A stretch of 64,000 nt of DNA from Candidatus Angelobacter sp. Gp1-AA117 (GTDB taxonomy: Bacteria > Acidobacteriota > Terriglobia > Terriglobales > Acidobacteriaceae), in the NCBI GenBank assembly GCA_003223515.1, contig QHVI01000012.1, positions 1-64,000 of the forward strand, written 5' to 3'. Made by a program: the position numbers and the translations under genes. Under the pieces are notes generated by a model. That model saw only the letters and a program-made list of their open reading frames with translations, searched no databases and was not told where the DNA came from. Below, in pieces: positions 1 to 64,000 of the stretch; the stretch's first letter is position 1; every line of letters starts with the position of its first letter.

Positions 1-11
1 CGTTCGGTCAT
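1..11 (-). CDS. possible start of a divergent gene, cut by the window edge
   Basis: An ATG on the minus strand at position 11 is preceded, seven bases away, by GAGGAG, a good ribosome binding site. Only four codons (M-T-E-R) lie inside the window, so the product cannot be named. If real, it diverges from the sdh operon, and the roughly 240 bases between them hold both promoters. Confidence 0.3.
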
Positions 12-170
12 AGGTGCTCCTCGAAAATGGATTCACCCATGTTGATTTATCTCATTCGCCAGGAAATGTTCAGCCTTAACTGTTGCAAGAACCTCGCAAG
101 TCACCTCCCCCGGCATTGTCCGTCAGGCATTGACTCGCACTTTTAATTGCACCCATTCTCCGATCCGTAA

Positions 171-199
171 TTGACCCTGCTCTTTAAAACGCTCATAAT
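171..199 (+). promoter_or_regulatory. candidate sigma-70 promoter of the sdh operon
   Basis: TTGACC at 171-176 and CATAAT at 194-199 are separated by 17 bases, close to the sigma-70 consensus. The predicted transcript would start about 45 nt before the sdhC start codon. An AAGGAG ribosome binding site follows at 233-238. This is a motif match only. Confidence 0.5.
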
Positions 200-252
200 G
201 AAAAGTTTGGCTGTGCGGGCTGGATTCCACTTAAGGAGTACATCGCAGTTAC

Positions 253-987
253 ATGAGCACTGTAGCCTCTCCGATTACGCGCGGAGTTCCTCCGATCCGC
301 GCAGGACAAGGTCATTCATTTTTCTGGCGGCGGCTTCATTCCCTGAGCGGGATTATTCCCGTAGGGGCTTTCCTGCTGGAACACTTTATCTCGAATGCGT
401 TTGCCACCAATGGCTGGAAAGCCTATGGCGACCAGGTTAAGTTCCTCACTGGACTGCCTTTCGTCCTGGTACTGGAGATCGTCGGCATTTATATTCCGCT
501 CCTTTATCACTCGCTTTATGGGTTCTACATCTGGTTTCGCGGCCAATCCAACGTGAGAGATTATCCCTGGGCAGGCAATTTCATGTATGCGGCCCAGCGC
601 TGGACAGGGGCCATCGCCTTCTTCTATATGGCATGGCATACCTACACCATGCGCTTTAGCGGCATTCACCTGCTGACCAATTCGCAGGCGGCATTCCATA
701 AAGTACAGGTTGAGATGCACAATCCGTGGTCCCTGGCGTTTTACGTGATTGGCATCACAGCGGCTTCGTGGCACTTCGCCTACGGTCTATATCTGTTCAG
801 CGCCAAATGGGGGATTACGGTGAGTGATAAATCGCGGCAGCGGTTTGGATGGGTGTGCGTGGCGCTGGCCATCACGTTGATCGGAGTGGGACTGGCGACG
901 GTTTCGGCGTTCTTTCGTCCCGGAGACGCATACAATCCACCGGCTTCCACATGGGAGAGCACCAGCGAAACCGCAGGCAATCACTAA
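253..987 (+). CDS. sdhC: succinate dehydrogenase cytochrome b558 subunit
   Basis: This is the membrane anchor of complex II, which binds two hemes and passes electrons from the iron-sulfur subunit to quinone. The 244-residue protein has five hydrophobic segments, at about 30-50, 68-94, 117-135, 160-183 and 199-221. Histidines 29, 44, 86, 129 and 174 have almost the same spacing as the conserved histidines of the Bacillus subtilis type-B SdhC (13, 28, 70, 113, 155), so the four diheme ligands are probably H44, H86, H129 and H174. A single anchor subunit fits the B type, not the SdhC/SdhD pair of E. coli. AAGGAG lies upstream of the ATG, and sdhA follows after 21 bases. Confidence 0.95.
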   Translation: MSTVASPITRGVPPIRAGQGHSFFWRRLHSLSGIIPVGAFLLEHFISNAFATNGWKAYGDQVKFLTGLPFVLVLEIVGIYIPLLYHSLYGFYIWFRGQSNVRDYPWAGNFMYAAQRWTGAIAFFYMAWHTYTMRFSGIHLLTNSQAAFHKVQVEMHNPWSLAFYVIGITAASWHFAYGLYLFSAKWGITVSDKSRQRFGWVCVALAITLIGVGLATVSAFFRPGDAYNPPASTWESTSETAGNH

Positions 988-1008
988 CCGGAGAGCAGAG
1001 TTTCAAAC

Positions 1009-2802
1009 ATGGCAGCAACGAATCCCAGAATCATCGTAGTTGGCGGCGGTCTTGCCGGACTGGCAGCGGTCATCAAGATCGCTGAAGCCGGAGGCAACGT
1101 CGATCTCTTTTCCATTGTGCCGGTGAAGCGCTCACATTCGGTCTGCGCGCAGGGTGGAATCAATGCGGCGAAGAACCTGAAAGGCGAGGGCGACACTACC
1201 TGGCAGCACTTCGATGACACTGTTTACGGCGGCGACTTCCTGACCAACCAGCCGCCGGTAAAAGCCATGTGCGAGGCTGCGCCGGGAATCATCGACCTGC
1301 TTGACCGCATGGGTGTTCCCTTCAATCGCACGCCGGAAGGACTGCTGGATTTCCGCCGCTTCGGCGGAACGCTCTATCATCGCACCGCCTTTGCCGGCGC
1401 AACTACCGGCCAGCAGCTTCTTTATGCGCTCGACGAGCAGGTGCGCCGCTATGAAGCGGAAGGACGCGTCACCAAGTACGAGCACTGGGAGTTTCTGAGC
1501 GCCGTGCTCGACAGCAACCATGTGTGCCGGGGTATCTGCGCCATGAACCTGCGCACCATGGAGGTGCGCACCTTCCCTGCCGACGCCATTGTGATGGCCA
1601 CCGGCGGCATTGGCGCGATCTTTGGCAAGTCTACGAACTCAGTGGTCTGCACCGGGTCGGCGCAGTCGGCGCTCTACCAGCAGGGCTGCTATTACGCCAA
1701 TGGCGAGTTCATCCAGGTGCATCCCACCTCGATTCCGGGCGAAGACAAGCTGCGCCTGATGTCGGAATCGGCGCGCGGTGAGGGTGGCCGTGTATGGGTG
1801 CCGAAGACCAAGGGTGACAAGCGCGAGCCGCGCAGCATTCCTGAGTCGGAGCGCTGGTATTTTCTGGAAGAGTGGTATCCGAAATACGGCAACCTGGTGC
1901 CGCGTGACGTGGCGACCCGAGCCATTCATAAGGTTGTGTATGAGCATGAACTCGGCATCGACGGCCAGCCAATGGTCTATCTCGACCTGACCCACATTGA
2001 CCGGGCCACGCTCGACCGCAAGTTGGAAGGCATTCTGGAAATTTACGAGAAATTCGTAGGCGATGATCCGCGCGAAGTGCCGATGAAGATCTTCCCCGGC
2101 ATGCACTACACCATGGGCGGCTTGTGGGTGGACTACAAGCAGGCCACCAACATCAAGGGAATCTTTGCTGCCGGTGAATGCGAATACGGCTACCACGGCG
2201 CTAACCGCCTGGGCGCCAATTCGCTGGTTTCCTGCATCTGGGGAGGCTTCGTGGCCGGCCCGCAGGCCGTGGCCCATGCCAAAGGCAGCGCCAAATCGAC
2301 AGACGGTGTGAGCAGCAGCGCCTTTGACGCTGAGAAGAAACGCCAGGAAGAGATCAACTCGCGACTGATCAGTTCGAGCGGCAATGAAAATCCCTTCCGC
2401 ATCTGGCGCGAACTGGGCGAGTTGATGACCAAGAACTGCACGGTCATCCGCTACAACAAGCCGCTCAAGGAAACGGACGCAAAGATCGTTGAATTGCTGG
2501 ATCGCTTCAACCGCATCAACCTGAGCGATAAGAGCATGTGGGCGAATACATCATTCGTGTTTACGCGGCAGCTCTATAACATGCTGCAGCTTTCGCGGGT
2601 CATTGCCCAGGGCGCGGCCATGCGCGATGAGTCACGCGGCGCGCATTACAAGCCGGACTTTCCCGAGCGCGATGACAAGAACTGGCTGAAGACGACCAAG
2701 GCCTACTTTGCTCCGGACGTGGATGAGCCGAGGTTTGAGTTCGAACCGGTGGATATATCGCTGATACCGCCTCGACCGAGACGGTATGACATGGCGAAGT
2801 AG
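1009..2802 (+). CDS. sdhA: succinate dehydrogenase/fumarate reductase flavoprotein subunit
   Basis: This is the catalytic FAD subunit of complex II, oxidising succinate to fumarate on the inner face of the membrane. In the 597-residue protein, the N-terminal dinucleotide-binding motif VVGGGLAGLAA is at 10-20. H43 in RSHSVCAQGG is the expected covalent FAD attachment residue. ESARGEGGRVWV carries the active-site arginine region, and GANRLGANSLVSC is the conserved C-terminal FAD-domain motif. The length and the GDTTWQHFDDTV region fit the type-B group shared by Bacillus, Bacteroidetes and Acidobacteria. It lies between sdhC and the small ORF before sdhB, in one apparent operon. Confidence 0.96.
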   Translation: MAATNPRIIVVGGGLAGLAAVIKIAEAGGNVDLFSIVPVKRSHSVCAQGGINAAKNLKGEGDTTWQHFDDTVYGGDFLTNQPPVKAMCEAAPGIIDLLDRMGVPFNRTPEGLLDFRRFGGTLYHRTAFAGATTGQQLLYALDEQVRRYEAEGRVTKYEHWEFLSAVLDSNHVCRGICAMNLRTMEVRTFPADAIVMATGGIGAIFGKSTNSVVCTGSAQSALYQQGCYYANGEFIQVHPTSIPGEDKLRLMSESARGEGGRVWVPKTKGDKREPRSIPESERWYFLEEWYPKYGNLVPRDVATRAIHKVVYEHELGIDGQPMVYLDLTHIDRATLDRKLEGILEIYEKFVGDDPREVPMKIFPGMHYTMGGLWVDYKQATNIKGIFAAGECEYGYHGANRLGANSLVSCIWGGFVAGPQAVAHAKGSAKSTDGVSSSAFDAEKKRQEEINSRLISSSGNENPFRIWRELGELMTKNCTVIRYNKPLKETDAKIVELLDRFNRINLSDKSMWANTSFVFTRQLYNMLQLSRVIAQGAAMRDESRGAHYKPDFPERDDKNWLKTTKAYFAPDVDEPRFEFEPVDISLIPPRPRRYDMAK

Positions 2803-2810
2803 AAGAACCT

Positions 2811-2966
2811 TCACCGCAGAGGGCGCAGAGAAACACAAAGGAATTAAGAGATAGATTATGGAGCGTAGCCGCCCTCGGCTGCGGGGATAGGACTGAAGGT
2901 ATAGAACACAAAGAGAATGATTGGTGAAACCTTCGTGTTCCTTTGTGTCCTTTGTGGTTAAAGGCT
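2811..2966. repeat. intergenic inverted pair of ACCGCAAAGGACGC-type repeats
   Basis: The left arm (about 2811-2842, CACCGCAGAGGGCGCAGAG...) and the right arm (about 2929-2966, ...TTTGTGTCCTTTGTGGTTA) are imperfect inverted copies of the repeat family found in many gaps of this window. Between them is a GTAGCCGCCCTCGGCTGCGG segment that is also seen, inverted, near 6710. The unit sits inside the sdh operon between sdhA and the small membrane ORF, so it would be transcribed and could fold as a long hairpin. Confidence 0.7.
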
Positions 2967-2970
2967 TTCG

Positions 2971-3165
2971 ATGGAACAACAACGCAAATCATCACCGGGA
3001 TTCTACAAGGGAGTGGCTGCCGTCTTCTTCTTTCTCGGCGCGTTGTTTGTGTGGGCGGCAATCCGGCAGCATAGCTGGTTTTTTGGAGCGTTCGGAGCAA
3101 TCACTTTGTTTAACGGATTTATGAGCATACTCAAGTCGGTCGCGGCAACGGAGATCAATAAGTAA
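2971..3165 (+). CDS. small two-helix membrane protein inside the sdh operon
   Basis: This 64-residue protein is not recognised. It has a short charged N-terminus (MEQQRKSSPGFYKG) and two hydrophobic segments, at about 12-29 and 36-53, with a loop R-Q-H-S-W between them. Its TAA stop (3163-3165) touches the ATG of sdhB at 3166, so the two are almost certainly co-transcribed and translation may be coupled. Placement inside sdhC-A-x-B suggests an accessory or assembly role in complex II. That is inference from context only, because a fifth subunit is not part of the usual type-B complex. Confidence 0.7.
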   Translation: MEQQRKSSPGFYKGVAAVFFFLGALFVWAAIRQHSWFFGAFGAITLFNGFMSILKSVAATEINK

Positions 3166-3912
3166 ATGGCAAAAACAGTCATATTGAGAATCAAGCGGCA
3201 GGAAAATCCCCAGGCAAATTCACGCTGGGAGGAGTTTGAGCTTACGTGGAAGCCGGGAATGAATGTGATCTCGGCCATGATGGAGATTGCCGCGAACCCA
3301 GTGACCCGCGACGGACGTCCGACGACTGCGATTACCTACGATTCCAATTGCCTCGAAGAAGTCTGCGGCTCCTGCGCCATGCTCATCAATGGACGCGCTC
3401 GCATGGCCTGCTCCGCGCTGGTGGACAAGCTCGACCAGCCTGTTCGCGTTGAGCCTTTCAGCAAATTTCCCGTGATTCGTGATTTATCAGTAGACCGCAG
3501 CGTGCTTTTCGAGAATTTGAAACGAGTCAAAGCCTGGGTACCGGTGGATGGCACGTATGATCTTGGCCCCGGCCCGCGCGTCTATCCGACCGAACAGGAG
3601 CAGGCGTATCCGATTTCGCGCTGTATCTCCTGCTGCTGCTGCATGGAGGCGTGCCCGCAGTTCAATGAGAACACCGGATTCGTAGGCGCGGCGACGATTG
3701 CGCAGGTACGGCTGTTCAACCAGCATCCTACAGGCAAGGCCCTGAAGCATGAACGGCTGCAGGCACTGATGGGCGATGGTGGAATCCAGGAATGCGGCTT
3801 CGCGCAGAACTGCGTGGAAGTCTGCCCCAAGGACATTCCACTGACGAAAGCTATCTCAGATACAGGCCGGGAAGTGGTCAAGCAGGCGCTCAAAGACTTC
3901 TTCCGTGGATGA
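3166..3912 (+). CDS. sdhB: succinate dehydrogenase iron-sulfur subunit
   Basis: This subunit carries electrons from FAD to the heme anchor through three iron-sulfur clusters. C62, C67, C70 and C82 (NCLEEVCGSCAML...MAC) form the plant-ferredoxin-type 2Fe-2S site. CISCCCCMEACPQFN near 152-166 supplies the 4Fe-4S cysteines. CGFAQNCVEVCPKDIPL near 207-223 supplies the 3Fe-4S site and the last 4Fe-4S cysteine. The 248 residues match the family length. The start codon directly abuts the stop of the small membrane ORF. After the gene comes a repeat-rich gap and the convergent cdsA-like gene. Confidence 0.95.
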   Translation: MAKTVILRIKRQENPQANSRWEEFELTWKPGMNVISAMMEIAANPVTRDGRPTTAITYDSNCLEEVCGSCAMLINGRARMACSALVDKLDQPVRVEPFSKFPVIRDLSVDRSVLFENLKRVKAWVPVDGTYDLGPGPRVYPTEQEQAYPISRCISCCCCMEACPQFNENTGFVGAATIAQVRLFNQHPTGKALKHERLQALMGDGGIQECGFAQNCVEVCPKDIPLTKAISDTGREVVKQALKDFFRG

Positions 3913-4124
3913 AACCGCAAAGTACGCGAAGCACGCGAAGGAAACAAAACCTTACCGCTGATCCACGGCTTTGCCGGAACAGGTAATGCTGATTTTACCG
4001 ATGTCGCTGGTAAAAAGGTTCTTCATACCCATTTAGCAACTTATTCATTTACTCATTTCTTCTTGATTCGCGGCATTCGCGGCTTCGTTGTCTGCTCCGT
4101 ACCTCTGTGTCTCCGTGTTGGGTG
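3913..4124. repeat. repeat-rich gap between convergent sdhB and cdsA-like genes
   Basis: The segment opens with ACCGCAAAGTACGCGAAGCA (3915-3934), one unit of the dispersed family. It ends with TTCGCGGCATTCGCGGCTTC and CTCTGTGTCTCCGTGTTGGG at about 4069-4122, which are opposite-strand relatives. No gene is seen. It separates two convergent operons and may help end both transcripts, but no T-run terminator is evident. Confidence 0.6.
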
Positions 4125-5072
4125 TTACCGCTCGAAGAAGTAGCGCGTGAGATGGAAGAAGATGGGGGCGGAGAAGCAGATCGAATCCATCCGGTCGAGA
4201 ATCCCGCCGTGGCCTTCAATCATCGTGCCGAAATCTTTTATGTGGCGGTCGCGTTTGATGGCGGACATGGTCAGTCCTCCGGCGAATCCCAGCAGGGTAA
4301 TCAGAAGAGCCATGAAGAACGCCTGCTTGGGAGAGAAGGGCGTCATCCACCATAATCCCGCTCCTACCGCAGTGGCGCAGGCGATTCCGCCGAGAAAGCC
4401 TTCCCAGGTTTTATTGGGCGAAACGTGAGGAGCAATCTTGCGCTTGCCCAGCATCTTGCCCCACACGTACTGAAAGACATCGCTGAGCTGCGCCACCACG
4501 GCAAGAAACAGCAGCAGCTTGGCGTCGGCGCGGTAGTTGGGAATATCGAGAATCAGCAGGGCAGGAGCATAGCTGATGCAGTAAACGCAGATCATCAATC
4601 CCCAATGGATACGGGCGGCGCGGTCGAGGAAGTCCGAAGTGTCGCCGGTAAGCACCAGCCGCGTGGGAATGAACAGAAATGCGTAGACCGGCACCATGAT
4701 GGTGAAAAGCCCATACCAATGGGTGTAGAGCAGCCAGTATTGCAGAGGCGTGATTACAAAGAACGTCCAGAAGAGCGTGCGATGATCGGCAGGACTGGTG
4801 CGGATGAGGCTCACATATTCGCGCAACGCCAGAAATGAGATCAGTCCAAACAACAAGATGGACCCTTTGGGGCCAACCAGGAGCGTGAGCGCAAAGACTG
4901 CGCTCATCTTCCACCAGGCGCGGATGCGCGCATTCAGGTTGCGAACGGTCGCCTTGCCGCCCTCCGACTTCACGGCCAGCGAGAGCACGAAGCCAATCAG
5001 GCTGGCAAGGCCCAGCAATCCAAGCAGGCCATAAAAGATCCACAGCATCTGCGGATCGATGTTGAATCTCAT
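4125..5072 (-). CDS. CdsA/YnbB-like phosphatidate cytidylyltransferase
   Basis: The family makes CDP-diacylglycerol from CTP and phosphatidic acid in the inner membrane. The 315-residue protein has about eight hydrophobic segments. Near residues 270-300 it carries the CTP transferase signature: S-A-I-K-R-D-R-H-I-K-D-F-G, then GHGGILDRMDS, including the catalytic Asp pair. It is the last gene of a three-gene minus-strand operon and its start overlaps the upstream plsC-like gene by 4 nt. With a YnbA-like partner two genes upstream, it is more likely the specialised YnbB-type paralogue than the essential cdsA. This choice is inferred from context. Confidence 0.85.
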   Translation of the reverse strand: MRFNIDPQMLWIFYGLLGLLGLASLIGFVLSLAVKSEGGKATVRNLNARIRAWWKMSAVFALTLLVGPKGSILLFGLISFLALREYVSLIRTSPADHRTLFWTFFVITPLQYWLLYTHWYGLFTIMVPVYAFLFIPTRLVLTGDTSDFLDRAARIHWGLMICVYCISYAPALLILDIPNYRADAKLLLFLAVVAQLSDVFQYVWGKMLGKRKIAPHVSPNKTWEGFLGGIACATAVGAGLWWMTPFSPKQAFFMALLITLLGFAGGLTMSAIKRDRHIKDFGTMIEGHGGILDRMDSICFSAPIFFHLTRYFFER

Positions 5073-5713
5073 AGGGCGCTTAACTCCTCGATAGCCTTGT
5101 GGGCCTTGGTCAGGAAACTTTCCTTGGTTTCATCGGGCGCGGGTTGCAGAGGCGCGCCAAAGATCACGCGGCTGATCACCGGGACGGGCAGAACTTCTCC
5201 TTTGGGCAGCACGCGGTTGAGGTTTGCGAGGTAGACAGGAACGAACTGCACGTCAGGACGCTGCCGCCACAAGTGGTAGATGCCGCTCTTGAACACGCCT
5301 ACGGTCTCCCCGGTGCCACGTGTTCCTTCAGGAAAAACAATCAGGGAGTTCGTCTGGCCCAAACCTTCGAGCAGGGTTTCAAGCGACTGCCGGGCGGAAT
5401 CCATGCGGTGAGTCTGATCAGCGTCCTGCGCCTGAGGCTGGCGCTCCACCAGCACCGCGTTGAAGACTTTGACGGCAAGGCGCTTGCGAATGCCTGACTT
5501 CCAGTAGTCTTTGGCGGCTACCGGCCGCACCAATGGACGCAAGTCCTTGGGCAACACCGACCACAGCACGACAAAATCGAGATGGCTGGTGTGGTTGGCA
5601 AAATAAACGCGCTGGCGCGGCTCGGGCTGGCAGTTGAACCAGCGGACGGAAGCGCCAGTCAAACCACGCGCTCCGGCGGCAATCGCATTGGCCCACATGG
5701 TTGCCGTATTCAA
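5069..5713 (-). CDS. plsC: 1-acyl-sn-glycerol-3-phosphate acyltransferase, PlsC family
   Basis: Enzymes of this family move an acyl group onto lysophosphatidic acid to make phosphatidic acid, the substrate of the cytidylyltransferase that follows. In the 214-residue protein the catalytic H-x4-D box is H41-T-S-H-L-D46, and FPEGTRGTGE near 126-135 is the glycerol-phosphate binding motif. The start overlaps the end of the preceding CDP-alcohol transferase gene by 4 nt and the end overlaps cdsA by 4 nt, so the three genes are translationally coupled. The substrate could be a less usual lysolipid; the sequence does not tell. Confidence 0.88.
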   Translation of the reverse strand: MNTATMWANAIAAGARGLTGASVRWFNCQPEPRQRVYFANHTSHLDFVVLWSVLPKDLRPLVRPVAAKDYWKSGIRKRLAVKVFNAVLVERQPQAQDADQTHRMDSARQSLETLLEGLGQTNSLIVFPEGTRGTGETVGVFKSGIYHLWRQRPDVQFVPVYLANLNRVLPKGEVLPVPVISRVIFGAPLQPAPDETKESFLTKAHKAIEELSAL

Positions 5714-6363
5714 CGTGCTTCAAGCTCCCGGATGATGTTCGCGGTACGTCGCCAGATGGTGATCACACAGCCCAGGTTGATGATGATGAGATCAAGCCAG
5801 AGAATGATACCGCGATGCAGATACCAGGTCTCAAGAATGGAGAGCACGCAACCGACTGTAAGTGCAAACATGCGGTGCGGTTTGGCCATTGGCCCCATGA
5901 AGCTCTGCTTCAATCCGGCAGCGCCGCCCATCATGCGCACATAAGCGGTAAAGATGGCCAGCAGAGCCGCGAGCCATCCCAGCAACGGCCCGTACGGTTG
6001 ATTGAAAACGGCATATCCGACCGGAATGAGGATGAAGGCATCAGAGATGCGGTCAGGAAGATCGTTGAAGACCTCGCCTGATTTGGTCTGCAGCCCGCCT
6101 TCCACGGCCACCATGCCATCCAGCATGTTGCAGAGCAGGCGCAATTGAATGCCGGCGGCTGCGGCCAGCAACAGCCACACCCGCCAGGTGGTTCCCAGGC
6201 GTGCAGAAAAAAACATGGCCACGCCTGCCCCGGCGGCGCAGAAGATGCTCAGAATCGAGATGCCATTGGGTGAAACACGATGGCGCGCCAGAAACTGGGC
6301 GAAGGTACGAGCCCATCCGGCCTGGCGCGTTTTCAGCGGACGTCTTGCTGTGACTGTTTCCAT
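5710..6363 (-). CDS. YnbA-like CDP-alcohol phosphatidyltransferase
   Basis: The 217-residue membrane protein belongs to the family that swaps CMP of a CDP-alcohol for another alcohol, as in phospholipid head-group synthesis. The usual D-x2-D-G-x2-A-R...G-x3-D-x3-D motif reads N-M-L-D-G-M-V-A-V...G-E-V-F-N-D-L-P-D. The first and third aspartates are therefore Asn and the Arg is Val. From memory, E. coli YnbA shows the same Asn pair, so this is probably a subfamily trait and not decay. I chose ATG 6363 (M-E-T-V-T); the upstream extension to 6552 lacks conserved features and overlaps the divergent gene. It heads the plsC-cdsA operon. Confidence 0.8.
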   Translation of the reverse strand: METVTARRPLKTRQAGWARTFAQFLARHRVSPNGISILSIFCAAGAGVAMFFSARLGTTWRVWLLLAAAAGIQLRLLCNMLDGMVAVEGGLQTKSGEVFNDLPDRISDAFILIPVGYAVFNQPYGPLLGWLAALLAIFTAYVRMMGGAAGLKQSFMGPMAKPHRMFALTVGCVLSILETWYLHRGIILWLDLIIINLGCVITIWRRTANIIRELEAR

Positions 6364-6393
6364 GTTGGTTGCGTGCACACATTCTGCTATAAG

Positions 6394-6660
6394 ATGGGCC
6401 AGAGCCGAAACAAAAAATCTCGCGCAGTACCTGGTTCGGTTACCAAAGGAACAGAGTTGAATAGCGGCGCAATTCTGATGAGGTCCCTGGCCATTGGGGC
6501 GGCTGCCGGATTGGCGGTGTTTGCCATGTTTTACGGCTTCTTCATCAGCCATCGCGAACTCGACGTACAGCCTTCCAGCGCCCGCTGGCTGGGCCTGGCC
6601 GTCTTCTTTGCGGGGTTCGTGATCTCATGGATTTACTTTCAGATGAGGGCAAAGCGCTAG
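6394..6660 (+). CDS. small membrane protein, divergent from the phospholipid operon
   Basis: The 88-residue protein is not recognised. After a basic N-terminus (MGQSRNKKSRAVPG) come two hydrophobic stretches, at about 29-48 and 64-82, and a basic end R-A-K-R, a helical hairpin with both ends probably cytoplasmic. The start at ATG 6394 lies only 30 bases from the divergent start at 6363. An alternative start at ATG 6478 would give a 60-residue form. No function can be assigned. Confidence 0.5.
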   Translation: MGQSRNKKSRAVPGSVTKGTELNSGAILMRSLAIGAAAGLAVFAMFYGFFISHRELDVQPSSARWLGLAVFFAGFVISWIYFQMRAKR

Positions 6661-6775
6661 TGAGATCTCTTTTTCTCGTCAAGAATTCACTGGTCAGCAT
6701 CCTCCCGCACAGCCGAGGGCGGCTGCGCTCCATAATCATTTTTTCGGTAAAATCGACTTAGAGATACCATACTAG

Positions 6776-7342
6776 ATGCGCCGTTTCCTTCTCGGACCTG
6801 CCGGATTATTCATAGGCTTTCTCTGGGGCTTCGCTGAAGCCACACTGTTCTTCATTATTCCGGATGTCTTTCTCACTCTTCCCGCCCTCTTCTCTATCAG
6901 GCAATCACTAAAAGTCATGGCGGCGATCCTGCTCGGATCAGTACTGGGTGGTGGTTTGATGTTCTGGTATGGAGAGGCGCATCCCGCGCAGGCCGAGTCG
7001 CTGGTGATGCAGGTGCCGTTCGTGACGCAGAAGATGCTGGCCAAGACGCAGGAAGAATTTGAGCGGTACGGAATCTGGGCGCTGGTCAAAGGCCCGGCCG
7101 GAGGCATCCCTTACAAGATCTATGCGGTGCAGTCGCCGCGCTACGCGGGATTGGTAGCTTCTCTTCTGGTGACGGTGATGGCACGCGCATGGCGATTCGT
7201 TCTCTCATGGGCGGTCGCGGTGCTGCTGGGCGCGGTATTTAAAAAGGGAATAGAGCGCCGTCCATGGGCTGCGGTGGCAGCACATCTATGCGTATGGACG
7301 GCGATCTATGCATGGTACTGGACGAAAGTCTCCCACGGCTGA
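6776..7342 (+). CDS. membrane protein, possibly distantly VTT/YqaA-like
   Basis: The 188-residue protein has about five hydrophobic segments: 5-25, 30-45, 50-68, 120-150 and 160-182. A cytoplasmic or periplasmic stretch at about 72-110 carries GIWALVKGPAGGIPYKIYAV. A helix-break-helix followed by a glycine- and proline-rich re-entrant piece recalls VTT (DedA/YqaA-like) proteins, but no exact signature is visible, so this is only a suggestion. The gene stands alone. An IR-like CAGCCGAGGGCGGCTGCG lies just upstream at about 6711-6728. Confidence 0.65.
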   Translation: MRRFLLGPAGLFIGFLWGFAEATLFFIIPDVFLTLPALFSIRQSLKVMAAILLGSVLGGGLMFWYGEAHPAQAESLVMQVPFVTQKMLAKTQEEFERYGIWALVKGPAGGIPYKIYAVQSPRYAGLVASLLVTVMARAWRFVLSWAVAVLLGAVFKKGIERRPWAAVAAHLCVWTAIYAWYWTKVSHG

Positions 7343-7356
7343 GAGGTTTCCGGTTT

Positions 7357-7397
7357 GTTACCGCAAAGTACGCAAAGGGCGCTAAGGAACCAAAAGT
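7357..7397 (+). repeat. copy of the ACCGCAAAG-type intergenic repeat
   Basis: TTACCGCAAAGTACGCAAAG followed by GGCGCTAAGGAACCAAAAG is a clean single unit in the gap between the membrane protein and the convergent M61 peptidase gene. It shows the typical internal period of about 9-10 bases (GCAAAGtAC, GCAAAGgGC, GCTAAGgAA). Confidence 0.7.
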
Positions 7398-7422
7398 CAA
7401 AACGAAGAGCCAAAAGCCCCTT

Positions 7423-9357
7423 CTATTTATTCCCTGCCGGTGCTGCGGTCAGGGGCTTGATGATGTCACTCAGGATGTCTGGCTTCGACTCATCACGCAC
7501 CAGGTGCGCGTACTTCTCGCCTTCGTGGTAGTTCAGCGTGTAAGTCTTATAGAAGTCGCCGTTGATCACCATCAGTTCCAGGTTAGGGCCATTGCCCTTG
7601 CCGGTCTGCAGGGCTTCGCGCAGAACATCCGGGGTAAAGCGGCGGCCATTCACGGCAGCTAGTTCCATGCCGGGAGCAAGGCCGGCGTTCCATGCGGGGC
7701 TGTTTATCAGTACATCGACGATTACGCCCTTATCATCCAGGCTAAGGCCGATCGAGAAACGCGCATCTACATTGTGGCGCGATTTTTCCATGGCCTTGGT
7801 AAAGTCGCTGGGGTTCTCGACATAAACCAGCTTCCAGCCGCCGTTGGTGATGCCTCCCAGAGGCGCGCCGGGGCCGTAGGTATCGAGCCGGTCGCGCAGG
7901 AATTTGGCCCAGTCATTGGGCACAACCTGGTTGAGAGTGTTCACCACATCGTCAAACGTATAAGGCTTCACCATCGGCGGAGTGTTCCCGCCGCCATGAA
8001 AAAGATGGCAGAAATCATTCATGGATTTCTGTCCATTGGTTTTCTGGCGGATCACCGTATCTGCCTCCAGCCAGATCAGGAAGCCTTCAGGATAATAGTC
8101 AACACTGCGGCGCCAGTTTTCGAATTGCGGCGCGGCGCCGTAAAGAATCTGTGCGGCATCGGCGGTATCCTGCAACGGACGCCAAGCGCGGCCGGTGGTG
8201 TGGTCGAGCATGGCCGCGGTCTCGGCGGCTTCATCCAGGAACTGCTGCTTATTCCATAGTCCGCTGCGGGCAGCCAGGATGTCACCCAGATATTGAGTAA
8301 GGCCTTCATATACCCAGAGGAGATCGCCTTCCATGGGCTGCTGGTAGTCGGAAGTTGCGAGGCCCCGGGGACGACGGTATTTGCCGTTCCATGAGTGAGT
8401 CATCTCATGAGGCAGGAGAGAACCGGCCAGCATACGATCGTCATCCTCAATCATGGTGCGCTCGCCCACCCGGTCATCGCTGGACTGGTGATGCTCCAGT
8501 CCGAAGTGCGCGGTCTTATCGCTCAGGGTCAGCAGGAAGTGATATTCGTTGTAGTGGCGCGCGGTGTAAAGTGCGCCGGTCTCGGCGATCAGGTGTTTGT
8601 ACTCGTTGATGACCTCGGGCGGCATCTGCAGGGCCGCGTTGCTGTCAGACACCATATCGATGTAGTGCTGAATGGGGCCTTCTGGAGTAAGGGGAATGCG
8701 GCGGAAAAAACGGCCCATCAGGACAGGTGAATCCACCAGCATGGTAAGGCTGACGCTGCGGAAGTTGATTTGCCCGTTGCCCTCGTTCTCTACCGGCAAG
8801 GCCGTGCCGTAATGCCAGCCATCAGGAATCTTCAGCGAGGCGGAGAACATGATGTCGTCAGTGTGTCTGCCCGGCTGGTAGAGCACCAACTGGTTCCAAC
8901 TCAGCATGTCGAGATTGGCGGTAGCGGAAGCGCCGGAGGAGAAACCCGCGGGCGGCGCAGGCAATACCGCGTCGAGTTTGGCTTGCAGCGTGGTGACGCC
9001 CGCAGGAACCGTGAGATGGAAGGTATACATGTCACCGAGGTCACGACGCCATGTAAGCCGCTGTCCGTTGGCAGTAAAGACGAGCCCGGTCAAGTCCACC
9101 ACGGGACCGGTTGGGCCGTGCTCCCCGGGAATCCATTTGGGATACACCAGCGTGACCGGGCCGGCGGTGACCGGGATTTCCAGTTGGGCATGCAGTATCT
9201 TTTGCGGCGCATGGGTAGCATCAACCATGATCTTGATGGGAGCAGCAGGAGCTTGCGCGGCAGGAGCGGCGCCCTGCTTGGGCTTGCGCTGGGCAAAGCA
9301 GACAATCGAACTCACGATAAAGACACAAATAACCGTTCCCTTAAACAATGCAGTCAT
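7423..9357 (-). CDS. M61-family peptidase with PDZ domain
   Basis: M61 enzymes (glycyl aminopeptidase family) are zinc metallopeptidases, usually secreted. The 644-residue protein starts with a signal peptide (hydrophobic 8-22, ending near C-F-A-Q). An N-terminal beta-rich domain runs to about residue 220. The zinc site HEMTHSWNGKYRRP is near 316-329, matching the family hallmark, with the downstream glutamate expected in LLWVYEGLTQYLGD near 345-358. A PDZ-like domain lies at about 540-600 (IGLSLDDKGVIVDVLINSPA...GLAPGMELAAVNGRRF). It stands alone between convergent and divergent neighbours. The substrate is unknown. Confidence 0.92.
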   Translation of the reverse strand: MTALFKGTVICVFIVSSIVCFAQRKPKQGAAPAAQAPAAPIKIMVDATHAPQKILHAQLEIPVTAGPVTLVYPKWIPGEHGPTGPVVDLTGLVFTANGQRLTWRRDLGDMYTFHLTVPAGVTTLQAKLDAVLPAPPAGFSSGASATANLDMLSWNQLVLYQPGRHTDDIMFSASLKIPDGWHYGTALPVENEGNGQINFRSVSLTMLVDSPVLMGRFFRRIPLTPEGPIQHYIDMVSDSNAALQMPPEVINEYKHLIAETGALYTARHYNEYHFLLTLSDKTAHFGLEHHQSSDDRVGERTMIEDDDRMLAGSLLPHEMTHSWNGKYRRPRGLATSDYQQPMEGDLLWVYEGLTQYLGDILAARSGLWNKQQFLDEAAETAAMLDHTTGRAWRPLQDTADAAQILYGAAPQFENWRRSVDYYPEGFLIWLEADTVIRQKTNGQKSMNDFCHLFHGGGNTPPMVKPYTFDDVVNTLNQVVPNDWAKFLRDRLDTYGPGAPLGGITNGGWKLVYVENPSDFTKAMEKSRHNVDARFSIGLSLDDKGVIVDVLINSPAWNAGLAPGMELAAVNGRRFTPDVLREALQTGKGNGPNLELMVINGDFYKTYTLNYHEGEKYAHLVRDESKPDILSDIIKPLTAAPAGNK

Positions 9358-9587
9358 GATGTTCTCCGGGGCAAACGCACCAGATTAAAGAAATGCTGGA
9401 AGCTTAGCAAGCTGGCGGCAGGTTACAGTGGTGTTATTGAGCGCTATTGCCAAGTTGCCGTCAGTATCAGGATGGCCAGAATTGTTTGCTAAAACACCTT
9501 TAATTCTGATTTTCAGACTGTTACCACTGTCCAGAAATGCGGCGTGCTTAAAGTCACCGGCTGGCTTTGAATGCTAAACTGATTCCT

Positions 9588-10163
9588 ATGGTCTTTGTGC
9601 TCGACAATTACGACTCTTTTACTTACAACCTGGTTCAGTACCTGGGTGAATTAGGGGAAAAAGTCGAGGTGCGGCGCAACGACCAGACCACCTGTGAAGA
9701 GATCGAGCAGCTAAATCCTGACCACATTCTGATTTCACCGGGCCCCTGCACTCCGCAAAAGGCCGGCATCAGCATTGACCTGATCAGGCACTTTGCCGGG
9801 AAAAAGCCGGTACTGGGCGTCTGCCTGGGACACCAGGCAATCGGCGCGGCCTTTGGCGGAAACGTGGTGCGCGCTGGCAAAGTCATGCACGGCAAGGTTA
9901 GCCAGATTGAGCATGATGGCAAGACTATCTTTCAGAATGCTCCACTGCCAATGACCGCGACCCGCTATCATTCGCTGATCGTCTCCGAAAAAAATCTGCC
10001 TTCCGAACTGGAGATCAGCGCCGAGACACGCGAATCTGACGGCACGCGCGTGATCATGGGGCTGCGGCATAAGCGCTTCCCGATCGAGGGAGTACAGTTC
10101 CATCCTGAAAGCGTGTTGACCGACTCCGGACGCCTGTTACTCAAGAATTTCCTGGCACTCTGA
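9588..10163 (+). CDS. trpG/pabA: anthranilate/aminodeoxychorismate synthase glutamine amidotransferase
   Basis: This class I glutamine amidotransferase supplies ammonia from glutamine to chorismate, for tryptophan or folate synthesis. Key parts are VLDNYDSFTYNLVQYL at the N-terminus, the oxyanion region LISPGPCTPQKAG, the nucleophile elbow GVCLGHQAIG (Cys near 79) and the C-terminal catalytic pair in VQFHPES. I chose ATG 9588, giving M-V-F-V-L-D-N and 191 residues, the usual length; a start at 9567 would add seven unconserved residues. The partner TrpE or PabB is not next to it, so it may serve both pathways. Confidence 0.92.
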   Translation: MVFVLDNYDSFTYNLVQYLGELGEKVEVRRNDQTTCEEIEQLNPDHILISPGPCTPQKAGISIDLIRHFAGKKPVLGVCLGHQAIGAAFGGNVVRAGKVMHGKVSQIEHDGKTIFQNAPLPMTATRYHSLIVSEKNLPSELEISAETRESDGTRVIMGLRHKRFPIEGVQFHPESVLTDSGRLLLKNFLAL

Positions 10164-10288
10164 AGAATCGGGTGATCCGGTGAACGGGAGGATCGGGTGA
10201 TCTGGTCATGGGACACGCAGCTTGCGAAGCTGCGACAAAGCGAAAAACCAAAAGTTCACTCAGCTCGACAGGCGCAATAAATAAATAG
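10164..10288. repeat. short tandem GATCGGGTGATC-type repeat and hairpin
   Basis: Between 10166 and 10210 the motif ATCGGGTGATCYGGT occurs twice with an intervening CGGTGAACGGGAGG. A small inverted repeat CGCAGCTTGCGAAGCTGCG follows at about 10216-10234. No gene is visible. The hairpin has no T-run, so it is not a convincing terminator. Confidence 0.5.
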
Positions 10289-11233
10289 ATGTTCAATTCA
10301 CTGCCTAAAATCCTGGTTCTGCTGGTGGTGCCGCTTACGGCGCAGGCGCCTTCTCCCATAGGCGAGTTGTTTGCCTCGGAGGCAACCGCGGCAGGACCTG
10401 CCTTGCTGGCCGGAACGGGCATGAACGTCGTGAGCGGATCGCAGCTATCAGCGGGAAGATCTGCAGCAACCTTGCGGCTGGTACGCGGCGGAGAGATCAA
10501 GATCTGCCCCCAGAGCAGTGTGGCGGTGAACAGCACCAGCGGCAATGAAGGGCTGATGTTCAGCATGGGCGCCAGCGCACTGGAGCTGAACTATCCACTT
10601 AATGAGGTGGCGGATACGCTCATCACTCCGGACTTTAAATTCATGCTGGCCGGGCCGGGGGTTTTTCATTTTGCCGTGGGGGTAAACAGCCGCGGCGATA
10701 CCTGCGTGAGATCGTTGCAGGGCAACAGTTCCAGCGTGATCGTTTCCGAGATGCTGGGGCAGGGCGTCTACCAGATCAAGCCGGATGAAGCGGTTATGTT
10801 CTCCGGCGGGAAGCTGAGCCAGCGCAGCGCGCTGGCGGGCGCCTGCGGCTGTCCGGCTCCTGTTCCGGTCAAAGTGGCGGAAAATAAAGAGATAACTCCA
10901 CAGCCTGTGCAGCAGAACAAGACCCCCATCCTGCCTCCGGAAGCGCCGCTACCTGAAGAAAAGCCCGGGGATGTCCACGTACAAATCGATGCCCCTTTGG
11001 TGTTCAGGGGTGATCAGGCGGCCCAGCAGCCCTATACTGTGGCCCGGGTAAACTTTTCTTCCTTGCCAAATGTTTTTTCCCTGCAAGAAAAGATGGAGCC
11101 CACCGTTCTTCAGACGAATAAGGGAGAGGTGTCTGCAAGCGCCCAGACCCCAAAACCCAAGGAAAAGAAAGGATTTTTCGGCCGGTTCAAGGGCTTTTTC
11201 TCATCCATGTTTCACAAAAACAAAGAACAATGA
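10289..11233 (+). CDS. secreted FecR-like domain protein
   Basis: The 314-residue protein begins with a hydrophobic signal (LPKILVLLVVPLTAQA). Residues about 40-180 (MNVVSGSQLSAG...LRLVRGGEIKICPQSSVAVN) resemble FecR domains, beta-sandwich sensors often seen in acidobacterial exported proteins. A proline-rich linker (about 195-230) follows. The end is strongly basic (KPKEKKGFFGRFKGFFSSMF), an amphipathic tail that may contact membrane or nucleic acid. No sigma factor gene is adjacent, so a classical FecI/FecR relay is not shown. The tonB-like gene lies 130 bases downstream and may share its transcript. Confidence 0.6.
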   Translation: MFNSLPKILVLLVVPLTAQAPSPIGELFASEATAAGPALLAGTGMNVVSGSQLSAGRSAATLRLVRGGEIKICPQSSVAVNSTSGNEGLMFSMGASALELNYPLNEVADTLITPDFKFMLAGPGVFHFAVGVNSRGDTCVRSLQGNSSSVIVSEMLGQGVYQIKPDEAVMFSGGKLSQRSALAGACGCPAPVPVKVAENKEITPQPVQQNKTPILPPEAPLPEEKPGDVHVQIDAPLVFRGDQAAQQPYTVARVNFSSLPNVFSLQEKMEPTVLQTNKGEVSASAQTPKPKEKKGFFGRFKGFFSSMFHKNKEQ

Positions 11234-11328
11234 GAACCGTGGGAATAAAGTAAAGACAAAGTAAGTTGTTGCCCTTAAGGAGATTTTGATTAAACTTAAC
11301 ACGGCGTACATACACATTTGGGAACTTT

Positions 11329-12279
11329 TTGACCGATAACACGTCTATACTTGGGGTAGAAATGTCTCCGCTCGATTCCAAAGAAACAAACGCTCCACAG
11401 CCTCCGGATCGCAACCAGACTTCCGTCATTAAGTTTGTCAAGACGCCACCGGAAGCTGCGATCATCCCAACTTTGTTCGGTGAAGGTTATGGGACATACC
11501 AGGTGCGTCCGGAAAATTTTCTCCTTTCGTTTGTCACGCACACTCTGGTTATCGGGTTGATGCTTTGGCTCCTGCATTTCACGGTTCAGATTCCCGCCAA
11601 GCCTGAAAAACAAAGCTTCAACACTACGATTCTTGAACCCTATAACTCAATGAAGATTGGCAAGCAGGCCGGCGGTGGGGGTGGGGGTGGAGATGCCAGC
11701 AAGCTCAAAGTTTCGGCCGGGACGCCTCCCAAAGCAACGATGCAGCAGCAGCTTGCTCCACCGGTCGTGATTCAGCCGCAGCAGCAGTCAAAACTGATGG
11801 TGACGCCTACAATTGTGGCCGACCTCAAGATTCCGCAGGGCACCCAGATTGGCGATCCTCTCTCGAAACTTACTACTCCTTCCAATGGCGCTGGCGTAGG
11901 CAGCGGTATCGGAAATGGTTCCGGCGGTGGCGTAGGTTCAGGTGATGGACGCGGACTCGGCCCCGGCAGCGGCGCGAATTTTGGCGGCGGCCTTTTCCGC
12001 GTGGGCAATGGCGTGGCTCCTCCGGTAGTGATTTTCAACCCTGATCCGGATTACTCTGACGAGGCTCGCAAGGCCAAATACCAGGGAACGGTGGTCTTGA
12101 ACGTAATTGTCGGCGCAGACGGCCGGGTTTATAACCCGAGCATTGCGCGCTCACTCGGCATGGGGCTGGATGAAAAGGCCATCGAACGGGTGAAGGAATG
12201 GAAATTCAAGCCGGCAACCAAAGACGGAAAACCTGTCCCGGTGCAGGTCAACGTTGAGGTAAGCTTCAATCTTTACTAA
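11329..12279 (+). CDS. TonB-family energy transducer
   Basis: TonB proteins link the inner-membrane proton gradient to outer-membrane receptors. The protein has a cytoplasmic N-terminus, one transmembrane helix at about 65-85 (FVTHTLVIGLMLWLLHF), a long Gly/Pro/Gln-rich periplasmic stretch at about 110-225, and a C-terminal TonB domain at about 230-316 (YSDEARKAKYQGTVVLNVIV...AIERVKEWKFKPA). The frame opens with TTG at 11329; an ATG at 11362 is an equally good start, giving 305 residues. ExbB/ExbD genes are not nearby. Its stop (12277-12279) directly abuts the stop of the convergent gene. Confidence 0.85.
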   Translation: MTDNTSILGVEMSPLDSKETNAPQPPDRNQTSVIKFVKTPPEAAIIPTLFGEGYGTYQVRPENFLLSFVTHTLVIGLMLWLLHFTVQIPAKPEKQSFNTTILEPYNSMKIGKQAGGGGGGGDASKLKVSAGTPPKATMQQQLAPPVVIQPQQQSKLMVTPTIVADLKIPQGTQIGDPLSKLTTPSNGAGVGSGIGNGSGGGVGSGDGRGLGPGSGANFGGGLFRVGNGVAPPVVIFNPDPDYSDEARKAKYQGTVVLNVIVGADGRVYNPSIARSLGMGLDEKAIERVKEWKFKPATKDGKPVPVQVNVEVSFNLY

Positions 12280-12861
12280 CTACTCCACCACTTCGTAATA
12301 GCGCTCGCCGGCACAATTCCGGCACAGGGTTTTTCCATCCTTTTTGACTTCACGATGGAAGTTGACACCTTCGCCACACTGCTCACAGACGATCCGCTCG
12401 CCTTTGTAGCCTGGGAACTCTTCCGGAGGAAGTCCCACCTTGACCCATTGGGTCTGGAATAGCCGGTTCTCATCCATTTCCTGGTAGGCCTTCATCTGCT
12501 GCTGGTTTTTCTCCAGCTCCGGGTACATGCTTTTCGCCAGCGCTTTCGATGATTCCCGGGCAGCTATCCGGACAGCCTTCCCGCTCTCCAAGTCGATGAA
12601 AGTAGCGGCCATTTTGCCCCAATCGCGGAATTTCAGGGCGCGTTTGCCCAACCGGCAGCCGGTTACAACCATGATGGCGTCAGTCGCGCAACGGTCGATT
12701 TCGACGAAGGTGACCACCCGCTTGCGGTCCTTGCCTCTGGGGTCGTCTATACCCAGCTTTTGCAGGCCCAGCATGGCCATACGCACGCCCAGAACCTGGC
12801 CGGCGCACAGGTGTCCGTGGGCCACAGCGGCATCTTGAAGATATTCGGATAGGGTCTTCAC
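12280..12861 (-). CDS. FmdE-family protein with C-terminal zinc ribbon
   Basis: The 193-residue protein matches FmdE (formylmethanofuran dehydrogenase subunit E) proteins: DAAVAHGHLCAGQVLGVRMA near 10-28 is the conserved HGHLCAGQ box, and EIDRCATDAIMVVTGCRLGKR near 50-70 is the second metal-binding box. The last 45 residues carry CEQCGEGVNF...CRNCAG, a four-cysteine zinc ribbon. These proteins occur well outside methanogens and their role there is unsettled. I chose GTG 12861 (V-K-T-L-S-E-Y) because sequence upstream of it is the antisense of the divergent regulator gene. It is convergent with the tonB-like gene, with no gap. Confidence 0.8.
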   Translation of the reverse strand: MKTLSEYLQDAAVAHGHLCAGQVLGVRMAMLGLQKLGIDDPRGKDRKRVVTFVEIDRCATDAIMVVTGCRLGKRALKFRDWGKMAATFIDLESGKAVRIAARESSKALAKSMYPELEKNQQQMKAYQEMDENRLFQTQWVKVGLPPEEFPGYKGERIVCEQCGEGVNFHREVKKDGKTLCRNCAGERYYEVVE

Positions 12862-13012
12862 TCTTGGCCTTTGTGCCCGTAGAATAGGGCAAATCTGGCG
12901 GCGGCTCTGTCTGCTGCCGTCACTGCAGTCTCTCCCAGCATGCACGAAGCTCGTTCCGGAAAGCCTAACTGCTGATGGATGTGATTGCAACTTTTTAAGG
13001 CAGAGTAGCGCG

Positions 13013-14062
13013 ATGCAACCTATCTTTGTACCGGGCCTTCTCAAACATGACATGGGTCCACTGTCCGAACGTACCATGGAAGAGTACGCGCGCCTGAAAC
13101 TGCGGGCGCCGAAGATTCTTGTCATTGACGATAAGCTCGATACCGTCCTGCTTCTGCGTGAACTGCTCTCCTCGCGTAAATACGAGGTGCTGACCGCCAC
13201 CGAGGCCGACGAAGGCAAAGAACTCGTCCATACAGAGAAACCCGATCTGGTGCTGCTGGACGTGGTGATGCCCGGCAAGTCAGGCTACGAGTTGTGCCGG
13301 GAGTTGAAAGAAGATCCCATGACCCGGCTTATTCCCATTGTGATGATTACGGGATTGAGCGACCGCGATGACCGGGTGCGCGGTATCGAAGCCGGAGCCG
13401 ATGATTTCCTGAGCAAACCTCTCTACCCTGAAGAACTTTTTGCCCGGGTCAAGTCGCTACTCAAGCTGAAAGAGTTTACTGACGAACTGGAGAATGCCGA
13501 AGCCGTGCTGGTGGCTTTGGCTCTAGGCATTGAATCGCGTGACCCCTACACCGGCAATCATTGTGAACGGCTGGCCCGCTACGCTGCCGATCTTGGCCAC
13601 CACATTGGTCTGGATGGCGACAGCCTTGTGGCCCTCAAACGGGGAGGATACCTCCACGACCTGGGCAAGGTTTCTATCCCTGATGACATTCTCAAAAAAG
13701 GCTCGCGGTTGACGCCCTCTGAATGGGAGATCATGAAGCAGCACCCGATTATCGGCGAAACCATCTGCCGTCCGTTGAAATCTTTCCGCAACGTACTGCC
13801 GATCATTCGCCATCATCATGAGCACTGGGATGGCAGCGGCTATCCCGATCACCTCGTCGGGAACGACATTCCGCTGCTGGCACGCGTGCTGCAGACGGTG
13901 GATGTCTACGATGCCCTGCGGACTACCCGTCCTTACAAACCGGCGCTCTCTCACGATGATGCGGAACGCACCATGCTCTTTGAGGCGCAGAATGGACGCT
14001 GGGACCTCGAGCTGGTGCGCGAGTTCTTCGAGATGCTGCGTAAGCAGACCCAGGCGGCCTGA
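13013..14062 (+). CDS. response regulator with HD-GYP phosphodiesterase domain
   Basis: RpfG-type protein that probably hydrolyses cyclic di-GMP under control of a sensor kinase. Residues about 34-150 are a receiver domain, with acidic pair D39-D40, phosphoacceptor D83 in LVLLDVVMPGKSG and the conserved Lys in LSKPLYPEE. Residues about 165-345 are the HD-GYP domain: NHCERLARYA, YLHDLGKVSIPD, the HPIIGE histidine, HHHEHWDGSGYP with the GYP triad, and the DVYDALRTTRPYK segment. All key metal ligands are visible, so it should be active. No kinase gene is adjacent. A 27-residue extension precedes the receiver. Confidence 0.93.
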   Translation: MQPIFVPGLLKHDMGPLSERTMEEYARLKLRAPKILVIDDKLDTVLLLRELLSSRKYEVLTATEADEGKELVHTEKPDLVLLDVVMPGKSGYELCRELKEDPMTRLIPIVMITGLSDRDDRVRGIEAGADDFLSKPLYPEELFARVKSLLKLKEFTDELENAEAVLVALALGIESRDPYTGNHCERLARYAADLGHHIGLDGDSLVALKRGGYLHDLGKVSIPDDILKKGSRLTPSEWEIMKQHPIIGETICRPLKSFRNVLPIIRHHHEHWDGSGYPDHLVGNDIPLLARVLQTVDVYDALRTTRPYKPALSHDDAERTMLFEAQNGRWDLELVREFFEMLRKQTQAA

Positions 14063-14070
14063 ATCCCGAA

Positions 14071-14222
14071 TTTACCGCAACGGACGCAAAGGACGCGAAG
14101 GTAACAAAAGCATTTGAATATTTTCTGGATTCATTCCTTTGTATGTCCGGAAATTCTTCAAATCAAAAACGCACGAACTTTTTGTTGCTTCCTTAGCGCC
14201 CTTTGCGTCCTTTGCGGTTCAA
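14071..14222. repeat. inverted pair of ACCGCAAAGGACGC repeats
   Basis: Left arm TTACCGCAACGGACGCAAAG... (14071-14109) and right arm ...CCTTTGCGTCCTTTGCGGTT (14183-14219) are inverted copies with about 80% agreement over 36 bases, separated by about 75 bases of AT-rich DNA. The pair lies between the HD-GYP gene and the MBL gene and would form a long hairpin if transcribed. The arms are the best-preserved inverted example of the family in this window. Confidence 0.75.
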
Positions 14223-14248
14223 TGGGAACGCTGTTACCATCCTGAATC

Positions 14249-15184
14249 ATGAAAATCAGAGTTGCTCTTCTTTGCTCTGTAGTGTTTCTATCGCTCAGCG
14301 CGTGGTGCGCGGACACTCCTGATTTCACCATCAAGAAAATTGGCGAGGGAGTTTATGCCGCTATCAGCGGCGATGGCAGCAAGGCCGGAAGTAATGCAGG
14401 CTTTATCGTAGGCAGCAATGGCGTGGCCGTGGTGGATACCTTTGTCGACGTAGCTCCCGCGAAGGATCTGCTGGCCGAGATTCGCAAGGTCACCAACCTG
14501 CCCATACGCTACGTGATCAATACCCATTACCATCTCGATCATACCGGCGGAAACGCGGTGTTTGCGGAAGCAGGAGCAACGATTGTGGCGCATCGCAACC
14601 TGCGCGGCTGGCTGCGCACGGAGAACCTGAAATTCTTTGGCGCCAATCCTAAGCCGGAACAAAAGGCGAGGGTGGAAGCTCTCGTAGTGCCGGATATGGT
14701 CTATTCGGATGCGGTAGACATTTATCTCGGCTCCCGGCTGGTGCAGGTACGGTACATGCCTGGGCACACTGGAGGCGACTCGGTGGTTTCTGTGCCCGAC
14801 GCCAATGTGGTCTTCGGCGGCGATCTCGTCTGGCAGCACCATCTCCCCAACCTGATCGATGCCACGACTGACGCCTGGATCAAGACTCTGGACAAGCTGC
14901 TGACCGATCACCCGGCAGCTACTTTTGTTTCCGGTCATGGCGATGTCGCCACCGCCAGTGATGTTCGCGATTTTCGCGATTACCTGGCGGCACTGAGGCA
15001 GGCGGTGGGCAAAACGCAGGCGGCAGGAAAATCAGGACAGGAACTCATCGATGCTGTCACAGCCGAACTCGAGCCCAAATATGGCTCGTGGGGATTCTCC
15101 AAAGCCTTTCTGCAGCGCAACATCAGCCAGACCGCAGATGAACTGGCGGGCAAAAAGAAAGTCCCCGTACCCGCGGCAGAATAA
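14249..15184 (+). CDS. secreted metallo-beta-lactamase-fold hydrolase
   Basis: The 311-residue protein has a signal peptide (VALLCSVVFLSLSAWCA). The MBL zinc motif NTHYHLDHTGG lies near 92-102 (H-x-H-x-D-H), with a further ligand His in MPGHTGGDSVV near 174 and the bridging Asp in VFGGDLVWQHH near 192. SGHGDVAT near 230 supplies the last His. This is the general MBL fold; it resembles exported MBL hydrolases more than true class B beta-lactamases, and the substrate cannot be read from sequence. It stands alone between repeat-bearing gaps. Confidence 0.85.
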   Translation: MKIRVALLCSVVFLSLSAWCADTPDFTIKKIGEGVYAAISGDGSKAGSNAGFIVGSNGVAVVDTFVDVAPAKDLLAEIRKVTNLPIRYVINTHYHLDHTGGNAVFAEAGATIVAHRNLRGWLRTENLKFFGANPKPEQKARVEALVVPDMVYSDAVDIYLGSRLVQVRYMPGHTGGDSVVSVPDANVVFGGDLVWQHHLPNLIDATTDAWIKTLDKLLTDHPAATFVSGHGDVATASDVRDFRDYLAALRQAVGKTQAAGKSGQELIDAVTAELEPKYGSWGFSKAFLQRNISQTADELAGKKKVPVPAAE

Positions 15185-15186
15185 TC

Positions 15187-15255
15187 AGTGATTAACCGCG
15201 AACGGCGCGAAGGTTCATAAGATTCCTTTGCGTGCTTAGCGCCCGTTGCGGTTCC
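15187..15255. repeat. compact inverted repeat that runs into the end of tatD
   Basis: Left arm TTAACCGCGAACGGCGCGAAG (15189-15209, imperfect) and right arm TTAGCGCCCGTTGCGGTTCC (15236-15255) are inverted copies of the dispersed family with a loop of about 25 bases. The right arm overlaps the last codons of tatD, so the repeat supplies that protein's R-N-R-N-G-R tail and its stop codon. Confidence 0.7.
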
Positions 15256-16048
15256 GTGTTTGTGGAAAGAGCGTGTAGAAATTTTCTGCCGTCTTCCGGC
15301 CCATCTCTTCCTGGCTCATTCCGTGGAGCTGTCCAACAACTTCTGCGGTATTCACTACGAATGCAGGCTCATTGCGTTTGCCCCGGTGAGGTATGGGGGC
15401 AAGGAAAGGTGAATCGGTTTCGATCAGGATGCGTTCCAGCGGCATTTGTTTTGCCGATTCACGAATGTTCTCCGCCTTGGGGAAGCTGATGTTGCCTGCA
15501 AACGAAACATAAAAGCCCATATCTACCGCAGGTTTCGCATGTTTCCAGTCGCCGGTAAAGCAGTGCAGAATTCCGCCCAGTCCGGAGGTGCTCCAGTGGT
15601 CGCGCAGCATCTGGATGGTGTCATCCCAGGCATTCTCGCTGTTATTGCTGGGACGGCAGTGAATCACAATCGGCAGCTTTGCGGCTTTGGCCAGTTCCAT
15701 CTGCCTGCGAAACACGTCTTTCTGCACTTCACGCGGTGAGTGGTCGTAAAAATAATCGAGGCCGATCTCGCCCCAGGCTATCACCTTCGGGTTCGGGGCA
15801 AGCTGCTCCATCTCAGAATAATCGGCATCTGTGGCCAGCCTGGCTTCGTGAGGGTGCACGCCGAGAGTGGCAAAGATCCAGTCATGCTGCGCGGCAATAT
15901 TGATGGCGCAATCGAATGTCCCTGGACCGGTGCCGCTGCCGATGGCGAGAATCCGCTCCAAGCCTGCAGCACGCGCCCGCTCCAGCATCTGGGCGCGGTC
16001 AGCATCAAACTTCGGCCCCTCAAGATGGGCGTGAGAATCTATATACAA
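15236..16048 (-). CDS. tatD: TatD-family metal-dependent hydrolase/DNase
   Basis: TatD proteins are TIM-barrel metallohydrolases with 3'-5' DNase activity. The 270-residue protein starts MYIDSHAHLEGPKFDADR, with the metal-binding H-x-H. E in GEIGLDYFYD near 93-101 and the later His residues in LPIVIHCR and GGILHCFTGDW complete the metal site, and ILIETDSPFLAPIPHRGK near 212-229 supplies the catalytic Asp. The length is typical. The very C-terminus lies in an intergenic repeat. It lies 12 bases downstream of the CPBP protease gene on the same strand and is probably co-transcribed with it. Confidence 0.93.
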   Translation of the reverse strand: MYIDSHAHLEGPKFDADRAQMLERARAAGLERILAIGSGTGPGTFDCAINIAAQHDWIFATLGVHPHEARLATDADYSEMEQLAPNPKVIAWGEIGLDYFYDHSPREVQKDVFRRQMELAKAAKLPIVIHCRPSNNSENAWDDTIQMLRDHWSTSGLGGILHCFTGDWKHAKPAVDMGFYVSFAGNISFPKAENIRESAKQMPLERILIETDSPFLAPIPHRGKRNEPAFVVNTAEVVGQLHGMSQEEMGRKTAENFYTLFPQTRNRNGR

Positions 16049-16060
16049 GCAAAGCTCCTG

Positions 16061-16810
16061 TCAACGGTAGAACGACCACATGGCCACTAAGTCCACGCAG
16101 GCATGGCCGATGATCACCGGCAGCAATCGACGCGCCCTGGCAAAGTACAATGCAAACACGATGAATATGCCGGAGAGTGACAGTGCGCCGGGAATAGTGT
16201 AGTAAACATGATAGCTGGTCTGCAGCACGACACTGGCGAGCGCAGCCATCCAAACCGGCCGCCCAAGACCAGTGATTTCAGTCATCAGAAAGCCGCGCAC
16301 TACAGTCTCTTCAAAGACCGAGGACGCCATCATGTAAACCAGGAACAGCGCAGGAGTCAGGCCGGCAAAGATGACCCTTGGATTGCGCAGTTCGCCAAAA
16401 ATTCCGGTCATGAGAAAGCTGGCATTGCGAATCACAATGGAAAGCATTGTGGAGAGGAAGAGACCACCGGCAGCTAAGGCTGCGCCTGCCAGAGGGTCAG
16501 TCCAGTGAAAGCTCATCCCGATAGTTCGGACAGTGCGACGCTGGCGGCGCAGCACGTAGGCGACCAGCACAAGAGAAATGAACTCATGCAGCAGGTTGGA
16601 AAGTATTCTGATTCTTGTGTACATGGCGCTTTGCGCCGGTTTCATTGGCCAATAGATCAATGCGGCGAATGCATTGAACACCAGAGGCGCAACCGCCACC
16701 AGCAGGAGGAGGCCCAGATCTTCCCAACGCTGCCGGGTTGCTACCTGGAAGCCGTGGGATTGCTGCTCTGTATCAGATGAAAATACCGGTTGGGTACCTG
16801 AAGAAGCCAT
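16061..16810 (-). CDS. CPBP-family intramembrane glutamic endopeptidase
   Basis: The 249-residue protein has about seven hydrophobic segments. It has the CPBP (Abi/Rce1-like) motifs: ASSVFEETVVRGFLMTE near 160-176 (E-E-x3-R), the second motif histidine in VVLQTSYHVYYTIPG, and GHACVDLVAMWS near the C-terminus (H-x3-D). Relatives process prenylated or bacteriocin-like proteins or act in membrane regulation, but most are uncharacterised. It lies directly upstream of tatD. No obvious substrate gene is adjacent. Confidence 0.85.
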   Translation of the reverse strand: MASSGTQPVFSSDTEQQSHGFQVATRQRWEDLGLLLLVAVAPLVFNAFAALIYWPMKPAQSAMYTRIRILSNLLHEFISLVLVAYVLRRQRRTVRTIGMSFHWTDPLAGAALAAGGLFLSTMLSIVIRNASFLMTGIFGELRNPRVIFAGLTPALFLVYMMASSVFEETVVRGFLMTEITGLGRPVWMAALASVVLQTSYHVYYTIPGALSLSGIFIVFALYFARARRLLPVIIGHACVDLVAMWSFYR

Positions 16811-16993
16811 GATGATGCTCTACTTCGTACCATTATCCAGAACACATTTGCAAACAAATTGATTCACCGATTGCACTATTGTCACTCAGTTTTATGCCCG
16901 ACGCCGCCACGCAAAAGCACAGCAGCGGATGAGCTTTCAGGTGTTTCCATTTAGAATTGTGCATCTGAGTAGAGGACGACCAGGATATACACA

Positions 16994-17884
16994 ATGAAAA
17001 TGAGGGTTCGCAAAGCTGTGTTTCCTGCTGCCGGATTAGGCACGCGTTTTTTGCCCGCCACCAAAGCCCAGCCCAAAGAGATGCTCCCACTGGTGGACAA
17101 ACCAATCATCCAGTATGGAGTGGAAGAGGCGCTGGCCGCAGGCTGCGACCAGATCATCATCATTACCGGACGAGGCAAGACCGCAATCGAGGACCACTTC
17201 GACGTCAGCTACGAACTCGAGAAAATGCTGGAAGAGCGGGGCAAGAAAGACCTGCTGGCCATTGTGCGGCAGATCTCCGACATGATTCACGTGGCATATG
17301 TCCGCCAGAAAGAAGCCCTGGGGTTGGGACACGCCGTATTGATGGCGCGCGAACTTGTGGGCAATGAGCCTTTTGCCGTGCTGCTGGCCGATGACGTGAT
17401 TGACGCTCCCAAGCCATGCCTGAAGCAGATGATGGAGGTCTTCGAAGATTCGCAGTGCTCGGTCATCGCTACCCAGGAGGTAAACGGCCCGGCTATTTCA
17501 GCCTATGGTGTTCTTGACGCCAGGCGCATTGAAGGTCAATACAACGGGCGCGTGCACGACGTAAAGAACCTGGTGGAAAAACCCAAGCCGGAAGATGCAC
17601 CGTCAAATCTGGCTATCATTGGGCGCTACATTCTCACCCCGGACATCTTTGACACGCTGGAGCACACGCCTCTCGGCACCGGCGGCGAATTGCAGTTGAC
17701 TGACGGCATGCGCGGCCTGCTGCAGGCCGGCAAGAAAATTTATGGCTACACCTTCGAAGGCAAGCGCCACGATACCGGAGACAAACTGGGCTTCCTGAAA
17801 GCCACGGTGGAATTTGCTTTGAAGCGGCCTGATCTGGGCCAGCAGTTCCGAGACTATCTGCGCTCGCTCAATCTCGAAGCGTGA
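16994..17884 (+). CDS. galU: UTP-glucose-1-phosphate uridylyltransferase
   Basis: GalU makes UDP-glucose from UTP and glucose-1-phosphate for envelope polysaccharides. The 296-residue protein has the nucleotide-binding start AVFPAAGLGTRFLPATKAQP, the KEMLPLVDKPIIQYGVEEA box, DDVIDAP for the metal and sugar-phosphate, VEKPKPEDAPSNLAIIGRY, and GELQLTDGMR near the C-terminus. These all match the bacterial GalU family, including length. It is monocistronic by position, with a repeat unit at 17899-17936 after the stop. Confidence 0.95.
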   Translation: MKMRVRKAVFPAAGLGTRFLPATKAQPKEMLPLVDKPIIQYGVEEALAAGCDQIIIITGRGKTAIEDHFDVSYELEKMLEERGKKDLLAIVRQISDMIHVAYVRQKEALGLGHAVLMARELVGNEPFAVLLADDVIDAPKPCLKQMMEVFEDSQCSVIATQEVNGPAISAYGVLDARRIEGQYNGRVHDVKNLVEKPKPEDAPSNLAIIGRYILTPDIFDTLEHTPLGTGGELQLTDGMRGLLQAGKKIYGYTFEGKRHDTGDKLGFLKATVEFALKRPDLGQQFRDYLRSLNLEA

Positions 17885-17898
17885 GAGGTCAAATTCGC

Positions 17899-17936
17899 TT
17901 TAACCGCAAAGGACGCTAAGGAAGCTAAGGAAAGTT
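17899..17936 (+). repeat. copy of the ACCGCAAAGGACGC intergenic repeat
   Basis: TTTAACCGCAAAGGACGCTA then AGGAAGCTAAGGAAAG forms one unit of the dispersed family just after galU. No partner in inverted orientation is seen within the following 130 bases. Confidence 0.7.
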
Positions 17937-18069
17937 ATGTAATCTCTGGCGCTTCCCTGAACAGTTTTGCGGATGACCGATCAAAAAGAGACGGGCAGAG
18001 ATCGAAGAATTCCCCCACCAGACTCTAAACAATTCACTCATTTACCAAATTACCATTTACACATTGTGT

Positions 18070-18432
18070 TTACTCGGGTTCTTCGAAGTCCTCGTCCTGA
18101 AAAATATACGGAGCAGTACGGATCAGGCGGAAGCGGACGCGGGTTTCACAGGTATCGCAGGGCGGGAAGGCATCACCGCTCAACATGACTACTTCATGGG
18201 CAATCCGGTGCTCGCCGTCATGTATTACCTCGTAGATACCGGTTTCTTTGACGGTTTCACCGGCGCTGAAGATGGGGCCGGAGCCGCCCTTTTGGCCAGA
18301 GTGCGGACGCGACCTGCCGCTGCCTTTTGCTTTGGGAGACTTAAGCCGGGATGCCTGCTTCCATGCTGGAGACGTTCGAGTTTGTGTCTGCATATTGACC
18401 GGGTGAGTAACAGATTTATATATCGTTCTCAT
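18070..18432 (-). CDS. small CxxC protein, paralogue of the gene just upstream
   Basis: The product is not recognised by name. A basic, Ser/Lys-rich N-terminal half (about 1-52) is followed by a compact domain: FSAGETVKETGIYEVIHDG...FPPCDTCETRVRFRLIRTA...DEDFEE. The same domain forms the whole of the gene at 18463-18714 (shared pattern: G-x-Y-x-V-x-H-D, F-P-x-C-x2-C, V-R-F-x-L-x-R, E-D-x-D-F), so the pair is a tandem duplication. Two cysteines per protein could form half of a zinc site, so a dimer is possible. The shared start FxxGExVxExGxY recalls small YjzC-like proteins. The true start may be ATG 18393. Confidence 0.6.
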   Translation of the reverse strand: MRTIYKSVTHPVNMQTQTRTSPAWKQASRLKSPKAKGSGRSRPHSGQKGGSGPIFSAGETVKETGIYEVIHDGEHRIAHEVVMLSGDAFPPCDTCETRVRFRLIRTAPYIFQDEDFEEPE

Positions 18433-18462
18433 AGTTCACATGCAACTTATTTTTTATATTCT

Positions 18463-18714
18463 TCAAATCGTCTCCTGACCGGAAGCATCGGAGCCTTGTT
18501 TGAAATCAACATCTTCAGAAATCAGCGCCGAGGGCCGCAGCAGGATAAAGCGTACTTTTTCGCCGCAGCGGGCGCATAAGGGAAATTTTTCGCCCTTGAA
18601 GATCGTGGCAGAGTGTTTCTGCCGGTGACGGTCATGGACAACTGTATAAACTCCGGACTCGGTGACCGCCTCGCCGGGTTTGAAAGACTGCTCGGCCTTG
18701 GATGTCCCTTGCAT
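18463..18714 (-). CDS. small CxxC protein, first of a tandem pair
   Basis: The 83-residue protein contains only the domain shared with its downstream paralogue: FKPGEAVTESGVYTVVHDRH, then FPLCARCGEKVRFILLRPSA and EDVDFKQG. The paralogue begins 30 bases downstream on the same strand, so one transcript is likely. The CxxC and the conserved H-D and V-R-F positions suggest a metal- or RNA-binding mini-domain, but nothing proves it. No clear ribosome binding site precedes ATG 18714. Confidence 0.6.
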   Translation of the reverse strand: MQGTSKAEQSFKPGEAVTESGVYTVVHDRHRQKHSATIFKGEKFPLCARCGEKVRFILLRPSALISEDVDFKQGSDASGQETI

Positions 18715-18790
18715 GGGCTTATTCGAGCGAACCCTAGTGTACTAAAACTGGAAAAATCGTCCTATATTTTTTGGTCTGTCCAGCGCATGC

Positions 18791-18964
18791 TCATTGCGGC
18801 ATCTTTGCCTGATCGACCATAAGAACAGGAATGCCGTCCCGAATCGGATAGATGCGTCCGCAGCCGGAACACACCAGCGAAGTTTCGTCGGATGAAAGCT
18901 TGATGGGCTTGCGGCACTCAGGCACTGGACAGACCAGGATATCGAGAAGCTGTTTGATGATCAT
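18791..18964 (-). CDS. Trm112-family zinc ribbon protein
   Basis: The 57-residue protein begins MIIKQLLDILVCPV. It has C12 and C17 (C-P-V-P-E-C) and C32-S-G-C35, followed by GRIYPIRDGIPVLMVDQA, the standard bacterial YcaR/Trm112 pattern. In eukaryotes Trm112 activates methyltransferases; bacterial forms are probably small partners of methyltransferases or lipid A enzymes. The first pair here is C-x4-C, two residues longer than the usual C-x2-C. It is an isolated minus-strand gene upstream of the CxxC pair. Confidence 0.85.
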   Translation of the reverse strand: MIIKQLLDILVCPVPECRKPIKLSSDETSLVCSGCGRIYPIRDGIPVLMVDQAKMPQ

Positions 18965-19107
18965 TGCAGTGACATTTTACCCGATGGCATGGTTTGCCGC
19001 TGATCACCGCAACAACTCAACACAGATGACACTGATTGAAAAGACTGGAACAATGAACAAGACTTCTGATCGGGTTTTAAGAATTGGACATAGCTATGTG
19101 GCGTCAA

Positions 19108-19332
19108 TCACCGTTCTAAGAACCATCTAACCAAACGGTGCGCTATTCCTTGACGAGGTTCTGGCAATCCACATCGTAAGATATCAAGTCTCCGTTGCCG
19201 TTCAGAAATGCGTCTACGCCAGACAACTCTGGTGGTCTCAGTGGTAATGCCACCCGCCATAAAAAAAGCGAACCCTAAGAGGAGAATGCCGAGAGTTCCA
19301 AACCATATTCCAGTTTTTACTGAGAGAAACAT
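19108..19332 (-). CDS. small single-pass membrane protein downstream of tRNA-Thr
   Basis: The 74-residue protein has one hydrophobic segment at about 8-29 (GIWFGTLGILLLGFAFFMAG) and a strongly basic C-terminal half (VVWRRRISERQRRL). It starts 32 bases after the 3' end of tRNA-Thr on the same strand, with AAGGTGAG about 8 bases before ATG 19332, so it could share the tRNA transcript. Homology is not recognised; it could be a chance ORF, but the ribosome binding site and clear membrane topology favour a gene. Confidence 0.4.
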   Translation of the reverse strand: MFLSVKTGIWFGTLGILLLGFAFFMAGGITTETTRVVWRRRISERQRRLDILRCGLPEPRQGIAHRLVRWFLER

Positions 19333-19364
19333 GAACTCACCTTCGGCAGTCTCAGAAAGAAAAA

Positions 19365-19440
19365 TGGAGCCGACGATCGGACTTGAACCGATGACCTGTC
19401 GATTACGAATCGACTGCTCTACCAACTGAGCTACGTCGGC
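19365..19440 (-). tRNA. tRNA-Thr (anticodon CGT)
   Basis: The 76-nt minus-strand gene folds as a cloverleaf: acceptor GCCGACG/CGTCGGC, D-arm GCTCAGTTGGTAGAGC, anticodon stem GTCGA/TCGAC with loop TTCGTAA (anticodon CGT, reads ACG), and T-arm GGTTCAAGTCC. The CCA end is encoded, and the discriminator is T. Confidence 0.95.
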
Positions 19441-19578
19441 CTAATTCGATTTTAAAAGAGTACCGGCAGACCGTAAAGTTTTGCCCCCTGCGGGCCCCCA
19501 AGGTACCAGAGTGATAACAGCCGGATTGTTGCATGTTTTCCACATGAATTCCACCTTTCTCGTGTAGATTCAGCAACT

Positions 19579-20538
19579 TTGGACTTGCTATTTAATGCGC
19601 GGCTTTCGCATAATGCAGATGGCTCTGTACGAATAACCGCGTACTCCAAATTGGCAACTGTGGAACGATACCAACGAGCGGACGTCTTGCGGATCCTTCG
19701 CATCACAGCGCGGCAGTTGACGGGCTGGGAAAAATCAGGCCTGTTTCCTGTCTCGAATTCCTATTCCTTTTTTGATCTCCTGCAATTGAGAAAGCTGCAT
19801 GAACTGCGCTCCAAGCGTGTGCGCTCGGCAGTGATCCGTGATTCATTGCGCGCCATGCAACAGCAGGTCGCGGGAATGGAGAATCCATTGCTCGAAGCCA
19901 GCGCCTTTGCCAGTAAATCGCGGGTTGCTTTCCGTCACCAGGGCGCCACCGTGGAACCACTGGCTGGGCAGTTCGTGATGGACTTCAGCGGGCAGCAGCG
20001 GGTGATCGAGCCTGCGAAGCTTCGCCCTATGCGCACCGCAGAATCCGCCGGGGAGTTCTTTGCCCGCGGCGTGGCCCTCGAAGAAGATCCGGCGAACTAT
20101 CAGGAAGCCATTGATTGCTACAACAAATGCGTGGAACTCGAGCCTACTCATGCGGCTGCCTACATCAACCTGGGAACGCTGTACTACAACCGCCACGATT
20201 ATGTTCAGGCGGAACGCTACTACCGCAAAGCCATTGAGGTAGACCCGCGCTACGCTCTGGCCTACTTCGATCTGGGGAACGTTCTGGATGAGACTGGACG
20301 CCTGCAGGAGGCGATCAACGCCTACCAGTCAGCTATTTCTCTGGCGCCCACCTATGCCGATGCGCACTATAACCTCGCGCTGGCCTTCGACAAAGCCCGC
20401 CAACCCCGCAAGGCTCTGCGCCACTGGCAGGCCTATGCGCGGCTCGACAGCATCGGGCCATGGGCCATTCACGCAAGAAACCAGATCAAGAAAATTCTTG
20501 CGGCAGATGACTTGAAGGTAGTGGCGCGACGGGGCTGA
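19579..20538 (+). CDS. MerR-like HTH plus TPR protein
   Basis: The N-terminal part (about 30-95) has a winged-helix, MerR-like pattern: YQRADVLRILRITARQLTGW then SYSFFDLLQLRKLHELRSKR. The C-terminal part (about 150-300) holds four tetratricopeptide repeats, seen as A-x-x-C-Y-N-K-C-V-E-L-E-P, AERYYRKAIEVDPRYALAYF and AINAYQSAISLAPTYADAHY. Together these suggest a DNA-binding regulator with a protein-interaction tail. The frame opens at TTG 19579, but GTG 19660 (V-E-R-Y-Q-R-A-D) at the domain edge may be the true start, giving 292 residues. It converges on the glycerate kinase gene with 6 bases between. Confidence 0.75.
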   Translation: MDLLFNARLSHNADGSVRITAYSKLATVERYQRADVLRILRITARQLTGWEKSGLFPVSNSYSFFDLLQLRKLHELRSKRVRSAVIRDSLRAMQQQVAGMENPLLEASAFASKSRVAFRHQGATVEPLAGQFVMDFSGQQRVIEPAKLRPMRTAESAGEFFARGVALEEDPANYQEAIDCYNKCVELEPTHAAAYINLGTLYYNRHDYVQAERYYRKAIEVDPRYALAYFDLGNVLDETGRLQEAINAYQSAISLAPTYADAHYNLALAFDKARQPRKALRHWQAYARLDSIGPWAIHARNQIKKILAADDLKVVARRG

Positions 20539-20544
20539 AAAATA

Positions 20545-21855
20545 TTAATACGCCAGCAGAATTCTCACGTCGCGGACGTTCGTTCCCGTGGGGCCGGTCT
20601 GAATGGAATCGCTGAGTTTCTCCAGCAAAGGAAATGCATTGAATCCGCTCAAGTGCCGGGCTACATCCAATCCAGCGGCGCGGGCACGATCCATAGTAGT
20701 GCCATCCACGATTCCGCCTGCGGCCAGGCTATTGCCGTCAATACCATCGGTTCCCGCGCTCAGCACGGCGATATTTTTTCCGGCAATCTTCTCTGCACAA
20801 TAGAGGGCAAAGTGCTGGTTGCGTCCTCCGATTCCGGCGTCATCAGGAACTCTTACGGTGACTTCCCCGGCGGAGATGATGCAGGCTTTGGCAACGCCCT
20901 TACGCATGCCATCAAGCCGCTCCAATAGATGATCAGCAGCTTTGGCAAAGTCCCAGTCATCGCAGGAATTGTCGATTCCTACCGCAAAACCATGCTGCGC
21001 GGCTGCCGATGCAGCGGCCTTTTCCGCGGTCTCGCTGGAGAGCACCTTCCACCAGCGGGAACGCGCAAACGCCGCATCGCCCTGCTTCGGCGTTTCTTCC
21101 AGCGCATGCCGCTCAAACAATTCGCGAACCGTTGGAGGAAAGCCGGCCAGCATCTTGTAGTCGTTCACGATGCGGTGGCAGTCTTCCACGGTGCTGGGGT
21201 CCGGCATGGTCGGACCGGAAGACAGCGAATCCAGAGATTTTTCCGGCACGTCTGAAACCAGGATCGAAACCTGTTGCGCGCCCTGCGCTGCTTTCGCTAG
21301 GCGTCCGCCTTTCACGGCTGACAGGTGCTTGCGCACGGCATTGATCTCGGCAATGGGAGCGCCTGAAAGAACCAGGGTCTTGTATGTCGTAATGAGGTCT
21401 GCCAGCGAAATATCCTGATCGGCAGGCCGTTCCACCACGGCCGATCCACCGCCACTGATCATGAACAGGGCCAGGGACTGCGGGTTCAAAGATGACAGCG
21501 ATTTCAATATGGCATCAGCAGCACAAAAAGACTCCTCGTTAGGTTGAGGGTGTCCACCGGCAAAATAGCGATAGCCATTGAGCTGGTAAGGGTGAGGATT
21601 CGGATCGGCAATAATGCCCTCCACCGTGGTTCCCACCAGCCGCGAGAGTATCTCAGCCATGCGATGCCCGGCTTTGCCGAAGGAAACAACCAAGACACGG
21701 TTGTAAGACTTCAGATCATAAAGATCTTCGCGGATGCGCAGCACCCCGCGATCCCATGATAAATGCCTGGTGAATGCCTTTTCGATGCTCGATTCGGCCA
21801 GCGCATGCAGAAACATCTCGCGCGCGGCCGAGCGCATGGCGTGAGGCAATGACAT
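20545..21855 (-). CDS. glycerate kinase, type 2 (MOFRL family)
   Basis: This family phosphorylates glycerate, usually to 2-phosphoglycerate, in the cytoplasm. In the 436-residue protein, the N-terminal DUF4147 domain carries LFMISGGGSAVVERPADQ (the SGGGSA glycine loop) and INAVRKHLSAVKGGRLAKA. The C-terminal MOFRL domain carries EVTVRVPDDAGIGGRNQHFAL and SAGTDGIDGNSLAAGGIVDG. The start codon overlaps the stop of the upstream hydrolase gene by one base, so both are one operon. Length and motifs fit GckA/TtuD proteins. Confidence 0.92.
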   Translation of the reverse strand: MSLPHAMRSAAREMFLHALAESSIEKAFTRHLSWDRGVLRIREDLYDLKSYNRVLVVSFGKAGHRMAEILSRLVGTTVEGIIADPNPHPYQLNGYRYFAGGHPQPNEESFCAADAILKSLSSLNPQSLALFMISGGGSAVVERPADQDISLADLITTYKTLVLSGAPIAEINAVRKHLSAVKGGRLAKAAQGAQQVSILVSDVPEKSLDSLSSGPTMPDPSTVEDCHRIVNDYKMLAGFPPTVRELFERHALEETPKQGDAAFARSRWWKVLSSETAEKAAASAAAQHGFAVGIDNSCDDWDFAKAADHLLERLDGMRKGVAKACIISAGEVTVRVPDDAGIGGRNQHFALYCAEKIAGKNIAVLSAGTDGIDGNSLAAGGIVDGTTMDRARAAGLDVARHLSGFNAFPLLEKLSDSIQTGPTGTNVRDVRILLAY

Positions 21856-22523
21856 TAACTGGCCTCCGCCTGGCGGCCGGGCTTGAAGAGCTGCTGAATC
21901 CAGTTGCGAATGGCCGCCTGCATCTCAGGGAGCCGGCCTTCAAAAAAATGCTCTGCGCCTTCCACGAACACCAGTTGCTTAGGCTCGGCAGCCATGGCAA
22001 AGACCTGCCGCAGGTTGTCCTGCGACCCGAATTGATCGCGGGAGCCGCTGATGAACAGCTTAGGCTTGGTGCAATTTTCAAGAAACTTATACGTGTAGAC
22101 GCGCCCTTCCGCAGATACAGGCGTGCCCAGGGCAATCAGCCCAGTAACTTTTTCATCCGGACACGCAGCCCGCAAGCCCGTAGCTGCTCCAAAAGAAAAG
22201 CCGCAGAACAGCATCGGCAGATGGTATTCAGCATTCAGCCAGTTCAACGCGGTGCGCGCGTCTTCCACTTCACCGCGTCCCTGGTCGTGCTCGCCCTCGC
22301 TCAATCCTGCTCCGCGAAAATTGAAGCGCAGCACTGGAAACCCAAAGGAGTTCAGCGTCTTCATGGCGTGATACACAACTTTGTTGTGAACAGTGCCGCC
22401 ATAAAGAGGATGCGGATGACAGACCAGTGCCGCGTGAGTGGCGTCCGGCTTGCCTTCGTTCAGCAGGGCTTCCAGCTTGCCCGCAGGCCCCTCAAGGAAG
22501 AACGATCGAATGCCACTGGCCAT
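21855..22523 (-). CDS. alpha/beta hydrolase
   Basis: The 222-residue protein belongs to the dienelactone-hydrolase-like group: VCHPHPLYGGTVHNKVVY near 34-51, RFNFRGAGLSEGEHDQGRGE near 64-83, nucleophile elbow GFSFGAATGL (Ser near 109), an Asp in SGSRDQFGS near 160 and the catalytic His in VEGAEHFFEGR near 190. The H-P-H-P-L-Y-G-G start is typical of short cytoplasmic esterases of unknown substrate. It is the upstream gene of a pair with the glycerate kinase. Confidence 0.85.
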   Translation of the reverse strand: MASGIRSFFLEGPAGKLEALLNEGKPDATHAALVCHPHPLYGGTVHNKVVYHAMKTLNSFGFPVLRFNFRGAGLSEGEHDQGRGEVEDARTALNWLNAEYHLPMLFCGFSFGAATGLRAACPDEKVTGLIALGTPVSAEGRVYTYKFLENCTKPKLFISGSRDQFGSQDNLRQVFAMAAEPKQLVFVEGAEHFFEGRLPEMQAAIRNWIQQLFKPGRQAEAS

Positions 22524-22684
22524 ATCTTCTTTTATCAGAGAAGCGGTGGTTTATGTAGTCTACAAGACCGCCGTGGTGAAGCGCTGCTCATAGAACAACT
22601 CACGTGTTCTTACCAGAGTCATGACGCGCCGGTTCTCCGCCCGGATTCGCCAAGCCTGAATCCAGCATTTATGCTTGTACAGAT

Positions 22685-23677
22685 ATGGACCCGGTACGCC
22701 TGACCCGCCGTTTGGTAGATATTGAATCGATCTCAGGAAACGAGGGAGCCGTAGGCGCTGCTCTCTATGACGAGCTGTACCGGCTGGACTATACCGTCCA
22801 TAAACTTCCGGTGGCCCATGGCCGCTTCAACGTGCAGGCCACACTCGAGAACAAGCCGCCGGAGATCGTCTTCTCCACCCACATTGATACGGTTCCACCT
22901 TTCATTCCCTCTTCTGAAGACAGCGAAAACATCTATGGACGCGGCTCCTGCGACGCGAAAGGTATTGTGGCGGCACAGATTGCCGCCTGCGAGCGTCTGC
23001 GCAGAGAAGGCGCTGCCGTAGGAATGCTTTTTCTTGTAGGCGAAGAGCGTGACAGCCTGGGAGCCAGGGTCGCCAATCAGACTCCGCTGCACAGCCGCTT
23101 TCTCATCAATGGCGAGCCCACCGAAAACAAGATTGCCATGGCTTCCAAGGGTGCTTTGCGCGTGGAAGTGACTGCGCACGGCAGGATGGCCCATTCTGCT
23201 TATCCTGAACTGGGCGAATCAGCAATTGAAAAACTGCTGGACGTACTGCAGCAATTGCGCACAATGAAGCTGCCGGAGAACCCTGAAGTTGGCCCCACCA
23301 CCATGAACATCGGCATCATTGAAGGCGGACGCGCTCCCAATGTGATCCCCGATTATGCTCGCGCCCAATTGCTCTACCGCCTGGTCGGTCCGTCCGAGCC
23401 TTTGCGCCAAGAGATTACGTCCGCCGTTGCCGGCCTGGCGGAAGCGGAATTCATATTGGAGATTCCCTTCTGCAAGCTGCGCACCGTTGCCGGAATCGAC
23501 ACCATGGTGGCCTCCTTCACCACAGATATTCCCGCATTGAGCGCGTGGGGTGAACCGGTGCTTCTGGGGCCAGGATCGATCCATGTGGCCCATACCGAGC
23601 GTGAATACATCTCCAAGCAGCAACTGCATGAGGCGATAGACCTCTACTGCGATATCGCCCGCCGACTGCTGCAATAA
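22685..23677 (+). CDS. M20-family metallopeptidase/deacylase (ArgE/DapE-like)
   Basis: M20 enzymes use one or two zinc ions to remove acyl groups or amino acids. The 330-residue protein has STHIDTVPPF near 64-73 (first metal ligand), IYGRGSCDAKGIVAA near 83-97, EERDSLGA near 121-128 (catalytic Glu), GEPTENKIAM near 143, and a dimerisation domain with AHGRMAHSAYPELGESAI. HVAHTEREYISKQQL near the C-terminus gives the last His. The length is shorter than DapE/ArgE (about 375), near that of LysK-type deacetylases. No amino acid biosynthesis neighbour fixes the substrate. Confidence 0.85.
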   Translation: MDPVRLTRRLVDIESISGNEGAVGAALYDELYRLDYTVHKLPVAHGRFNVQATLENKPPEIVFSTHIDTVPPFIPSSEDSENIYGRGSCDAKGIVAAQIAACERLRREGAAVGMLFLVGEERDSLGARVANQTPLHSRFLINGEPTENKIAMASKGALRVEVTAHGRMAHSAYPELGESAIEKLLDVLQQLRTMKLPENPEVGPTTMNIGIIEGGRAPNVIPDYARAQLLYRLVGPSEPLRQEITSAVAGLAEAEFILEIPFCKLRTVAGIDTMVASFTTDIPALSAWGEPVLLGPGSIHVAHTEREYISKQQLHEAIDLYCDIARRLLQ

Positions 23678-23767
23678 CGCAAGCTTCATTCCATTTGTTT
23701 TCAGCCGTTTGCAACCTGTGTGAAACATTTGTCCTGTTTCCTGCACTAGCTATTGCCCAGTAGTACA

Positions 23768-23916
23768 AGACTGCTGGTGCATCAACTCTTAATGCCTGCG
23801 ATGCTGCGATCACTTCCAATATGGCGATTACACCCGCCAGCAGCGGTTCAGTGGGCGCCTTCGTTCCGCAGCAAAGTCACCTGGTGCTGGACATTAGCGG
23901 ATACTTCGCTCCGTAA
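23768..23916 (+). pseudogene. C-terminal remnant of an acidobacterial surface protein
   Basis: In one frame the sequence reads K-T-A-G-A-S-T-L-N-A, then AAITSNMAITPASSGSVGAF and finally HLVLDISGYFAP before a TAA stop. The ending VLDISGYFAP with a preceding T-L-N-A-x-D motif is a common tail of large secreted repeat proteins in Acidobacteriota (family memory, not a search). An in-frame TAG lies just upstream at about 23762 and no start codon is available, so only the last 45-50 codons of the former gene remain. Confidence 0.5.
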
Positions 23917-23920
23917 GACC

Positions 23921-23961
23921 TGTGTCCCAATACACGCATTAATAGCGTGTATTGGGACACA
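23921..23961. repeat. perfect 17-bp inverted repeat, possible operator
   Basis: TGTGTCCCAATACACGC (23921-23937) is followed by a 7-base spacer and its exact complement GCGTGTATTGGGACACA (23945-23961). There is no T-run after it, so it is unlike a rho-independent terminator. The right arm ends 17 bases before a TATAAT box, so a bound protein could block or activate that promoter. It also lies 5 bases after the stop of the remnant gene, so termination of an old transcript is an alternative role. Confidence 0.6.
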
Positions 23962-23978
23962 AACTATTCTGTTTCCGC

Positions 23979-23984
23979 TATAAT
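23979..23984 (+). promoter_or_regulatory. candidate -10 box for tRNA-Ser and the precursor peptide
   Basis: A perfect TATAAT lies about 110 bases before tRNA-Ser. The -35 candidate GGGACA (23954-23959, 19-base spacing) is weak and falls inside the right arm of the palindrome. Confidence 0.4.
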
Positions 23985-24096
23985 GAAGGTGCACGTGAGT
24001 GTGCTTCCCGAAAGATGCTTTGCTGCATCGGGACTTCGCAGGACTTTCCACAGCCAGCGACTGCGGAATCTCGAGTGCTATGTCGTTTTAATTTAC

Positions 24097-24190
24097 GGAG
24101 AGGTGGCCGAGTGGCTGAAGGCGGCGGTTTGCTAAACCGTTATAGGGGCTAACACTTCTATCGGGGGTTCGAATCCCCCCCTCTCCGCCA
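24097..24190 (+). tRNA. tRNA-Ser (anticodon GCT)
   Basis: A 94-nt class II tRNA: acceptor GGAGAGG/CCTCTCC, D-arm GCCGAGTGGCTGAAGGC, anticodon loop TTGCTAA (anticodon GCT, reads AGC/AGT), long variable arm of about 20 nt as expected for serine, T-arm GGGGGTTCGAATCCCCC and encoded CCA. The 3' end is intact and no duplicate of it is seen in the window, so it shows no sign of use as an integration site. Confidence 0.96.
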
Positions 24191-24220
24191 GTAAAGCAAC
24201 ATTCTGCAAAGGAGTACACC

Positions 24221-24379
24221 ATGAAACCTGCGACACCCAAAAAACTGATTCTTAGTCAGGAAACTCTTAAGAGCCTGACACCACAAGAGATTTCTGGGAA
24301 AATAACCCGGGATTTTTCTGCAGGTAATTGCACGGTCGGAAGCGTTCCACCGTGCCATATGACCATGAAGGATTGTTAG
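24221..24379 (+). CDS. lanthipeptide-like precursor peptide
   Basis: The 52-residue ORF is preceded by AAAGGAG with 6 bases to the ATG. The N-terminal part, KKLILSQETLKSLTPQEISG (7-26), looks like the leader of class I lanthipeptide and related natural-product precursors (pattern K-K-L-x-L-x-x-E-T-L-x-x-L-T-x-x-E). The C-terminal part has three cysteines, each preceded at exactly four positions by Ser or Thr: S33-A-G-N-C37, S41-V-P-P-C45 and T48-M-K-D-C52. That is the geometry for three lanthionine rings, ending on the last residue. No LanB, LanC, protease or transporter gene lies in the window, so enzymes would act in trans. It lies 30 bases after tRNA-Ser with no terminator between. The function is inferred from pattern only. 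Confidence 0.7.
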   Translation: MKPATPKKLILSQETLKSLTPQEISGKITRDFSAGNCTVGSVPPCHMTMKDC

Positions 24380-24398
24380 AACTGAGTCTGACGATTCC

Positions 24399-24436
24399 AA
24401 CAAGCCAACCCGCAGGGGTTGGCTTTGTTGTTTAGC
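24399..24436 (+). terminator. rho-independent terminator after the precursor peptide
   Basis: AACAAGCCAACCC (24399-24411) pairs with GGGTTGGCTTTGTT (24416-24429) with one bulged base and a GCAG loop, followed by a short GTTTAG tract. It lies 19 bases after the stop codon and probably ends the tRNA-Ser/precursor transcript. Confidence 0.75.
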
Positions 24437-24548
24437 AAGGATCTCCGAAGCCTTTCAGATATATGTAAGTCGTGGAATGAAAGTAGCTGAACCTGAAAAT
24501 CTTATGTCTGCGCTGGTAAAACGCCATCGCATCGATTTGCAATTATTG

Positions 24549-25610
24549 CTATTTTGGCAATTCTCCAGCTTCTATTTTCAGCAACTTTCTCTTCCGCTCT
24601 GTCCCCCAGCGATAGCCTTCAGGACTGCCACTCTTATGCACTACGCGATGACAGGGCACCAGCACCGCCAGATTGTTTGACGCGCAGGCGCTGGCCACGG
24701 CGCGCACTGCTGATTGGCGGCCAATCAGGTGGGCTATTTCGGAATAGGTTCTCGTCTGGCCTGGAGGAATCTTCTGCAACTGCTGCCAGACTTTTTGCTG
24801 GAACGCAGTGCCGCGAATATCGAGCGGTATGCTGTGCGAGGCCTTCTCACCAGCGATCAGTTGACGAAGCTGTTTTGTCCACTGCGCCAGCCCTTTGTCA
24901 TCCCGATTGATGAGGGCGCGCGGATATTCGGATTTCAAGATGTTCTCAAGACTGTCATTCTCCAGGAAGTGTACGGAGCATACGCCTTCGGCGCCGGCCA
25001 CCAGCACCGCATTTCCGAGGCGGGTGTTCACCAGGGCAAAGCGCAAATCTTCCTGTCCGGCGCCGCTGCTGTAATTTCCCGGAGGCATGCCCAGCCTGGC
25101 CCGCGCCGTCTCATACACGCGGCTGGAGGAGCTATAGCCTGCATCTGCCCACGCCGTAGTCACCGAGTTACTCCGCAGGGCGCTCTTAAACCGGGAAAAA
25201 CGAAAGGCTTGCAGATACCTGGCCGGAGAGATACCCAATTCGGCGGTAAACATCCGCTGCAGGTGAAAACGGCTGATGCCGGCAACCTTGCTCAGCGATG
25301 CAAGGGTGATCTTCTGGTCGGCGTTGCTTTCCATGTAGCGGCACAGGCGCTCGACCAGCTTGGCATTGCCGGAGGAACCATTCAGCGGCTTGCAGCGCAG
25401 GCACGCCCGCAACCCTGCTTTCTCGGCGTCACCGCAGGAGGAGAAAAACTTCACGTTCTTGCGCAGCGGGCGGCGCGCCGGGCATGATGGACGGCAATAC
25501 ACGCCGGTGGAAAGAACTCCGAAGACGAAAGTGCCGTCGGCCTGGCGGTCTCGCTCAAGAACCGCCTGCCAGCGGGAATCATTCACGGAAACAGGGCCGG
25601 AATTCTTCAT
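24549..25610 (-). CDS. ada: Ada: bifunctional alkylation-repair methyltransferase and regulator
   Basis: Ada repairs O6-methylguanine and methylphosphotriesters and activates its own regulon. The N-terminal zinc domain has GVYCRPSCPARRP and GLRACLRCKP, the four zinc cysteines, the first of which accepts methyl from phosphotriesters. An AraC-type HTH (SLSKVAGISRFHLQRMFTAE) follows at about 105-190, then the methyltransferase domain with active-site VLVPCHRVVHKSG near the C-terminus. I chose ATG 25610 (M-K-N-S-G-P), giving 353 residues against 354 in E. coli Ada; the frame is open to 25697. All three functional parts look intact. Confidence 0.93.
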   Translation of the reverse strand: MKNSGPVSVNDSRWQAVLERDRQADGTFVFGVLSTGVYCRPSCPARRPLRKNVKFFSSCGDAEKAGLRACLRCKPLNGSSGNAKLVERLCRYMESNADQKITLASLSKVAGISRFHLQRMFTAELGISPARYLQAFRFSRFKSALRSNSVTTAWADAGYSSSSRVYETARARLGMPPGNYSSGAGQEDLRFALVNTRLGNAVLVAGAEGVCSVHFLENDSLENILKSEYPRALINRDDKGLAQWTKQLRQLIAGEKASHSIPLDIRGTAFQQKVWQQLQKIPPGQTRTYSEIAHLIGRQSAVRAVASACASNNLAVLVPCHRVVHKSGSPEGYRWGTERKRKLLKIEAGELPK

Positions 25611-25786
25611 CAACTGGATTTGATTATATGCGGCTGTGTTACCGGCCAGAGTACTGTCATTGCGGGTTTCCATTCGCAGGTTCATCATGCTGTTCAATCT
25701 AGTGGAGAAACCACAGGCACACTATCCGAATATTGCTGTCAAATTAAAATACAGGCATCAATAATAAGATCTCTGCAATAAAAATC

Positions 25787-25813
25787 GGGCCGCTGCATGA
25801 CACGCAGCGGCCC
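25787..25813 (-). terminator. rho-independent terminator of the VIT-VWA gene
   Basis: On the minus strand GGGCCGCTGC pairs perfectly with GCAGCGGCCC across a 7-base loop and is followed by GATTTTTATT. A second hairpin, TGCCAGGC/GCCTGGCA, lies closer to the stop codon at about 25832-25853. Confidence 0.8.
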
Positions 25814-25861
25814 AGCGCCATTCACGATCGTGTGCCAGGCTCACGGCCTGGCAGCACTATC

Positions 25862-28444
25862 TCACCTTAAGCCTGCTGCGATCTCCTGATTCTTTCTTGA
25901 GGGTGGGATCAGCATCACCGCTGTGTCCTTACTGGCCCTGGTAACCGATTTCACCTGCTCCAGCCCGGCCAGGGATTCAAGCTGGGCAATTGGAATCTCA
26001 CCCGTCACCGTGGTGGTACCAGAACCGCTCTTGAGCTTCAGGCCTGTCTGCTCCAGAAGCTGAATCACGCTCTGATCGGCACTGGTGAGTTGCACCTCCA
26101 CAGCAACCATTCCGGAGGCCGGGAGCTTGCACTGGCCGGCCTTGTTGACACCCGCTTTCTTTGAGCACGCAACCAGTGATTTCAATTCCGCGCTCATTTT
26201 GGCCAGGGTCTTCTTCTCATCTGTCTGGGGTTTCAACTCAGCGTAAATCGTAGTATTCGAGACCTGAGTCTGTGTGGTATCGATCATTGGGGGATCGGAT
26301 GTAACTTCCACGGTATTGTTCGTCCCGCTGCTGGTGATTACCCTGCTGCGCGTCACACTGTAAGAGAAACCAGCAGCGGGTGCGGGCGCATTCGCAAACA
26401 TGCCGCCCACAGTGCCACCCACCGCCAGCGGGGACACATGTTCCGGCAACTCCACCGGCACCTGAATGCGCAGCGGTTTGCCATCACTGATGACTGTCTT
26501 CTCCTCCACTGCCACAAACGACGTGTACTGCGTCGCCAGGCTGTGCTTCAGCCCAACATCGATGATTTCTGCCTTGTGTTTGGAATTGCCCTGCTGAATT
26601 CCCTCCCAATCCTGTGACATGAGGTCTTCCACTTTGCGCCGCGCCCAGATCTTCTCCAGCGCAGCGTTGCTGGAGTTGTCTCCGGGAAAATCCACGTTCA
26701 CGGTGCGCTTGAAGAGGCCTCCGGCCTGTGTGCCGTAAATCACAATGCTGCCAGTGGCACCTTGGGTATAGCGACCGGTGATAATCACCGGCTTGGCGGA
26801 GAAGAGATCAGGCACCTGTGTGGGATACACCTCCGTAACCGGCAGCCCTTTCCAGTCAATGGTGATGTTTGTCAGCACCGGCGAATGGACCCGCTCGTAA
26901 AAGCGGTCCGCTGCCGTTTCTGCCTCATTCGGGCTGGTCACATACTCAACCTCCCCATGTCCCTCTTCAGACATCTTGCTCAGCAGGAAGCGGTTGACTG
27001 CGGTGCCAATGCCAAAGCCGAAGACCCGCGATTCAGGATGTTTCTGGACTTCAGCGACGATCGCCGCATCATCGCCCACGTAGCCATCGGTCATGAAACA
27101 CACCACGCGCAACGGCTGTGTTCCCGATTTGGGTTTTTCCGGTTCCACATCATCGCCCAGTGCGGCGCGGATGGCCTTCATCATCTCCGTGCCTCCACTG
27201 CCGTAAGCGCCATCCAGGACACGCCGGGCTGCCGCTATATTTTCTTTGGTTGCAGGCACTGGTCCGGGAAACAGGATCTTGGTGTCTCCTGAAAAGGTAA
27301 TCAGGTTGAATGTTTCTTCCGGACGAAGATTATCCAGGGCGCGCCGGATCGTCTTCTTCGCCGTTTCAATAGGAAAACCATGCATTGACCCGGAAGTATC
27401 GAGCACGAAGATCAACTCCCGCGGCACTACAGAATTGTCAGGAATGCTGGCCGGAGGCTGCAGGATCAGTGTGAAATAGCCGCTGGCCTTATCTGCATGG
27501 GTCAACACCGCATCATTGATTCCGGGACCGGCAACTTTGTATTTCAGGATGAAATCCTTGTTTGGCAGCACTGCGTCATCCGCCAGTTGAACATGATAGG
27601 AATCAGCGCCGGTGCGGTCGGCAAAAATCTTGTGCGACGCAGACTCTACCCCTGCCACCGGCACACCGGCTGCCAGCTTTATGTCGATGGAGAAATCGTG
27701 CCCGGCATGCTCGTCGGGGGTATGAAATCCTGCGACTGGCGGAGTGATCCTGGAAGCATCCGGCACCTGGCCGGTATTCTGTTGCGTGCCCCCATCCTGC
27801 TGGCGCAAGGCTGCGTCCTGGAGGGATGCGTCGCCCTCGGCAGGCTGTTTTATCGCGCCTGTCTGCCCGGCAGGATTGCCAGGGATGTAGCGCGGCCCGA
27901 CTACCGTGGGAAATACGAATTCGTACGTGCCGGCCTCGTACTTCAGCAGTTCCAGTACCGAGAGCGTGATCTCCACTTTCCCGTTCGGCGGAATATTCGT
28001 GACTGACTGTGTGAAGATGTTTGGACGCTCCTGATCGAGCAGGGCCGCCGTGTGTCCGGCGGTGCGCGCGGCTTCATAAATCTTGCGTGCTTCTTCACGT
28101 TCCTTGATTACCGCCTGGATTTCCCGGTCGCCTACTTTCATGGTCATGCCGTCTACAGCGCTATCGTGTGGCAAAGGAAAGACATAGGTTGCCTCTATGG
28201 CCTCTGGCAATACATTTTCAAATTCCTGTGTGACTGCAATGCGCGCCACAAAGCCGCTGATCTCGGTCTTCACCGAGGTGTGCTTCAACGGCACGAAGCC
28301 GGTGACCTTGCCGTCTTTTCCGATGATTTGAAGCTGCGAATTGGCGCTGCTCTGCGGATTTGCAGGTGCGCTCCAGGCATTCATTGCAACCAAGGCGTAA
28401 ACCAGTCCCAACACGGCCAGCGCCAGCCACAGTCGAGCTTTCAT
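25862..28444 (-). CDS. VIT and von Willebrand factor A domain protein
   Basis: An exported 860-residue protein. After a signal peptide (LWLALAVLGLVYALVAM), a VIT domain spans about 45-185 (VRIAVTQEFEN-like core: ISGFVARIAVTQEFENVLPE). A VWA domain spans about 340-520 with MIDAS motif FVLDTSGSMHG and later GTEMM and MTDGYVGDD, so it should bind a divalent metal and a protein ligand. The C-terminal third carries a cysteine pair and ends in basic residues, without a sortase motif or clear membrane anchor. ATG 28444 has GGAGGGG in front; an in-frame ATG 12 bases upstream is less likely. It is related in layout to inter-alpha-trypsin-inhibitor-like bacterial proteins. Confidence 0.88.
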   Translation of the reverse strand: MKARLWLALAVLGLVYALVAMNAWSAPANPQSSANSQLQIIGKDGKVTGFVPLKHTSVKTEISGFVARIAVTQEFENVLPEAIEATYVFPLPHDSAVDGMTMKVGDREIQAVIKEREEARKIYEAARTAGHTAALLDQERPNIFTQSVTNIPPNGKVEITLSVLELLKYEAGTYEFVFPTVVGPRYIPGNPAGQTGAIKQPAEGDASLQDAALRQQDGGTQQNTGQVPDASRITPPVAGFHTPDEHAGHDFSIDIKLAAGVPVAGVESASHKIFADRTGADSYHVQLADDAVLPNKDFILKYKVAGPGINDAVLTHADKASGYFTLILQPPASIPDNSVVPRELIFVLDTSGSMHGFPIETAKKTIRRALDNLRPEETFNLITFSGDTKILFPGPVPATKENIAAARRVLDGAYGSGGTEMMKAIRAALGDDVEPEKPKSGTQPLRVVCFMTDGYVGDDAAIVAEVQKHPESRVFGFGIGTAVNRFLLSKMSEEGHGEVEYVTSPNEAETAADRFYERVHSPVLTNITIDWKGLPVTEVYPTQVPDLFSAKPVIITGRYTQGATGSIVIYGTQAGGLFKRTVNVDFPGDNSSNAALEKIWARRKVEDLMSQDWEGIQQGNSKHKAEIIDVGLKHSLATQYTSFVAVEEKTVISDGKPLRIQVPVELPEHVSPLAVGGTVGGMFANAPAPAAGFSYSVTRSRVITSSGTNNTVEVTSDPPMIDTTQTQVSNTTIYAELKPQTDEKKTLAKMSAELKSLVACSKKAGVNKAGQCKLPASGMVAVEVQLTSADQSVIQLLEQTGLKLKSGSGTTTVTGEIPIAQLESLAGLEQVKSVTRASKDTAVMLIPPSRKNQEIAAGLR

Positions 28445-28578
28445 GTTCCCCTCCACCTACTCTGGACCAGAGAACGCGCGAAATGTAAGCTTATGCAAAG
28501 ATTTTTCGTGGGACTTGGCCGATGGATACCTCATCGGCTGCTGCGAGCTGCGATACAATACCCTGAGAATAGGTTTAC

Positions 28579-29031
28579 GTGGCACAAAATAACAATAACG
28601 AGCGGCGTCCGTTAGTCTTCCTCGACACCAATGTTCTTATGGAGTACTTACGGGGAAAACCATTGGAGTCCCGCCTTCTTTCCGATCAGATGCTGAAACA
28701 ATATCGGTTTGCAGTAAACCCTGTCGTGCTGTCGGAATTGCTGCTAGCGGCCGGTCACCAAAACAATACGGATAAAAACAAATTAGAGCACATTCAGGAA
28801 TTTCTTCAAGTCCTTCCTGTCAATAATGCCGAGCTGCATCTGCTCTTGGATAAGATTCAAACGCTGCGCAACAGGGCCGCACATTCCAACGATCTTTTGA
28901 TTTACTCCAGCGCTGCTGAATGTGATTACTTACTGACAAAAGATGATTCGTTTAAGAATCTTCAAGAAACCGAACGCCCGATCATTCTTACTACTCAGGA
29001 GTTTTTAGAACAGGCGGAGCATCGTTCTTGA
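28579..29031 (+). CDS. PIN-domain protein 1 (putative ribonuclease)
   Basis: The 150-residue protein fits VapC-like PIN nucleases: VFLDTNVLMEYLRG near 13-26 (first Asp), a Glu in VVLSELLLAAG near 52, and AAHSNDLLIYSSAAECDYLLTKDDSF near 97-122 with the late Asp residues. It starts at GTG 28579. The stop TGA overlaps the TTG start of a second PIN gene. No antitoxin gene precedes it; the 134 bases upstream are non-coding. It could be a toxin, an RNA-processing nuclease, or one half of a two-PIN complex. Confidence 0.75.
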   Translation: MAQNNNNERRPLVFLDTNVLMEYLRGKPLESRLLSDQMLKQYRFAVNPVVLSELLLAAGHQNNTDKNKLEHIQEFLQVLPVNNAELHLLLDKIQTLRNRAAHSNDLLIYSSAAECDYLLTKDDSFKNLQETERPIILTTQEFLEQAEHRS

Positions 29032-29570
29032 AGATATACCTGGATACAGGCATCTTCATTGATTATTTGACCGCACCCGCCAGTCACGGATTGCGAACAG
29101 CCGGCCGAGGCACGCGATCTATTTCCCAAGTCGCTCTGGACGCAGAAAAATTATTAAGAATGGCCTCGCAGAAGCATCAGGCAGCAACTTCTTGTCTTAC
29201 CTATTACGAAGTAGAAGAGGCTCTTTACAAGTCGCTGGCATTGTCCGCCAAGGGAGTGCCACATGCGCAAAAACTGCTGGTCCCAGCGGCTCGTTCACTG
29301 ATGATCCAAGCTCAGGGTGTGGTACAGACTTTTGGAATTGTTGCGCTTAACGTAACGCCTGCTACCATCGCCCTGCAACTGCAAACAACAATACTTTCTA
29401 CCGAGGGTATAAGAGCAGCAGATGCTTTGCACATCGCAACCGCTTTGGAGTATGAGGCTGAGTTGTTAGTTACTGCCGATGAGCAGATCCTGAACTTAGA
29501 TAATATGCTGAGCGTCCCGAGTGGAAAGCTGCGATGTCTGGATTCAGATGGTGCCCTTCAGTTGCTGTAG
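29028..29570 (+). CDS. PIN-domain protein 2 (putative ribonuclease)
   Basis: The 180-residue protein also has a PIN layout: IYLDTGIFIDYLTAP near 3-17, SCLTYYEVEEALYKS near 55-70 (Glu), IRAADALHIATALEYEAELL near 130-150 and VTADEQI (late Asp). The TTG start lies inside the stop of PIN 1 (TTGA), implying translational coupling. The two share less than obvious identity, so this is probably not a recent duplication. Base composition is slightly more AT-rich than the neighbours, hinting at transfer. No partner antitoxin is visible before the next gene. Confidence 0.75.
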   Translation: MKIYLDTGIFIDYLTAPASHGLRTAGRGTRSISQVALDAEKLLRMASQKHQAATSCLTYYEVEEALYKSLALSAKGVPHAQKLLVPAARSLMIQAQGVVQTFGIVALNVTPATIALQLQTTILSTEGIRAADALHIATALEYEAELLVTADEQILNLDNMLSVPSGKLRCLDSDGALQLL

Positions 29571-29601
29571 TGATGAAATAATTGTTCGGTTTTCTGATCA
29601 A

Positions 29602-32055
29602 ATGAGCCAAGTTATCCTTACTCCTGAAGTCTACAGTCCTGCAAAAAAGATGAGTGCCGGCACGGTATTAGTGGCCGTGGCGCTGGTGAGCTTTGCCAGC
29701 CTGCTGCTGGAACTGGCGATGACCCGCCTCTTCAGCGTGGTGCTCTTCTATCACTTTGCCTTTTTCGCCATCTCGATTGCTCTGCTGGGCCTGGGATCAG
29801 GAGGGGTCTTCGCCCATGTCCGGCGCCAGTGGCTCAGCCGCTTTGAAATGCCGCGGCTCGGCTCATGGCTGTGCGGACTGAACTCCATTTTCATCCTGGT
29901 GGCTCTTGAGGTGGTGCTCCACATCCCCGTCTCGCTGGAGGTGAATGGCCGCAACTTCGGCAAGCTCACCATCATTTACCTGGTAACCGCCCTTCCGTTC
30001 TTCTTTACCGGGCTGTTGTTTTCCGTGCTCTTCGCCCGTTCCAGCGGAGAAATCTCCGTGCTTTACGGCGCTGATCTGGCCGGAGGCGCCTCCGCATGCC
30101 TGGCCGTGGTTCCGCTGCTGAATTTCATTGGCGCTCCGAATGCTTTGCTCTTTGCCTCGCTGGCCATGGCCGTAGCCGCTGCCATCTGGGCTGATCGAAA
30201 GGGGTCTCGCGCTGTGGGGTTGGCGCTGGCTGCCATTTTTGCGGTGCTGATCGCCGCCAACTCCAGCGGAAAACTCGTGGACATCATCTATGCCAAAGGT
30301 TTGTTTCGCGATCCGCAATGGGTGGAATTTGCCAGATGGAACGCCATCTCGCGCGTGGAGGTCAACAAGTATCAGGATGGCTCGCGTTACATCGTCATCG
30401 ATGCCGACGCCAACACCGCAGTCATGAACACGGATCCCGCAACCTGGGATCGGGAACAGCCCGCGAATCCTACCCCCATCAAAACAGGGTTGCCGGAACG
30501 TTCCAGCTTCAACTGGAAGAAGAGCTTGATGTCCGCTGCGCCCTCCATTGCCAATGTGCTGCGGCCGCACGGTGAGTTTGCCATCATCGGACCCGGCGGG
30601 GGTGTGGACGTGATGCGTGCCGTAGCCAATGGCAGCCCCAGCGTTACCGCCATTGAGATTAATCCTGCGATTGCCAACGATGTGATGCGCGGCCGCTACG
30701 CAGATTTCACCTATCATCTCTATGAACGTCCCCAGGTCCACCTGCACGTTCAGGATGGCCGCTCTTACATCCGCAACGCCCGCGAAAGCTATGACGCAGT
30801 GCAGATGACGCTGGTCGATACCTGGGCCTCCACCGCTGCCGGGGCCTTCGCGCTCAGCGAGAACAACCTCTACACGCTCGAAGCCTTTCGCGAATACTTT
30901 GCTCACTTAAAGCCTGATGGATTCATTGCGATTACCCGCTGGGAGTTCAGAAAGCCGCGCGAAGCCTTGCGGGTTGTTTCGCAGGCCATCGAGGCGCTGC
31001 ATGAAAATGGCGTTGCTGATCCACGGCAGAATTTCGTCGTCGTCGCCGATGGCGGGCTTGATGAAGATGGCCGCGCGGTGCTGGTACTGGCCAAGAAATC
31101 AGCGCTCACTGCCGCCGAATACGCCGCAGTCGCTCAACATGTGCGCGAAAATCCTAATCTGGTGTGGCTCAATCCTCCCGCAGAATATGCCGGACTGCAA
31201 ACCCTGCCTCCGGCGGCTGCCGAATTTCAGCGCCTGATTCAATCCAACAATCCCCGGCAGTTCGCGCGGAATTATGCCTACAACATAGAACCGGTTTCCG
31301 ATAACGCTCCGTTCTTCTTCTTCACCCTGAAAACCGTTTATGTGCTCAGAAATATCATGAGCGGCACCGGGCGCGGCATGGACTGGCGCATCAATCTCGG
31401 CGTGGTGGTGCTGGGCGCAGTGCTGATCATCTCCTTGATCGCCGTGACTCTTTTCCTGCTCCTTCCGCTGCTGTTGCATCAGCACCATGGCCATGGACAG
31501 TATGGCCGGTTACCAGCTCTTCTGTATTTCATTGCCGTTGGGCTGGGCTACATCCTGGTAGAGATTTCGCTCATTCAGCGCTTCGTGCTCTTTCTTGGCC
31601 ATCCAACCTACGCTCTGACGGTGGTGGTGTTTCTACTGCTGCTTTCCAGCGGCGGAGGCAGTGTGATGGCGCGCCGCTGGATATCCGGCGCTGGCAGCCT
31701 GCGTGTTTTATTAACCGCCATTGTGGCTGTGATCCTGATCGATGTGCTGGTGCTGCCCTGGCTGCTGTCTGCCGCTGTCGGCCTGCTGTTTTTCCTGAAG
31801 CTCATCATCAGCGCGGTGATTCTCGTCCCGCTCGGATTCCTGATGGGCATGCCATTCCCCACGGGCCTCAAACTGCTGGCAGCCAGTGGTGGCTCTACCG
31901 TGGAATGGGCCTGGGCTTTAAATGCCGCCGCCAGCGTGCTGGGTTCCGTGGCCGCTATGGTGATTGCCATTCATTTTGGATTGACGGTAACGCTGGCGTG
32001 CGCCGGAGTGGCGTATCTTTTGTCCGCTGGATTCCTCAGGACCTTCCGAGCATAG
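29602..32055 (+). CDS. membrane-embedded spermidine-synthase-like protein
   Basis: The 817-residue protein has three parts: about seven transmembrane segments (about 20-225), a Rossmann-type aminopropyltransferase/methyltransferase-like domain (about 310-490), and seven or so C-terminal helices (about 590-815). The middle part has FAIIGPGGGVDVMRAV with the glycine loop, VTAIEINPAIANDV and VQDGRSYIRNARESYDAVQM, as in SpeE. Such fused proteins are frequent in soil bacteria but their reaction is not established; the polyamine link is by fold only. Start ATG 29602 was chosen; ATG 29650 is possible. It follows the PIN pair with 31 bases between. Confidence 0.85.
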   Translation: MSQVILTPEVYSPAKKMSAGTVLVAVALVSFASLLLELAMTRLFSVVLFYHFAFFAISIALLGLGSGGVFAHVRRQWLSRFEMPRLGSWLCGLNSIFILVALEVVLHIPVSLEVNGRNFGKLTIIYLVTALPFFFTGLLFSVLFARSSGEISVLYGADLAGGASACLAVVPLLNFIGAPNALLFASLAMAVAAAIWADRKGSRAVGLALAAIFAVLIAANSSGKLVDIIYAKGLFRDPQWVEFARWNAISRVEVNKYQDGSRYIVIDADANTAVMNTDPATWDREQPANPTPIKTGLPERSSFNWKKSLMSAAPSIANVLRPHGEFAIIGPGGGVDVMRAVANGSPSVTAIEINPAIANDVMRGRYADFTYHLYERPQVHLHVQDGRSYIRNARESYDAVQMTLVDTWASTAAGAFALSENNLYTLEAFREYFAHLKPDGFIAITRWEFRKPREALRVVSQAIEALHENGVADPRQNFVVVADGGLDEDGRAVLVLAKKSALTAAEYAAVAQHVRENPNLVWLNPPAEYAGLQTLPPAAAEFQRLIQSNNPRQFARNYAYNIEPVSDNAPFFFFTLKTVYVLRNIMSGTGRGMDWRINLGVVVLGAVLIISLIAVTLFLLLPLLLHQHHGHGQYGRLPALLYFIAVGLGYILVEISLIQRFVLFLGHPTYALTVVVFLLLLSSGGGSVMARRWISGAGSLRVLLTAIVAVILIDVLVLPWLLSAAVGLLFFLKLIISAVILVPLGFLMGMPFPTGLKLLAASGGSTVEWAWALNAAASVLGSVAAMVIAIHFGLTVTLACAGVAYLLSAGFLRTFRA

Positions 32056-32141
32056 GCCAGAGGCTGATCCATGATGATCTTTGTTGATCTGACATTAGAT
32101 TTGCTTTTTCAGCGTTCATCAGCGTTGATCAGCGGCAAAAA

Positions 32142-32786
32142 TTAAGCAGTCTGCACCATCACCACCAGCCGCACCGGTACATGCGCGCCCTGCACCAGGA
32201 TTTTCTCGATATCTGCCGTACGGCTGGACCCGCTGATCACGCAGGCAAACGAGTTGTTCTGGAGGGTACCTGCTTGAGTGGCGTTGCCGAGCGCGGTTGC
32301 AAGATCGGGCACAAGCTGATTGAGCGTGGCAAAAACAATATGAACTGGAGCCACGACCGAAGCGCCACGCCCTCCGCATGAGGCAGTGACAAAGATTGAG
32401 CCCGTCTGAGCAATCAGCGCCTCTGCCATCGAGATGGTTGCCTGCGAGCTTTCGCGCGGTGCGCCTTCGCTTGACCAGCGGATTAGTCGTGTGGTCTGCA
32501 CCATTTGCCGTAACCAGGGGACGTCCTGGACGAAAATCTCTCCTGCAGGAAGGGAGTTGAGAACACTCGCAAGTTGTTGCGCGCTCTCAGCGGCGTTGCT
32601 GGTTAGAAGGCATTCCATCAGATTGGAAACGCACTCCTGCTGAAAGCGTTCCAGGGGATTCGTAATCGGCTCAAAGATTACACTCTCAGGTGCGCTGGGC
32701 AGATCGGCCACAGGCACGCGCAGCCCGCCACGAATGCGACCGAGAATTCGCTGACGGCTCGGATTGTTTGTTTCAGACCCCATCAA
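32142..32786 (-). CDS. lutC: L-lactate utilization protein C (LUD domain)
   Basis: This is the third gene of the LutABC lactate-oxidation complex. The 214-residue protein is a LUD domain: IRGGLRVPVADLPSAPE near 18-34, VLNSLPAGEIFVQDV near 70-84, ISMAEALIAQTGSIFVTAS near 115-133 (A-E-T/Q-G-S loop), VHIVFATLNQLVPDL near 148 and FACVISGSSRTADIEKILVQGAHVP near the end, the S-R-T-A-D-I-E hallmark. The start overlaps the end of lutB by 14 nt in a different frame. Confidence 0.93.
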   Translation of the reverse strand: MMGSETNNPSRQRILGRIRGGLRVPVADLPSAPESVIFEPITNPLERFQQECVSNLMECLLTSNAAESAQQLASVLNSLPAGEIFVQDVPWLRQMVQTTRLIRWSSEGAPRESSQATISMAEALIAQTGSIFVTASCGGRGASVVAPVHIVFATLNQLVPDLATALGNATQAGTLQNNSFACVISGSSRTADIEKILVQGAHVPVRLVVMVQTA

Positions 32787-34236
32787 TCCTTGTTACCTTT
32801 GCGTCCTTCGTGTCCTCTGCGGTTAATTCGCTTTTCCATAAATCGCGAAATGATTTCTTTGGCAGCGGTACCGGTGCTCGCCGGCGATTCCATGCGCGCA
32901 TGGGATCAAAGACTGTGCCTGCCAGTCCCAAGCCATATAGCACTCGCAGAGACCTGCGCATCAACCATCCACCCACAGCATAAACGCGCGGACGCTGCAT
33001 GGCGTAACGCCACAAACGGAACCGCCACTTTTCGCCCGGTTTCGGTGTGCCTCCTCCCCGATCTTCAACAAAGTTGCGCCGATTATGTAACAGATGATGA
33101 TGCAGATCGATCTTCACCGGGCAAACACTGGTGCAGGCTCCGCATAGTGATGACGCATAAGACAAGTGCTGGAACTCCGGGCCCCGCAGGTGCGGTGTAA
33201 GCACACTGCCGATAGGCCCTGGATAGATGGTTCCATAGCTATGTCCGCCAATGTGGCGAAAGACCGGGCAGATATTCAGGCAGGCTCCGCAGCGGATGCA
33301 GTGGAGCACCTCGCGCTGCTCAGCATCGGCCAGCAGGCCGCTGCGTCCGTTATCCACCAGCACCACGTGAAATTCTTCGGGACCATCAGCCTCTCCAGGG
33401 CGGCGGGGGCCGCCAATCAGCGTGCCATAGGTAGTAATACCCTGTCCTGTACCTGAAGTGGCCAGTACCGGCCAGAGCGTAGCCAGGTCTTCAAGCCGGG
33501 GAATTACCTTCTCAATACCGGTAACCGCAACATGAATGCGCGGGACGCTGGTGCAGAGGCGTCCATTGCCCTCGTTCGTAGAGATGGCAATCACCCCGCT
33601 GTCGGCCACCAGGAAATTTGCGCCGGAAATGCCCATTTCGGCAGAGAAAAAGGCCTCCCGCAACTTGCGCCGGGCCAGCGCCACCAGTTTTGCCGGATCA
33701 TCTCCTTCCACGGCTTCGCCCAGCTTCTGGTGAAACAGCTCCGAAATCTGGCGCCGGTTGAGGTGCATAGCCGGCGTAACGATATGGTAGGGAGGCTCAT
33801 TGCGAAGCTGGACAATGAACTCCCCGAGATCGGTCTCCCACACTTTGACGCCAATCTTCTCCAGTGCGTGGCTGAGATTGATCTCTTCCGTCACCATGGA
33901 CTTTGACTTCACCACCGTGCGCACATTGTGGCGCTGGGCCAGCGCGGTAATGTAGGCGCAGGCTTCTGCGGAATCTGCAGCCCAGAAGACATGTCCGCCA
34001 TGCGCGATCACTTTCTCTTCGAATTGGAGCAGGTACCGGTCGAGATGGTTCACAGCTTCGCGCTTGATCTCCTGGCACTTGCGGCGGGCGGCCTCCCAGT
34101 CCTTGATGCGCGCCCGTCCCTTGAGATGGGCGGCATCATAGCTCTCCATGCCCCGGCGAATGATCTCGCGATGAACGAGGTCGGCAGACTTCTCAGCGGC
34201 ATCCCGCAGGAAACGCTCAGCCGCAGTAGCGCTCAT
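32773..34236 (-). CDS. lutB: L-lactate utilization iron-sulfur protein B
   Basis: LutB carries electrons in lactate oxidation to pyruvate. The 487-residue protein has an N-terminal LUD domain (about 70-290: KSKSMVTEEINLSHALEKIG, ANFLVADSGVIAISTNEGNG) and two 4Fe-4S sites: LHCIRCGACLNICPVF near 300-315 and SLCGACTSVCPVKIDLHHHL near 352-371. I chose ATG 34236 (M-S-A-T-A-A-E-R). The last residues E-L-T-A-E-D-T-K-D-A-K-V-T-R are encoded by an intergenic repeat unit, so the tail is probably not part of the ancestral protein. It overlaps lutA by 4 nt. Confidence 0.94.
   Translation of the reverse strand: MSATAAERFLRDAAEKSADLVHREIIRRGMESYDAAHLKGRARIKDWEAARRKCQEIKREAVNHLDRYLLQFEEKVIAHGGHVFWAADSAEACAYITALAQRHNVRTVVKSKSMVTEEINLSHALEKIGVKVWETDLGEFIVQLRNEPPYHIVTPAMHLNRRQISELFHQKLGEAVEGDDPAKLVALARRKLREAFFSAEMGISGANFLVADSGVIAISTNEGNGRLCTSVPRIHVAVTGIEKVIPRLEDLATLWPVLATSGTGQGITTYGTLIGGPRRPGEADGPEEFHVVLVDNGRSGLLADAEQREVLHCIRCGACLNICPVFRHIGGHSYGTIYPGPIGSVLTPHLRGPEFQHLSYASSLCGACTSVCPVKIDLHHHLLHNRRNFVEDRGGGTPKPGEKWRFRLWRYAMQRPRVYAVGGWLMRRSLRVLYGLGLAGTVFDPMRAWNRRRAPVPLPKKSFRDLWKSELTAEDTKDAKVTRIDGV
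32795..32826 (-). repeat. intergenic-type repeat inside the 3' end of lutB
   Basis: GTTACCTTTGCGTCCTTCGT and GTCCTCTGCGGTTAA match the dispersed repeat family, here read as the last codons of lutB. It is the clearest case in the window of the repeat becoming part of a protein. Confidence 0.75.
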
Positions 34237-34961
34237 GCTGTCTCTCCGGCCAGGATGCCGGCCAGATGAATGGTACGCGCATTGGACTTGCGCCTGGTCA
34301 GAATTCCCTGCATATGCATAAGGCAACTGGAATCGATGGCAGTCACGAATTCTGCGCCGGTTGCCGTGACGCTCTCAGCCTTCGATTCGCCCATGGCTAC
34401 AGAGATACTTTCAAACTTGGTGGAGAAGGTGCCGCCAAAGCCGCAACACTCTTCCGCGCGCAACATATCCACCAGCTTGAGCCCTTTTACCTTGCGCAGG
34501 AGTTGCAGAGGCTCATCGCGTAGATGAAGTTCTCGCAATCCGTGGCAGCTTGCATGGTAGGTGACTGTGTGCGGGAACGTGGCTCCAACATCAGTCACAC
34601 CTGCGATTTTGACCAGGAATTCGGAAAGTTCAAAAGTCCGCACTCCCAGCGAGACTGCATCTGCGTGCAATGGACTGGAAGCCAGCAGCTCAGGATAGAA
34701 ACTTCTCACCATGGTGGTGCAGGAGCCGGAAGGGCACACAATCACTTCGGCATCTTTGAAAACGCGGATGAACCTTTCCGCACAGGGCCGCGCGTCATTC
34801 CAGTATCCGGTATTGAATGCAGGCTGCCCGCAACAGGTCTGATCTTCAGGAAATGCAACTTCGCATCCGATATGGCGCAGTACTTTGACCGTGTCCACCG
34901 CAACCTCGGGCAGTAGCTGATCTACAAAGCATGGCACGAACAGTGAAACGCGGCGGGACAT
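34233..34961 (-). CDS. lutA: L-lactate utilization protein A (CCG-domain Fe-S protein)
   Basis: LutA resembles the heterodisulfide-reductase/GlpC cysteine-rich subunit. The 242-residue protein has two C-C-G domains: QTCCGQPAFNTGYWNDA near 41-57 with a preceding C in FVPCFVDQLLPEVA, and EECCGFGGTFSTKFESIS near 168-185 with C in VTYHASCHGLRELH. Each set should hold an iron-sulfur cluster. It is the first gene of lutABC on the minus strand. A repeat-filled gap of 340 bases lies upstream, so the promoter should be just before 34961. Confidence 0.93.
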   Translation of the reverse strand: MSRRVSLFVPCFVDQLLPEVAVDTVKVLRHIGCEVAFPEDQTCCGQPAFNTGYWNDARPCAERFIRVFKDAEVIVCPSGSCTTMVRSFYPELLASSPLHADAVSLGVRTFELSEFLVKIAGVTDVGATFPHTVTYHASCHGLRELHLRDEPLQLLRKVKGLKLVDMLRAEECCGFGGTFSTKFESISVAMGESKAESVTATGAEFVTAIDSSCLMHMQGILTRRKSNARTIHLAGILAGETA

Positions 34962-35301
34962 ATTTCCCGGAATTATAGCGCTTACAGCACCTTTGCGCCC
35001 CTTCGCGCTCTTTGCACTACTACGATCAAATTCGTCTCGAGCCGCGAAGAATTTTTCCGGACTGGATCACGAAAAGAACCTGTTTACTTTCTCTTAAGTG
35101 CTTTTCCTCTGTGTCCTTTGTGAAACCTTTGTGCCCTCTGTGGTAACGGTTTTGCCTTTGGTTGCGGCATAGCTGCGCTGTGGTTAATCCTCCATTATCT
35201 CCACGAAAAAGCCGTTCAGCAGCCTGTCCATATGGCTAAATGCCTCACTTTTGGGGACTTGCCGGTGCTTCTGATATGATTTTTTGTCACTGGAATAAAT
35301 A
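34962..35301. repeat. repeat-filled gap between lutA and the MCE gene (copy A of a composite module)
   Basis: From 34988 to about 35190 the gap is built of repeat pieces: CTTTGCGCCCCTTCGCGCTC, AAATTCGTCTCGAGCCGCGA, then 35079-35146, a 68-base stretch identical to 48246-48313, and GCGGCATAGCTGCGCTGTGG. The last 100 bases before the MCE gene look unique and may hold its promoter. No gene is seen. Confidence 0.75.
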
Positions 35302-36375
35302 GTGCCCAGTCAAAAACAGCTTAAATGGTCTGAGTTGAGGGTTGGAATCACGGTGATTGTGGCTGCAATCACCCTCGCTGTGTTGGTTTTCCTGATGAGC
35401 GGCACTGCCGGATTTTTCACTTCTAAAGTCACTCTCTACTCCTACTTTGATAATGCCGAGGGACTGCGTGTGGGCGCGCCCGTGGCCCTTCAGGGTGTCA
35501 CCATCGGCAACGTGAAAGATATCCGTGTAGTTCCCGGCAGGCAGCTCGATCAGGTGCAGGTCACCATGAAGGTGAATACTAAATACAGGTTCCTGCTGCG
35601 CAAAGATTCAAGCGCCACCATACAGACTGTCGGCGTGCTGGGTGAATCGTTCATTGACGTGGACAGCAAAACCGCGCACGGCAGCCAGGTGGACGACGGA
35701 GATACCCTGAAAGCCGCCAACGCGCCTGCGCTCCAGGATGTAGTCCGCAGCAGCCAGACCACTCTGGAAAATCTTGACATTCTGATCAAGCGCCTGGACC
35801 GCATCGTCGCCGAGGTCGAAAACGGTAAAGGTTCTGTAGGAAAGTTTATCCAGGATCCGGCACTGTTTAACAAAGCGAATGCTCTGCTGGCGCAGATGCA
35901 GCAGATCGTGAACGACGTAAGCAACGGCAAGGGCAGCATCGGCAAACTGATGTCCGATGATTCGCTCTACCGCAAGGTGAATGACAGTCTGGATAAGGTC
36001 AACCACATGGTTGACAGCATAGACAGAGGCGAGGGCTCACTCGGCAAATTCATCAAAGACCCCAGCCTGTACCAGAATGCCAACCAGACGATCTCCAAGG
36101 CTAACCAGCTTATGGACAGTATCAATGCCGGTCATGGCGCAATCGGCAAATTCGCCAAAGACGAAGAATTCGCCAAAAAGCTGGATAACACCATTACCAA
36201 GCTTTCCGCTCTGGCAGACAAGTTCAATTCGGGTGAAGGCACCATCGGCAAGCTGATCCAGGACCCCTCGGTGTACAACAATACCGACCAGATGCTGGTG
36301 GAGACACGCAACCTGGTGAAGGCAATTCGGGAGAACCCCAAGAAATACCTCACGATTCACTTCCGGGTCTTCTAA
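35302..36375 (+). CDS. MCE/MlaD-family lipid transport protein with five 34-residue repeats
   Basis: MlaD-type proteins are inner-membrane-anchored hexamers that move phospholipids across the periplasm. The 357-residue protein has one membrane helix at about 14-36 (VGITVIVAAITLAVLVFLMS) and an MCE domain at about 45-125 (LYSYFDNAEGLRVGAPVALQ, ...VLGESFIDVD). Residues about 170-345 form five repeats with an exact 34-residue period, each G-x-G-[ST]-[IVL]-G-K-[FL]-x(3)-D followed by a heptad-rich helix; the repeats start near 35824, 35926, 36028, 36130 and 36232. No MlaE or MlaF gene is adjacent. The frame opens at GTG 35302. Confidence 0.88.
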   Translation: MPSQKQLKWSELRVGITVIVAAITLAVLVFLMSGTAGFFTSKVTLYSYFDNAEGLRVGAPVALQGVTIGNVKDIRVVPGRQLDQVQVTMKVNTKYRFLLRKDSSATIQTVGVLGESFIDVDSKTAHGSQVDDGDTLKAANAPALQDVVRSSQTTLENLDILIKRLDRIVAEVENGKGSVGKFIQDPALFNKANALLAQMQQIVNDVSNGKGSIGKLMSDDSLYRKVNDSLDKVNHMVDSIDRGEGSLGKFIKDPSLYQNANQTISKANQLMDSINAGHGAIGKFAKDEEFAKKLDNTITKLSALADKFNSGEGTIGKLIQDPSVYNNTDQMLVETRNLVKAIRENPKKYLTIHFRVF

Positions 36376-36594
36376 TACTGGTTGGATTAGCAAGACAAGT
36401 AACAGGGGTATGACTTCACCGGATTCACCGTGTTGGCGGTTGGATAGCTCTGAAAACTACGATGTTCAAAGCGCCGGAGGCGCGCAATGTTGAGCCCACG
36501 CCGGAAGACGTGGGTAAGGATGCATAACAACTTACAGCCCGGGGCGGCACAAATGCTGCTCCGAATACAGCTTATTTTTTGAGGCACACTCATT
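36376..36594. repeat. GGA-loop hairpin element, copy 1
   Basis: At about 36470-36550 are GCGCCGGAGGCGC (36473-36485, five-pair stem, GGA loop) and CCCACGCCGGAAGACGTGGG (36495-36514, GGAA loop), then a weaker GC-rich third part. The block shares about 44 bases with 41951-42025. It is in the gap between the MCE gene and the M13 peptidase and would be transcribed if readthrough occurs. Confidence 0.65.
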
Positions 36595-38634
36595 ATGCGT
36601 AATTTTCTCCGTAGCGCAGCGATGCTGCTGTTGGCCGGAATGGCAATCGGCCAGCAGAACACTCCATCATCAGAACCGCCCAAACAAATCCCCAGCTTTG
36701 ATCTTGCAGGCTTGGACAAGACCGCGAATCCCTGCCAGGACTTTTACCAGTATGCCTGCGGCGGCTGGCTGAAGAACAATCCTATTCCCTCTGACCAGCC
36801 CAGTTGGGGACGCTTCAATGAGTTGGCAGAGCACAACCGCGCTGTGCTGCATGAGATTCTTGAACAGGCAGCCAAGCCTTCTGCCGGCCGCACCGCCAAC
36901 CAGCAGAAAATCGGTGACTATTACGCTTCCTGCATGAATGAAGAGGCCATCAATAAAAAAGGCATAGCCGTATTGAAGCCTGAATTTGACCGCATCAACG
37001 CCATGAAGAGCAAGGCGGGCTTGGTGAACGAAATGGCGCACCTGCATGGGATTGGTATTAGCGCACTCTTTGATTTTGGCTCCGGACCGGATTTTAAGAA
37101 CGCGAAGGAAGTGATCGCACAGGTGGATCAGGGAGGACTCTCCCTGCCTGAACGCGACTATTACCTGAAGACTGATGAAAAATCGGTAGAACTGCAGAAA
37201 GCGTACGTCCAGCACGTTACCAATATGTTCAAGCTGCTGGGCGATTCCTCTGAAAAGGCAGCCGCAGAAGCCGCAGCCGTAATGAACGTGGAAACCGCGC
37301 TGGCCAAAGGCTCCATGCAGGTGGTGAAGCGTCGCGACCCTGCCAATATCTACCACAAGATGACGGCCAAAGAATGGGAGGCGCTTGTGCCTTCACTCTC
37401 TCTCCCGAAATACCTTACCGGGATCGGAGCGCCCGCCTTTTCAGATTTGAATGTGGTCAACCCTGATTTCTTCAAAACGCTGGAAACAGAACTGAACCAG
37501 GTCAGCCTCGATGACCTGAAGACCTACCTGCGCTGGCATCTCGTTCACGGGCAGGTTCACTATTTGCCTACCCCCTTTGTGAATGAGGATTTCGACTTTT
37601 TCGGCAAGACTTTGACCGGAGCCAAGGAATTGCGCGCGCGCTGGAAGCGCTGCGTTTCCGATGTGGATGGCGATCTGGGCGAAGCGCTGGGGCAGGAGTA
37701 CGTCCGGAAGGTTTACCCTCCTGAAGCCAAGGAACGCACCCTGAAAATGGTGCACGCTCTGGAAGCCGCCCTGCACGATGACATCAATCATGTTGACTGG
37801 ATGACCGACACCACCAAAAAACAGGCAATCATCAAGCTAAACGCCATTCAGAACAAGATTGGCTATCCCGATAAATGGCGCGATTACTCCACGCTGAAGA
37901 TCGTCCGCGGAGACGCTCTCGGCAATTCATTGCGCTCCAACACATTCGAGTTCCGGCGGCAACTCAACAAAATAGGTAAGCCGCTGGACAAGAAGGAATG
38001 GGGCATGACTCCACCCACGGTGAATGCCTATTACAACCCTTTGCAGAACGACATCAACTTCCCTGCAGGCATTCTTCAACCGCCATTCTATGATTTCAAG
38101 GCTGACGACGGTCTGAATTTCGGCGGTATCGGCGCGGTCATTGGCCATGAATTGACCCACGGCTTTGACGATTCCGGACGCCAGTTCGATGCTGAGGGCA
38201 ATCTGAAAGACTGGTGGACTCCCGAAGATGACAAAGCTTTCGAACAGCGGGCGCAGTGCCTGGTGGATGAATACAACGGCTTTGTCGCCGTGGATGATGT
38301 CCATCTCAATGGCAAGCTCACGTTGGGCGAAAATACCGCCGACAATGGTGGATTGCGCATTGCTCATATAGCGCTGGAAAAGACTCTGGAAGGCAAGCAA
38401 CCGGAAAAGATCGATGGCTTTACTCCGGAACAGCGGTTGTTCCTGGGATGGGGACAAATCTGGTGTGACAACGAGTCAGACCAGTCTGCCCGCCTGTTGG
38501 CGCTCACCAATCCTCATTCACTTGGAAAATTTAGGATTAACGGTGTAATGCAGAACATGCCGGAGTTTGCCAAAGCCTGGGGCTGCAAGGCCGGCCAGCC
38601 CATGGTCAGCCAGAACGCCTGCCATGTATGGTGA
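36595..38634 (+). CDS. M13-family endopeptidase (neprilysin/PepO-like)
   Basis: Secreted zinc metallopeptidase of 679 residues. It has an N-terminal signal-like segment (AAMLLLAGMAIGQQN), then KTANPCQDFYQYACGGWLKN, the M13 start signature. The zinc site is VIGHELTHGFDDSGR near 516-530 and GENTADNGGLRIA near 579-591 supplies the third ligand Glu and the catalytic-support Asp. The end, C-H-V-W, is the M13 C-terminal signature (C-x-V-W). The usual length and all catalytic residues are present. It is followed by a strong terminator. Confidence 0.95.
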   Translation: MRNFLRSAAMLLLAGMAIGQQNTPSSEPPKQIPSFDLAGLDKTANPCQDFYQYACGGWLKNNPIPSDQPSWGRFNELAEHNRAVLHEILEQAAKPSAGRTANQQKIGDYYASCMNEEAINKKGIAVLKPEFDRINAMKSKAGLVNEMAHLHGIGISALFDFGSGPDFKNAKEVIAQVDQGGLSLPERDYYLKTDEKSVELQKAYVQHVTNMFKLLGDSSEKAAAEAAAVMNVETALAKGSMQVVKRRDPANIYHKMTAKEWEALVPSLSLPKYLTGIGAPAFSDLNVVNPDFFKTLETELNQVSLDDLKTYLRWHLVHGQVHYLPTPFVNEDFDFFGKTLTGAKELRARWKRCVSDVDGDLGEALGQEYVRKVYPPEAKERTLKMVHALEAALHDDINHVDWMTDTTKKQAIIKLNAIQNKIGYPDKWRDYSTLKIVRGDALGNSLRSNTFEFRRQLNKIGKPLDKKEWGMTPPTVNAYYNPLQNDINFPAGILQPPFYDFKADDGLNFGGIGAVIGHELTHGFDDSGRQFDAEGNLKDWWTPEDDKAFEQRAQCLVDEYNGFVAVDDVHLNGKLTLGENTADNGGLRIAHIALEKTLEGKQPEKIDGFTPEQRLFLGWGQIWCDNESDQSARLLALTNPHSLGKFRINGVMQNMPEFAKAWGCKAGQPMVSQNACHVW

Positions 38635-38670
38635 AAAGCAGCTCTTAGCTTTTAGCTTGTCTCGTTATAA

Positions 38671-38704
38671 CGAAAAGGCCCACGCCAACGGGCCTTTTCG
38701 TTTT
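38671..38704 (+). terminator. rho-independent terminator of the M13 peptidase gene
   Basis: CGAAAAGGCCC (38671-38681) and GGGCCTTTTCG (38690-38700) pair perfectly over 11 bases with an 8-base loop, followed by TTTTG. Confidence 0.85.
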
Positions 38705-38954
38705 GAAATAAGCCGTAAATGAATCCGTTCTGATCTGTGTTTATCTGTAGTGCTAATAATCAAATTCGTCTCAAGTCGCGAAGAATTTATTAACGAAATT
38801 TATATGCAAAAATTCGCGTAAATTCGTGGGATTCGAGTCATTCGCGGCTTACTTCCTTTCCTCTGCGTTCTCTGCGGTTAAAGCCTTTGGTTGCGGCTCG
38901 GCTGCGCTGCGTTAATCAGTGGTGAGAGGTTTTGGGGTTGCTAATTGCCAGTTG
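38705..38954. repeat. repeat-filled gap (copy B of the composite module)
   Basis: This stretch lies between the M13 gene terminator and lipA. Between 38757 and 38921 it reads AATCAAATTCGTCTCAAGTC, TTCGCGTAAATTCGTGGG, CCTCTGCGTTCTCTGCGGTT and GCGGCTCGGCTGCGCTGCG, in the same order as copies A, C and D near 35.1, 44.7 and 48.2 kb. No gene is seen. Confidence 0.7.
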
Positions 38955-39878
38955 CTAGATGCTATTTGCTTCTATCAATCCCGTGCTCTCCGCCTGTTCG
39001 TGCGCATGATACGAAGAGCGCACCAGCGGGCCGGATTCAACGTGCCTGAAGCCCATCTTCAGCGCTTCCTGTTTTATGAAAGCAAATTCTTCCGGGGTGT
39101 AGTAGCGGGTCATGGGCAGATGATTTTTTGAAGGACGCAGATATTGCCCCACGGTAAGAATGTCCACGTTGCATGCCCCCAGATCACGGAAGACCTCCAG
39201 AAGTTCCTCCATGGTTTCGCCAATGCCGACCATCACGCCGGTTTTTGAAACCATTCCCGGAGCAAAGTGTTTCACGTTTTCCAGCAGTTTGAGCGTGCGT
39301 TCATAGCGCGCGCCGGAGCGCACAGCGCGATACAGCCGGGGCACCGTTTCGGTATTGTGGTTCAGTACCTCGGGGTTTGCTTCCAGAACAATCTTCAGGC
39401 AATCGTCGATGCCCTGAAAATCCGGAATCAAAACCTCTATCTGGCAGCCCGGAGCCTGGCGGCGAATCTCGCGGATAGTTTCAGCAAAGATCCTGGCTCC
39501 TCCGAAGTTATCGTCGTCGCGGTTCACGCTGGTGACTACCGCGTGCTTCAGCCCCAGCGTGGCCACGGCTTCGGCGACGCGGCGCGGCTCGTCCACATCG
39601 AGCGGCTCGGGTTTGCCCTTGGGGACCGCGCAGAAACCACAGCGGCGGGTACAGAGATTGCCCAGCAGCATGAAGGTGGCGGTCTTATGGTTCCAGCATT
39701 CGCCAATATTGGGACACTGCGCCGATTCACAGACCGTGTGCAGATCGAGGGTGCGCGCCAGCTTCTTCAATTCATGATAGTTGTCGCCCATGGGCGCGCG
39801 GGCCTTCAGCCATCCTGGCTTAGGCTGCGGCCTCCGTGGGCTCAAATCTATCTGGACAAGTTCGATTGCGCTGGCCAT
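38955..39878 (-). CDS. lipA: lipoyl synthase
   Basis: LipA is a radical SAM enzyme that inserts sulfur into octanoyl groups on 2-oxoacid dehydrogenases. The 307-residue protein has the auxiliary-cluster motif CESAQCPNIGECW near 54-66 (C-x4-C-x5-C), the radical SAM motif CTRRCGFCAVPKG near 77-89, and LFRSPYHA-like C-terminal SGPLVRSSYHAHEQAE with the Ser that binds the auxiliary cluster. All eight functional positions are visible. The gap to the upstream cytochrome gene on the same strand contains a repeat unit. Confidence 0.96.
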   Translation of the reverse strand: MASAIELVQIDLSPRRPQPKPGWLKARAPMGDNYHELKKLARTLDLHTVCESAQCPNIGECWNHKTATFMLLGNLCTRRCGFCAVPKGKPEPLDVDEPRRVAEAVATLGLKHAVVTSVNRDDDNFGGARIFAETIREIRRQAPGCQIEVLIPDFQGIDDCLKIVLEANPEVLNHNTETVPRLYRAVRSGARYERTLKLLENVKHFAPGMVSKTGVMVGIGETMEELLEVFRDLGACNVDILTVGQYLRPSKNHLPMTRYYTPEEFAFIKQEALKMGFRHVESGPLVRSSYHAHEQAESTGLIEANSI

Positions 39879-39947
39879 TTCGTCTGATTGGATGTGTCCT
39901 ACTTATTGTACGATGCGAAGATGAAACGCAGGAAATCCGCTCGTTGT

Positions 39948-39981
39948 TACCTTTGCGTCCTTAGCGCCCTTTGCAGTTAAT
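39948..39981 (-). repeat. repeat unit between cytochrome c and lipA
   Basis: GTTACCTTTGCGTCCTTAGC followed by GCCCTTTGCAGTTAA (39946-39980) is a clear family member in minus orientation. Confidence 0.7.
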
Positions 39982-39982
39982 T

Positions 39983-40336
39983 CTAGAGCGTGTGCAAATA
40001 CGCGATCAGATCCTGCAATTGGTCCGGCCCCAGATGCGTGGCCGGCATCATCCTCTTGCCATGCAGGATCACATCTTCCACGAACCGGTCTTCGGCGCGC
40101 AGGCCGCTGGGCAGATATTCCTTTTTGTACATCCCCTTCAATCGGGGCCCTTTATTGCCGCTGGAAGAATACGCAGGGTGGCACTGGGTACAGTAAGACT
40201 GGTAGACATGGCGTCCCTGGGCCTGTTGTGGGTTGAGACCAAGCTCCGCATCGGTTTTTTTAGAAAGGTCCGGTTCGCAGCCGATTACGAGGGTAAGAGC
40301 GAAGGCCGTCAGAAGGATGGACGCTATTCGGTTCAA
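39983..40336 (-). CDS. lipoprotein-type c-type cytochrome
   Basis: The 117-residue protein has a lipobox at the end of its signal (ALTLVIGC, Cys 20), one heme-binding CTQCH near 49-53, and a distal Met in GKRMMPATHLGPDQLQDLIA near 92-111, the pattern of a small monoheme class I cytochrome. It should sit on the outer face of the inner membrane or the inner face of the outer membrane. Its electron partner is not encoded nearby. Confidence 0.88.
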   Translation of the reverse strand: MNRIASILLTAFALTLVIGCEPDLSKKTDAELGLNPQQAQGRHVYQSYCTQCHPAYSSSGNKGPRLKGMYKKEYLPSGLRAEDRFVEDVILHGKRMMPATHLGPDQLQDLIAYLHTL

Positions 40337-40429
40337 GTGACTATTATGTTCTGTAGCGCCGCTTTTTGAAAGTGGCCACTTGAAAAGTCGCCCACTCTCC
40401 AGTATCAGCTACTAGCGATTTGCTTGCGA

Positions 40430-40882
40430 ATGGCAGACATTTATCACTCTATGCCGGTTGCACTGAAACGCGCTTACGATAAGCCCTCTCTCTCCGATGG
40501 ACAGCGGGTGCTGGTAGATCGCCTCTGGCCACGGGGCATCAGCAAAGACAAGGCCCGTATCGACCAGTGGCTGAAAAACCTTGCCCCTTCTGACACCTTG
40601 CGCAAATGGTTCCACGCCAACGGCAACTGGAATGTATTCAAGAAGCGCTATTTCAAAGAGCTTTCCACGGGCGAGGCGTCTGCCGATCTGGAAACGCTGT
40701 ATCACCTCTTAAGCGAGCACCCCAAAGTTACGCTGGTCTACTCCTCGAAAAATACGGAACAGAACAATGCCGTGGCGCTGAAGGAATTGCTGGAAGGCAT
40801 GAAAAAACCTCCCACAAGCAGCGGGCCCGCCAAAGCTGCCGCAGCTTCAGGACGAGTGGCCAAACGCCGTCCAGTGTCATGA
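40430..40882 (+). CDS. DUF488-family protein (YeaO-like)
   Basis: The 150-residue protein matches DUF488: LKRAYDKPSLSDGQRVLVDR, LWPRGISKDKARIDQWLKNL, then APSDTLRKWF and VTLVYSSKNTEQNNAVAL. The core ends at about residue 128, with a Lys/Ala/Ser-rich tail. The role is unknown, although the fold suggests a small phosphatase-like or nucleic-acid-associated protein. The start may be ATG 40430 or 40451; the conserved part begins at 40451 (M-P-V-A-L-K-R). Its TGA stop overlaps the ATG of the next gene (ATGA). Confidence 0.85.
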   Translation: MADIYHSMPVALKRAYDKPSLSDGQRVLVDRLWPRGISKDKARIDQWLKNLAPSDTLRKWFHANGNWNVFKKRYFKELSTGEASADLETLYHLLSEHPKVTLVYSSKNTEQNNAVALKELLEGMKKPPTSSGPAKAAAASGRVAKRRPVS

Positions 40883-41646
40883 TCCTCCGCCCCCTCGAAC
40901 CTGCGCCCGCCGGCACAGAAGAATTCCTGCCCGCCTGGCCGGTGGTCGAGCGTCTGCAAAAACAAAAATACGAGAGCTGCTGCCTGGTGACCCAGCCTTC
41001 CCATGCTGCGCTCTCCGGAGAACTGGCGTCACGCTTTTGCGGACAGCAGCTTCCCGCTCCTGACCAGCAGTTGATACGCGCCATTGCCCTGCACGACGCA
41101 GGATGGGGAATGACTGACGCACAGGCTATCCAGCAGAGCCGCGCGCAGGAGGCAATCCAGCCGGAATCGTTTATCGTCATGTCTGTGCCTCGCTTCCTGG
41201 CCGCCTGGCAGAAATCCATCGAAACCGCTCAGTCGGTCTCGCCTGCGGGCGGATACATCGTGAGCAGGCATTTCTATCGCCTGGCAGAACATCGCATCCA
41301 ATCAGTCGATGACGCACAGCAAGACCGCAGAAAACTCGAGTCATTTATCAGCAGCGAAAGTCAGCGGCAGAAAAAACTCTCGGCAGATAGCCCCGCCCAT
41401 CACCTTGAACTCTGGACAGACCTTCTGCAGTTCTGCGACCTGCTCTCGCTCTATATCTGCAGCGGCGCCCGTGAGAACGTGCTCTTTCCGGAGTATTTTG
41501 GCGTCGAGGTGCGGGTTGAAAACCAGGGCGAAATTCTCAAGCTGGAACCGGCAGTGATTCAGCCTTCAGACTTCTCTGTCGCTGCCCTGCGCCATCCGCC
41601 GCTGAAAGGGCAGTCAGGCCAGGAGATCATTGTAAGCACCGTTTAG
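40879..41646 (+). CDS. DUF3891-family protein, hydrolase-like
   Basis: The 255-residue protein has DUF3891 features: VTQPSHAALSGELASRFCGQ near 39-58 (Q-x3-H), ALHDAGWGMTD near 74-84 with an H-D pair as in HD-fold hydrolases, SRHFYRLAEHR near 134-144 and LWTDLLQFCDLLSLYICSG near 179-197 (C-D-x3-L). The pattern of two His/Asp sites suggests a helical metal-dependent hydrolase, unproven. It overlaps DUF488 by 4 nt, so the two are co-transcribed and perhaps coupled. Confidence 0.8.
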   Translation: MILRPLEPAPAGTEEFLPAWPVVERLQKQKYESCCLVTQPSHAALSGELASRFCGQQLPAPDQQLIRAIALHDAGWGMTDAQAIQQSRAQEAIQPESFIVMSVPRFLAAWQKSIETAQSVSPAGGYIVSRHFYRLAEHRIQSVDDAQQDRRKLESFISSESQRQKKLSADSPAHHLELWTDLLQFCDLLSLYICSGARENVLFPEYFGVEVRVENQGEILKLEPAVIQPSDFSVAALRHPPLKGQSGQEIIVSTV

Positions 41647-42455
41647 AGCAATTCAGGAAATGGTGTAAGGCTACATCGGTTGAAGCCCGGACGTTAATTG
41701 GGGAACGTGAACTTTCAAGCCCACACGAACTGGCCGTTGGAACCCGGCACCGTAGTGCTGGTGGCACCGCATCTGCTCCGAATCCTTATCGAAATCCCTG
41801 AATTGCTCTGGCGGCTTGGCAGCCAAATTTGGGGTTGAATTTTCTTCGCCATACAATTGTATTTAGTGATACTATTACAGCGTCGAATTCGCCACCCTCC
41901 GCGAGGGCGTTAACTTTCGTGGCTTTTCACCATTTGTTGCGACAGTCCCAGCGCCGGAGGCGCGCAATGATTGAGCCCACGTCGGAAGACGTGGATAACA
42001 TGGAAAGCCGCAGATAAGAGCCCCGGAGGGGCGCCATAGGTGTTGATCCGTAAAAGATTTCGTAGCGCCAATGTAGCCGCTACGTAGCGGCAGATTTTCG
42101 GTGCTTTTCTGGAATCCAATTTCTTTGCAATCGCTTCATACAAAGGTATTTGGACGTGAGGCAAATGAATTTTGTGGCGTGTAGCGCCAGATTTGCGTCT
42201 CATGAAGGGGTGCGCTTTCAGCACGGAAACCTCATCGGGAAGTCGTGCCAGGACGGTTGGAAGTCGTGCCAAATTCGCCGGAAGTCGTGACCAGACGAAC
42301 TGGAAGTCGTGCCAGAAACACCGGAAGTCGTGCACACGATTTTCTAACCGGAAGAAAACAAACGATCGCGTCACGACCTCTGCATTTGGCTCGATATCGC
42401 ATACCTGTTTTGAGCAACAGAAGCAGAAGAGCCTGTCTTTGTTACTATCAGATAG
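41647..42455. repeat. 809-base gap with GGA-loop hairpin element copy 2, a 21-bp tandem array and a palindrome
   Basis: No credible gene is seen. Around 41950-42025 lie three hairpins with GGA-type loops: GCGCCGGAGGCGC, CCACGTCGGAAGACGTGG and GCCCCGGAGGGGC. At 42076-42091 is the perfect 16-base palindrome GCCGCTACGTAGCGGC. At 42238-42336 is a five-copy array of GGAAGTCGTGCCA. The first part (41650-41880) shows weak inverted pieces only. The stretch lies upstream of gltX and may hold its promoter near its end. Confidence 0.75.
42238..42336 (+). repeat. five-copy tandem array of GGAAGTCGTGCCA
   Basis: GGAAGTCGTG begins at 42238, 42259, 42280, 42302 and 42323, so the copies are 21-22 bases apart (about two helical turns). 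Three copies continue CCA; the third reads A and the fifth reads CA. The spacers are unrelated. The array ends about 120 bases before gltX. Confidence 0.8.
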
Positions 42456-43970
42456 ATGGCCTCTGAGAGTAAGATTCGCGTCCGTTTTGCCCCTTCTCCT
42501 ACAGGACAGCTTCACGTCGGCAACGCCCGCACTGCCCTGTTCAACTGGCTGTTTGCCCGCCAGAAAGGCGGGGTGAATGTCCTGCGCATTGAAGATACTG
42601 ACCTGGAGCGCAGCGAGGCGCGTTACGAAACCCAGCTCATCGACGACCTGAAGTGGCTCGGCCTCGATTGGGATGAAGGGCCGGACGTCGGCGGGTCTTA
42701 CGCTCCCTACCGCCAGTCAGACCGCCTGGAAATTTACCGCTCCACCGCGGACCGCCTGGTGCAGGCACAGAAGGCTTACTACTGCTTCTGCACGCTGGAA
42801 GATCTGGAGCGTGACCGCCAGCAGGCCCTGGCAGAAAATCGCCAGCCTATCTATTCAGGAAAATGCCGCAATCTCGATCCTGCGGAGGTGCAGCGCCGGC
42901 GCCATGCGGGCGAGGCGGCCGCCATCCGCCTGAAGATTCCCGAGCACCCCATTAAGTTCCATGACATTGTTCATGGCGACGTGCAGTTCGCCAGTGAATC
43001 GGTCAGCGATCCTATCATCATGCGCTCCAACGGAGTGCCGGTTTACAACTACGTGGTGGTGGTTGATGATGCGGAGATGAAGATCACCCATGTCATACGC
43101 GGCGATGACCATCTTTCCAACACACCCAAGCAGGTGGCCCTGTACGAAGCTCTGGGCCTGCCGGTGCCGGAGTTTGCGCATCTTTCCACTATTTTGGGGC
43201 CGGACCGCGAGCGCCTTTCGAAACGCCATGGCGCAACCTCCATTGCCAATTTCCGTGATATGGGTGTTCTTCCGGAAGCGCTGGTGAATTATCTGGCGCT
43301 ACTGGGATGGGCGCCCAGCGGCGGCGCCCGCGAAACGTTTACACCCAAAGAGTTGATCAAGGAATTCTCGCTGAAGCGCATCACGCCTTCTCCTGCGATC
43401 TTTGACATGGAGAAGCTCCACTGGCTCAATCGTCACTACATCAAGCAGAGCCCGCCGGAACGGATTCACGCCATTGCCCAGCCATTCTTCACCAAAGCCG
43501 GGCTGCTGCCGGAGAATCCAGATGCGGAAATCGCGCAATGGTTCGGACGCGTCGTCGATCTGCTTGCACCTTACGTGGATAAGCTGGAGCAGCTTCCGCA
43601 GCGTGCCGCAATCCTGTTTCACTTCGACCCGGCAGCGGCGCTTGCCAATCCTGAAAACGCCGAAGTGCTTGCAGGCGAGAAGACCGGCCCGGTGCTGCAG
43701 GCCTTTGCCGCGAAGATTGGCAATCAGTTTCCGGTCGCGCCCGAGCGCTTCAAGGAGATCATGAACGAACTAAAGACAGAGACCGGCGCCAAGGGTAAAG
43801 ACCTTTTTCATCCGGTGCGCATCATGCTCATTGGCTCGCACTCCGGCCCGGAGTTTGACAAGCTGATCCCGCTGCTGGAAGAAGGCAGCAGACTGAATCT
43901 GCCGGAGCATGTGAAGAGCGTGCGTGAGAGGGTGGCCGGATTCATGGCTGCCCGCGGACAACGCTCATGA
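42456..43970 (+). CDS. gltX: glutamyl-tRNA synthetase
   Basis: GltX loads glutamate on tRNA-Glu. The 504-residue protein has the class I signature [20 protein letters not shown] near 9-28 (HVGN form of HIGH), a tRNA acceptor-binding domain, and the KMSKS-like [17 protein letters not shown] near 246-262. Length and domain order match bacterial discriminating GluRS. The long upstream gap has the 21-bp array, and the next gene overlaps its stop by 4 nt. Confidence 0.96.
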
Positions 43971-44548
43971 GGTTGGGCCACTTTAACTTTTTCTTCCCGC
44001 GCAATTATGAAGTCAAAGCGCTGGAGTCATATTCGCTTGTCCATCCGGCGGAAAAGTTCCACCAGTTTCCGGCACAACTCGAAGAACAGGACCGCAACGG
44101 CGTCTATGTCCGTGTAGTTCCCAAAGAAGCGCCGGCATGGATAGGGTTCTTTGCCCTGGGATTCGAATCTGAGCAGGTGGCCAGCGGCATCTACTCCTGC
44201 CCTGATCCGAATTCTCTATGTGTCGCAGTAGGCGGGTATGTCTACATCGTGAACGCCGCCGATCCTTCCGTCTGGATACAGGTAGAACAACGCCCAGTCG
44301 TCGAGGTGCGCGCCCTGCCTGAGTTGAAGCTGCTGCTCTTTACCGGGTTCACCAGCATTACCGCCTTCGGCGAAGCAGGCCCTTTGTGGACGACGGAAAA
44401 ATTGTCATGGGAAGGGATCACTGCAATCGAAGTCAAAGAACAAACACTCTACGGAAATGGCTGGGACGCCCTGGCAGATAAAGAAGTGCCATTTGAAGTA
44501 GATCTGCTCACCGGCGTGAGCAAAGGCGGAGCGAGGCCGGGGAAATAA
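43967..44548 (+). CDS. protein of unknown function coupled to gltX
   Basis: The 193-residue protein is not recognised. It has no signal peptide or membrane helix, is rich in aromatic residues ([19 protein letters not shown] at the start) and alternates short beta-like stretches: [40 protein letters not shown]. This suggests a beta-rich cytoplasmic protein, perhaps beta-propeller-like (inference). ATGA overlap with gltX and no internal stop favour a real gene. The context does not show whether it works with GltX. Confidence 0.7.
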
Positions 44549-44559
44549 TAAAGAGCTAC

Positions 44560-44797
44560 CTTTGCGTCCTTCGCGCTCTTTGCATTGCATTGCTAACAAT
44601 TAACTTCGTCCCAAGCCGCGAAGAATTTCCGGGCTCTTTTCTGCGCTTTACCTAGCCTTCTGATTCGAGTAAATTTTGCGCGATTCGCGGCTTAATTCCC
44701 AGATTTCCAACCCCATTTCCTCTGTGCCCCTTTGTGAAACCTTTGTGCCCTTTGTGGTTAGCTTTTGGTTATGGCTTCACTACGCTGTGGTGAATCA
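44560..44797. repeat. repeat-filled gap (copy C of the composite module)
   Basis: TACCTTTGCGTCCTTCGCGC, AACTTCGTCCCAAGCCGCGA, GTGCCCCTTTGTGAAACC and GTGCCCTTTGTGGTTAGC occur in the same order as in copies A, B and D. It also continues just past the stop of the convergent methyltransferase-like gene. No gene is seen. Confidence 0.7.
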
Positions 44798-45421
44798 TTA
44801 CGACGGTGTAATTCGCAGGATGTCGTACTTCACTTCAACCATGCGTCCCGGAAATTCCGATTCAATCCTTCGCTTCAGTTCTTCCACAGTTGGCGCGCCG
44901 TTCTGTCCGTTGAGTCCACGTGCGTCGTCCATCAGAATCACATGCTTCACCGGATGCCTCAGGATGGAATCAAGCTCAGTCGTAAGCCTCTGCTTGTCGC
45001 CCTGCAGACCTGCCCAGCCATAGTAACCGGCATCCAGCCAGAAGAGAGTCGGCGTGCTGATGGATTGGAGCAATTCAGGAATAACCTGCTGGCTGTCGCC
45101 TTCAAAAATTTTGATGTGCGGGTAGCGCTTGAACTTGACTATGGCCCGCTGTGCAAGCTGGTGGTCATACTCCACCGAATAAATTCGCTCAAAGCGGTTC
45201 TTCATGGCTGCGACCATTTCGCCATAATATGTTCCCGTTTCCACCAGGGTGCGCAGGCCGAATCTCTCTGCATGGTCGCGCACCGTATGCTGCTTCAGCA
45301 GATGCGGAGAGCGAATTGGCTGACCGCGTAGCTTCCAGTACCAGTAATCCGGATAATGCCCAAGCGCCTTGTAAGCGCCATACAGCGGCGTGCGCTGCAG
45401 CAGTTTGCGAAAAGCTTTCAA
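44798..45421 (-). CDS. Rossmann-fold methyltransferase-like protein
   Basis: The 207-residue protein has an SAM-type core: TLVETGTYYGEMVAAMKNRF near 58-77 (acidic loop E-T-G-T-x-x-G), IYSVEYDHQLAQRAIVKF near 80-97, IFEGDSQQVIPELL near 105-118 and LFWLDAGYYGW near 126-136. It resembles the FkbM/class I methyltransferase fold, but the target is unknown. An N-terminal 50 residues rich in basic and aromatic residues (YWYWKLRGQPIRS) precede the domain. It is a single gene flanked by repeats. Confidence 0.75.
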   Translation of the reverse strand: MKAFRKLLQRTPLYGAYKALGHYPDYWYWKLRGQPIRSPHLLKQHTVRDHAERFGLRTLVETGTYYGEMVAAMKNRFERIYSVEYDHQLAQRAIVKFKRYPHIKIFEGDSQQVIPELLQSISTPTLFWLDAGYYGWAGLQGDKQRLTTELDSILRHPVKHVILMDDARGLNGQNGAPTVEELKRRIESEFPGRMVEVKYDILRITPS

Positions 45422-45635
45422 TCAACCTCACTTTCATTTACACAGCGCGGTGGGCTGTAACCATTCTGCGTTGTAAGTGTACCAATCTTGTCCCGTACTA
45501 CTCGCAAACAAATTCGTGTCCAGGTGCAAAGAGAAGAATTTCTATTGCACCGGTTATGAATTTATTCTCTTTGCTTTTCTCCGTGCCTTCATGTCGTCGT
45601 GTGTTCGTGGTAGATTTTTGGTTGCGGAGAAAATC
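45422..45635. repeat. gap with relatives of the composite module and a small hairpin
   Basis: At 45508-45542 AAATTCGTGTCCAGGTGCAA and AGAGAAGAATTTC resemble the start of the composite repeat. GGTGCAA (45523-45529) and TTGCACC (45545-45551) form a seven-pair hairpin. TTCTCTTTGCTTTTCTCCGT is a weaker repeat relative. No gene; the phzF promoter should lie near its end. Confidence 0.5.
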
Positions 45636-46526
45636 ATGTCAAACCAGAAACGCCGGCTCGCGTTTGTCCAGCTCGATGTGTTTACCGCCGTCCCGCTTGA
45701 GGGCAACCAGCTCGCCGTCTTTCCCGATGCCCGCGGCCTGAACGATGCAGAGATGCAGGCGCTGGCACGGGAGATGAACCTCTCGGAAACCACCTTCATC
45801 ATCCCACGCGACGAAGCTACCGAGCGCGAGCGGGGCGTGCGCGTGCGCATCTTCACCACCACGGAAGAACTGCCCTTCGCCGGACATCCTACACTGGGCA
45901 CCGCACTGGTGCTGCGCGGCAACTCCGGCGCGCCAACGGTGAATCTCGATCTCAACGTGGGCAAGATTCCGGTCCAGTTTACGATGCGCGATGGCTTGCC
46001 CTTCGGCGAGATGACTCAGCGCGAACCGCAGTTCGGGCAGAAGCACTCGCGCGAAGATGTGGCGCGCGCCGCCGGAATCAGCGCTGCTGATATTGCCGGC
46101 GATGTGCCCATCCAGACCGTGAGCACCGGAAACGCGTTCGCCATGGTGTCCATCAAGTCTCTGGCGGCGCTGCAGAAGCTCGCGCCCACCTGGTCAGTGA
46201 TGAATGAGTACCTGTCGAGGACTGACGCGAAATTTTTTTATTTCGTCTCGCGTGAAACTATGAATCCGGCAGCAAAGTTGCAGGCGCGCATGATCTTCTA
46301 CGGCGGAGAAGATCCCGCAACCGGCTCGGCGGCGGGTCCATGTGCCGCATGGGCAGTGCAATACGGCGTGATCCGGCCCGAAGAGCAGGCGTTGATCGAG
46401 CAGGGCGTGGAAATGAAACGCAAAAGCAGCATCTATGTGACCGCCGGAAAGGAGCGTGACCAGATTGTAAACATACGCGTTGGTGGAAATGCTGTGGAAG
46501 TAGTGCGCGGAGAAATATTTTTTTGA
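45636..46526 (+). CDS. PhzF-family isomerase
   Basis: PhzF proteins have a double diaminopimelate-epimerase-like fold and act as isomerases or of unknown function. The 296-residue protein has FVQLDVFTAVPLEGNQLAVF near 10-29 with the family start G-N-x-L/P-A-V-F, SETTFIIPRD near 50, catalytic Glu in that block, LPFAGHPTLGTALVLR near 78-93 and FYGGEDPATGSAAGPCAAWA near 222-241. I chose ATG 45636 (GCGGAGA in front), because the longer frame to 45477 lies in repeat-like DNA. No phenazine genes are nearby. Confidence 0.9.
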   Translation: MSNQKRRLAFVQLDVFTAVPLEGNQLAVFPDARGLNDAEMQALAREMNLSETTFIIPRDEATERERGVRVRIFTTTEELPFAGHPTLGTALVLRGNSGAPTVNLDLNVGKIPVQFTMRDGLPFGEMTQREPQFGQKHSREDVARAAGISAADIAGDVPIQTVSTGNAFAMVSIKSLAALQKLAPTWSVMNEYLSRTDAKFFYFVSRETMNPAAKLQARMIFYGGEDPATGSAAGPCAAWAVQYGVIRPEEQALIEQGVEMKRKSSIYVTAGKERDQIVNIRVGGNAVEVVRGEIFF

Positions 46527-46753
46527 ACGCTGAAGTGAGATTTCACCCGGATTTTCTTCGCTCAGATCGCACGGAGCGCTTTTCAACAGAAAATTTCTGC
46601 TATTGGCGTGCATGGTACTTTACATCCGGCGTCGCTCGTCCTACTATTCTCAAGCTGATATTGATTCTCGCCCACATTAAAAATAAAAAAAGATGACATT
46701 CGAAACGGCCCTGCTCTGGCACGTTCACGAATGCGATTTGACTTAGGACGGAT

Positions 46754-47197
46754 ATGCGACCCAAGAAGACTATTCTGTGTGTTGACGACAATGAACAATC
46801 CCTTTCCATCAGAAAAGTAATGCTCGAGACCCGCGGTTACCGCGTGACGGCCTGCACTAGCGGTCATGAAGCCCTGGAAAAGTTCAAGAACGGCGGCGTG
46901 GACCTGGTGCTGAGCGATCTGGTGATGCCCGAGTTTGATGGCGCCAAGCTGGTAGAACAAATCAAGAAACTTTCTCCCGAAACACCGGCTATCCTTTTCT
47001 CCGGCAAAATCAAGATCTATGACAAAGACACGCATGCCGACATCTTCCTTCCCAAAGGCATGTATGCTCCCGTGGAACTGCTGGAGCGCATACGGCTCCT
47101 GCTGGTAAAGAAACGCGGCCCCAAGAAGGCCAACATGTCCGTGCCCGTACCAGTACCCATACCCGTTGCCGGACAATTCAGAGCGATAACCAGATAA
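46754..47197 (+). CDS. stand-alone response regulator receiver
   Basis: The 147-residue protein is a CheY-like receiver: TILCVDDNEQSLSIRKVMLE near 6-25 (acidic pair), LVLSDLVMPEFDGAKL near 52-67 (phosphoacceptor Asp near 56), and LPKGMYAPVELLERI near 103-117 (conserved Lys). The expected Thr/Ser switch position falls in I-L-F-S-G-K. It has no output domain, only a Lys/Pro/Val-rich tail (SVPVPVPIPV). It stands alone with no kinase gene; AGGACGG lies before ATG 46754. Confidence 0.88.
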   Translation: MRPKKTILCVDDNEQSLSIRKVMLETRGYRVTACTSGHEALEKFKNGGVDLVLSDLVMPEFDGAKLVEQIKKLSPETPAILFSGKIKIYDKDTHADIFLPKGMYAPVELLERIRLLLVKKRGPKKANMSVPVPVPIPVAGQFRAITR

Positions 47198-47434
47198 GCA
47201 AATGGCAATTAGCAGCCAGCAATTGGCTTTTGGCTCTTGGCTTTGGCTCTTGGCTGTTGTTTCGCGTCAGTCCTGTAGATTAGACCTGAGCTGCTGCTCG
47301 ATGATTGCAACTTAGGCCTTTGTAATCTCTGCGTTCTCTGCGACCTCTGCGGTAAACGCCTTGTCCGTGCCGCTCTTTGCCGCTTGGTGCCGGGTGCTCT
47401 GCCACGAAGTCCTCTGTTATCATCAAAATGTCCA
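47198..47434. repeat. gap with simple GGCTCTTGGCTTT and repeat-family pieces
   Basis: TTTGGCTCTTGGCTTTGGCT at 47227-47246 is a short low-complexity run. At 47318-47358 is TTTGTAATCTCTGCGTTCTC with TGCGACCTCTGCGGTAAACG, a diverged unit of the dispersed family, just before the ABC gene start. Confidence 0.55.
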
Positions 47435-48139
<705 letters not shown>

Positions 48140-48187
48140 GTAATTTGGTAAATGGGCAAATTTCAGGTTTATCTGTGGCTCTAGTAC

Positions 48188-48384
48188 TAACCATCAAATT
48201 CGTCTCAAGCCACGACGAATTTTTCCTGGATCATGAAAAAATAACCCTGTTTACTTTCTCTTAAGTGCTTTTCCTCTGTGTCCTTTGTGAAACCTTTGTG
48301 CCCTCTGTGGTAAGCCTTTTGCTTATCTGCGTAGATCCATTCATCTGTGGCATCAGCGGTAAGGTTTTGTGTTCCTCTGCTTCC
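48188..48384. repeat. repeat-filled gap (copy D of the composite module)
   Basis: AACCATCAAATTCGTCTCAA at 48189-48208 and the 68 bases at 48246-48313, identical to 35079-35146, mark this copy, with more diverged units to 48400. The repeat ends inside the 3' end of thiE, so the thiE C-terminus is encoded by repeat-like DNA. Confidence 0.8.
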
Positions 48385-49023
48385 TCATTTCCTCTGTGTT
48401 GAAGAGGTTTTGAGAGTTTCTACCAGTTGCTGCACGTTGTTTTCCTGGAACAGCCTGATTCCCGCTACGCCTGCGGCTCCAGCCTCGATGCATTGTGCGG
48501 CGTTGTCAGCGGTGACTCCGCCGAGGGCCAGCAGCGGCATCGGCGTGCCGACCTTTGGACGATTGCAGGCCTGCCGCAGCCGTTCCAGACCATCAGCAGA
48601 GACGCGAAAATTTTTTTCGAAAACCGGCCCGAAGACAGCGAAATCGGCCCCATGACTTTCTGCATACATCGCTTCCTCAAGAGAATGGGTTGAAACTCCG
48701 ATGACTGCACTACCGGCCAGCAACGAACGGGCTTCGCTGGGCGGCAGATCGCGGGAGGGCAGATGCACGCCCGCTGCCCCACAAGCAAGCGCGACATCCA
48801 ACCGGGAATTAATGAGCAGCCGCGTAGAAGCGTTTGCGGGGAATAACCGCATCACATCACCAGCAAGCGATTCCAATTCCCGTATGCTCAGATCCTTCTC
48901 CCGCAACTGGATGTAGTGCACACCGGCAGTTACGCATTCAGCAACCTTTTCCAGCACGCGTTGCCTTTGCTCTATCGGATTTCCGGGGAACTGATGGCGG
49001 TCAGTGATGTAGCAAAGCAGCAT
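48385..49023 (-). CDS. thiE: thiamine-phosphate synthase family protein (ThiE/TenI-like)
   Basis: The family condenses HMP-pyrophosphate and thiazole phosphate to thiamine phosphate; TenI relatives aromatise the thiazole. The 212-residue TIM-barrel protein has YIQLREKDLSIRELESLAGD near 37-56, LLINSRLDVALACGAAGVHL near 69-88, VIGVSTHSLEEAMYAESHGA near 105-124, FGPVFEKNF near 128-136 and LALGGVTADNA near 162-172. The metal-binding N-D pair of ThiE is N-S here, and the usual H-L-G-Q is H-L-P-S, so TenI-like or divergent activity is possible. No TPP riboswitch fits in the 51 bases upstream. The C-terminus runs into repeat DNA. Confidence 0.8.
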   Translation of the reverse strand: MLLCYITDRHQFPGNPIEQRQRVLEKVAECVTAGVHYIQLREKDLSIRELESLAGDVMRLFPANASTRLLINSRLDVALACGAAGVHLPSRDLPPSEARSLLAGSAVIGVSTHSLEEAMYAESHGADFAVFGPVFEKNFRVSADGLERLRQACNRPKVGTPMPLLALGGVTADNAAQCIEAGAAGVAGIRLFQENNVQQLVETLKTSSTQRK

Positions 49024-49074
49024 CGAATTCCAGTCTAAGGCAACTTGATGCCCTGAAAACCCTTCTTTCCAAGG

Positions 49075-49482
49075 GTGTCTCTTGGTATACAGGTTCTGTG
49101 GCTCTTTCTGCTGGCGATTCCTATTGCTTCAATTGCCTGGACCGTGACTCATGAAGAGGTCTTTCGTGAGCCCCGGGACTACTGCGTCCGCCAGAGCGAA
49201 TCGAACCCCCGGCTGTTTTTCCGCAAATTTTTCTTTCTCTTTACCTGTGAATTCTGCTTCAGCCATTACGTGGCCATCTTTTTTCTGTGGCTCACGCGTT
49301 ACAAGCTGCTCTTCCCTGACTGGCGCGGATACCTGATCGGCGGCTTTGCCCTGGTATGGATCGCCAACCAGTACATGAGCCTCTACGCTCATCTCCGTCT
49401 CGACATCCGCAGGGAACGCATCGAGATCAAAGACGTGGAGCACGAGGTGAAGAAGAAGGAGGAGAAACTGAAAGCAGCCTAG
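49075..49482 (+). CDS. small membrane protein with charged helical tail
   Basis: The 135-residue protein is not recognised. It has hydrophobic segments at about 5-23, 48-70 and 84-100, with FTCEFCFSHYVAIFF containing two cysteines in C-x2-C form, and a tail ending in HEVKKKEEKLKAA that should be a charged helix. It starts at GTG 49075, because a stop codon in frame (TGA 49054) excludes a longer form. It is divergent from thiE with about 50 bases between. Confidence 0.6.
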   Translation: MSLGIQVLWLFLLAIPIASIAWTVTHEEVFREPRDYCVRQSESNPRLFFRKFFFLFTCEFCFSHYVAIFFLWLTRYKLLFPDWRGYLIGGFALVWIANQYMSLYAHLRLDIRRERIEIKDVEHEVKKKEEKLKAA

Positions 49483-49611
49483 AAGAATCGGGACATCTGG
49501 TCACAAGACCTGAGCTGGATAAATTGGCCATCTAAAACAGCAAGTCCATTTACCCCATTTTCTGATTCGCGTAAATTCGCGCAACTCGCGCAATTCGCGG
49601 CTTCTTTTTGC

Positions 49612-50571
49612 CTACGGTAGAGTTTTGGCGATCTCCGGCCCTTCTTCTGCTGCAGGCTTGGCTGTGAGGTGATAACGCGTCAATCCTTCTTTCAGGCATT
49701 CGAAGGCTTCTTCCGGAGAATCCGCAAAGGTAAACAGCTTCTGGTCTTCAGGAGAAATTGCCCCTGCATCCGAAAGGGCCTGCAGATTCAGCACCTGGTT
49801 CCAGTATTCCTTGCCATAGACAATCACCAGGATCTTTTTCGCCAGCTTCTGCGTCTGGGCAAGAGTAAGGATTTCAAAAAATTCGTCGAGCGTTCCAAAG
49901 CCTCCGGGGAACACTACCAGCGCCTTCGACAGGTAGGCGAACCAGTACTTACGCATGAAAAAGTAATGGAACTCGAAATTCAGTTCCGGTGTGATGTAGG
50001 GATTCGGGAACTGCTCAAAGGGCAGCCGGATGTTCAGTCCTATTGTTTTTCCACCGGCTTCGCTCGCGCCACGATTGGCGGCTTCCATAATGCCGGGGCC
50101 TCCGCCGGAGGTCACGACAAAACGATGCCGTTTGCCGGGCAGCGTGGTTGTCCACTCGGTAAGCATGCGCGCCAGCGTGCGCGCATCTTCGTAAAAGCGG
50201 GCCATCTGCACGGCCGCATGGGCACGCTTCAGTGCAGCCTGAACTTCATCCGCATCGTCCCCGCCCGGCAGGTCCGGCCCCTTGGCAGGCTTGGCCGCTC
50301 CGGGCTTTTCCAGGATAGTCAGCGCATTCTCCGCGTCTGAAAGGCTGGCAAATCGGGCCGAACCGAAGAAAACGACTGTGTCCTGAATCTTCTCCCGGCG
50401 AAAGCGCGAGAGCGGCTCCGCGTATTCAGAGAGGATGCGCAGAATGCGTCCATCAGGACTGTTCAGGTAATCCTCATTGAGATAGGCAAGCGGGGCCACG
50501 TTGCCGTGGGGCTTCACCGTGACGACAGCATCAGAATTCTTGCTTTCAGTATTCTTATTGTTCGTAGGCAT
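49612..50571 (-). CDS. LOG-family (TIGR00730-like) nucleotide-binding protein
   Basis: The family includes cytokinin-activating phosphoribohydrolases and pyrimidine/purine nucleosidases. The 319-residue protein has FVVTSGGGPGIMEAANRGAS near 156-175 and VVFPGGFGTLDEFFEILTL near 219-237 (P-G-G-x-G-T-x3-E), both hallmarks, and a 95-residue N-terminal extension with FFGSARFASLSD near 69-80. The extension plus its Pro/Asp loop at about 100-118 makes it longer than typical LOG enzymes, closer to the Ppn-like group. The real substrate cannot be read off. Confidence 0.85.
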   Translation of the reverse strand: MPTNNKNTESKNSDAVVTVKPHGNVAPLAYLNEDYLNSPDGRILRILSEYAEPLSRFRREKIQDTVVFFGSARFASLSDAENALTILEKPGAAKPAKGPDLPGGDDADEVQAALKRAHAAVQMARFYEDARTLARMLTEWTTTLPGKRHRFVVTSGGGPGIMEAANRGASEAGGKTIGLNIRLPFEQFPNPYITPELNFEFHYFFMRKYWFAYLSKALVVFPGGFGTLDEFFEILTLAQTQKLAKKILVIVYGKEYWNQVLNLQALSDAGAISPEDQKLFTFADSPEEAFECLKEGLTRYHLTAKPAAEEGPEIAKTLP

Positions 50572-50604
50572 GAATGACCTATCAGGAGACCAAACTATAT
50601 AAGA

Positions 50605-50940
50605 TCAGCGGCGGTCACGGTAGTTGACGGCTTCCGAGATGCCAAGCCAGAGGTCGAGAAAACCCAGGCCTGAAATTGCTCCGCGAAAGAACCCATGCTC
50701 CCACAGATGCCTGAGCGTGGGCCAGTGCGCCAGCAGGTTGTTATTGGTCCAGGGATCACTCCACGGCAGGACGATCAGCATGATACCCAATTGGAGGCAG
50801 AACACCACATAGACAATCACGAACACGCGCTGCATCCAGACGGGCACCTCCGGCTCAGTCTCAACGGGCTGAGGGCCGGGAGGGGCTTCGACATTGGCAG
50901 AAGTAGATTCCAATCTTTCGTGATCTTCTGTGGGGGTCAC
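50605..50940 (-). CDS. small membrane protein downstream of the large TPR gene
   Basis: The 111-residue protein has a Pro/Glu-rich N-terminus (ANVEAPPGPQPVETEPEVP), a membrane helix near 38-60 (VFVIVYVVFCLQLGIMLIVL) and a second hydrophobic stretch near 85-104 (FFRGAISGLGFLDLWLG). It starts at GTG 50940, one base after the stop of the 1117-residue TPR gene, so the two are co-transcribed. The function is unknown; a membrane anchor for the TPR protein is possible. Confidence 0.65.
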   Translation of the reverse strand: MTPTEDHERLESTSANVEAPPGPQPVETEPEVPVWMQRVFVIVYVVFCLQLGIMLIVLPWSDPWTNNNLLAHWPTLRHLWEHGFFRGAISGLGFLDLWLGISEAVNYRDRR

Positions 50941-50941
50941 T

Positions 50942-53900
50942 TTAGGATTTTAAGACTTTGATGCGGGTAGCAACATCCCTGAAATCGATATTAGAGCTGT
51001 AAACTTCCATGAAATTATTCAGAGCCGCTTTCTTGTCGCCAAACGACTCGTAAGCCGACCCTAGATCATAATAAATGGAGCAGCGGCTGTCGTGGTCGAC
51101 TCCCGGCAAATTCAGGGCCTTTTCGTACCAGCGGACCGCAGCCTCCGGCACGCCTTTATCCACCAGGCACTGTGCCAGCCAGGTATATGCCTGAATCGGT
51201 TGCGAAAACGCGTTGCCCCCCTCCACCGCGTGACATACCTTCTGCAACTCGCCAATTGCCTCGTCGAGAAGTCCCATCTCCTTGAAGGCGATGCCGAGAT
51301 TGTAGTGCGTCTCCGGGTCTTCCGGTTCCGTTTCCTGCATCTCGTCCTGCAGGTCAGAGAAAATATCGGTAAGGACGGAGGTCGCTTCGCTCGTCTGCAG
51401 TTCACCATTGCTGGCGGCCGCGGCAGGAGCGGAGGCAGATTGCATCACCGGGGCTGGCGCGCTGGCCGGCGGTGCAGGAGCGGAGACAGCCTGCATCACT
51501 GGAGCCGGGTTGGCGGCAGGAGTATGGACCGTGCTGGCCGCAATTTCTACAGTTATTAAATCCTCAAGAGGCTCTGAATCTAGAGGATCTGCAGCTACGG
51601 GGATTATTGAAGCCGCAGCAGCGGGAATGATGCTGGGTACTTCGGGCTTGCTTACTGGTACACTCTGCGCCTGGCTCACCGGCAGGAAGTCTGTCCCCAA
51701 AGACTCTTCCAGATCGAGAACGAAATCGCCGAGTACATCCTCTGATTTGTTGGCGGCCACCTGCGGACTTGGCGCAACCACTGGCTGAATCGGTGCAGCA
51801 ACCGGGGGACCCGCCGGAACCACTGGTTGCGTTGACGCAGCCACTGGCGGAGTCATTGGAGCCACTGGCTGACTCGGCGCGGCCACTGCAGGCTTCACTG
51901 GTGGTGGTGCTAATGTCGGCTCTGTTTTTGGAGGCTCGGCTGCCGTCTCTATCGCTTTTGGAACTTCGATCTCTTCTGGAACTTCAAGCACAAGCTCTTG
52001 CACCAGCGGTTCAGGTGGCGGCGCTGGTTCTGGTTTCACCGCCGGCACGGCTACCGGCTCAGGTGACAGCACAGGCGCGTCCACCGCCTCCACCGGGGTA
52101 ATCTCCAGAGTGGCAGCTTGACCGGGAGCTTCCGCTTTGGCCTGCGCCTCTGCCAGGGCAGCTTTCAACTGCTCCAGTTCAGGATTATCGGGAGCGATCC
52201 CTTCGAGATCGGCAATGGCTGCGTGAGCAATGTCCCAGAAGGCCTGAGAAATGTAGAACCGTACTTCCTGTACCTTGTCCGCAACCGCAGCGGGATCGGG
52301 TCCGGTGGGAACTGACGGTGCAGGCTCTTCTGCGACTGCCGGTGCAGCTTCGCCATCTACGCTGAACAAGCTCTCCCAGTCATGAGAGAGATCGACTTCA
52401 TGAGTGGCCCCCGCTTGCGCTGGAGCAGCAGTTTCTGACAGCGGGCTTTCAAAGGCAGCGGTACTGGCGGCTGGCGCTGCGGGAGCAGCAGGAGCTGCAA
52501 TTTCTATCTCCTCGGAAAATTCTGCGGGAACATCGAGAATAAATTCTTTGACCGTGCCCGTGGGAACTGAAGACGCAGGCGGCTCTTCTTCCACTTCCAC
52601 CGGCATCGCAGCAGTAATAACCGGCTCAGGCGGCTTGGCAACGGACGGCGGTGTAACTGCGGGTGCGGCCACCGGCGCCGTAACTGGCGGTGGTGGCGCG
52701 GCTGCAGCAGGAGCAGGAGCCGCAGGCATGGAAGCCGCGCGTAATCCGTATTTGCGGGATGCCTCTGCGTAACGTTCAGCTTCCACCGCATGCCCGGCTT
52801 CCGCGAAAACCTCGCTCAGCGTTTTGCAGACCTTAGCCGCATCGGCAAAGCGATCAGCCCGTACATACAGCGAGGCCAACTGCTGATTCAGAGCAATGTC
52901 ATGGGGCGCCAGAGGCAGCGCAGTTTCCAGCGGTACAATCGCCTTCAGCGGTACGTTATAGGAGATGAACAGCTCCGCGTCGGTGAGTGCAGCTTCCAGC
53001 GATTTCTCTACCGCATCTGTGTATTCCTGGCGCACTGCCGGAGGAGCATGCTCCAGCTCTTCCACCATGAACGCCTGCGAACTCTCTTCCTCGCTTAAAG
53101 GACGAACCACCGCATCCTCGCCCAGTTTGGCCAGCATCTGCTTGTAATTTTGGCCGTGCAGCGGGTTTTCCGGCTCAACATCAGAGAGCTGCTTGTAAAG
53201 ATCACGCGCTTGGGTAAGTTCACCCTTCTGCACATAGGCATGGGCGAGCAGTTCCATCACCTCATTCATGTGGGAGGTGTCCCCGGCCTTTTGCAGCAGG
53301 CGCAGCATGAGAGTGAGCGCCTCGGGGCTGGTGCGAATGCGCCCGATCAGCGGATAGAGCGTGTCATGCAGCACGCGGGGGCCATGTGCCAGCAAACGGT
53401 CCGCATAACTGTCATAAAGCTTGAGGGCTGATTCCAGGTGATTGTTGGCCAGATACCATTCGGCCAGCGCGCCTATACCGCTGATGTCCTGATGAACGCT
53501 GACTAACTTGTTGGCCAGCGTATCCAGACCCTCTACTTTTCCGCTTCGTAATTTGGCTTTCAGCAGGGCGCGCAGGGCATCCGGACGGGAATCGATGTCT
53601 GGCACCTGCTCCAGATATTGAATGGCCCCCTGGCTGTCGCCGGATTCAGCGGCAATCATGCCGCGCAGCAGAAGCGCCTTTGCATTGGCTGGATCGAGAT
53701 TGAGAACGCGGCTGAGAGCTTCATCGGCGGCATCAAAGGAGCTGCGCGAATACAATGATTCAGCGGCACTGTAATAAATGTTGCGTGCATCTTCTTTTTT
53801 GCCCAGCTTGATGTAGAGGTCGGCAAGCTTCGACTGAGTGGTGGTGTTCTCGGGGTCCAGTTCCAGAATCTTCTGGAAGACCTTCGCTGCCTGGTTGTTG

Positions 53901-54295
53901 TCCCCTGATTTAAGCAGTTGATCGGCTACCTGCATGTACTGGCTGCGGGCATCGTTGAACAGGCCCTGGGTCGTATACAGCTCTGCCAGCTTGGTAATGG
54001 TTTCAGGCGTGGCGGGATTCAGCTTGGTCAGCTTCTTATAAATGGCAATGGCTTTTACGGTGAAGCCATTCTGGGCATACTGGTCGCCTACGCGCTTGAA
54101 ATAATCGCAGGCCCTGTCATTCTGCCCCACCCGGGCATCAAGATCGCCAATGGTGTTAAGGACGGTAAGATCCTTAGGATCTTCCCTGACGACCTTTTCG
54201 TACTCAGTAATAGCGTTTTGCAGCTTGCCCTGCTGGACAAACTTCTCGGCTGAACTGAGTACCTTTGTTTTGTTAAAACCAAACCCGAGTGCCAT
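50942..54295 (-). CDS. giant TPR protein with Ala/Pro-rich linker
   Basis: The 1117-residue protein is a scaffold of tetratricopeptide repeats: A-x2-E-Y-E-K-V-V-R-E-D-P near 28-39, AAKVFQKILELDPENTTTQS near 139, ALSRVLNLDPANAKALLL near 187, and another TPR set at about 400-520. A low-complexity Ala/Pro/Val linker runs from about 530 to 970 (e.g. APAPPASAPAPVM). TPRs return at about 1000-1117 (DPETHYNLGIAFKEMGLLDE). No signal peptide is seen, so it is probably cytoplasmic. Such proteins organise multiprotein assemblies; its partners are unknown. Confidence 0.85.
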   Translation of the reverse strand: MALGFGFNKTKVLSSAEKFVQQGKLQNAITEYEKVVREDPKDLTVLNTIGDLDARVGQNDRACDYFKRVGDQYAQNGFTVKAIAIYKKLTKLNPATPETITKLAELYTTQGLFNDARSQYMQVADQLLKSGDNNQAAKVFQKILELDPENTTTQSKLADLYIKLGKKEDARNIYYSAAESLYSRSSFDAADEALSRVLNLDPANAKALLLRGMIAAESGDSQGAIQYLEQVPDIDSRPDALRALLKAKLRSGKVEGLDTLANKLVSVHQDISGIGALAEWYLANNHLESALKLYDSYADRLLAHGPRVLHDTLYPLIGRIRTSPEALTLMLRLLQKAGDTSHMNEVMELLAHAYVQKGELTQARDLYKQLSDVEPENPLHGQNYKQMLAKLGEDAVVRPLSEEESSQAFMVEELEHAPPAVRQEYTDAVEKSLEAALTDAELFISYNVPLKAIVPLETALPLAPHDIALNQQLASLYVRADRFADAAKVCKTLSEVFAEAGHAVEAERYAEASRKYGLRAASMPAAPAPAAAAPPPPVTAPVAAPAVTPPSVAKPPEPVITAAMPVEVEEEPPASSVPTGTVKEFILDVPAEFSEEIEIAAPAAPAAPAASTAAFESPLSETAAPAQAGATHEVDLSHDWESLFSVDGEAAPAVAEEPAPSVPTGPDPAAVADKVQEVRFYISQAFWDIAHAAIADLEGIAPDNPELEQLKAALAEAQAKAEAPGQAATLEITPVEAVDAPVLSPEPVAVPAVKPEPAPPPEPLVQELVLEVPEEIEVPKAIETAAEPPKTEPTLAPPPVKPAVAAPSQPVAPMTPPVAASTQPVVPAGPPVAAPIQPVVAPSPQVAANKSEDVLGDFVLDLEESLGTDFLPVSQAQSVPVSKPEVPSIIPAAAASIIPVAADPLDSEPLEDLITVEIAASTVHTPAANPAPVMQAVSAPAPPASAPAPVMQSASAPAAAASNGELQTSEATSVLTDIFSDLQDEMQETEPEDPETHYNLGIAFKEMGLLDEAIGELQKVCHAVEGGNAFSQPIQAYTWLAQCLVDKGVPEAAVRWYEKALNLPGVDHDSRCSIYYDLGSAYESFGDKKAALNNFMEVYSSNIDFRDVATRIKVLKS

Positions 54296-54440
54296 AGAGT
54301 TACTGAACGAAGGCCATCCTACCGCAGGTGGAGATCACTGTAACAATTCGGTTAAAGTACCACATTAACAAGGCCAAAACCCAGCAGCAAGGCAGATTCC
54401 CCCACTGTAATCAGTGGTTTACCTTACGAGGGTACACGCT

Positions 54441-55205
54441 CTAGCGGAACTGGGCGTGATTCCTGAATTCCTGCACTACCAGTTCCAGAAAATTCTCGTT
54501 ATCCGGCGGCCGGGACTCAGGACCGATTCCCAGCTTGCCGCCAATCATCTCGGCGATACGGACCGCGCTTTGCTTGCGCACCTCAGGGGGGATATCGAGG
54601 CGGCGTGCCAGGAATGTCTCAATCAACTCAATTTCCTGTACGCTGAGCCGCGTGGCTTGGTATAAAACCGACTCGGCTTTCAGGGATGTGTTGAAAAACA
54701 AGTCTGATTCTTTCTGGGTCCTCTCATGGACCACGATAGTACCTGCCACCAGATCGCCCAAACGCTGATTCCTGGAGTTCAGCAGCATGGTGACAATACC
54801 GGCGCCGTAGAAAACGGGGAAGAAATCCACCACGCGCAGGAAGTTGCGGGCAATCGCCTCAAAAGCGTCAATGGGGCGGCCTGTATCTTTGATCACGCGA
54901 ATTCCCGCCCAGCGTTTGCCCGGAGTCTGCCCCTTCCAGAAGGCCTCAAAAGCGGCGTAATAGCCCCAGAACAGGCAAAAATAAGCAAAGATAATGAGCG
55001 CACTTACCCAGACGCGATAGTAGCCCAGCCGCGAGAACAAGGCGCCTGCCAGAGCAGTTTCATCGATGATCAGCAGCGTAAGGTAGACGATGAACTGGAT
55101 TACGGTATCGGCAAAAATTGCCATAAAGCGGCTGCCGAGATTGGCTAGTCCAAATTCAAGGTGCACCTGCTCCGGTGTATCAATGGTAAGCTTGTCAATT
55201 GCCAC
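54441..55205 (-). CDS. RDD-family membrane protein
   Basis: The 254-residue protein has the RDD pattern: FGLANLGSRFMAIFADTVIQ near 18-37 (R...D), two further hydrophobic segments near 60-85 and 130-145, and TPGKRWAGIRVIKDTGRPID near 94-113. RDD proteins are Na+/H+ antiporters or transport modulators, largely uncharacterised. It begins with GTG 55205, and the divergent SpoIIM-like gene begins with ATG 55207, so only one base separates the starts. RDD and SpoIIM-like genes are often neighbours and may act in the same envelope process. Confidence 0.85.
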   Translation of the reverse strand: MAIDKLTIDTPEQVHLEFGLANLGSRFMAIFADTVIQFIVYLTLLIIDETALAGALFSRLGYYRVWVSALIIFAYFCLFWGYYAAFEAFWKGQTPGKRWAGIRVIKDTGRPIDAFEAIARNFLRVVDFFPVFYGAGIVTMLLNSRNQRLGDLVAGTIVVHERTQKESDLFFNTSLKAESVLYQATRLSVQEIELIETFLARRLDIPPEVRKQSAVRIAEMIGGKLGIGPESRPPDNENFLELVVQEFRNHAQFR

Positions 55206-55206
55206 A

Positions 55207-56184
55207 ATGATTTCTACCTACTGGTTGGAAAAGAGAAAGAGCCATTGGCTTCGCCTGGAACACCTGCTCGACCAGAGTCACAAGCAGGGCCTCCGCTCGC
55301 TGACGCGCTCCGAGCTACAGGAACTTGGACTATTGTACCGACAGGCCGCCGCTGATCTGTCTGCGGTGCGTGAAGATCCTACCGCGCAGTATTATGCCCG
55401 CTCCCTGAATCTTCTCCTTGCCAGGGCTCACAATACCATCTATTCCGGTAAAAAATCGAGCCCTGTAAAAGGGATTTTTCACTTCTACAGGTACACGTAC
55501 CCTCGGATATTCCGCCAGCACCTTCCTTTAGTAACCGCTGCCTTCCTGATCTTTGTAGTCAGCGCTCTGGCAGGCATGCTGGTGAGCATTACCCATCCGG
55601 CTTTCCTGCAATCCGTGATCCCGCCGCACATCATGGACAAGATTGACCGGCATCAGATGTGGACGGACTCGATTGTCAATATAAAGCCTGCGGTGGCCAG
55701 CGGTCTCATGACTCACAATATGGCCGTGACCTTCCTCTGTTTTGCCTCGGGCATTACCGCCGGGATCTTCACCCTGTACATGGTCATTGTGAATGGGCTG
55801 CTTCTGGGTGTGATCGGTACTGCCTGCTGGCTGCATAGCATGAGTTTGCCATTCTGGAGCTTTGTTGCGCCGCATGGTGTGGTGGAGATTCCCAGCATAT
55901 TTATTGGCGGCGGGGCCGGTTTCAGGATTGCCCAGGGAATGCTCTTTCCCGGCTTCCTGTCGCGCCGCGACTCGCTTACTGTTGCCGGCCGGGAAGCCGT
56001 GCGCTTGATGGTGGGAATCATCCCTATGTTGATCGTTGCTGGAACCTTCGAGGCATTTGTGTCTCCCTCAGGCATTCCGGCACGCTGGAAGTTCACCGTC
56101 GCGGCGGTCGTGGCGACGATCTGTTACGGATACCTGCTTGCGCCACTTAGAAGCCCGGAAGAAGAACTCTCTAAATCCCACTGA
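55207..56184 (+). CDS. SpoIIM-like (stage II sporulation protein M family) membrane protein
   Basis: The 325-residue protein has a cytoplasmic N-terminus of about 110 residues (WLEKRKSHWLRLEHLLDQSH, ELQELGLLYRQAAADLSAVR), then about six hydrophobic segments from 120 on, with FLCFASGITAGIFTLYMVIV and HGVVEIPSIFIGGGAGFRI, the typical G-x-x-E-I-P re-entrant piece. Non-sporulating bacteria carry this family beside RDD, MoxR and DUF58 genes. I chose ATG 55207 (M-I-S-T-Y-W). MoxR or DUF58 genes are not in this window. Confidence 0.85.
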   Translation: MISTYWLEKRKSHWLRLEHLLDQSHKQGLRSLTRSELQELGLLYRQAAADLSAVREDPTAQYYARSLNLLLARAHNTIYSGKKSSPVKGIFHFYRYTYPRIFRQHLPLVTAAFLIFVVSALAGMLVSITHPAFLQSVIPPHIMDKIDRHQMWTDSIVNIKPAVASGLMTHNMAVTFLCFASGITAGIFTLYMVIVNGLLLGVIGTACWLHSMSLPFWSFVAPHGVVEIPSIFIGGGAGFRIAQGMLFPGFLSRRDSLTVAGREAVRLMVGIIPMLIVAGTFEAFVSPSGIPARWKFTVAAVVATICYGYLLAPLRSPEEELSKSH

Positions 56185-56266
56185 ACTACTGTAACCACAT
56201 TCCCCGAATTCACAAGCAAAGCTGCCGAGCATTTTGACGCACTGATAGCTCTCTGGGAGGAAATGC

Positions 56267-56371
56267 ATGACGCGAATGGCTAAAGTCAGCACGACCGATG
56301 CGCAAATTGATGCCGCCCTGGAACGCGCGCGAGAATTTGCAGCAGACGATCGCCGGGTAATGAAAAAATAA
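56267..56371 (+). CDS. small ORF resembling a truncated DUF2442 N-terminus
   Basis: The 34-residue ORF has GGAGG 6 bases before its ATG. Its sequence, M-T-R-M-A-K-V-S then DAQIDAALERAREFAADDRR, resembles the start of DUF2442 proteins but stops at V-M-K-K, before the domain core. It lies between the SpoIIM-like gene and the secreted protein gene. It may be a truncated TA-type relic or an expressed micro-peptide. The family match is weak. Confidence 0.3.
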   Translation: MTRMAKVSTTDAQIDAALERAREFAADDRRVMKK

Positions 56372-56384
56372 GAAAAGGAGTGCA

Positions 56385-57179
56385 ATGAAGTACAGGTTAG
56401 CATTCTGTTTTTGCTTTCTTCAGTTTTATTTCTTTGCCCTCTGCTCGGCTAAAACCACTCCAACCCTCGACGAAATCCTGCTGCGCGTGCAGGAGCATGT
56501 AAAAGAATTCGAATTCTCCCTGCCGGACTTCGTCTGCAATGAAACCATCACATCAAAAGAGATTCTTCGCGGACAGGTTGCACATAAGACCATCATTGAC
56601 TCCGTCTTCAGCGGTAGGCAAAATAACGACGGCGGAACGCAACAACCATTCACTGAAGCCCGCACCATCAGGATGATCGATGGAAGACCGGCAGGCAAAG
56701 ACGAGCAACTGAAAGCTCCGGTACTCTTCGGCGGAGGCTTCAGCTCTATCCTTGACGCCACTTTCTCCGATAAAAAAGCCCAGTATCACAACTACAAACT
56801 CATTGGCACGGAGAAGCTCAATGGCAGGCCCACGCTGGTGATCGAGTTTGCAACAAAGAAAGATCAGACGGAACTGCTCTTCGAATTTCTGGGAAGAAAA
56901 TTCATCTCTAAAGATGTGGGCAAAGCATGGCTCGACCCTGAAACCCTGAACGTAATCCGACTGGAACGCCGATATTTGAACTTGCCGCCGCTCGATGGCG
57001 TGCTGGCCGTATCAGTCGATTTTGCAAAGATCGAAATTAATGGAAAAACATTCTGGATGCCCCGGACAGTCAGGGTCGAGCAATCGCAACCCGGTGCGAA
57101 AAAGCCCGTGAGCATTCAATATATTGCAGAGTACTCCGATTATCAAAAATTCAACGTCTCTTCTCATATCAAGTACTGA
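56385..57179 (+). CDS. exported protein of unknown function
   Basis: The 264-residue protein begins with a signal peptide (FCFCFLQFYFFALCSA). The mature part is beta-rich: PTLDEILLRVQEHVKEFEFS near 25, FVCNETITSKEI near 50 with a single Cys, HNYKLIGTEKLNGRPTLVIE near 135, and GKAWLDPETLNVIRLERR near 180. The fold suggests an LolA/outer-membrane-lipoprotein-like carrier or a family specific to Acidobacteria; this is inference. RBS AAAAGGAG precedes ATG 56385. Confidence 0.65.
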   Translation: MKYRLAFCFCFLQFYFFALCSAKTTPTLDEILLRVQEHVKEFEFSLPDFVCNETITSKEILRGQVAHKTIIDSVFSGRQNNDGGTQQPFTEARTIRMIDGRPAGKDEQLKAPVLFGGGFSSILDATFSDKKAQYHNYKLIGTEKLNGRPTLVIEFATKKDQTELLFEFLGRKFISKDVGKAWLDPETLNVIRLERRYLNLPPLDGVLAVSVDFAKIEINGKTFWMPRTVRVEQSQPGAKKPVSIQYIAEYSDYQKFNVSSHIKY

Positions 57180-57517
57180 GTCACAGCCAATCCAGCACTG
57201 ACTAAACCCCGAATCCGGCATTCACATCCCCAAAAATTTAGAAGTGCGCGCAATTTAGGCAGCTTGCCTATAAAGACGCCGTTTGCGGTTTGAATTGCCT
57301 GATACACGCAGCACAACTGGAAAGGAATTTGCGGCTTAAAATAAAGTTCCTATTCCTATATTTTCTTCTTCGAATTTCTCACCTACATCAATCAGACCAG
57401 CATTTCTGGCGGCATTTCCGGAGAATCGGTTTAATTTTATTTTCCTGCCGCACATGAGAGCGGTCTAATCAAATGTCTGCTTTGGACCTATAGTTCAAGA
57501 GCCTACGGATACCTGCC
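57180..57517. other. 338-base gap, nothing identified
   Basis: No repeat of the window's families, no gene and no clear terminator. The stretch is AT-rich near 57340-57450, with CTATA pieces, and may hold the promoter of the next gene. Confidence 0.5.
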
Positions 57518-58003
57518 ATGGACGCTATTGACTACAAAATTCTGCTCGAAAATATTTTCCAAAAAGCCGGGCAGCTTCTTCAAGTCCGCGATTCTACCGA
57601 GGTAGAAATTGCGAAACTGAACCAGTTGTTCTGCGCCACGCTCAATATGGTGCCTCACGATCAGCGGCTCTTTTTCAAGAGCAGGATGGTGGAGATAGGC
57701 GCTATGAAAGATTGCGGTCTGAACGAAGGCATCAGGAACGTTCTGCTGGCCGCCGATGGCTGGATGACCTGCACCATGGTCAGGGATATGCTGGTCAAGA
57801 TCGGCTTCGACTTCAGCTCGTATGATTCTAATCCGCTGCCCTCGATCTGCACCGCTTTGCGCCGGTGGAAGCCGGAAGAAGTGGAAGCCGGAAAGGTGAA
57901 CGGCGTAAATGCTTATCGCTGGAAACGGCGCATTGCCTCTGTGAAACGGGGCGCTGAATCGGCGGATGTGCTGGAACTTGTGACGGCAAAGCTCTCCTCG
58001 TAA
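57518..58003 (+). CDS. unknown protein with winged-helix-like C-terminus
   Basis: The 161-residue protein is not recognised. Residues about 76-135 (AADGWMTCTMVRDMLVKIGF, LPSICTALRRWKPEEVEAG, VNAYRWKRR) look like a small winged helix with a basic wing, similar in layout to HARE-HTH-type domains (inference). The N-terminal 70 residues are mostly helical and acidic. No signal peptide. A strong terminator follows, so it is likely monocistronic. Confidence 0.6.
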   Translation: MDAIDYKILLENIFQKAGQLLQVRDSTEVEIAKLNQLFCATLNMVPHDQRLFFKSRMVEIGAMKDCGLNEGIRNVLLAADGWMTCTMVRDMLVKIGFDFSSYDSNPLPSICTALRRWKPEEVEAGKVNGVNAYRWKRRIASVKRGAESADVLELVTAKLSS

Positions 58004-58036
58004 AGCTCTCTTCTGCGCAATCATGCGTGGAAATAG

Positions 58037-58066
58037 AAACCTCCTGCTCATCGCAGGAGGTTTTTT
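58037..58066 (+). terminator. rho-independent terminator, possibly bidirectional
   Basis: AAACCTCCTGC (58037-58047) and GCAGGAGGTTT (58053-58063) pair perfectly over 11 bases with a 5-base loop, followed by TTT. On the minus strand the hairpin is followed by CTATTTCC, so it may also end the convergent ompA transcript. Confidence 0.85.
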
Positions 58067-58085
58067 GCTGGGGTACGTGAGTAAG

Positions 58086-59117
58086 CTACTGTCTAGGAGG
58101 CTTGCTGGTGGCTGGCGACGGCTTCTCCGTCGTCATGCCGCCCTGCTGCGGGGCCGGAGCCACGTTGGTGGCCGGAGCCGCAGGCTGCTGAACTTCATTG
58201 CTGTTGGCGGAAGGTACGGCATTGGTTGCGCCGCTCACGCCGCCATTGCCATTCGCTGCACTGGCAGGAGCATTCGCAGCCAGATCGCCGAGACCATTCT
58301 TCAACAGGCTGATCTCAACGCGTCCACCGCGAACCCGGGTCTTCTTGCCTTCGGCGGCCTGAATGGGAGCATTGCCCATGCCCACCGTGTAGATGCGGTA
58401 GACCGGCACTTCATGGTTCAGCACCAGGTAGCGAACCACTGACTGCGCCATCTGCCGGGAGTTATCAATGGCTGCGCTGCCGCGTCCCGGAGAGAAGCCC
58501 TGGACTTCAATGATGTAGCCCTTCTGGTTCTTCAACGAGGTTGCCATCTCATCGAGTGCGTCCTTGGCCTTCTTGCTTAGGACTGCCTGGCCGGGACGGA
58601 AATGAATTTCAGCCTGAGTAATCGGCTCGTATGTGTCAATCTTGGTGACCGCCTGCTCCACCGTAGCGAGACGAGTGGTAGCCTGCTGCGCGGTCTGCTG
58701 TGCCTGGGTTGCGCGATTGCCGGCATCCAGAGCATGGGTATCAGCATCATTGGCCTTGCTCATCGCATTGCGGATGCCTTCGGTTGCACGCCCGTCCACA
58801 TCGGCGATCATCTTGGCATTCTTGGCCGTGAGTTCATCAAGCTCATTCACGCGGCCGCGGATGGGATCAAGCTGCCGGCTGACATATTTCTTGCGGGCAA
58901 AGGGGTTCAGCTTTCCCCAGAAACCTTCATGGCGCTCATACTTCAGGGGCTCGTGACCGGTCGCGGCCGGGTCAGCCGGTTGCGCCTGCTGAGTTTGCTG
59001 GCTCTGGGCCTGATTCGCCTGCGATTGCTGGTCAGACGAGCTATTGGAATTCTGTGCTGCCGCAGGGATCACTAGAGCGGCGGCGAGGGGTAAGGACAAC
59101 AGGTAAGACTTCTTCAT
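58086..59117 (-). CDS. OmpA-family outer membrane protein
   Basis: OmpA-like domains bind peptidoglycan and tie the outer membrane to the wall. The 343-residue protein has a signal peptide (LSLPLAAALVIPAAAQ), a Gln/Ser-rich linker (SSDQQSQANQAQSQQTQQAQ), a helical stretch at about 95-165, and the OmpA C-terminal domain at about 175-285 (ILFRPGQA-like IHFRPGQAVLSKKAKDALDE, ...VQGFSPGRGSAAIDNSRQMA). The usual peptidoglycan-binding Asp and Arg correspond to D in A-I-D-N-S-R and the Arg after it. An Asn/Ala/Pro-rich tail ends the protein. There is no N-terminal beta barrel. Confidence 0.88.
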   Translation of the reverse strand: MKKSYLLSLPLAAALVIPAAAQNSNSSSDQQSQANQAQSQQTQQAQPADPAATGHEPLKYERHEGFWGKLNPFARKKYVSRQLDPIRGRVNELDELTAKNAKMIADVDGRATEGIRNAMSKANDADTHALDAGNRATQAQQTAQQATTRLATVEQAVTKIDTYEPITQAEIHFRPGQAVLSKKAKDALDEMATSLKNQKGYIIEVQGFSPGRGSAAIDNSRQMAQSVVRYLVLNHEVPVYRIYTVGMGNAPIQAAEGKKTRVRGGRVEISLLKNGLGDLAANAPASAANGNGGVSGATNAVPSANSNEVQQPAAPATNVAPAPQQGGMTTEKPSPATSKPPRQ

Positions 59118-59700
59118 TGCGGAAATTCCTCCGAACCGGGGGTCGTAACATTCCGGGCAGCTCTGGTATCAGTAAGCTTCTCCGGGTTGGCGTGTTACAC
59201 GCTGCACTCTTCTCTAATACATTCCGATTGCCAAACTCGCGCTGGACGAGATGAAACTTTAACCTTTATTTTCAACAGGTTGCGGGGACGCAAAATTGTG
59301 GGCAGGGTTTACTGGCAGGTAAATTTTGCTCTGGTGGTTCGGAATGCACAAGCGTCGAGGTCTGTGTCGCTGCTGCACGGGGGCCTGGTCTCTATTCTTG
59401 GTCTTCCTCACTGCATGCGCTGAGTGTGCTCAGCCATCCACATGGCTTTTACCCGGTTCGGGAGTTTGGCGAAGAATCACTCGAATATTACTTTTCCGCA
59501 ATATGCGCCGGGGTATATTCTGCACACGATGCTGTAACGAATTTGGCCCTTATTTCACAATTCTATGAGGCAGAATTCGTCTGTCTTTAAGTGGTTGTGG
59601 AATGCTCCAGATGAATTCCTGCAAGCGTCAGTTAAGCGCCAGATGTCCAGGCATTCTTTCTGAATCAACTGTGAGCGGTCCAACTCTGATAAGGGGAATT
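59118..59700. other. 583-base gap, nothing convincing identified
   Basis: The gap separates ompA and the YqiJ-like gene, which diverge. It must hold both promoters. I see no repeat of the window's families, no RNA gene and no ORF with a good ribosome binding site; the frame open between 59326 and 59568 has unusual residue use (rich in Cys, Trp and Arg) and no support. Confidence 0.5.
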
Positions 59701-60468
59701 ATGTCCTTCTGGGACCTATTCGAATGGTGGAACCTGATTTTTACTCTGCCATTTTGTATTGGCCTGATACCTCTGTTTCTCCAGATTTTTGGTATCGCCC
59801 GCTCTGGAGTTCATGGCCATCACTTACCTCACCTGCACCACGGAGATGTCACCCATGCTCCTTCCGGTCACCATGCTCCAGTAAGTACACACGCTGCAGG
59901 TCACTCAGCCGATGGCAAAGGTCATGGAATCTTTTCCCGGCTATTCAGCGGGATGAGCCTGGGCGATGTTCCGGTAATGCTGACCGTTTCGATCTTTTGT
60001 TTCATCTGGGGCGCGAGTGGAATGGCCGCCAACCAGATCTTCTCGCGGATATTGCGCCCCCCGGCACTTTATATTTGGCCTTCACTTTTGTGCGCGCTCT
60101 TCGTCACTTATGTTTTTAGCCTGGGATTAACGCGGACCATCGCGCGCATCATGCCGCAATTGGAAAGTTACGGCACAGAGGAGTCACTGCTGGTCGGACG
60201 TACCGCACGCGCTGCATACGCAATTGACGCCAGCCCCGGTTCCGCCTTTCTTCTGGACGACCGGCAAAACCGGATTCAGGTGCGCTGCCGTAGTCATAAC
60301 GGCTCAGTCATCGCGAGCGGCGCAGAGGTATTGCTGCTCGAATACGATCCCAAGTCCCGAATTTTTATTGCGGTGCCGCTGGAAAAAGAACTGCCCGCCG
60401 GCAATCCACCGCAAATGCAAATGCAAATGCAAATGCGAAAGCAAAACCGAATTCAAAACAGGAGTTAA
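59701..60468 (+). CDS. YqiJ-like membrane protein with OB-fold tail
   Basis: The 255-residue protein has an N-terminal membrane helix (about 8-28), a His/Gly-rich loop (about 40-75: HGHHLPHLHHGDVTHAPSG), two further helices at about 90-140, and a C-terminal domain of about 75 residues (VGRTARAAYAIDASPGSAFL, IQVRCRSHNGSVIASGAEVL) matching the NfeD/YqiJ OB fold. It sits directly before a flotillin gene, as in the E. coli yqiJ-yqiK pair, so they probably build one membrane microdomain complex. Its end carries CAAATG repeated four times in-frame. ATG 59701 has AAGGGGAA in front. Confidence 0.85.
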   Translation: MSFWDLFEWWNLIFTLPFCIGLIPLFLQIFGIARSGVHGHHLPHLHHGDVTHAPSGHHAPVSTHAAGHSADGKGHGIFSRLFSGMSLGDVPVMLTVSIFCFIWGASGMAANQIFSRILRPPALYIWPSLLCALFVTYVFSLGLTRTIARIMPQLESYGTEESLLVGRTARAAYAIDASPGSAFLLDDRQNRIQVRCRSHNGSVIASGAEVLLLEYDPKSRIFIAVPLEKELPAGNPPQMQMQMQMRKQNRIQNRS

Positions 60469-60472
60469 AAAA

Positions 60473-62428
60473 ATGGCCAACCCACGTTTTGTCGTTGAAG
60501 AAGAGAACCAACCTGTAACAGCTTCACGCGGTGAAGATCACGGCTCTGGCGCAGGCATTGCCGTCCTTCTGGTACTGCTGGGGCTCATATTCATTGTTGG
60601 ACCGTTCTTCGTTCAACAGATTCCAGCGCTCAGCAAGATGATTATCTCCGGCGTGGGCGTGGTAGTGCTCATTGTCGGCGGAATTCTGCTCACCATCACC
60701 AGCATGTTCGTAAAAGCCACCATGAACCAGGCGTTTGTGCGCACCGGCATAAACGGCCCCAAGGTGATCATTGACGGCGGAGCGATTGTGGTCCCGGCAA
60801 TCCACCGGATTGCATGGGTCAGCCTGGAAACCATCCGACTGCAGATTGAACGCACCGGCGACCAATCATTCATCACGGGCGACAGCTTGCATGTGGACGT
60901 GGTGGCGCAGTTCTTCATCCGGGTAAACCGCACCGATGAATCTATAAAGAATGCCGCCGCTTCCCTAGGTGGCCGCTCCGGCCAGGATGAAGCGATCATG
61001 AAGCTTGTGGGCGACAAGCTGGTTTCAGGCTTGCGCACGGTGGCCGGCCGCAGCAATCTCGACCACCTGCACAAACAGGTAGATGAATACAGCGCAGAAG
61101 TGAAGAAGATTGTGGAAGAAGATCTGGCCCACAATGGTCTCTTCCTGGAATCGGTGACTGTGACCTATTTGAACCAGACCCCGCTGGAGAACCTGCATCC
61201 GGAATCGAACGTGTTTGACGCGCTGGGCGCTCAGAAGATCGCTGAAGTAACCAACAAATCTCGAGTGGCCATCAGCCAGGCCAAAGCTGTTGCCGATCAG
61301 CAGGTCAAAGCCCAGGAAGTGGAACGCGACCAGAAGGTTTTTGAGTTGAACGTGACGCAAAAGAACGCACAGGCGGAGTCTGAGCGCAAGGCTACTGAAT
61401 ACGCAGCAGAGCAGGGCCGGCTGGCGAAACTCGCACAGGTAGCGGCTGATCAGGCAGTGGCGGTCGCTGAGGTGGATAAAGGAAAAGCCGTGGAAGTGGC
61501 GGCGGCCCAGCAACAGCAGGCGGTACAGGCGGCGCAGATCGAAAAAGAAAAATCGATTGAAATTTCTCAGCGCAAGAAACAAAGCGAAATTGCCAACGCC
61601 GAAACCCAGCGCACGGCGGCGGAAACCGCCCGCATCCAGGCGGAGACAGAACGCGAAAAAGCCAATCAGGCCATGCTCACGGTGCAAAAAGAATCAGAAG
61701 CTGAGCGCCAGAAACGCATTGCTGTGATCCAGAAGCAGGCGGTCGCCGAGCAGACGAAGATTGAACGCAATATGCAGGCTGACGTGAACGCCTATGCGAC
61801 CACCAAGAGTGCTGAAGCGGAAAAGAACGCAGCCGATAACCAGGCCGCGGCCAAGTTGACGCTGGCAGACGCGGAAAAACAGGCCAAGTCATTGCAGGCC
61901 GAGGGCGATCAGTCCATCGCCATGATTCCAGTCAATGTAGCCTCTGAGCAGGTCAAGGTGGATCAGGCCAAAGTGGAAGTCTTGAAGCTGGAACTGGAGA
62001 CCAAGAGCGCCAACCAGCGGCTGTCCTTTGAACTGGAAGTGCAGAAAGCCAAAATCGCGGCTGAGCGTGACGTTCGTATCGCTATGGCAACGGCTATGGG
62101 GAATGCGCTCTCTGCTTCGGAATTCAAGATCTATGGCGACCCGCTGACGGCAGCCAGGATGCTCGCCATGTTCACCTCGGGACAGGAATACGCCCAAGTA
62201 ATCGATGGCTTTGTTCAGCAGGCGCCTCCACAGGTCACCGATCTGGCCATCGCTAGTATCGCAAAATTCAGCGAAGCGGCAGCGGCCACGGTGAAAAAGC
62301 TCTTTGGACAGGACGTGCCGGCCAACGTAATTGCCCAGGCCGTCCAAACCCATTTGAAAGAGACTGCTACGGTGACTAACTCAGGCGCAGCGGCAGCAGT
62401 TGGAGGTAATGCTCAGGGCAAGCGCTAG
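60473..62428 (+). CDS. flotillin-family protein (YqiK-like)
   Basis: Flotillins scaffold membrane microdomains. The 651-residue protein has hydrophobic segments near 29-45 and 55-75 (ISGVGVVVLIVGGILLTITS), an SPFH/band 7 domain at about 80-260 (VVPAIHRIAWVSLETIRLQI, HVDVVAQFFIRVNRTDES) and a long coiled coil at about 290-560 (Ala/Glu/Gln/Lys-rich, many A-E-x-x-R heptads), then a C-terminal tail with MGNALSASEFKIYGDPLTAA. RBS AGGAG lies 7 bases before ATG 60473, four bases after the upstream stop. This matches YqiK architecture in length. Confidence 0.93.
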   Translation: MANPRFVVEEENQPVTASRGEDHGSGAGIAVLLVLLGLIFIVGPFFVQQIPALSKMIISGVGVVVLIVGGILLTITSMFVKATMNQAFVRTGINGPKVIIDGGAIVVPAIHRIAWVSLETIRLQIERTGDQSFITGDSLHVDVVAQFFIRVNRTDESIKNAAASLGGRSGQDEAIMKLVGDKLVSGLRTVAGRSNLDHLHKQVDEYSAEVKKIVEEDLAHNGLFLESVTVTYLNQTPLENLHPESNVFDALGAQKIAEVTNKSRVAISQAKAVADQQVKAQEVERDQKVFELNVTQKNAQAESERKATEYAAEQGRLAKLAQVAADQAVAVAEVDKGKAVEVAAAQQQQAVQAAQIEKEKSIEISQRKKQSEIANAETQRTAAETARIQAETEREKANQAMLTVQKESEAERQKRIAVIQKQAVAEQTKIERNMQADVNAYATTKSAEAEKNAADNQAAAKLTLADAEKQAKSLQAEGDQSIAMIPVNVASEQVKVDQAKVEVLKLELETKSANQRLSFELEVQKAKIAAERDVRIAMATAMGNALSASEFKIYGDPLTAARMLAMFTSGQEYAQVIDGFVQQAPPQVTDLAIASIAKFSEAAAATVKKLFGQDVPANVIAQAVQTHLKETATVTNSGAAAAVGGNAQGKR

Positions 62429-62479
62429 AGCTCAAACGGCGAGGATGGTTTATGCTGAACGCCCATACCCTCTGCCCGG

Positions 62480-63685
62480 CTACTTGGCCGGAGCGGGTGG
62501 CACTATGAATTCGCTCAGGTATTGCTCCAGCTTGCCCCTGTTCTTCTCGCGATACGCAGCATAGTCCTGAGCGATGCCGTTATCGGCGGCATTGAGCAGC
62601 ACGTAAGGCTCGATCATCTCCGCCTGCTTGAGCCGTAGCAGAGTGGCCAAATCAGGGTCCTTCGGCACCGCCAAGGTTTTCTTCTTACTCTGAGCGCTTT
62701 CCAGAAAGACCGTTGCCGCCAGATTGAGGCAATCAGCTTCCTCAGCCAGGCTGTGCCGGTATTGTTTCTCTCGTGGGAACTGTTGTTTGAATTTGTCACC
62801 ACGCCATAGTGCTTTGGAAAGGCTATATGCCATCCACATAGAGGAGCTTTCCTCCGGCTGTTTTGGATCTATGTTGATCTGGATGTTTTTCTCGTCAGTC
62901 TGGCTCACGCTGTTGGGTACCTTGATGGAGACGCGGTTTAGTTGCACATGGTTCGTATGGGCCCACTGTTGCAGTCCCCGCCAGGTAATCGGGTTGTAGG
63001 GTTCGGCAATCACCGCCTGTATCGCCATCTTGCGGCCTTTCTCCATATCACCACTTTTTGTAAGCATGTCCGCGTAATACCTGTAGGCCGTCTCCTGGTT
63101 GGGGTCAACTTCGATGGCGCGTTGATACCAGACCGCAGCGTTGGTGAAATCGTTGGCGGCAAAATAGCTGTCACCCACAAATAAGGCTGCGGAATAATTC
63201 TTAGGATTTAACTCAAGCGCCTTCGAGTAGCTCTTGATAGCTTCAGGAAAGTCCCGCCGCGCAAAAGCAGCTTCTCCGGCGCGCATTGCCTGGTCTTCCG
63301 GGCCGCCGGAATAACGAAGCTTGCCGTCAGCAGGAAGTAATTGCAACAGGTTTTGCAGCAAGGTACTGTGATTGCCAAGTTCCTGCGCCTTCAGCAGCAC
63401 CTCCCTGGCCCGCACAAGTTCTTTGGCAGAAGCCTCCGGGTCCGTCACTGTAGCGCTATGGCTCACCAGACATGCCCCGAGCCCCATTTGCACGTCAGCA
63501 TCTTTCGGGTCCTTTGCAGCCAGCTCTTCAAAAAGCGGAAGAGCTTTCAGCTCTTTGTGTTCGTTGAATAGCGCAACAGCTTTTTGCCGCTCATCGGCAT
63601 AAGACTGATCGCTGCCCGTCTGTGCCAACATGCAAGACGACAATAAGCAGATGGCCAGGACCACTCGGCCAATATAAATAGACAT
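62480..63685 (-). CDS. exported TPR protein
   Basis: The 401-residue protein begins with a signal (VVLAICLLSSCMLAQ), with a possible lipobox L-S-S-C. Tetratricopeptide repeats span about 30-235: KALPLFEELAAKDPKDADVQ, EAIKSYSKALELNPKNYSAA, NAAVWYQRAIEVDPNQETAY. The C-terminal half (about 250-401) is not recognised. The role is probably protein-protein interaction in the periplasm. It lies between flotillin, convergent, and the dGTPase gene on the same strand. Confidence 0.8.
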   Translation of the reverse strand: MSIYIGRVVLAICLLSSCMLAQTGSDQSYADERQKAVALFNEHKELKALPLFEELAAKDPKDADVQMGLGACLVSHSATVTDPEASAKELVRAREVLLKAQELGNHSTLLQNLLQLLPADGKLRYSGGPEDQAMRAGEAAFARRDFPEAIKSYSKALELNPKNYSAALFVGDSYFAANDFTNAAVWYQRAIEVDPNQETAYRYYADMLTKSGDMEKGRKMAIQAVIAEPYNPITWRGLQQWAHTNHVQLNRVSIKVPNSVSQTDEKNIQINIDPKQPEESSSMWMAYSLSKALWRGDKFKQQFPREKQYRHSLAEEADCLNLAATVFLESAQSKKKTLAVPKDPDLATLLRLKQAEMIEPYVLLNAADNGIAQDYAAYREKNRGKLEQYLSEFIVPPAPAK

Positions 63686-63784
63686 GGCGCCCCCTAATTC
63701 GGAGTCTCTGAATGATGAACGATGATAGTACGGATTTTTGCGAGGTTTACTATTTTGTGCCGTACAGGCTGAATGAGAGATTTC

Positions 63785-64000
63785 TCACTGGGGGCTGCTG
63801 ACGGCCTTCTTCCGTTCGCTGCAGAAAGCCCGGTGCTGCTCCTGGGCGTAGTTGTCCGTCATGCCGGCAATGTAGTCGCACACCACCCGGTGCAGCGGTT
63901 CGTGCAGCATCTTCTCCTGATAGCTGGCGGGCAGCTTTTCCGGAGACTTGATAAAGAAAGCGAAAACCTCGGCGATGAGCCGCTCGGCTTTCTTCTTATC
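63785..64000 (-). CDS. dgt: dGTP triphosphohydrolase, C-terminal part only
   Basis: The last 72 codons of the gene are in the window, ending at TGA 63785. The segment EPLHRVVCDYIAGMTDNYAQ, with Q-E-Q-H-R-A-F after it, matches the conserved C-terminus of Dgt (HD-superfamily) proteins, which cut dGTP to deoxyguanosine and triphosphate. The HD active site lies beyond the window edge, so activity cannot be judged. Confidence 0.8.
   Translation of the reverse strand, partial: DKKKAERLIAEVFAFFIKSPEKLPASYQEKMLHEPLHRVVCDYIAGMTDNYAQEQHRAFCSERKKAVSSPQ

Follow-up and report, generated by a model that had tools for sequence, protein, structure and literature searches.

Leaders of the LxLxKx5L type have been described for class I lanthipeptide precursors of Bacteroidetes (Walker et al., 2020; PMC7268733), in an account whose main text does not contain 'acidobacteri'. 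In the class II prochlorosins and synechococsins, many precursors spread over the genome share one conserved leader and are modified in trans by a class II enzyme, with reported copy numbers of 29 ProcA and 79 SyncA (PMC10783134, PMC10027976, PMC12328550). A CCG metal site has been tied to the promiscuous ProcM-like LanM enzymes of this kind (PMC10783134, PMC10027976). Here we analyze a short ORF of Candidatus Angelobacter sp. Gp1-AA117 (genome G000), whose product, P0001, we take with a probability of about three in four to be a class I lanthipeptide precursor whose gene lies apart from those of its enzymes, with modification in trans by a remote LanB/LanC.

The P0001 reading frame and its tRNA neighbor

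The window, the whole stretch of 64,000 nucleotides that was analyzed, is carried by a contig of 89,891 bases (C168). P0001 is encoded in an intact frame about 30 nt behind tRNA-Ser(GCT), and its 52-residue product, MKPATPKKLILSQETLKSLTPQEISGKITRDFSAGNCTVGSVPPCHMTMKDC, ends on a Cys. The features of the locus are as follows.

24097..24190, + strand: tRNA-Ser, anticodon GCT (ARAGORN; Rfam tRNA match at 24097-24187)
24208..24214, + strand: ribosome binding site AAAGGAG, read from the sequence; strong, precedes the ATG
24221..24379, + strand: precursor peptide gene P0001, putatively of class I lanthipeptide type by leader homology, unclustered with enzymes
24242..24277, + strand: conserved leader motif KLILSQETLKSL, residues 8-19, LxLx(Q/K)x5L type, from alignments
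24278..24376, + strand: linker and predicted core TPQEISGKITRDFSAGNCTVGSVPPCHMTMKDC, from the translation and the core Cys enrichment across nine paralogues
24317..24331, + strand: candidate ring S33-x3-C37, from the sequence
24341..24355, + strand: candidate ring S41-x3-C45, from the sequence
24362..24376, + strand: candidate ring T48-x3-C52, from the sequence
24402..24425, + strand: terminator-like hairpin with a broken T tail, TGTTGTTTAG, from a terminator scan

P0001 has no Gly-Gly leader end, and linker and core are listed as one stretch. The original prediction had described a 52-residue ORF with a good ribosome binding site and three Ser/Thr-x3-Cys motifs (S33/C37, S41/C45 and T48/C52) that take up every Cys, and the translation and the AAAGGAG sequence agree with it on both counts: P0001 has three Cys in total, each with a Ser or Thr at -4. 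It had also given the gene a terminator of its own; the hairpin at 24402-24425 is there, but its T tail is broken, and the region 23650-24560 holds two terminator-like sites, one of them within P0001, against a shuffle mean of 1.2. No terminator was called between tRNA-Ser and P0001 in the scan of that region. The regular spacing of the candidate rings is only mildly unusual, since shuffles of the 33-residue stretch beyond the leader motif place Ser/Thr at -4 of all three Cys in 0.5% of cases, and at any one common spacing of 2-6 in 2.1%.

The tRNA-Ser has orthologs that are 98-100% identical in five congeners, and the match to the window stops at the tRNA end. In G003, G004 and G006 (L111-L113), phage-type integrase genes directly follow the orthologous tRNA-Ser, which marks the site as a hotspot of integration within the genus; the tRNA neighbor of P0001 therefore looks incidental. 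A 15-base piece taken from the 3' part of the tRNA is not repeated anywhere in the window, so that an element boundary cannot be seen. The original prediction had proposed a search for homologs near tRNA-Ser, but tRNA adjacency does not generalize: one of nine family loci lies directly behind a tRNA. Of the other eight, seven lack a tRNA within the stretch fetched, and the eighth has a tRNA-Ala some 730 bp off. Sharing a transcript with a tRNA is thus ruled out as a general functional link, on these counts and because the match to the congeners ends with the tRNA. LanB enzymes are reported to use glutamyl-tRNA (PMC9993889), and we therefore claim no link to tRNA-Ser.

A leader family scattered over the genome

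Searches with the whole peptide returned P0001 itself alone, with no relatives in 60 related genomes, the GTDB collection, viral contigs or plasmids; the matches outside G000 in the 60 genomes (E 0.09-1, 22-45 residues, 28-45% identity) were taken as chance. P0001 matched no Pfam or NCBIfam model. Specifically, it gave no match to the NCBIfam class I leader models NF038153 and NF038158 (lant_leader_L1a and L1b), and no Pfam match to a Nif11-type leader was obtained for P0001 or its paralogue P0002. Among the paralogues described below, only those on C22 (13.0 of 22 bits, L1a) and C185 (15.7 of 27 bits, L1b) reach the class I leader models at all, both below cut-off. P0001 thus lies outside the NCBIfam leader families, as their models are unreached.

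A profile of the leader, built at first from P0001 and P0002 and refined afterwards, was the sole search to find relatives of P0001. In G000 it finds nine intact leader ORFs on nine contigs (C168, C128, C31, C22, C173, C92, C148, C199 and C185), at E-values from 8.9e-10 to 6.2e-7 with the refined profile and 4.6e-8 for P0001, which thereby belongs to a family with eight further members at other places in the genome, as the original prediction had allowed. The shared leader reads KLxLxQET(L/I)xxL, with Q at the K position in 9/9, and is followed by cores that are unrelated to one another and carry two to four Cys each. Cys is absent from all nine leaders and makes up 28 of 292 core residues, against a background of 1.0% in seven larger enzyme-type proteins of the same genome. 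Over the 12 leader codons of the nine paralogues, pN is 0.179 and pS 0.925 (pN/pS 0.19), so the leader is constrained at the protein level. The sequence 5' of the ATG is Shine-Dalgarno-like in all nine by inspection.

The spacing from Ser/Thr to Cys differs from member to member. The equal S/T-x3-C spacing that was to be sought in homologs is seen at 3/3 Cys of P0001, at 3/4 in two paralogues and at 0-1 in the other six, and equal rings are ruled out as a family hallmark, being peculiar to P0001 among the nine. The flanking ORFs that were searched next to the paralogues are unrelated: they encode an isocitrate lyase, CrcB, an FHA-GAF-cyclase protein, an amine oxidase, a pterin dehydratase and a product with a weak lactonase match, and one has no match.

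The next-best leader matches in G000, on C2 (E 0.154) and C54 (E 0.339), are both degenerate copies on reading (L080 and L079, respectively), and they show that family members decay. By eye, the Cys-containing end of the C54 copy is out of frame with its leader. Two such copies, the integrases behind the orthologous tRNA-Ser and the lack of whole-peptide relatives would all suit a P0001 that is itself a relic: a copy of a precursor gene that stayed behind at a hotspot of integration and lost its expression or modification. Yet its frame is intact, its ribosome binding site strong, its leader full (the E-value of 4.6e-8 above) and every Cys keeps its Ser/Thr at -4, and the tRNA piece that might mark an insertion is without a second copy in the window; we consider a relic quite unlikely, and keep to the reading of P0001 as a precursor modified in trans.

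The leader family is absent from eight congeners, where the refined profile gives a best E-value of 1.0 and the first profile one of 0.77, to a stretch within a 482-aa frame; the best leader match in the 60 relatives (E 0.011) lies inside a 661-aa frame. LanB C-domain matches occur in six of nine genus genomes, with the leader family in G000 only. In three of them, a Thr-repeat protein is encoded beside a LanB homolog: G007 (L081:13569-14159), G003 (L082:13452-13967) and G001 (L083:3524-4111). These proteins carry the repeats ITKG or QLTKG, look secreted by eye and have a leader-like stretch, KLxVxQxTLRQQN or KLNLNQQTLRQQN, and the neighboring LanB is 47-49% identical to the LanB of contig C144 of G000. 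The fetched stretches around these three LanB genes hold no relative of the C144 LanC. Judging by the repeats and their neighbor, each may perhaps be a dehydrated repeat protein.

Linkage of the leader to lanC-lanB and the enzymes of G000

The phylum was represented by 396 genomes, nine of which gave matches to the leader profile at E<=0.01; six of these are real upon reading (G000, G176, G301, G341, G421 and G430). Those of G139 and G150 were rejected for lying inside 689- and 669-aa frames, and that of G419 for being a 53-aa frame without Cys. A LanB C-domain is found in 34/396 genomes, including 6/6 of those with real leader ORFs (Fisher 2.6e-7); with all nine leader genomes kept, the association is 6/9 (p 1.8e-5), and both tests include G000, from which the query came. 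In G176, G341 and G421, the gene order is homologous precursor, lanC, lanB, with the precursor immediately upstream of lanC, and the enzymes are 36-42% identical to the C144 pair; the G341 lanB ends at the contig edge, and lanC and lanB of G176 are separated by about 1.3 kb. The precursor of G430 lies 5.5 kb from lanB, and the fetched contigs of G301 hold no LanB.

The same linkage extends beyond the phylum. Among 244 LanB relatives in the GTDB collection, the best 80 were analyzed, and a leader ORF scoring at least 19 bits is present at 16 of these loci, which belong to Myxococcota, Paenibacillus, Actinomycetota, Verrucomicrobiota, Acidobacteriota and Accumulibacter; one of the 16, L179, is a training row of the profile. 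No leader ORF reaches 19 bits at the remaining 64 of the best 80, some of which lie on short contigs, while at 10 bits the count rises to 23 of the best 80, with L219 looking false. LanC is present in 15 of the 16 leader-bearing loci, so this leader type goes with LanC-LanB. The class I type of leader in the original prediction is upheld by the nine leader paralogues and by this leader type beside lanC-lanB in other genomes. P0001 might instead be a small structural or metal-binding protein that resembles a leader by chance or through another targeting signal, as its failure to match any family model would allow, but this is very improbable given nine-fold conservation of the leader with synonymous saturation, the occurrence of this leader type next to lanC-lanB across several phyla and the 6/6 co-occurrence with LanB. 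We therefore return to P0001 as a lanthipeptide precursor and to the enzymes that could act on it.

As predicted, no such enzymes are encoded nearby: contig C168 has no match to the LanB N-domain or the LanC-like family. The dehydratase and cyclase genes that were to be sought elsewhere in the genome are on contig C144, where LanC (P0006) and a full LanB (P0005) are encoded in overlapping ORFs with no leader-bearing precursor adjoining. In Pfam the LanB scores 516.7 and 221.4 bits for the two dehydratase domains, and it matches NisB (E 3.3e-39); the LanC scores 158.3 bits and matches NisC (E 5.6e-14). In the LanC, C287, C336 and H337 stand within W-C-Y-G and C-H-G motifs and presumably hold zinc, by analogy with NisC. 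The original prediction was to be given up if the genome held neither leader homologs nor lanthipeptide enzymes; it holds both. A motif scan found no leader ORF in 20 kb around the C144 lanC-lanB, where two gaps were also read. Upstream of this lanC are two short ORFs on its strand that contain Cys (L039:12339-12440 and L039:12725-12877). Both are without the leader motif and failed the Shine-Dalgarno filter, but a local precursor with another leader type may be present.

Besides the C144 LanC, the LANC_like matches in G000 are a LanC-like protein split over contigs C128 and C48 (L044:2-967 on the minus strand and L043:2-697 on the plus strand) and a complete class III LanKC (P0004) on contig C109 (L042:8066-10780); none is at the LanM cut-off. 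Contig C180 (L040:8772-19377) carries a large synthetase-like ORF between two LanB-like proteins that have the N-domain only; by eye, ORFs nearby look like an adenylation/condensation enzyme, a halogenase and ABC transporters.

Could P0001 be handled by another of these enzymes, be it the LanKC or the C128/C48 LanC-like protein, the latter by itself or together with the C144 LanB? The gene for P0002, on C128, adjoins the LanC-like gene, 231 bp away and divergent, and the LanKC is over its NCBIfam cut-off. The LanC-like protein has a W-C-H-G...C-C-G metal site, of which the C-C-G lies in the C-half (P0009) and is of the type tied to promiscuous ProcM-like LanM (PMC10783134, PMC10027976). Its N-part could be a leader-binding domain, as a match to ThcOx (PF22767) at 20.5 bits would hint, but the score falls short of the cut-off (27.7), the predicted fold is of poor quality (pLDDT 51), and such a domain was not upheld. 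Moreover, in other genomes the leader is linked to lanC-lanB like those of C144, and the motif scan found no leader ORF in 20 kb around the LanKC. A cyclase without a dehydratase carries out no dehydration, so the LanC-like protein by itself would not suffice. We regard handling by these enzymes as unlikely, and infer that the C144 LanB/LanC pair acts on P0001.

In the scheme that we favor, the leader KLxLxQETLxxL would be recognized by the C144 LanB, and perhaps by the LanC too. The LanB would dehydrate Ser and Thr of the core using glutamyl-tRNA, which is general LanB chemistry, and the adjoining LanC would then join Cys to the dehydrated residues, giving up to three thioether rings in P0001. 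Export, removal of the leader, the ring pattern and a biological role are parts of the scheme that we infer. With one common leader, diverging cores in large number could all be substrates of a single enzyme pair, in the way that ProcM handles the prochlorosins; the conserved leader and free cores fit such an arrangement.

Scattered precursor sets and known systems

Copy numbers were surveyed in 43 genomes, 5 taken by handle and the others being those of 39 of the 80 LanB loci, a chosen and non-random set in which one genome is counted twice (G301 and G458). Among the matches listed, 31 of the 43 have a leader match at E<=0.1 and most have 0-3 leaders, with higher counts in G454 (44), G483 (34), G451 (26), G452 (12), G449, G461 and G000 (9 each) and G469 (5). 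G454 and G483 are acidobacterial MAGs whose listed matches are mostly on separate contigs, and the matches of G451, G452 and G461 are likewise spread over many contigs. Several of the leader-rich genomes are MAGs, in which binning errors can inflate such counts. In 60 stretches read from seven genomes (G454, G483, G452, G449, G461, G450 and G469, with none from G451), 80 ORFs bear the leader at a score of at least 12 bits, and 74 of these have two or more core Cys. The 26 leader ORFs read in G454 lie on 18 contigs, and on one contig of 216 kb a leader ORF is separated by 73 kb from a pair, evidence against an artifact of binning.

Unlike these scattered sets, G449 (L307) and G469 (L318) hold mostly or wholly clustered arrays. 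L318 has six leader-bearing precursors and L307 eight; the cores of G469 are alike and those of G449 differ more. In the Phycisphaerae genome G452, five of nine ORFs read have at least two core Cys. Several precursors there (L299-L306) have long Ser/Ala-rich cores with few Cys, as if suited to dehydration more than to rings. In a quick LanB tree of 39 rows (L208 left out), the seven rows with at least five leader matches need 5 label changes, with 33/500 shuffles as low, and three label groups together need 12, with 1/200 as low. Such a tree does not establish one common origin for the scattered design. It is reasonably probable that some Acidobacteriota and Planctomycetota run combinatorial class I libraries, in which one remote, leader-guided LanB/LanC would serve nine to several dozen scattered single-gene precursors with freely diverging cores.

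By leader homology and genome content, P0001 is filed as a putative class I lanthipeptide precursor. Like class I LanA peptides, it is a short ORF with a ribosome binding site, a leader and a core with Ser, Thr and Cys; G000 has LanB and LanC, and homologs of P0001 adjoin lanC-lanB. Its LILSQETLKSL fits the LxLx-K-x5-L leader with Q for K (PMC7268733). It differs from the precursors of that account in having no Gly-Gly end, in being unclustered and in leaving the L1a/L1b models unreached. In the canonical class I cluster the precursor adjoins lanB/lanC, an arrangement seen neither at P0001 on C168 nor at C144. The same leader type and homologous LanC and LanB recur at clustered precursor-lanC-lanB loci (L106, L107, L108, L157, L158, L166, L168, L170, L171, L174, L176 and others), where the precursor is next to the enzymes, whereas none with this leader lies beside the C144 pair. 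The C144 enzymes match NisB and NisC, but the FxLD-type leader and compact operon of nisin are both absent for P0001.

With the prochlorosins, the G000 family shares a conserved leader, divergent cores and many unclustered copies, nine here and 44 among the matches listed in G454, against the reported 29 ProcA and 79 SyncA. The prochlorosins depend on a class II LanM, whereas G000 has class I LanB and LanC and no match that reaches the LanM cut-off, and their Nif11-type leader is not found in P0001. By analogy, P0001 would work like, but not belong to, the prochlorosin system. The literature searched, with most subscription papers outside it, gave no account of scattered class I precursors (PMC13083261, PMC8960859 and PMC11251773 included), and, with the leader type and the class II spread design already known, the same design in class I may be new. 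Genome mining by enzyme neighborhood would miss precursors of the P0001 type, because the relevant neighbors are absent. If one LanB/LanC pair does serve dozens of unlinked cores, peptide engineering could gain from it a substrate-tolerant dehydratase and cyclase of class I, and the design of one enzyme with many substrates would extend beyond LanM enzymes with a three-Cys zinc site. The proposed link between CCG and promiscuity would then become testable, with C-H-G in the C144 LanC and C-C-G in the C128 LanC-like protein, and the scattered family would be a class I counterpart of the prochlorosin system.
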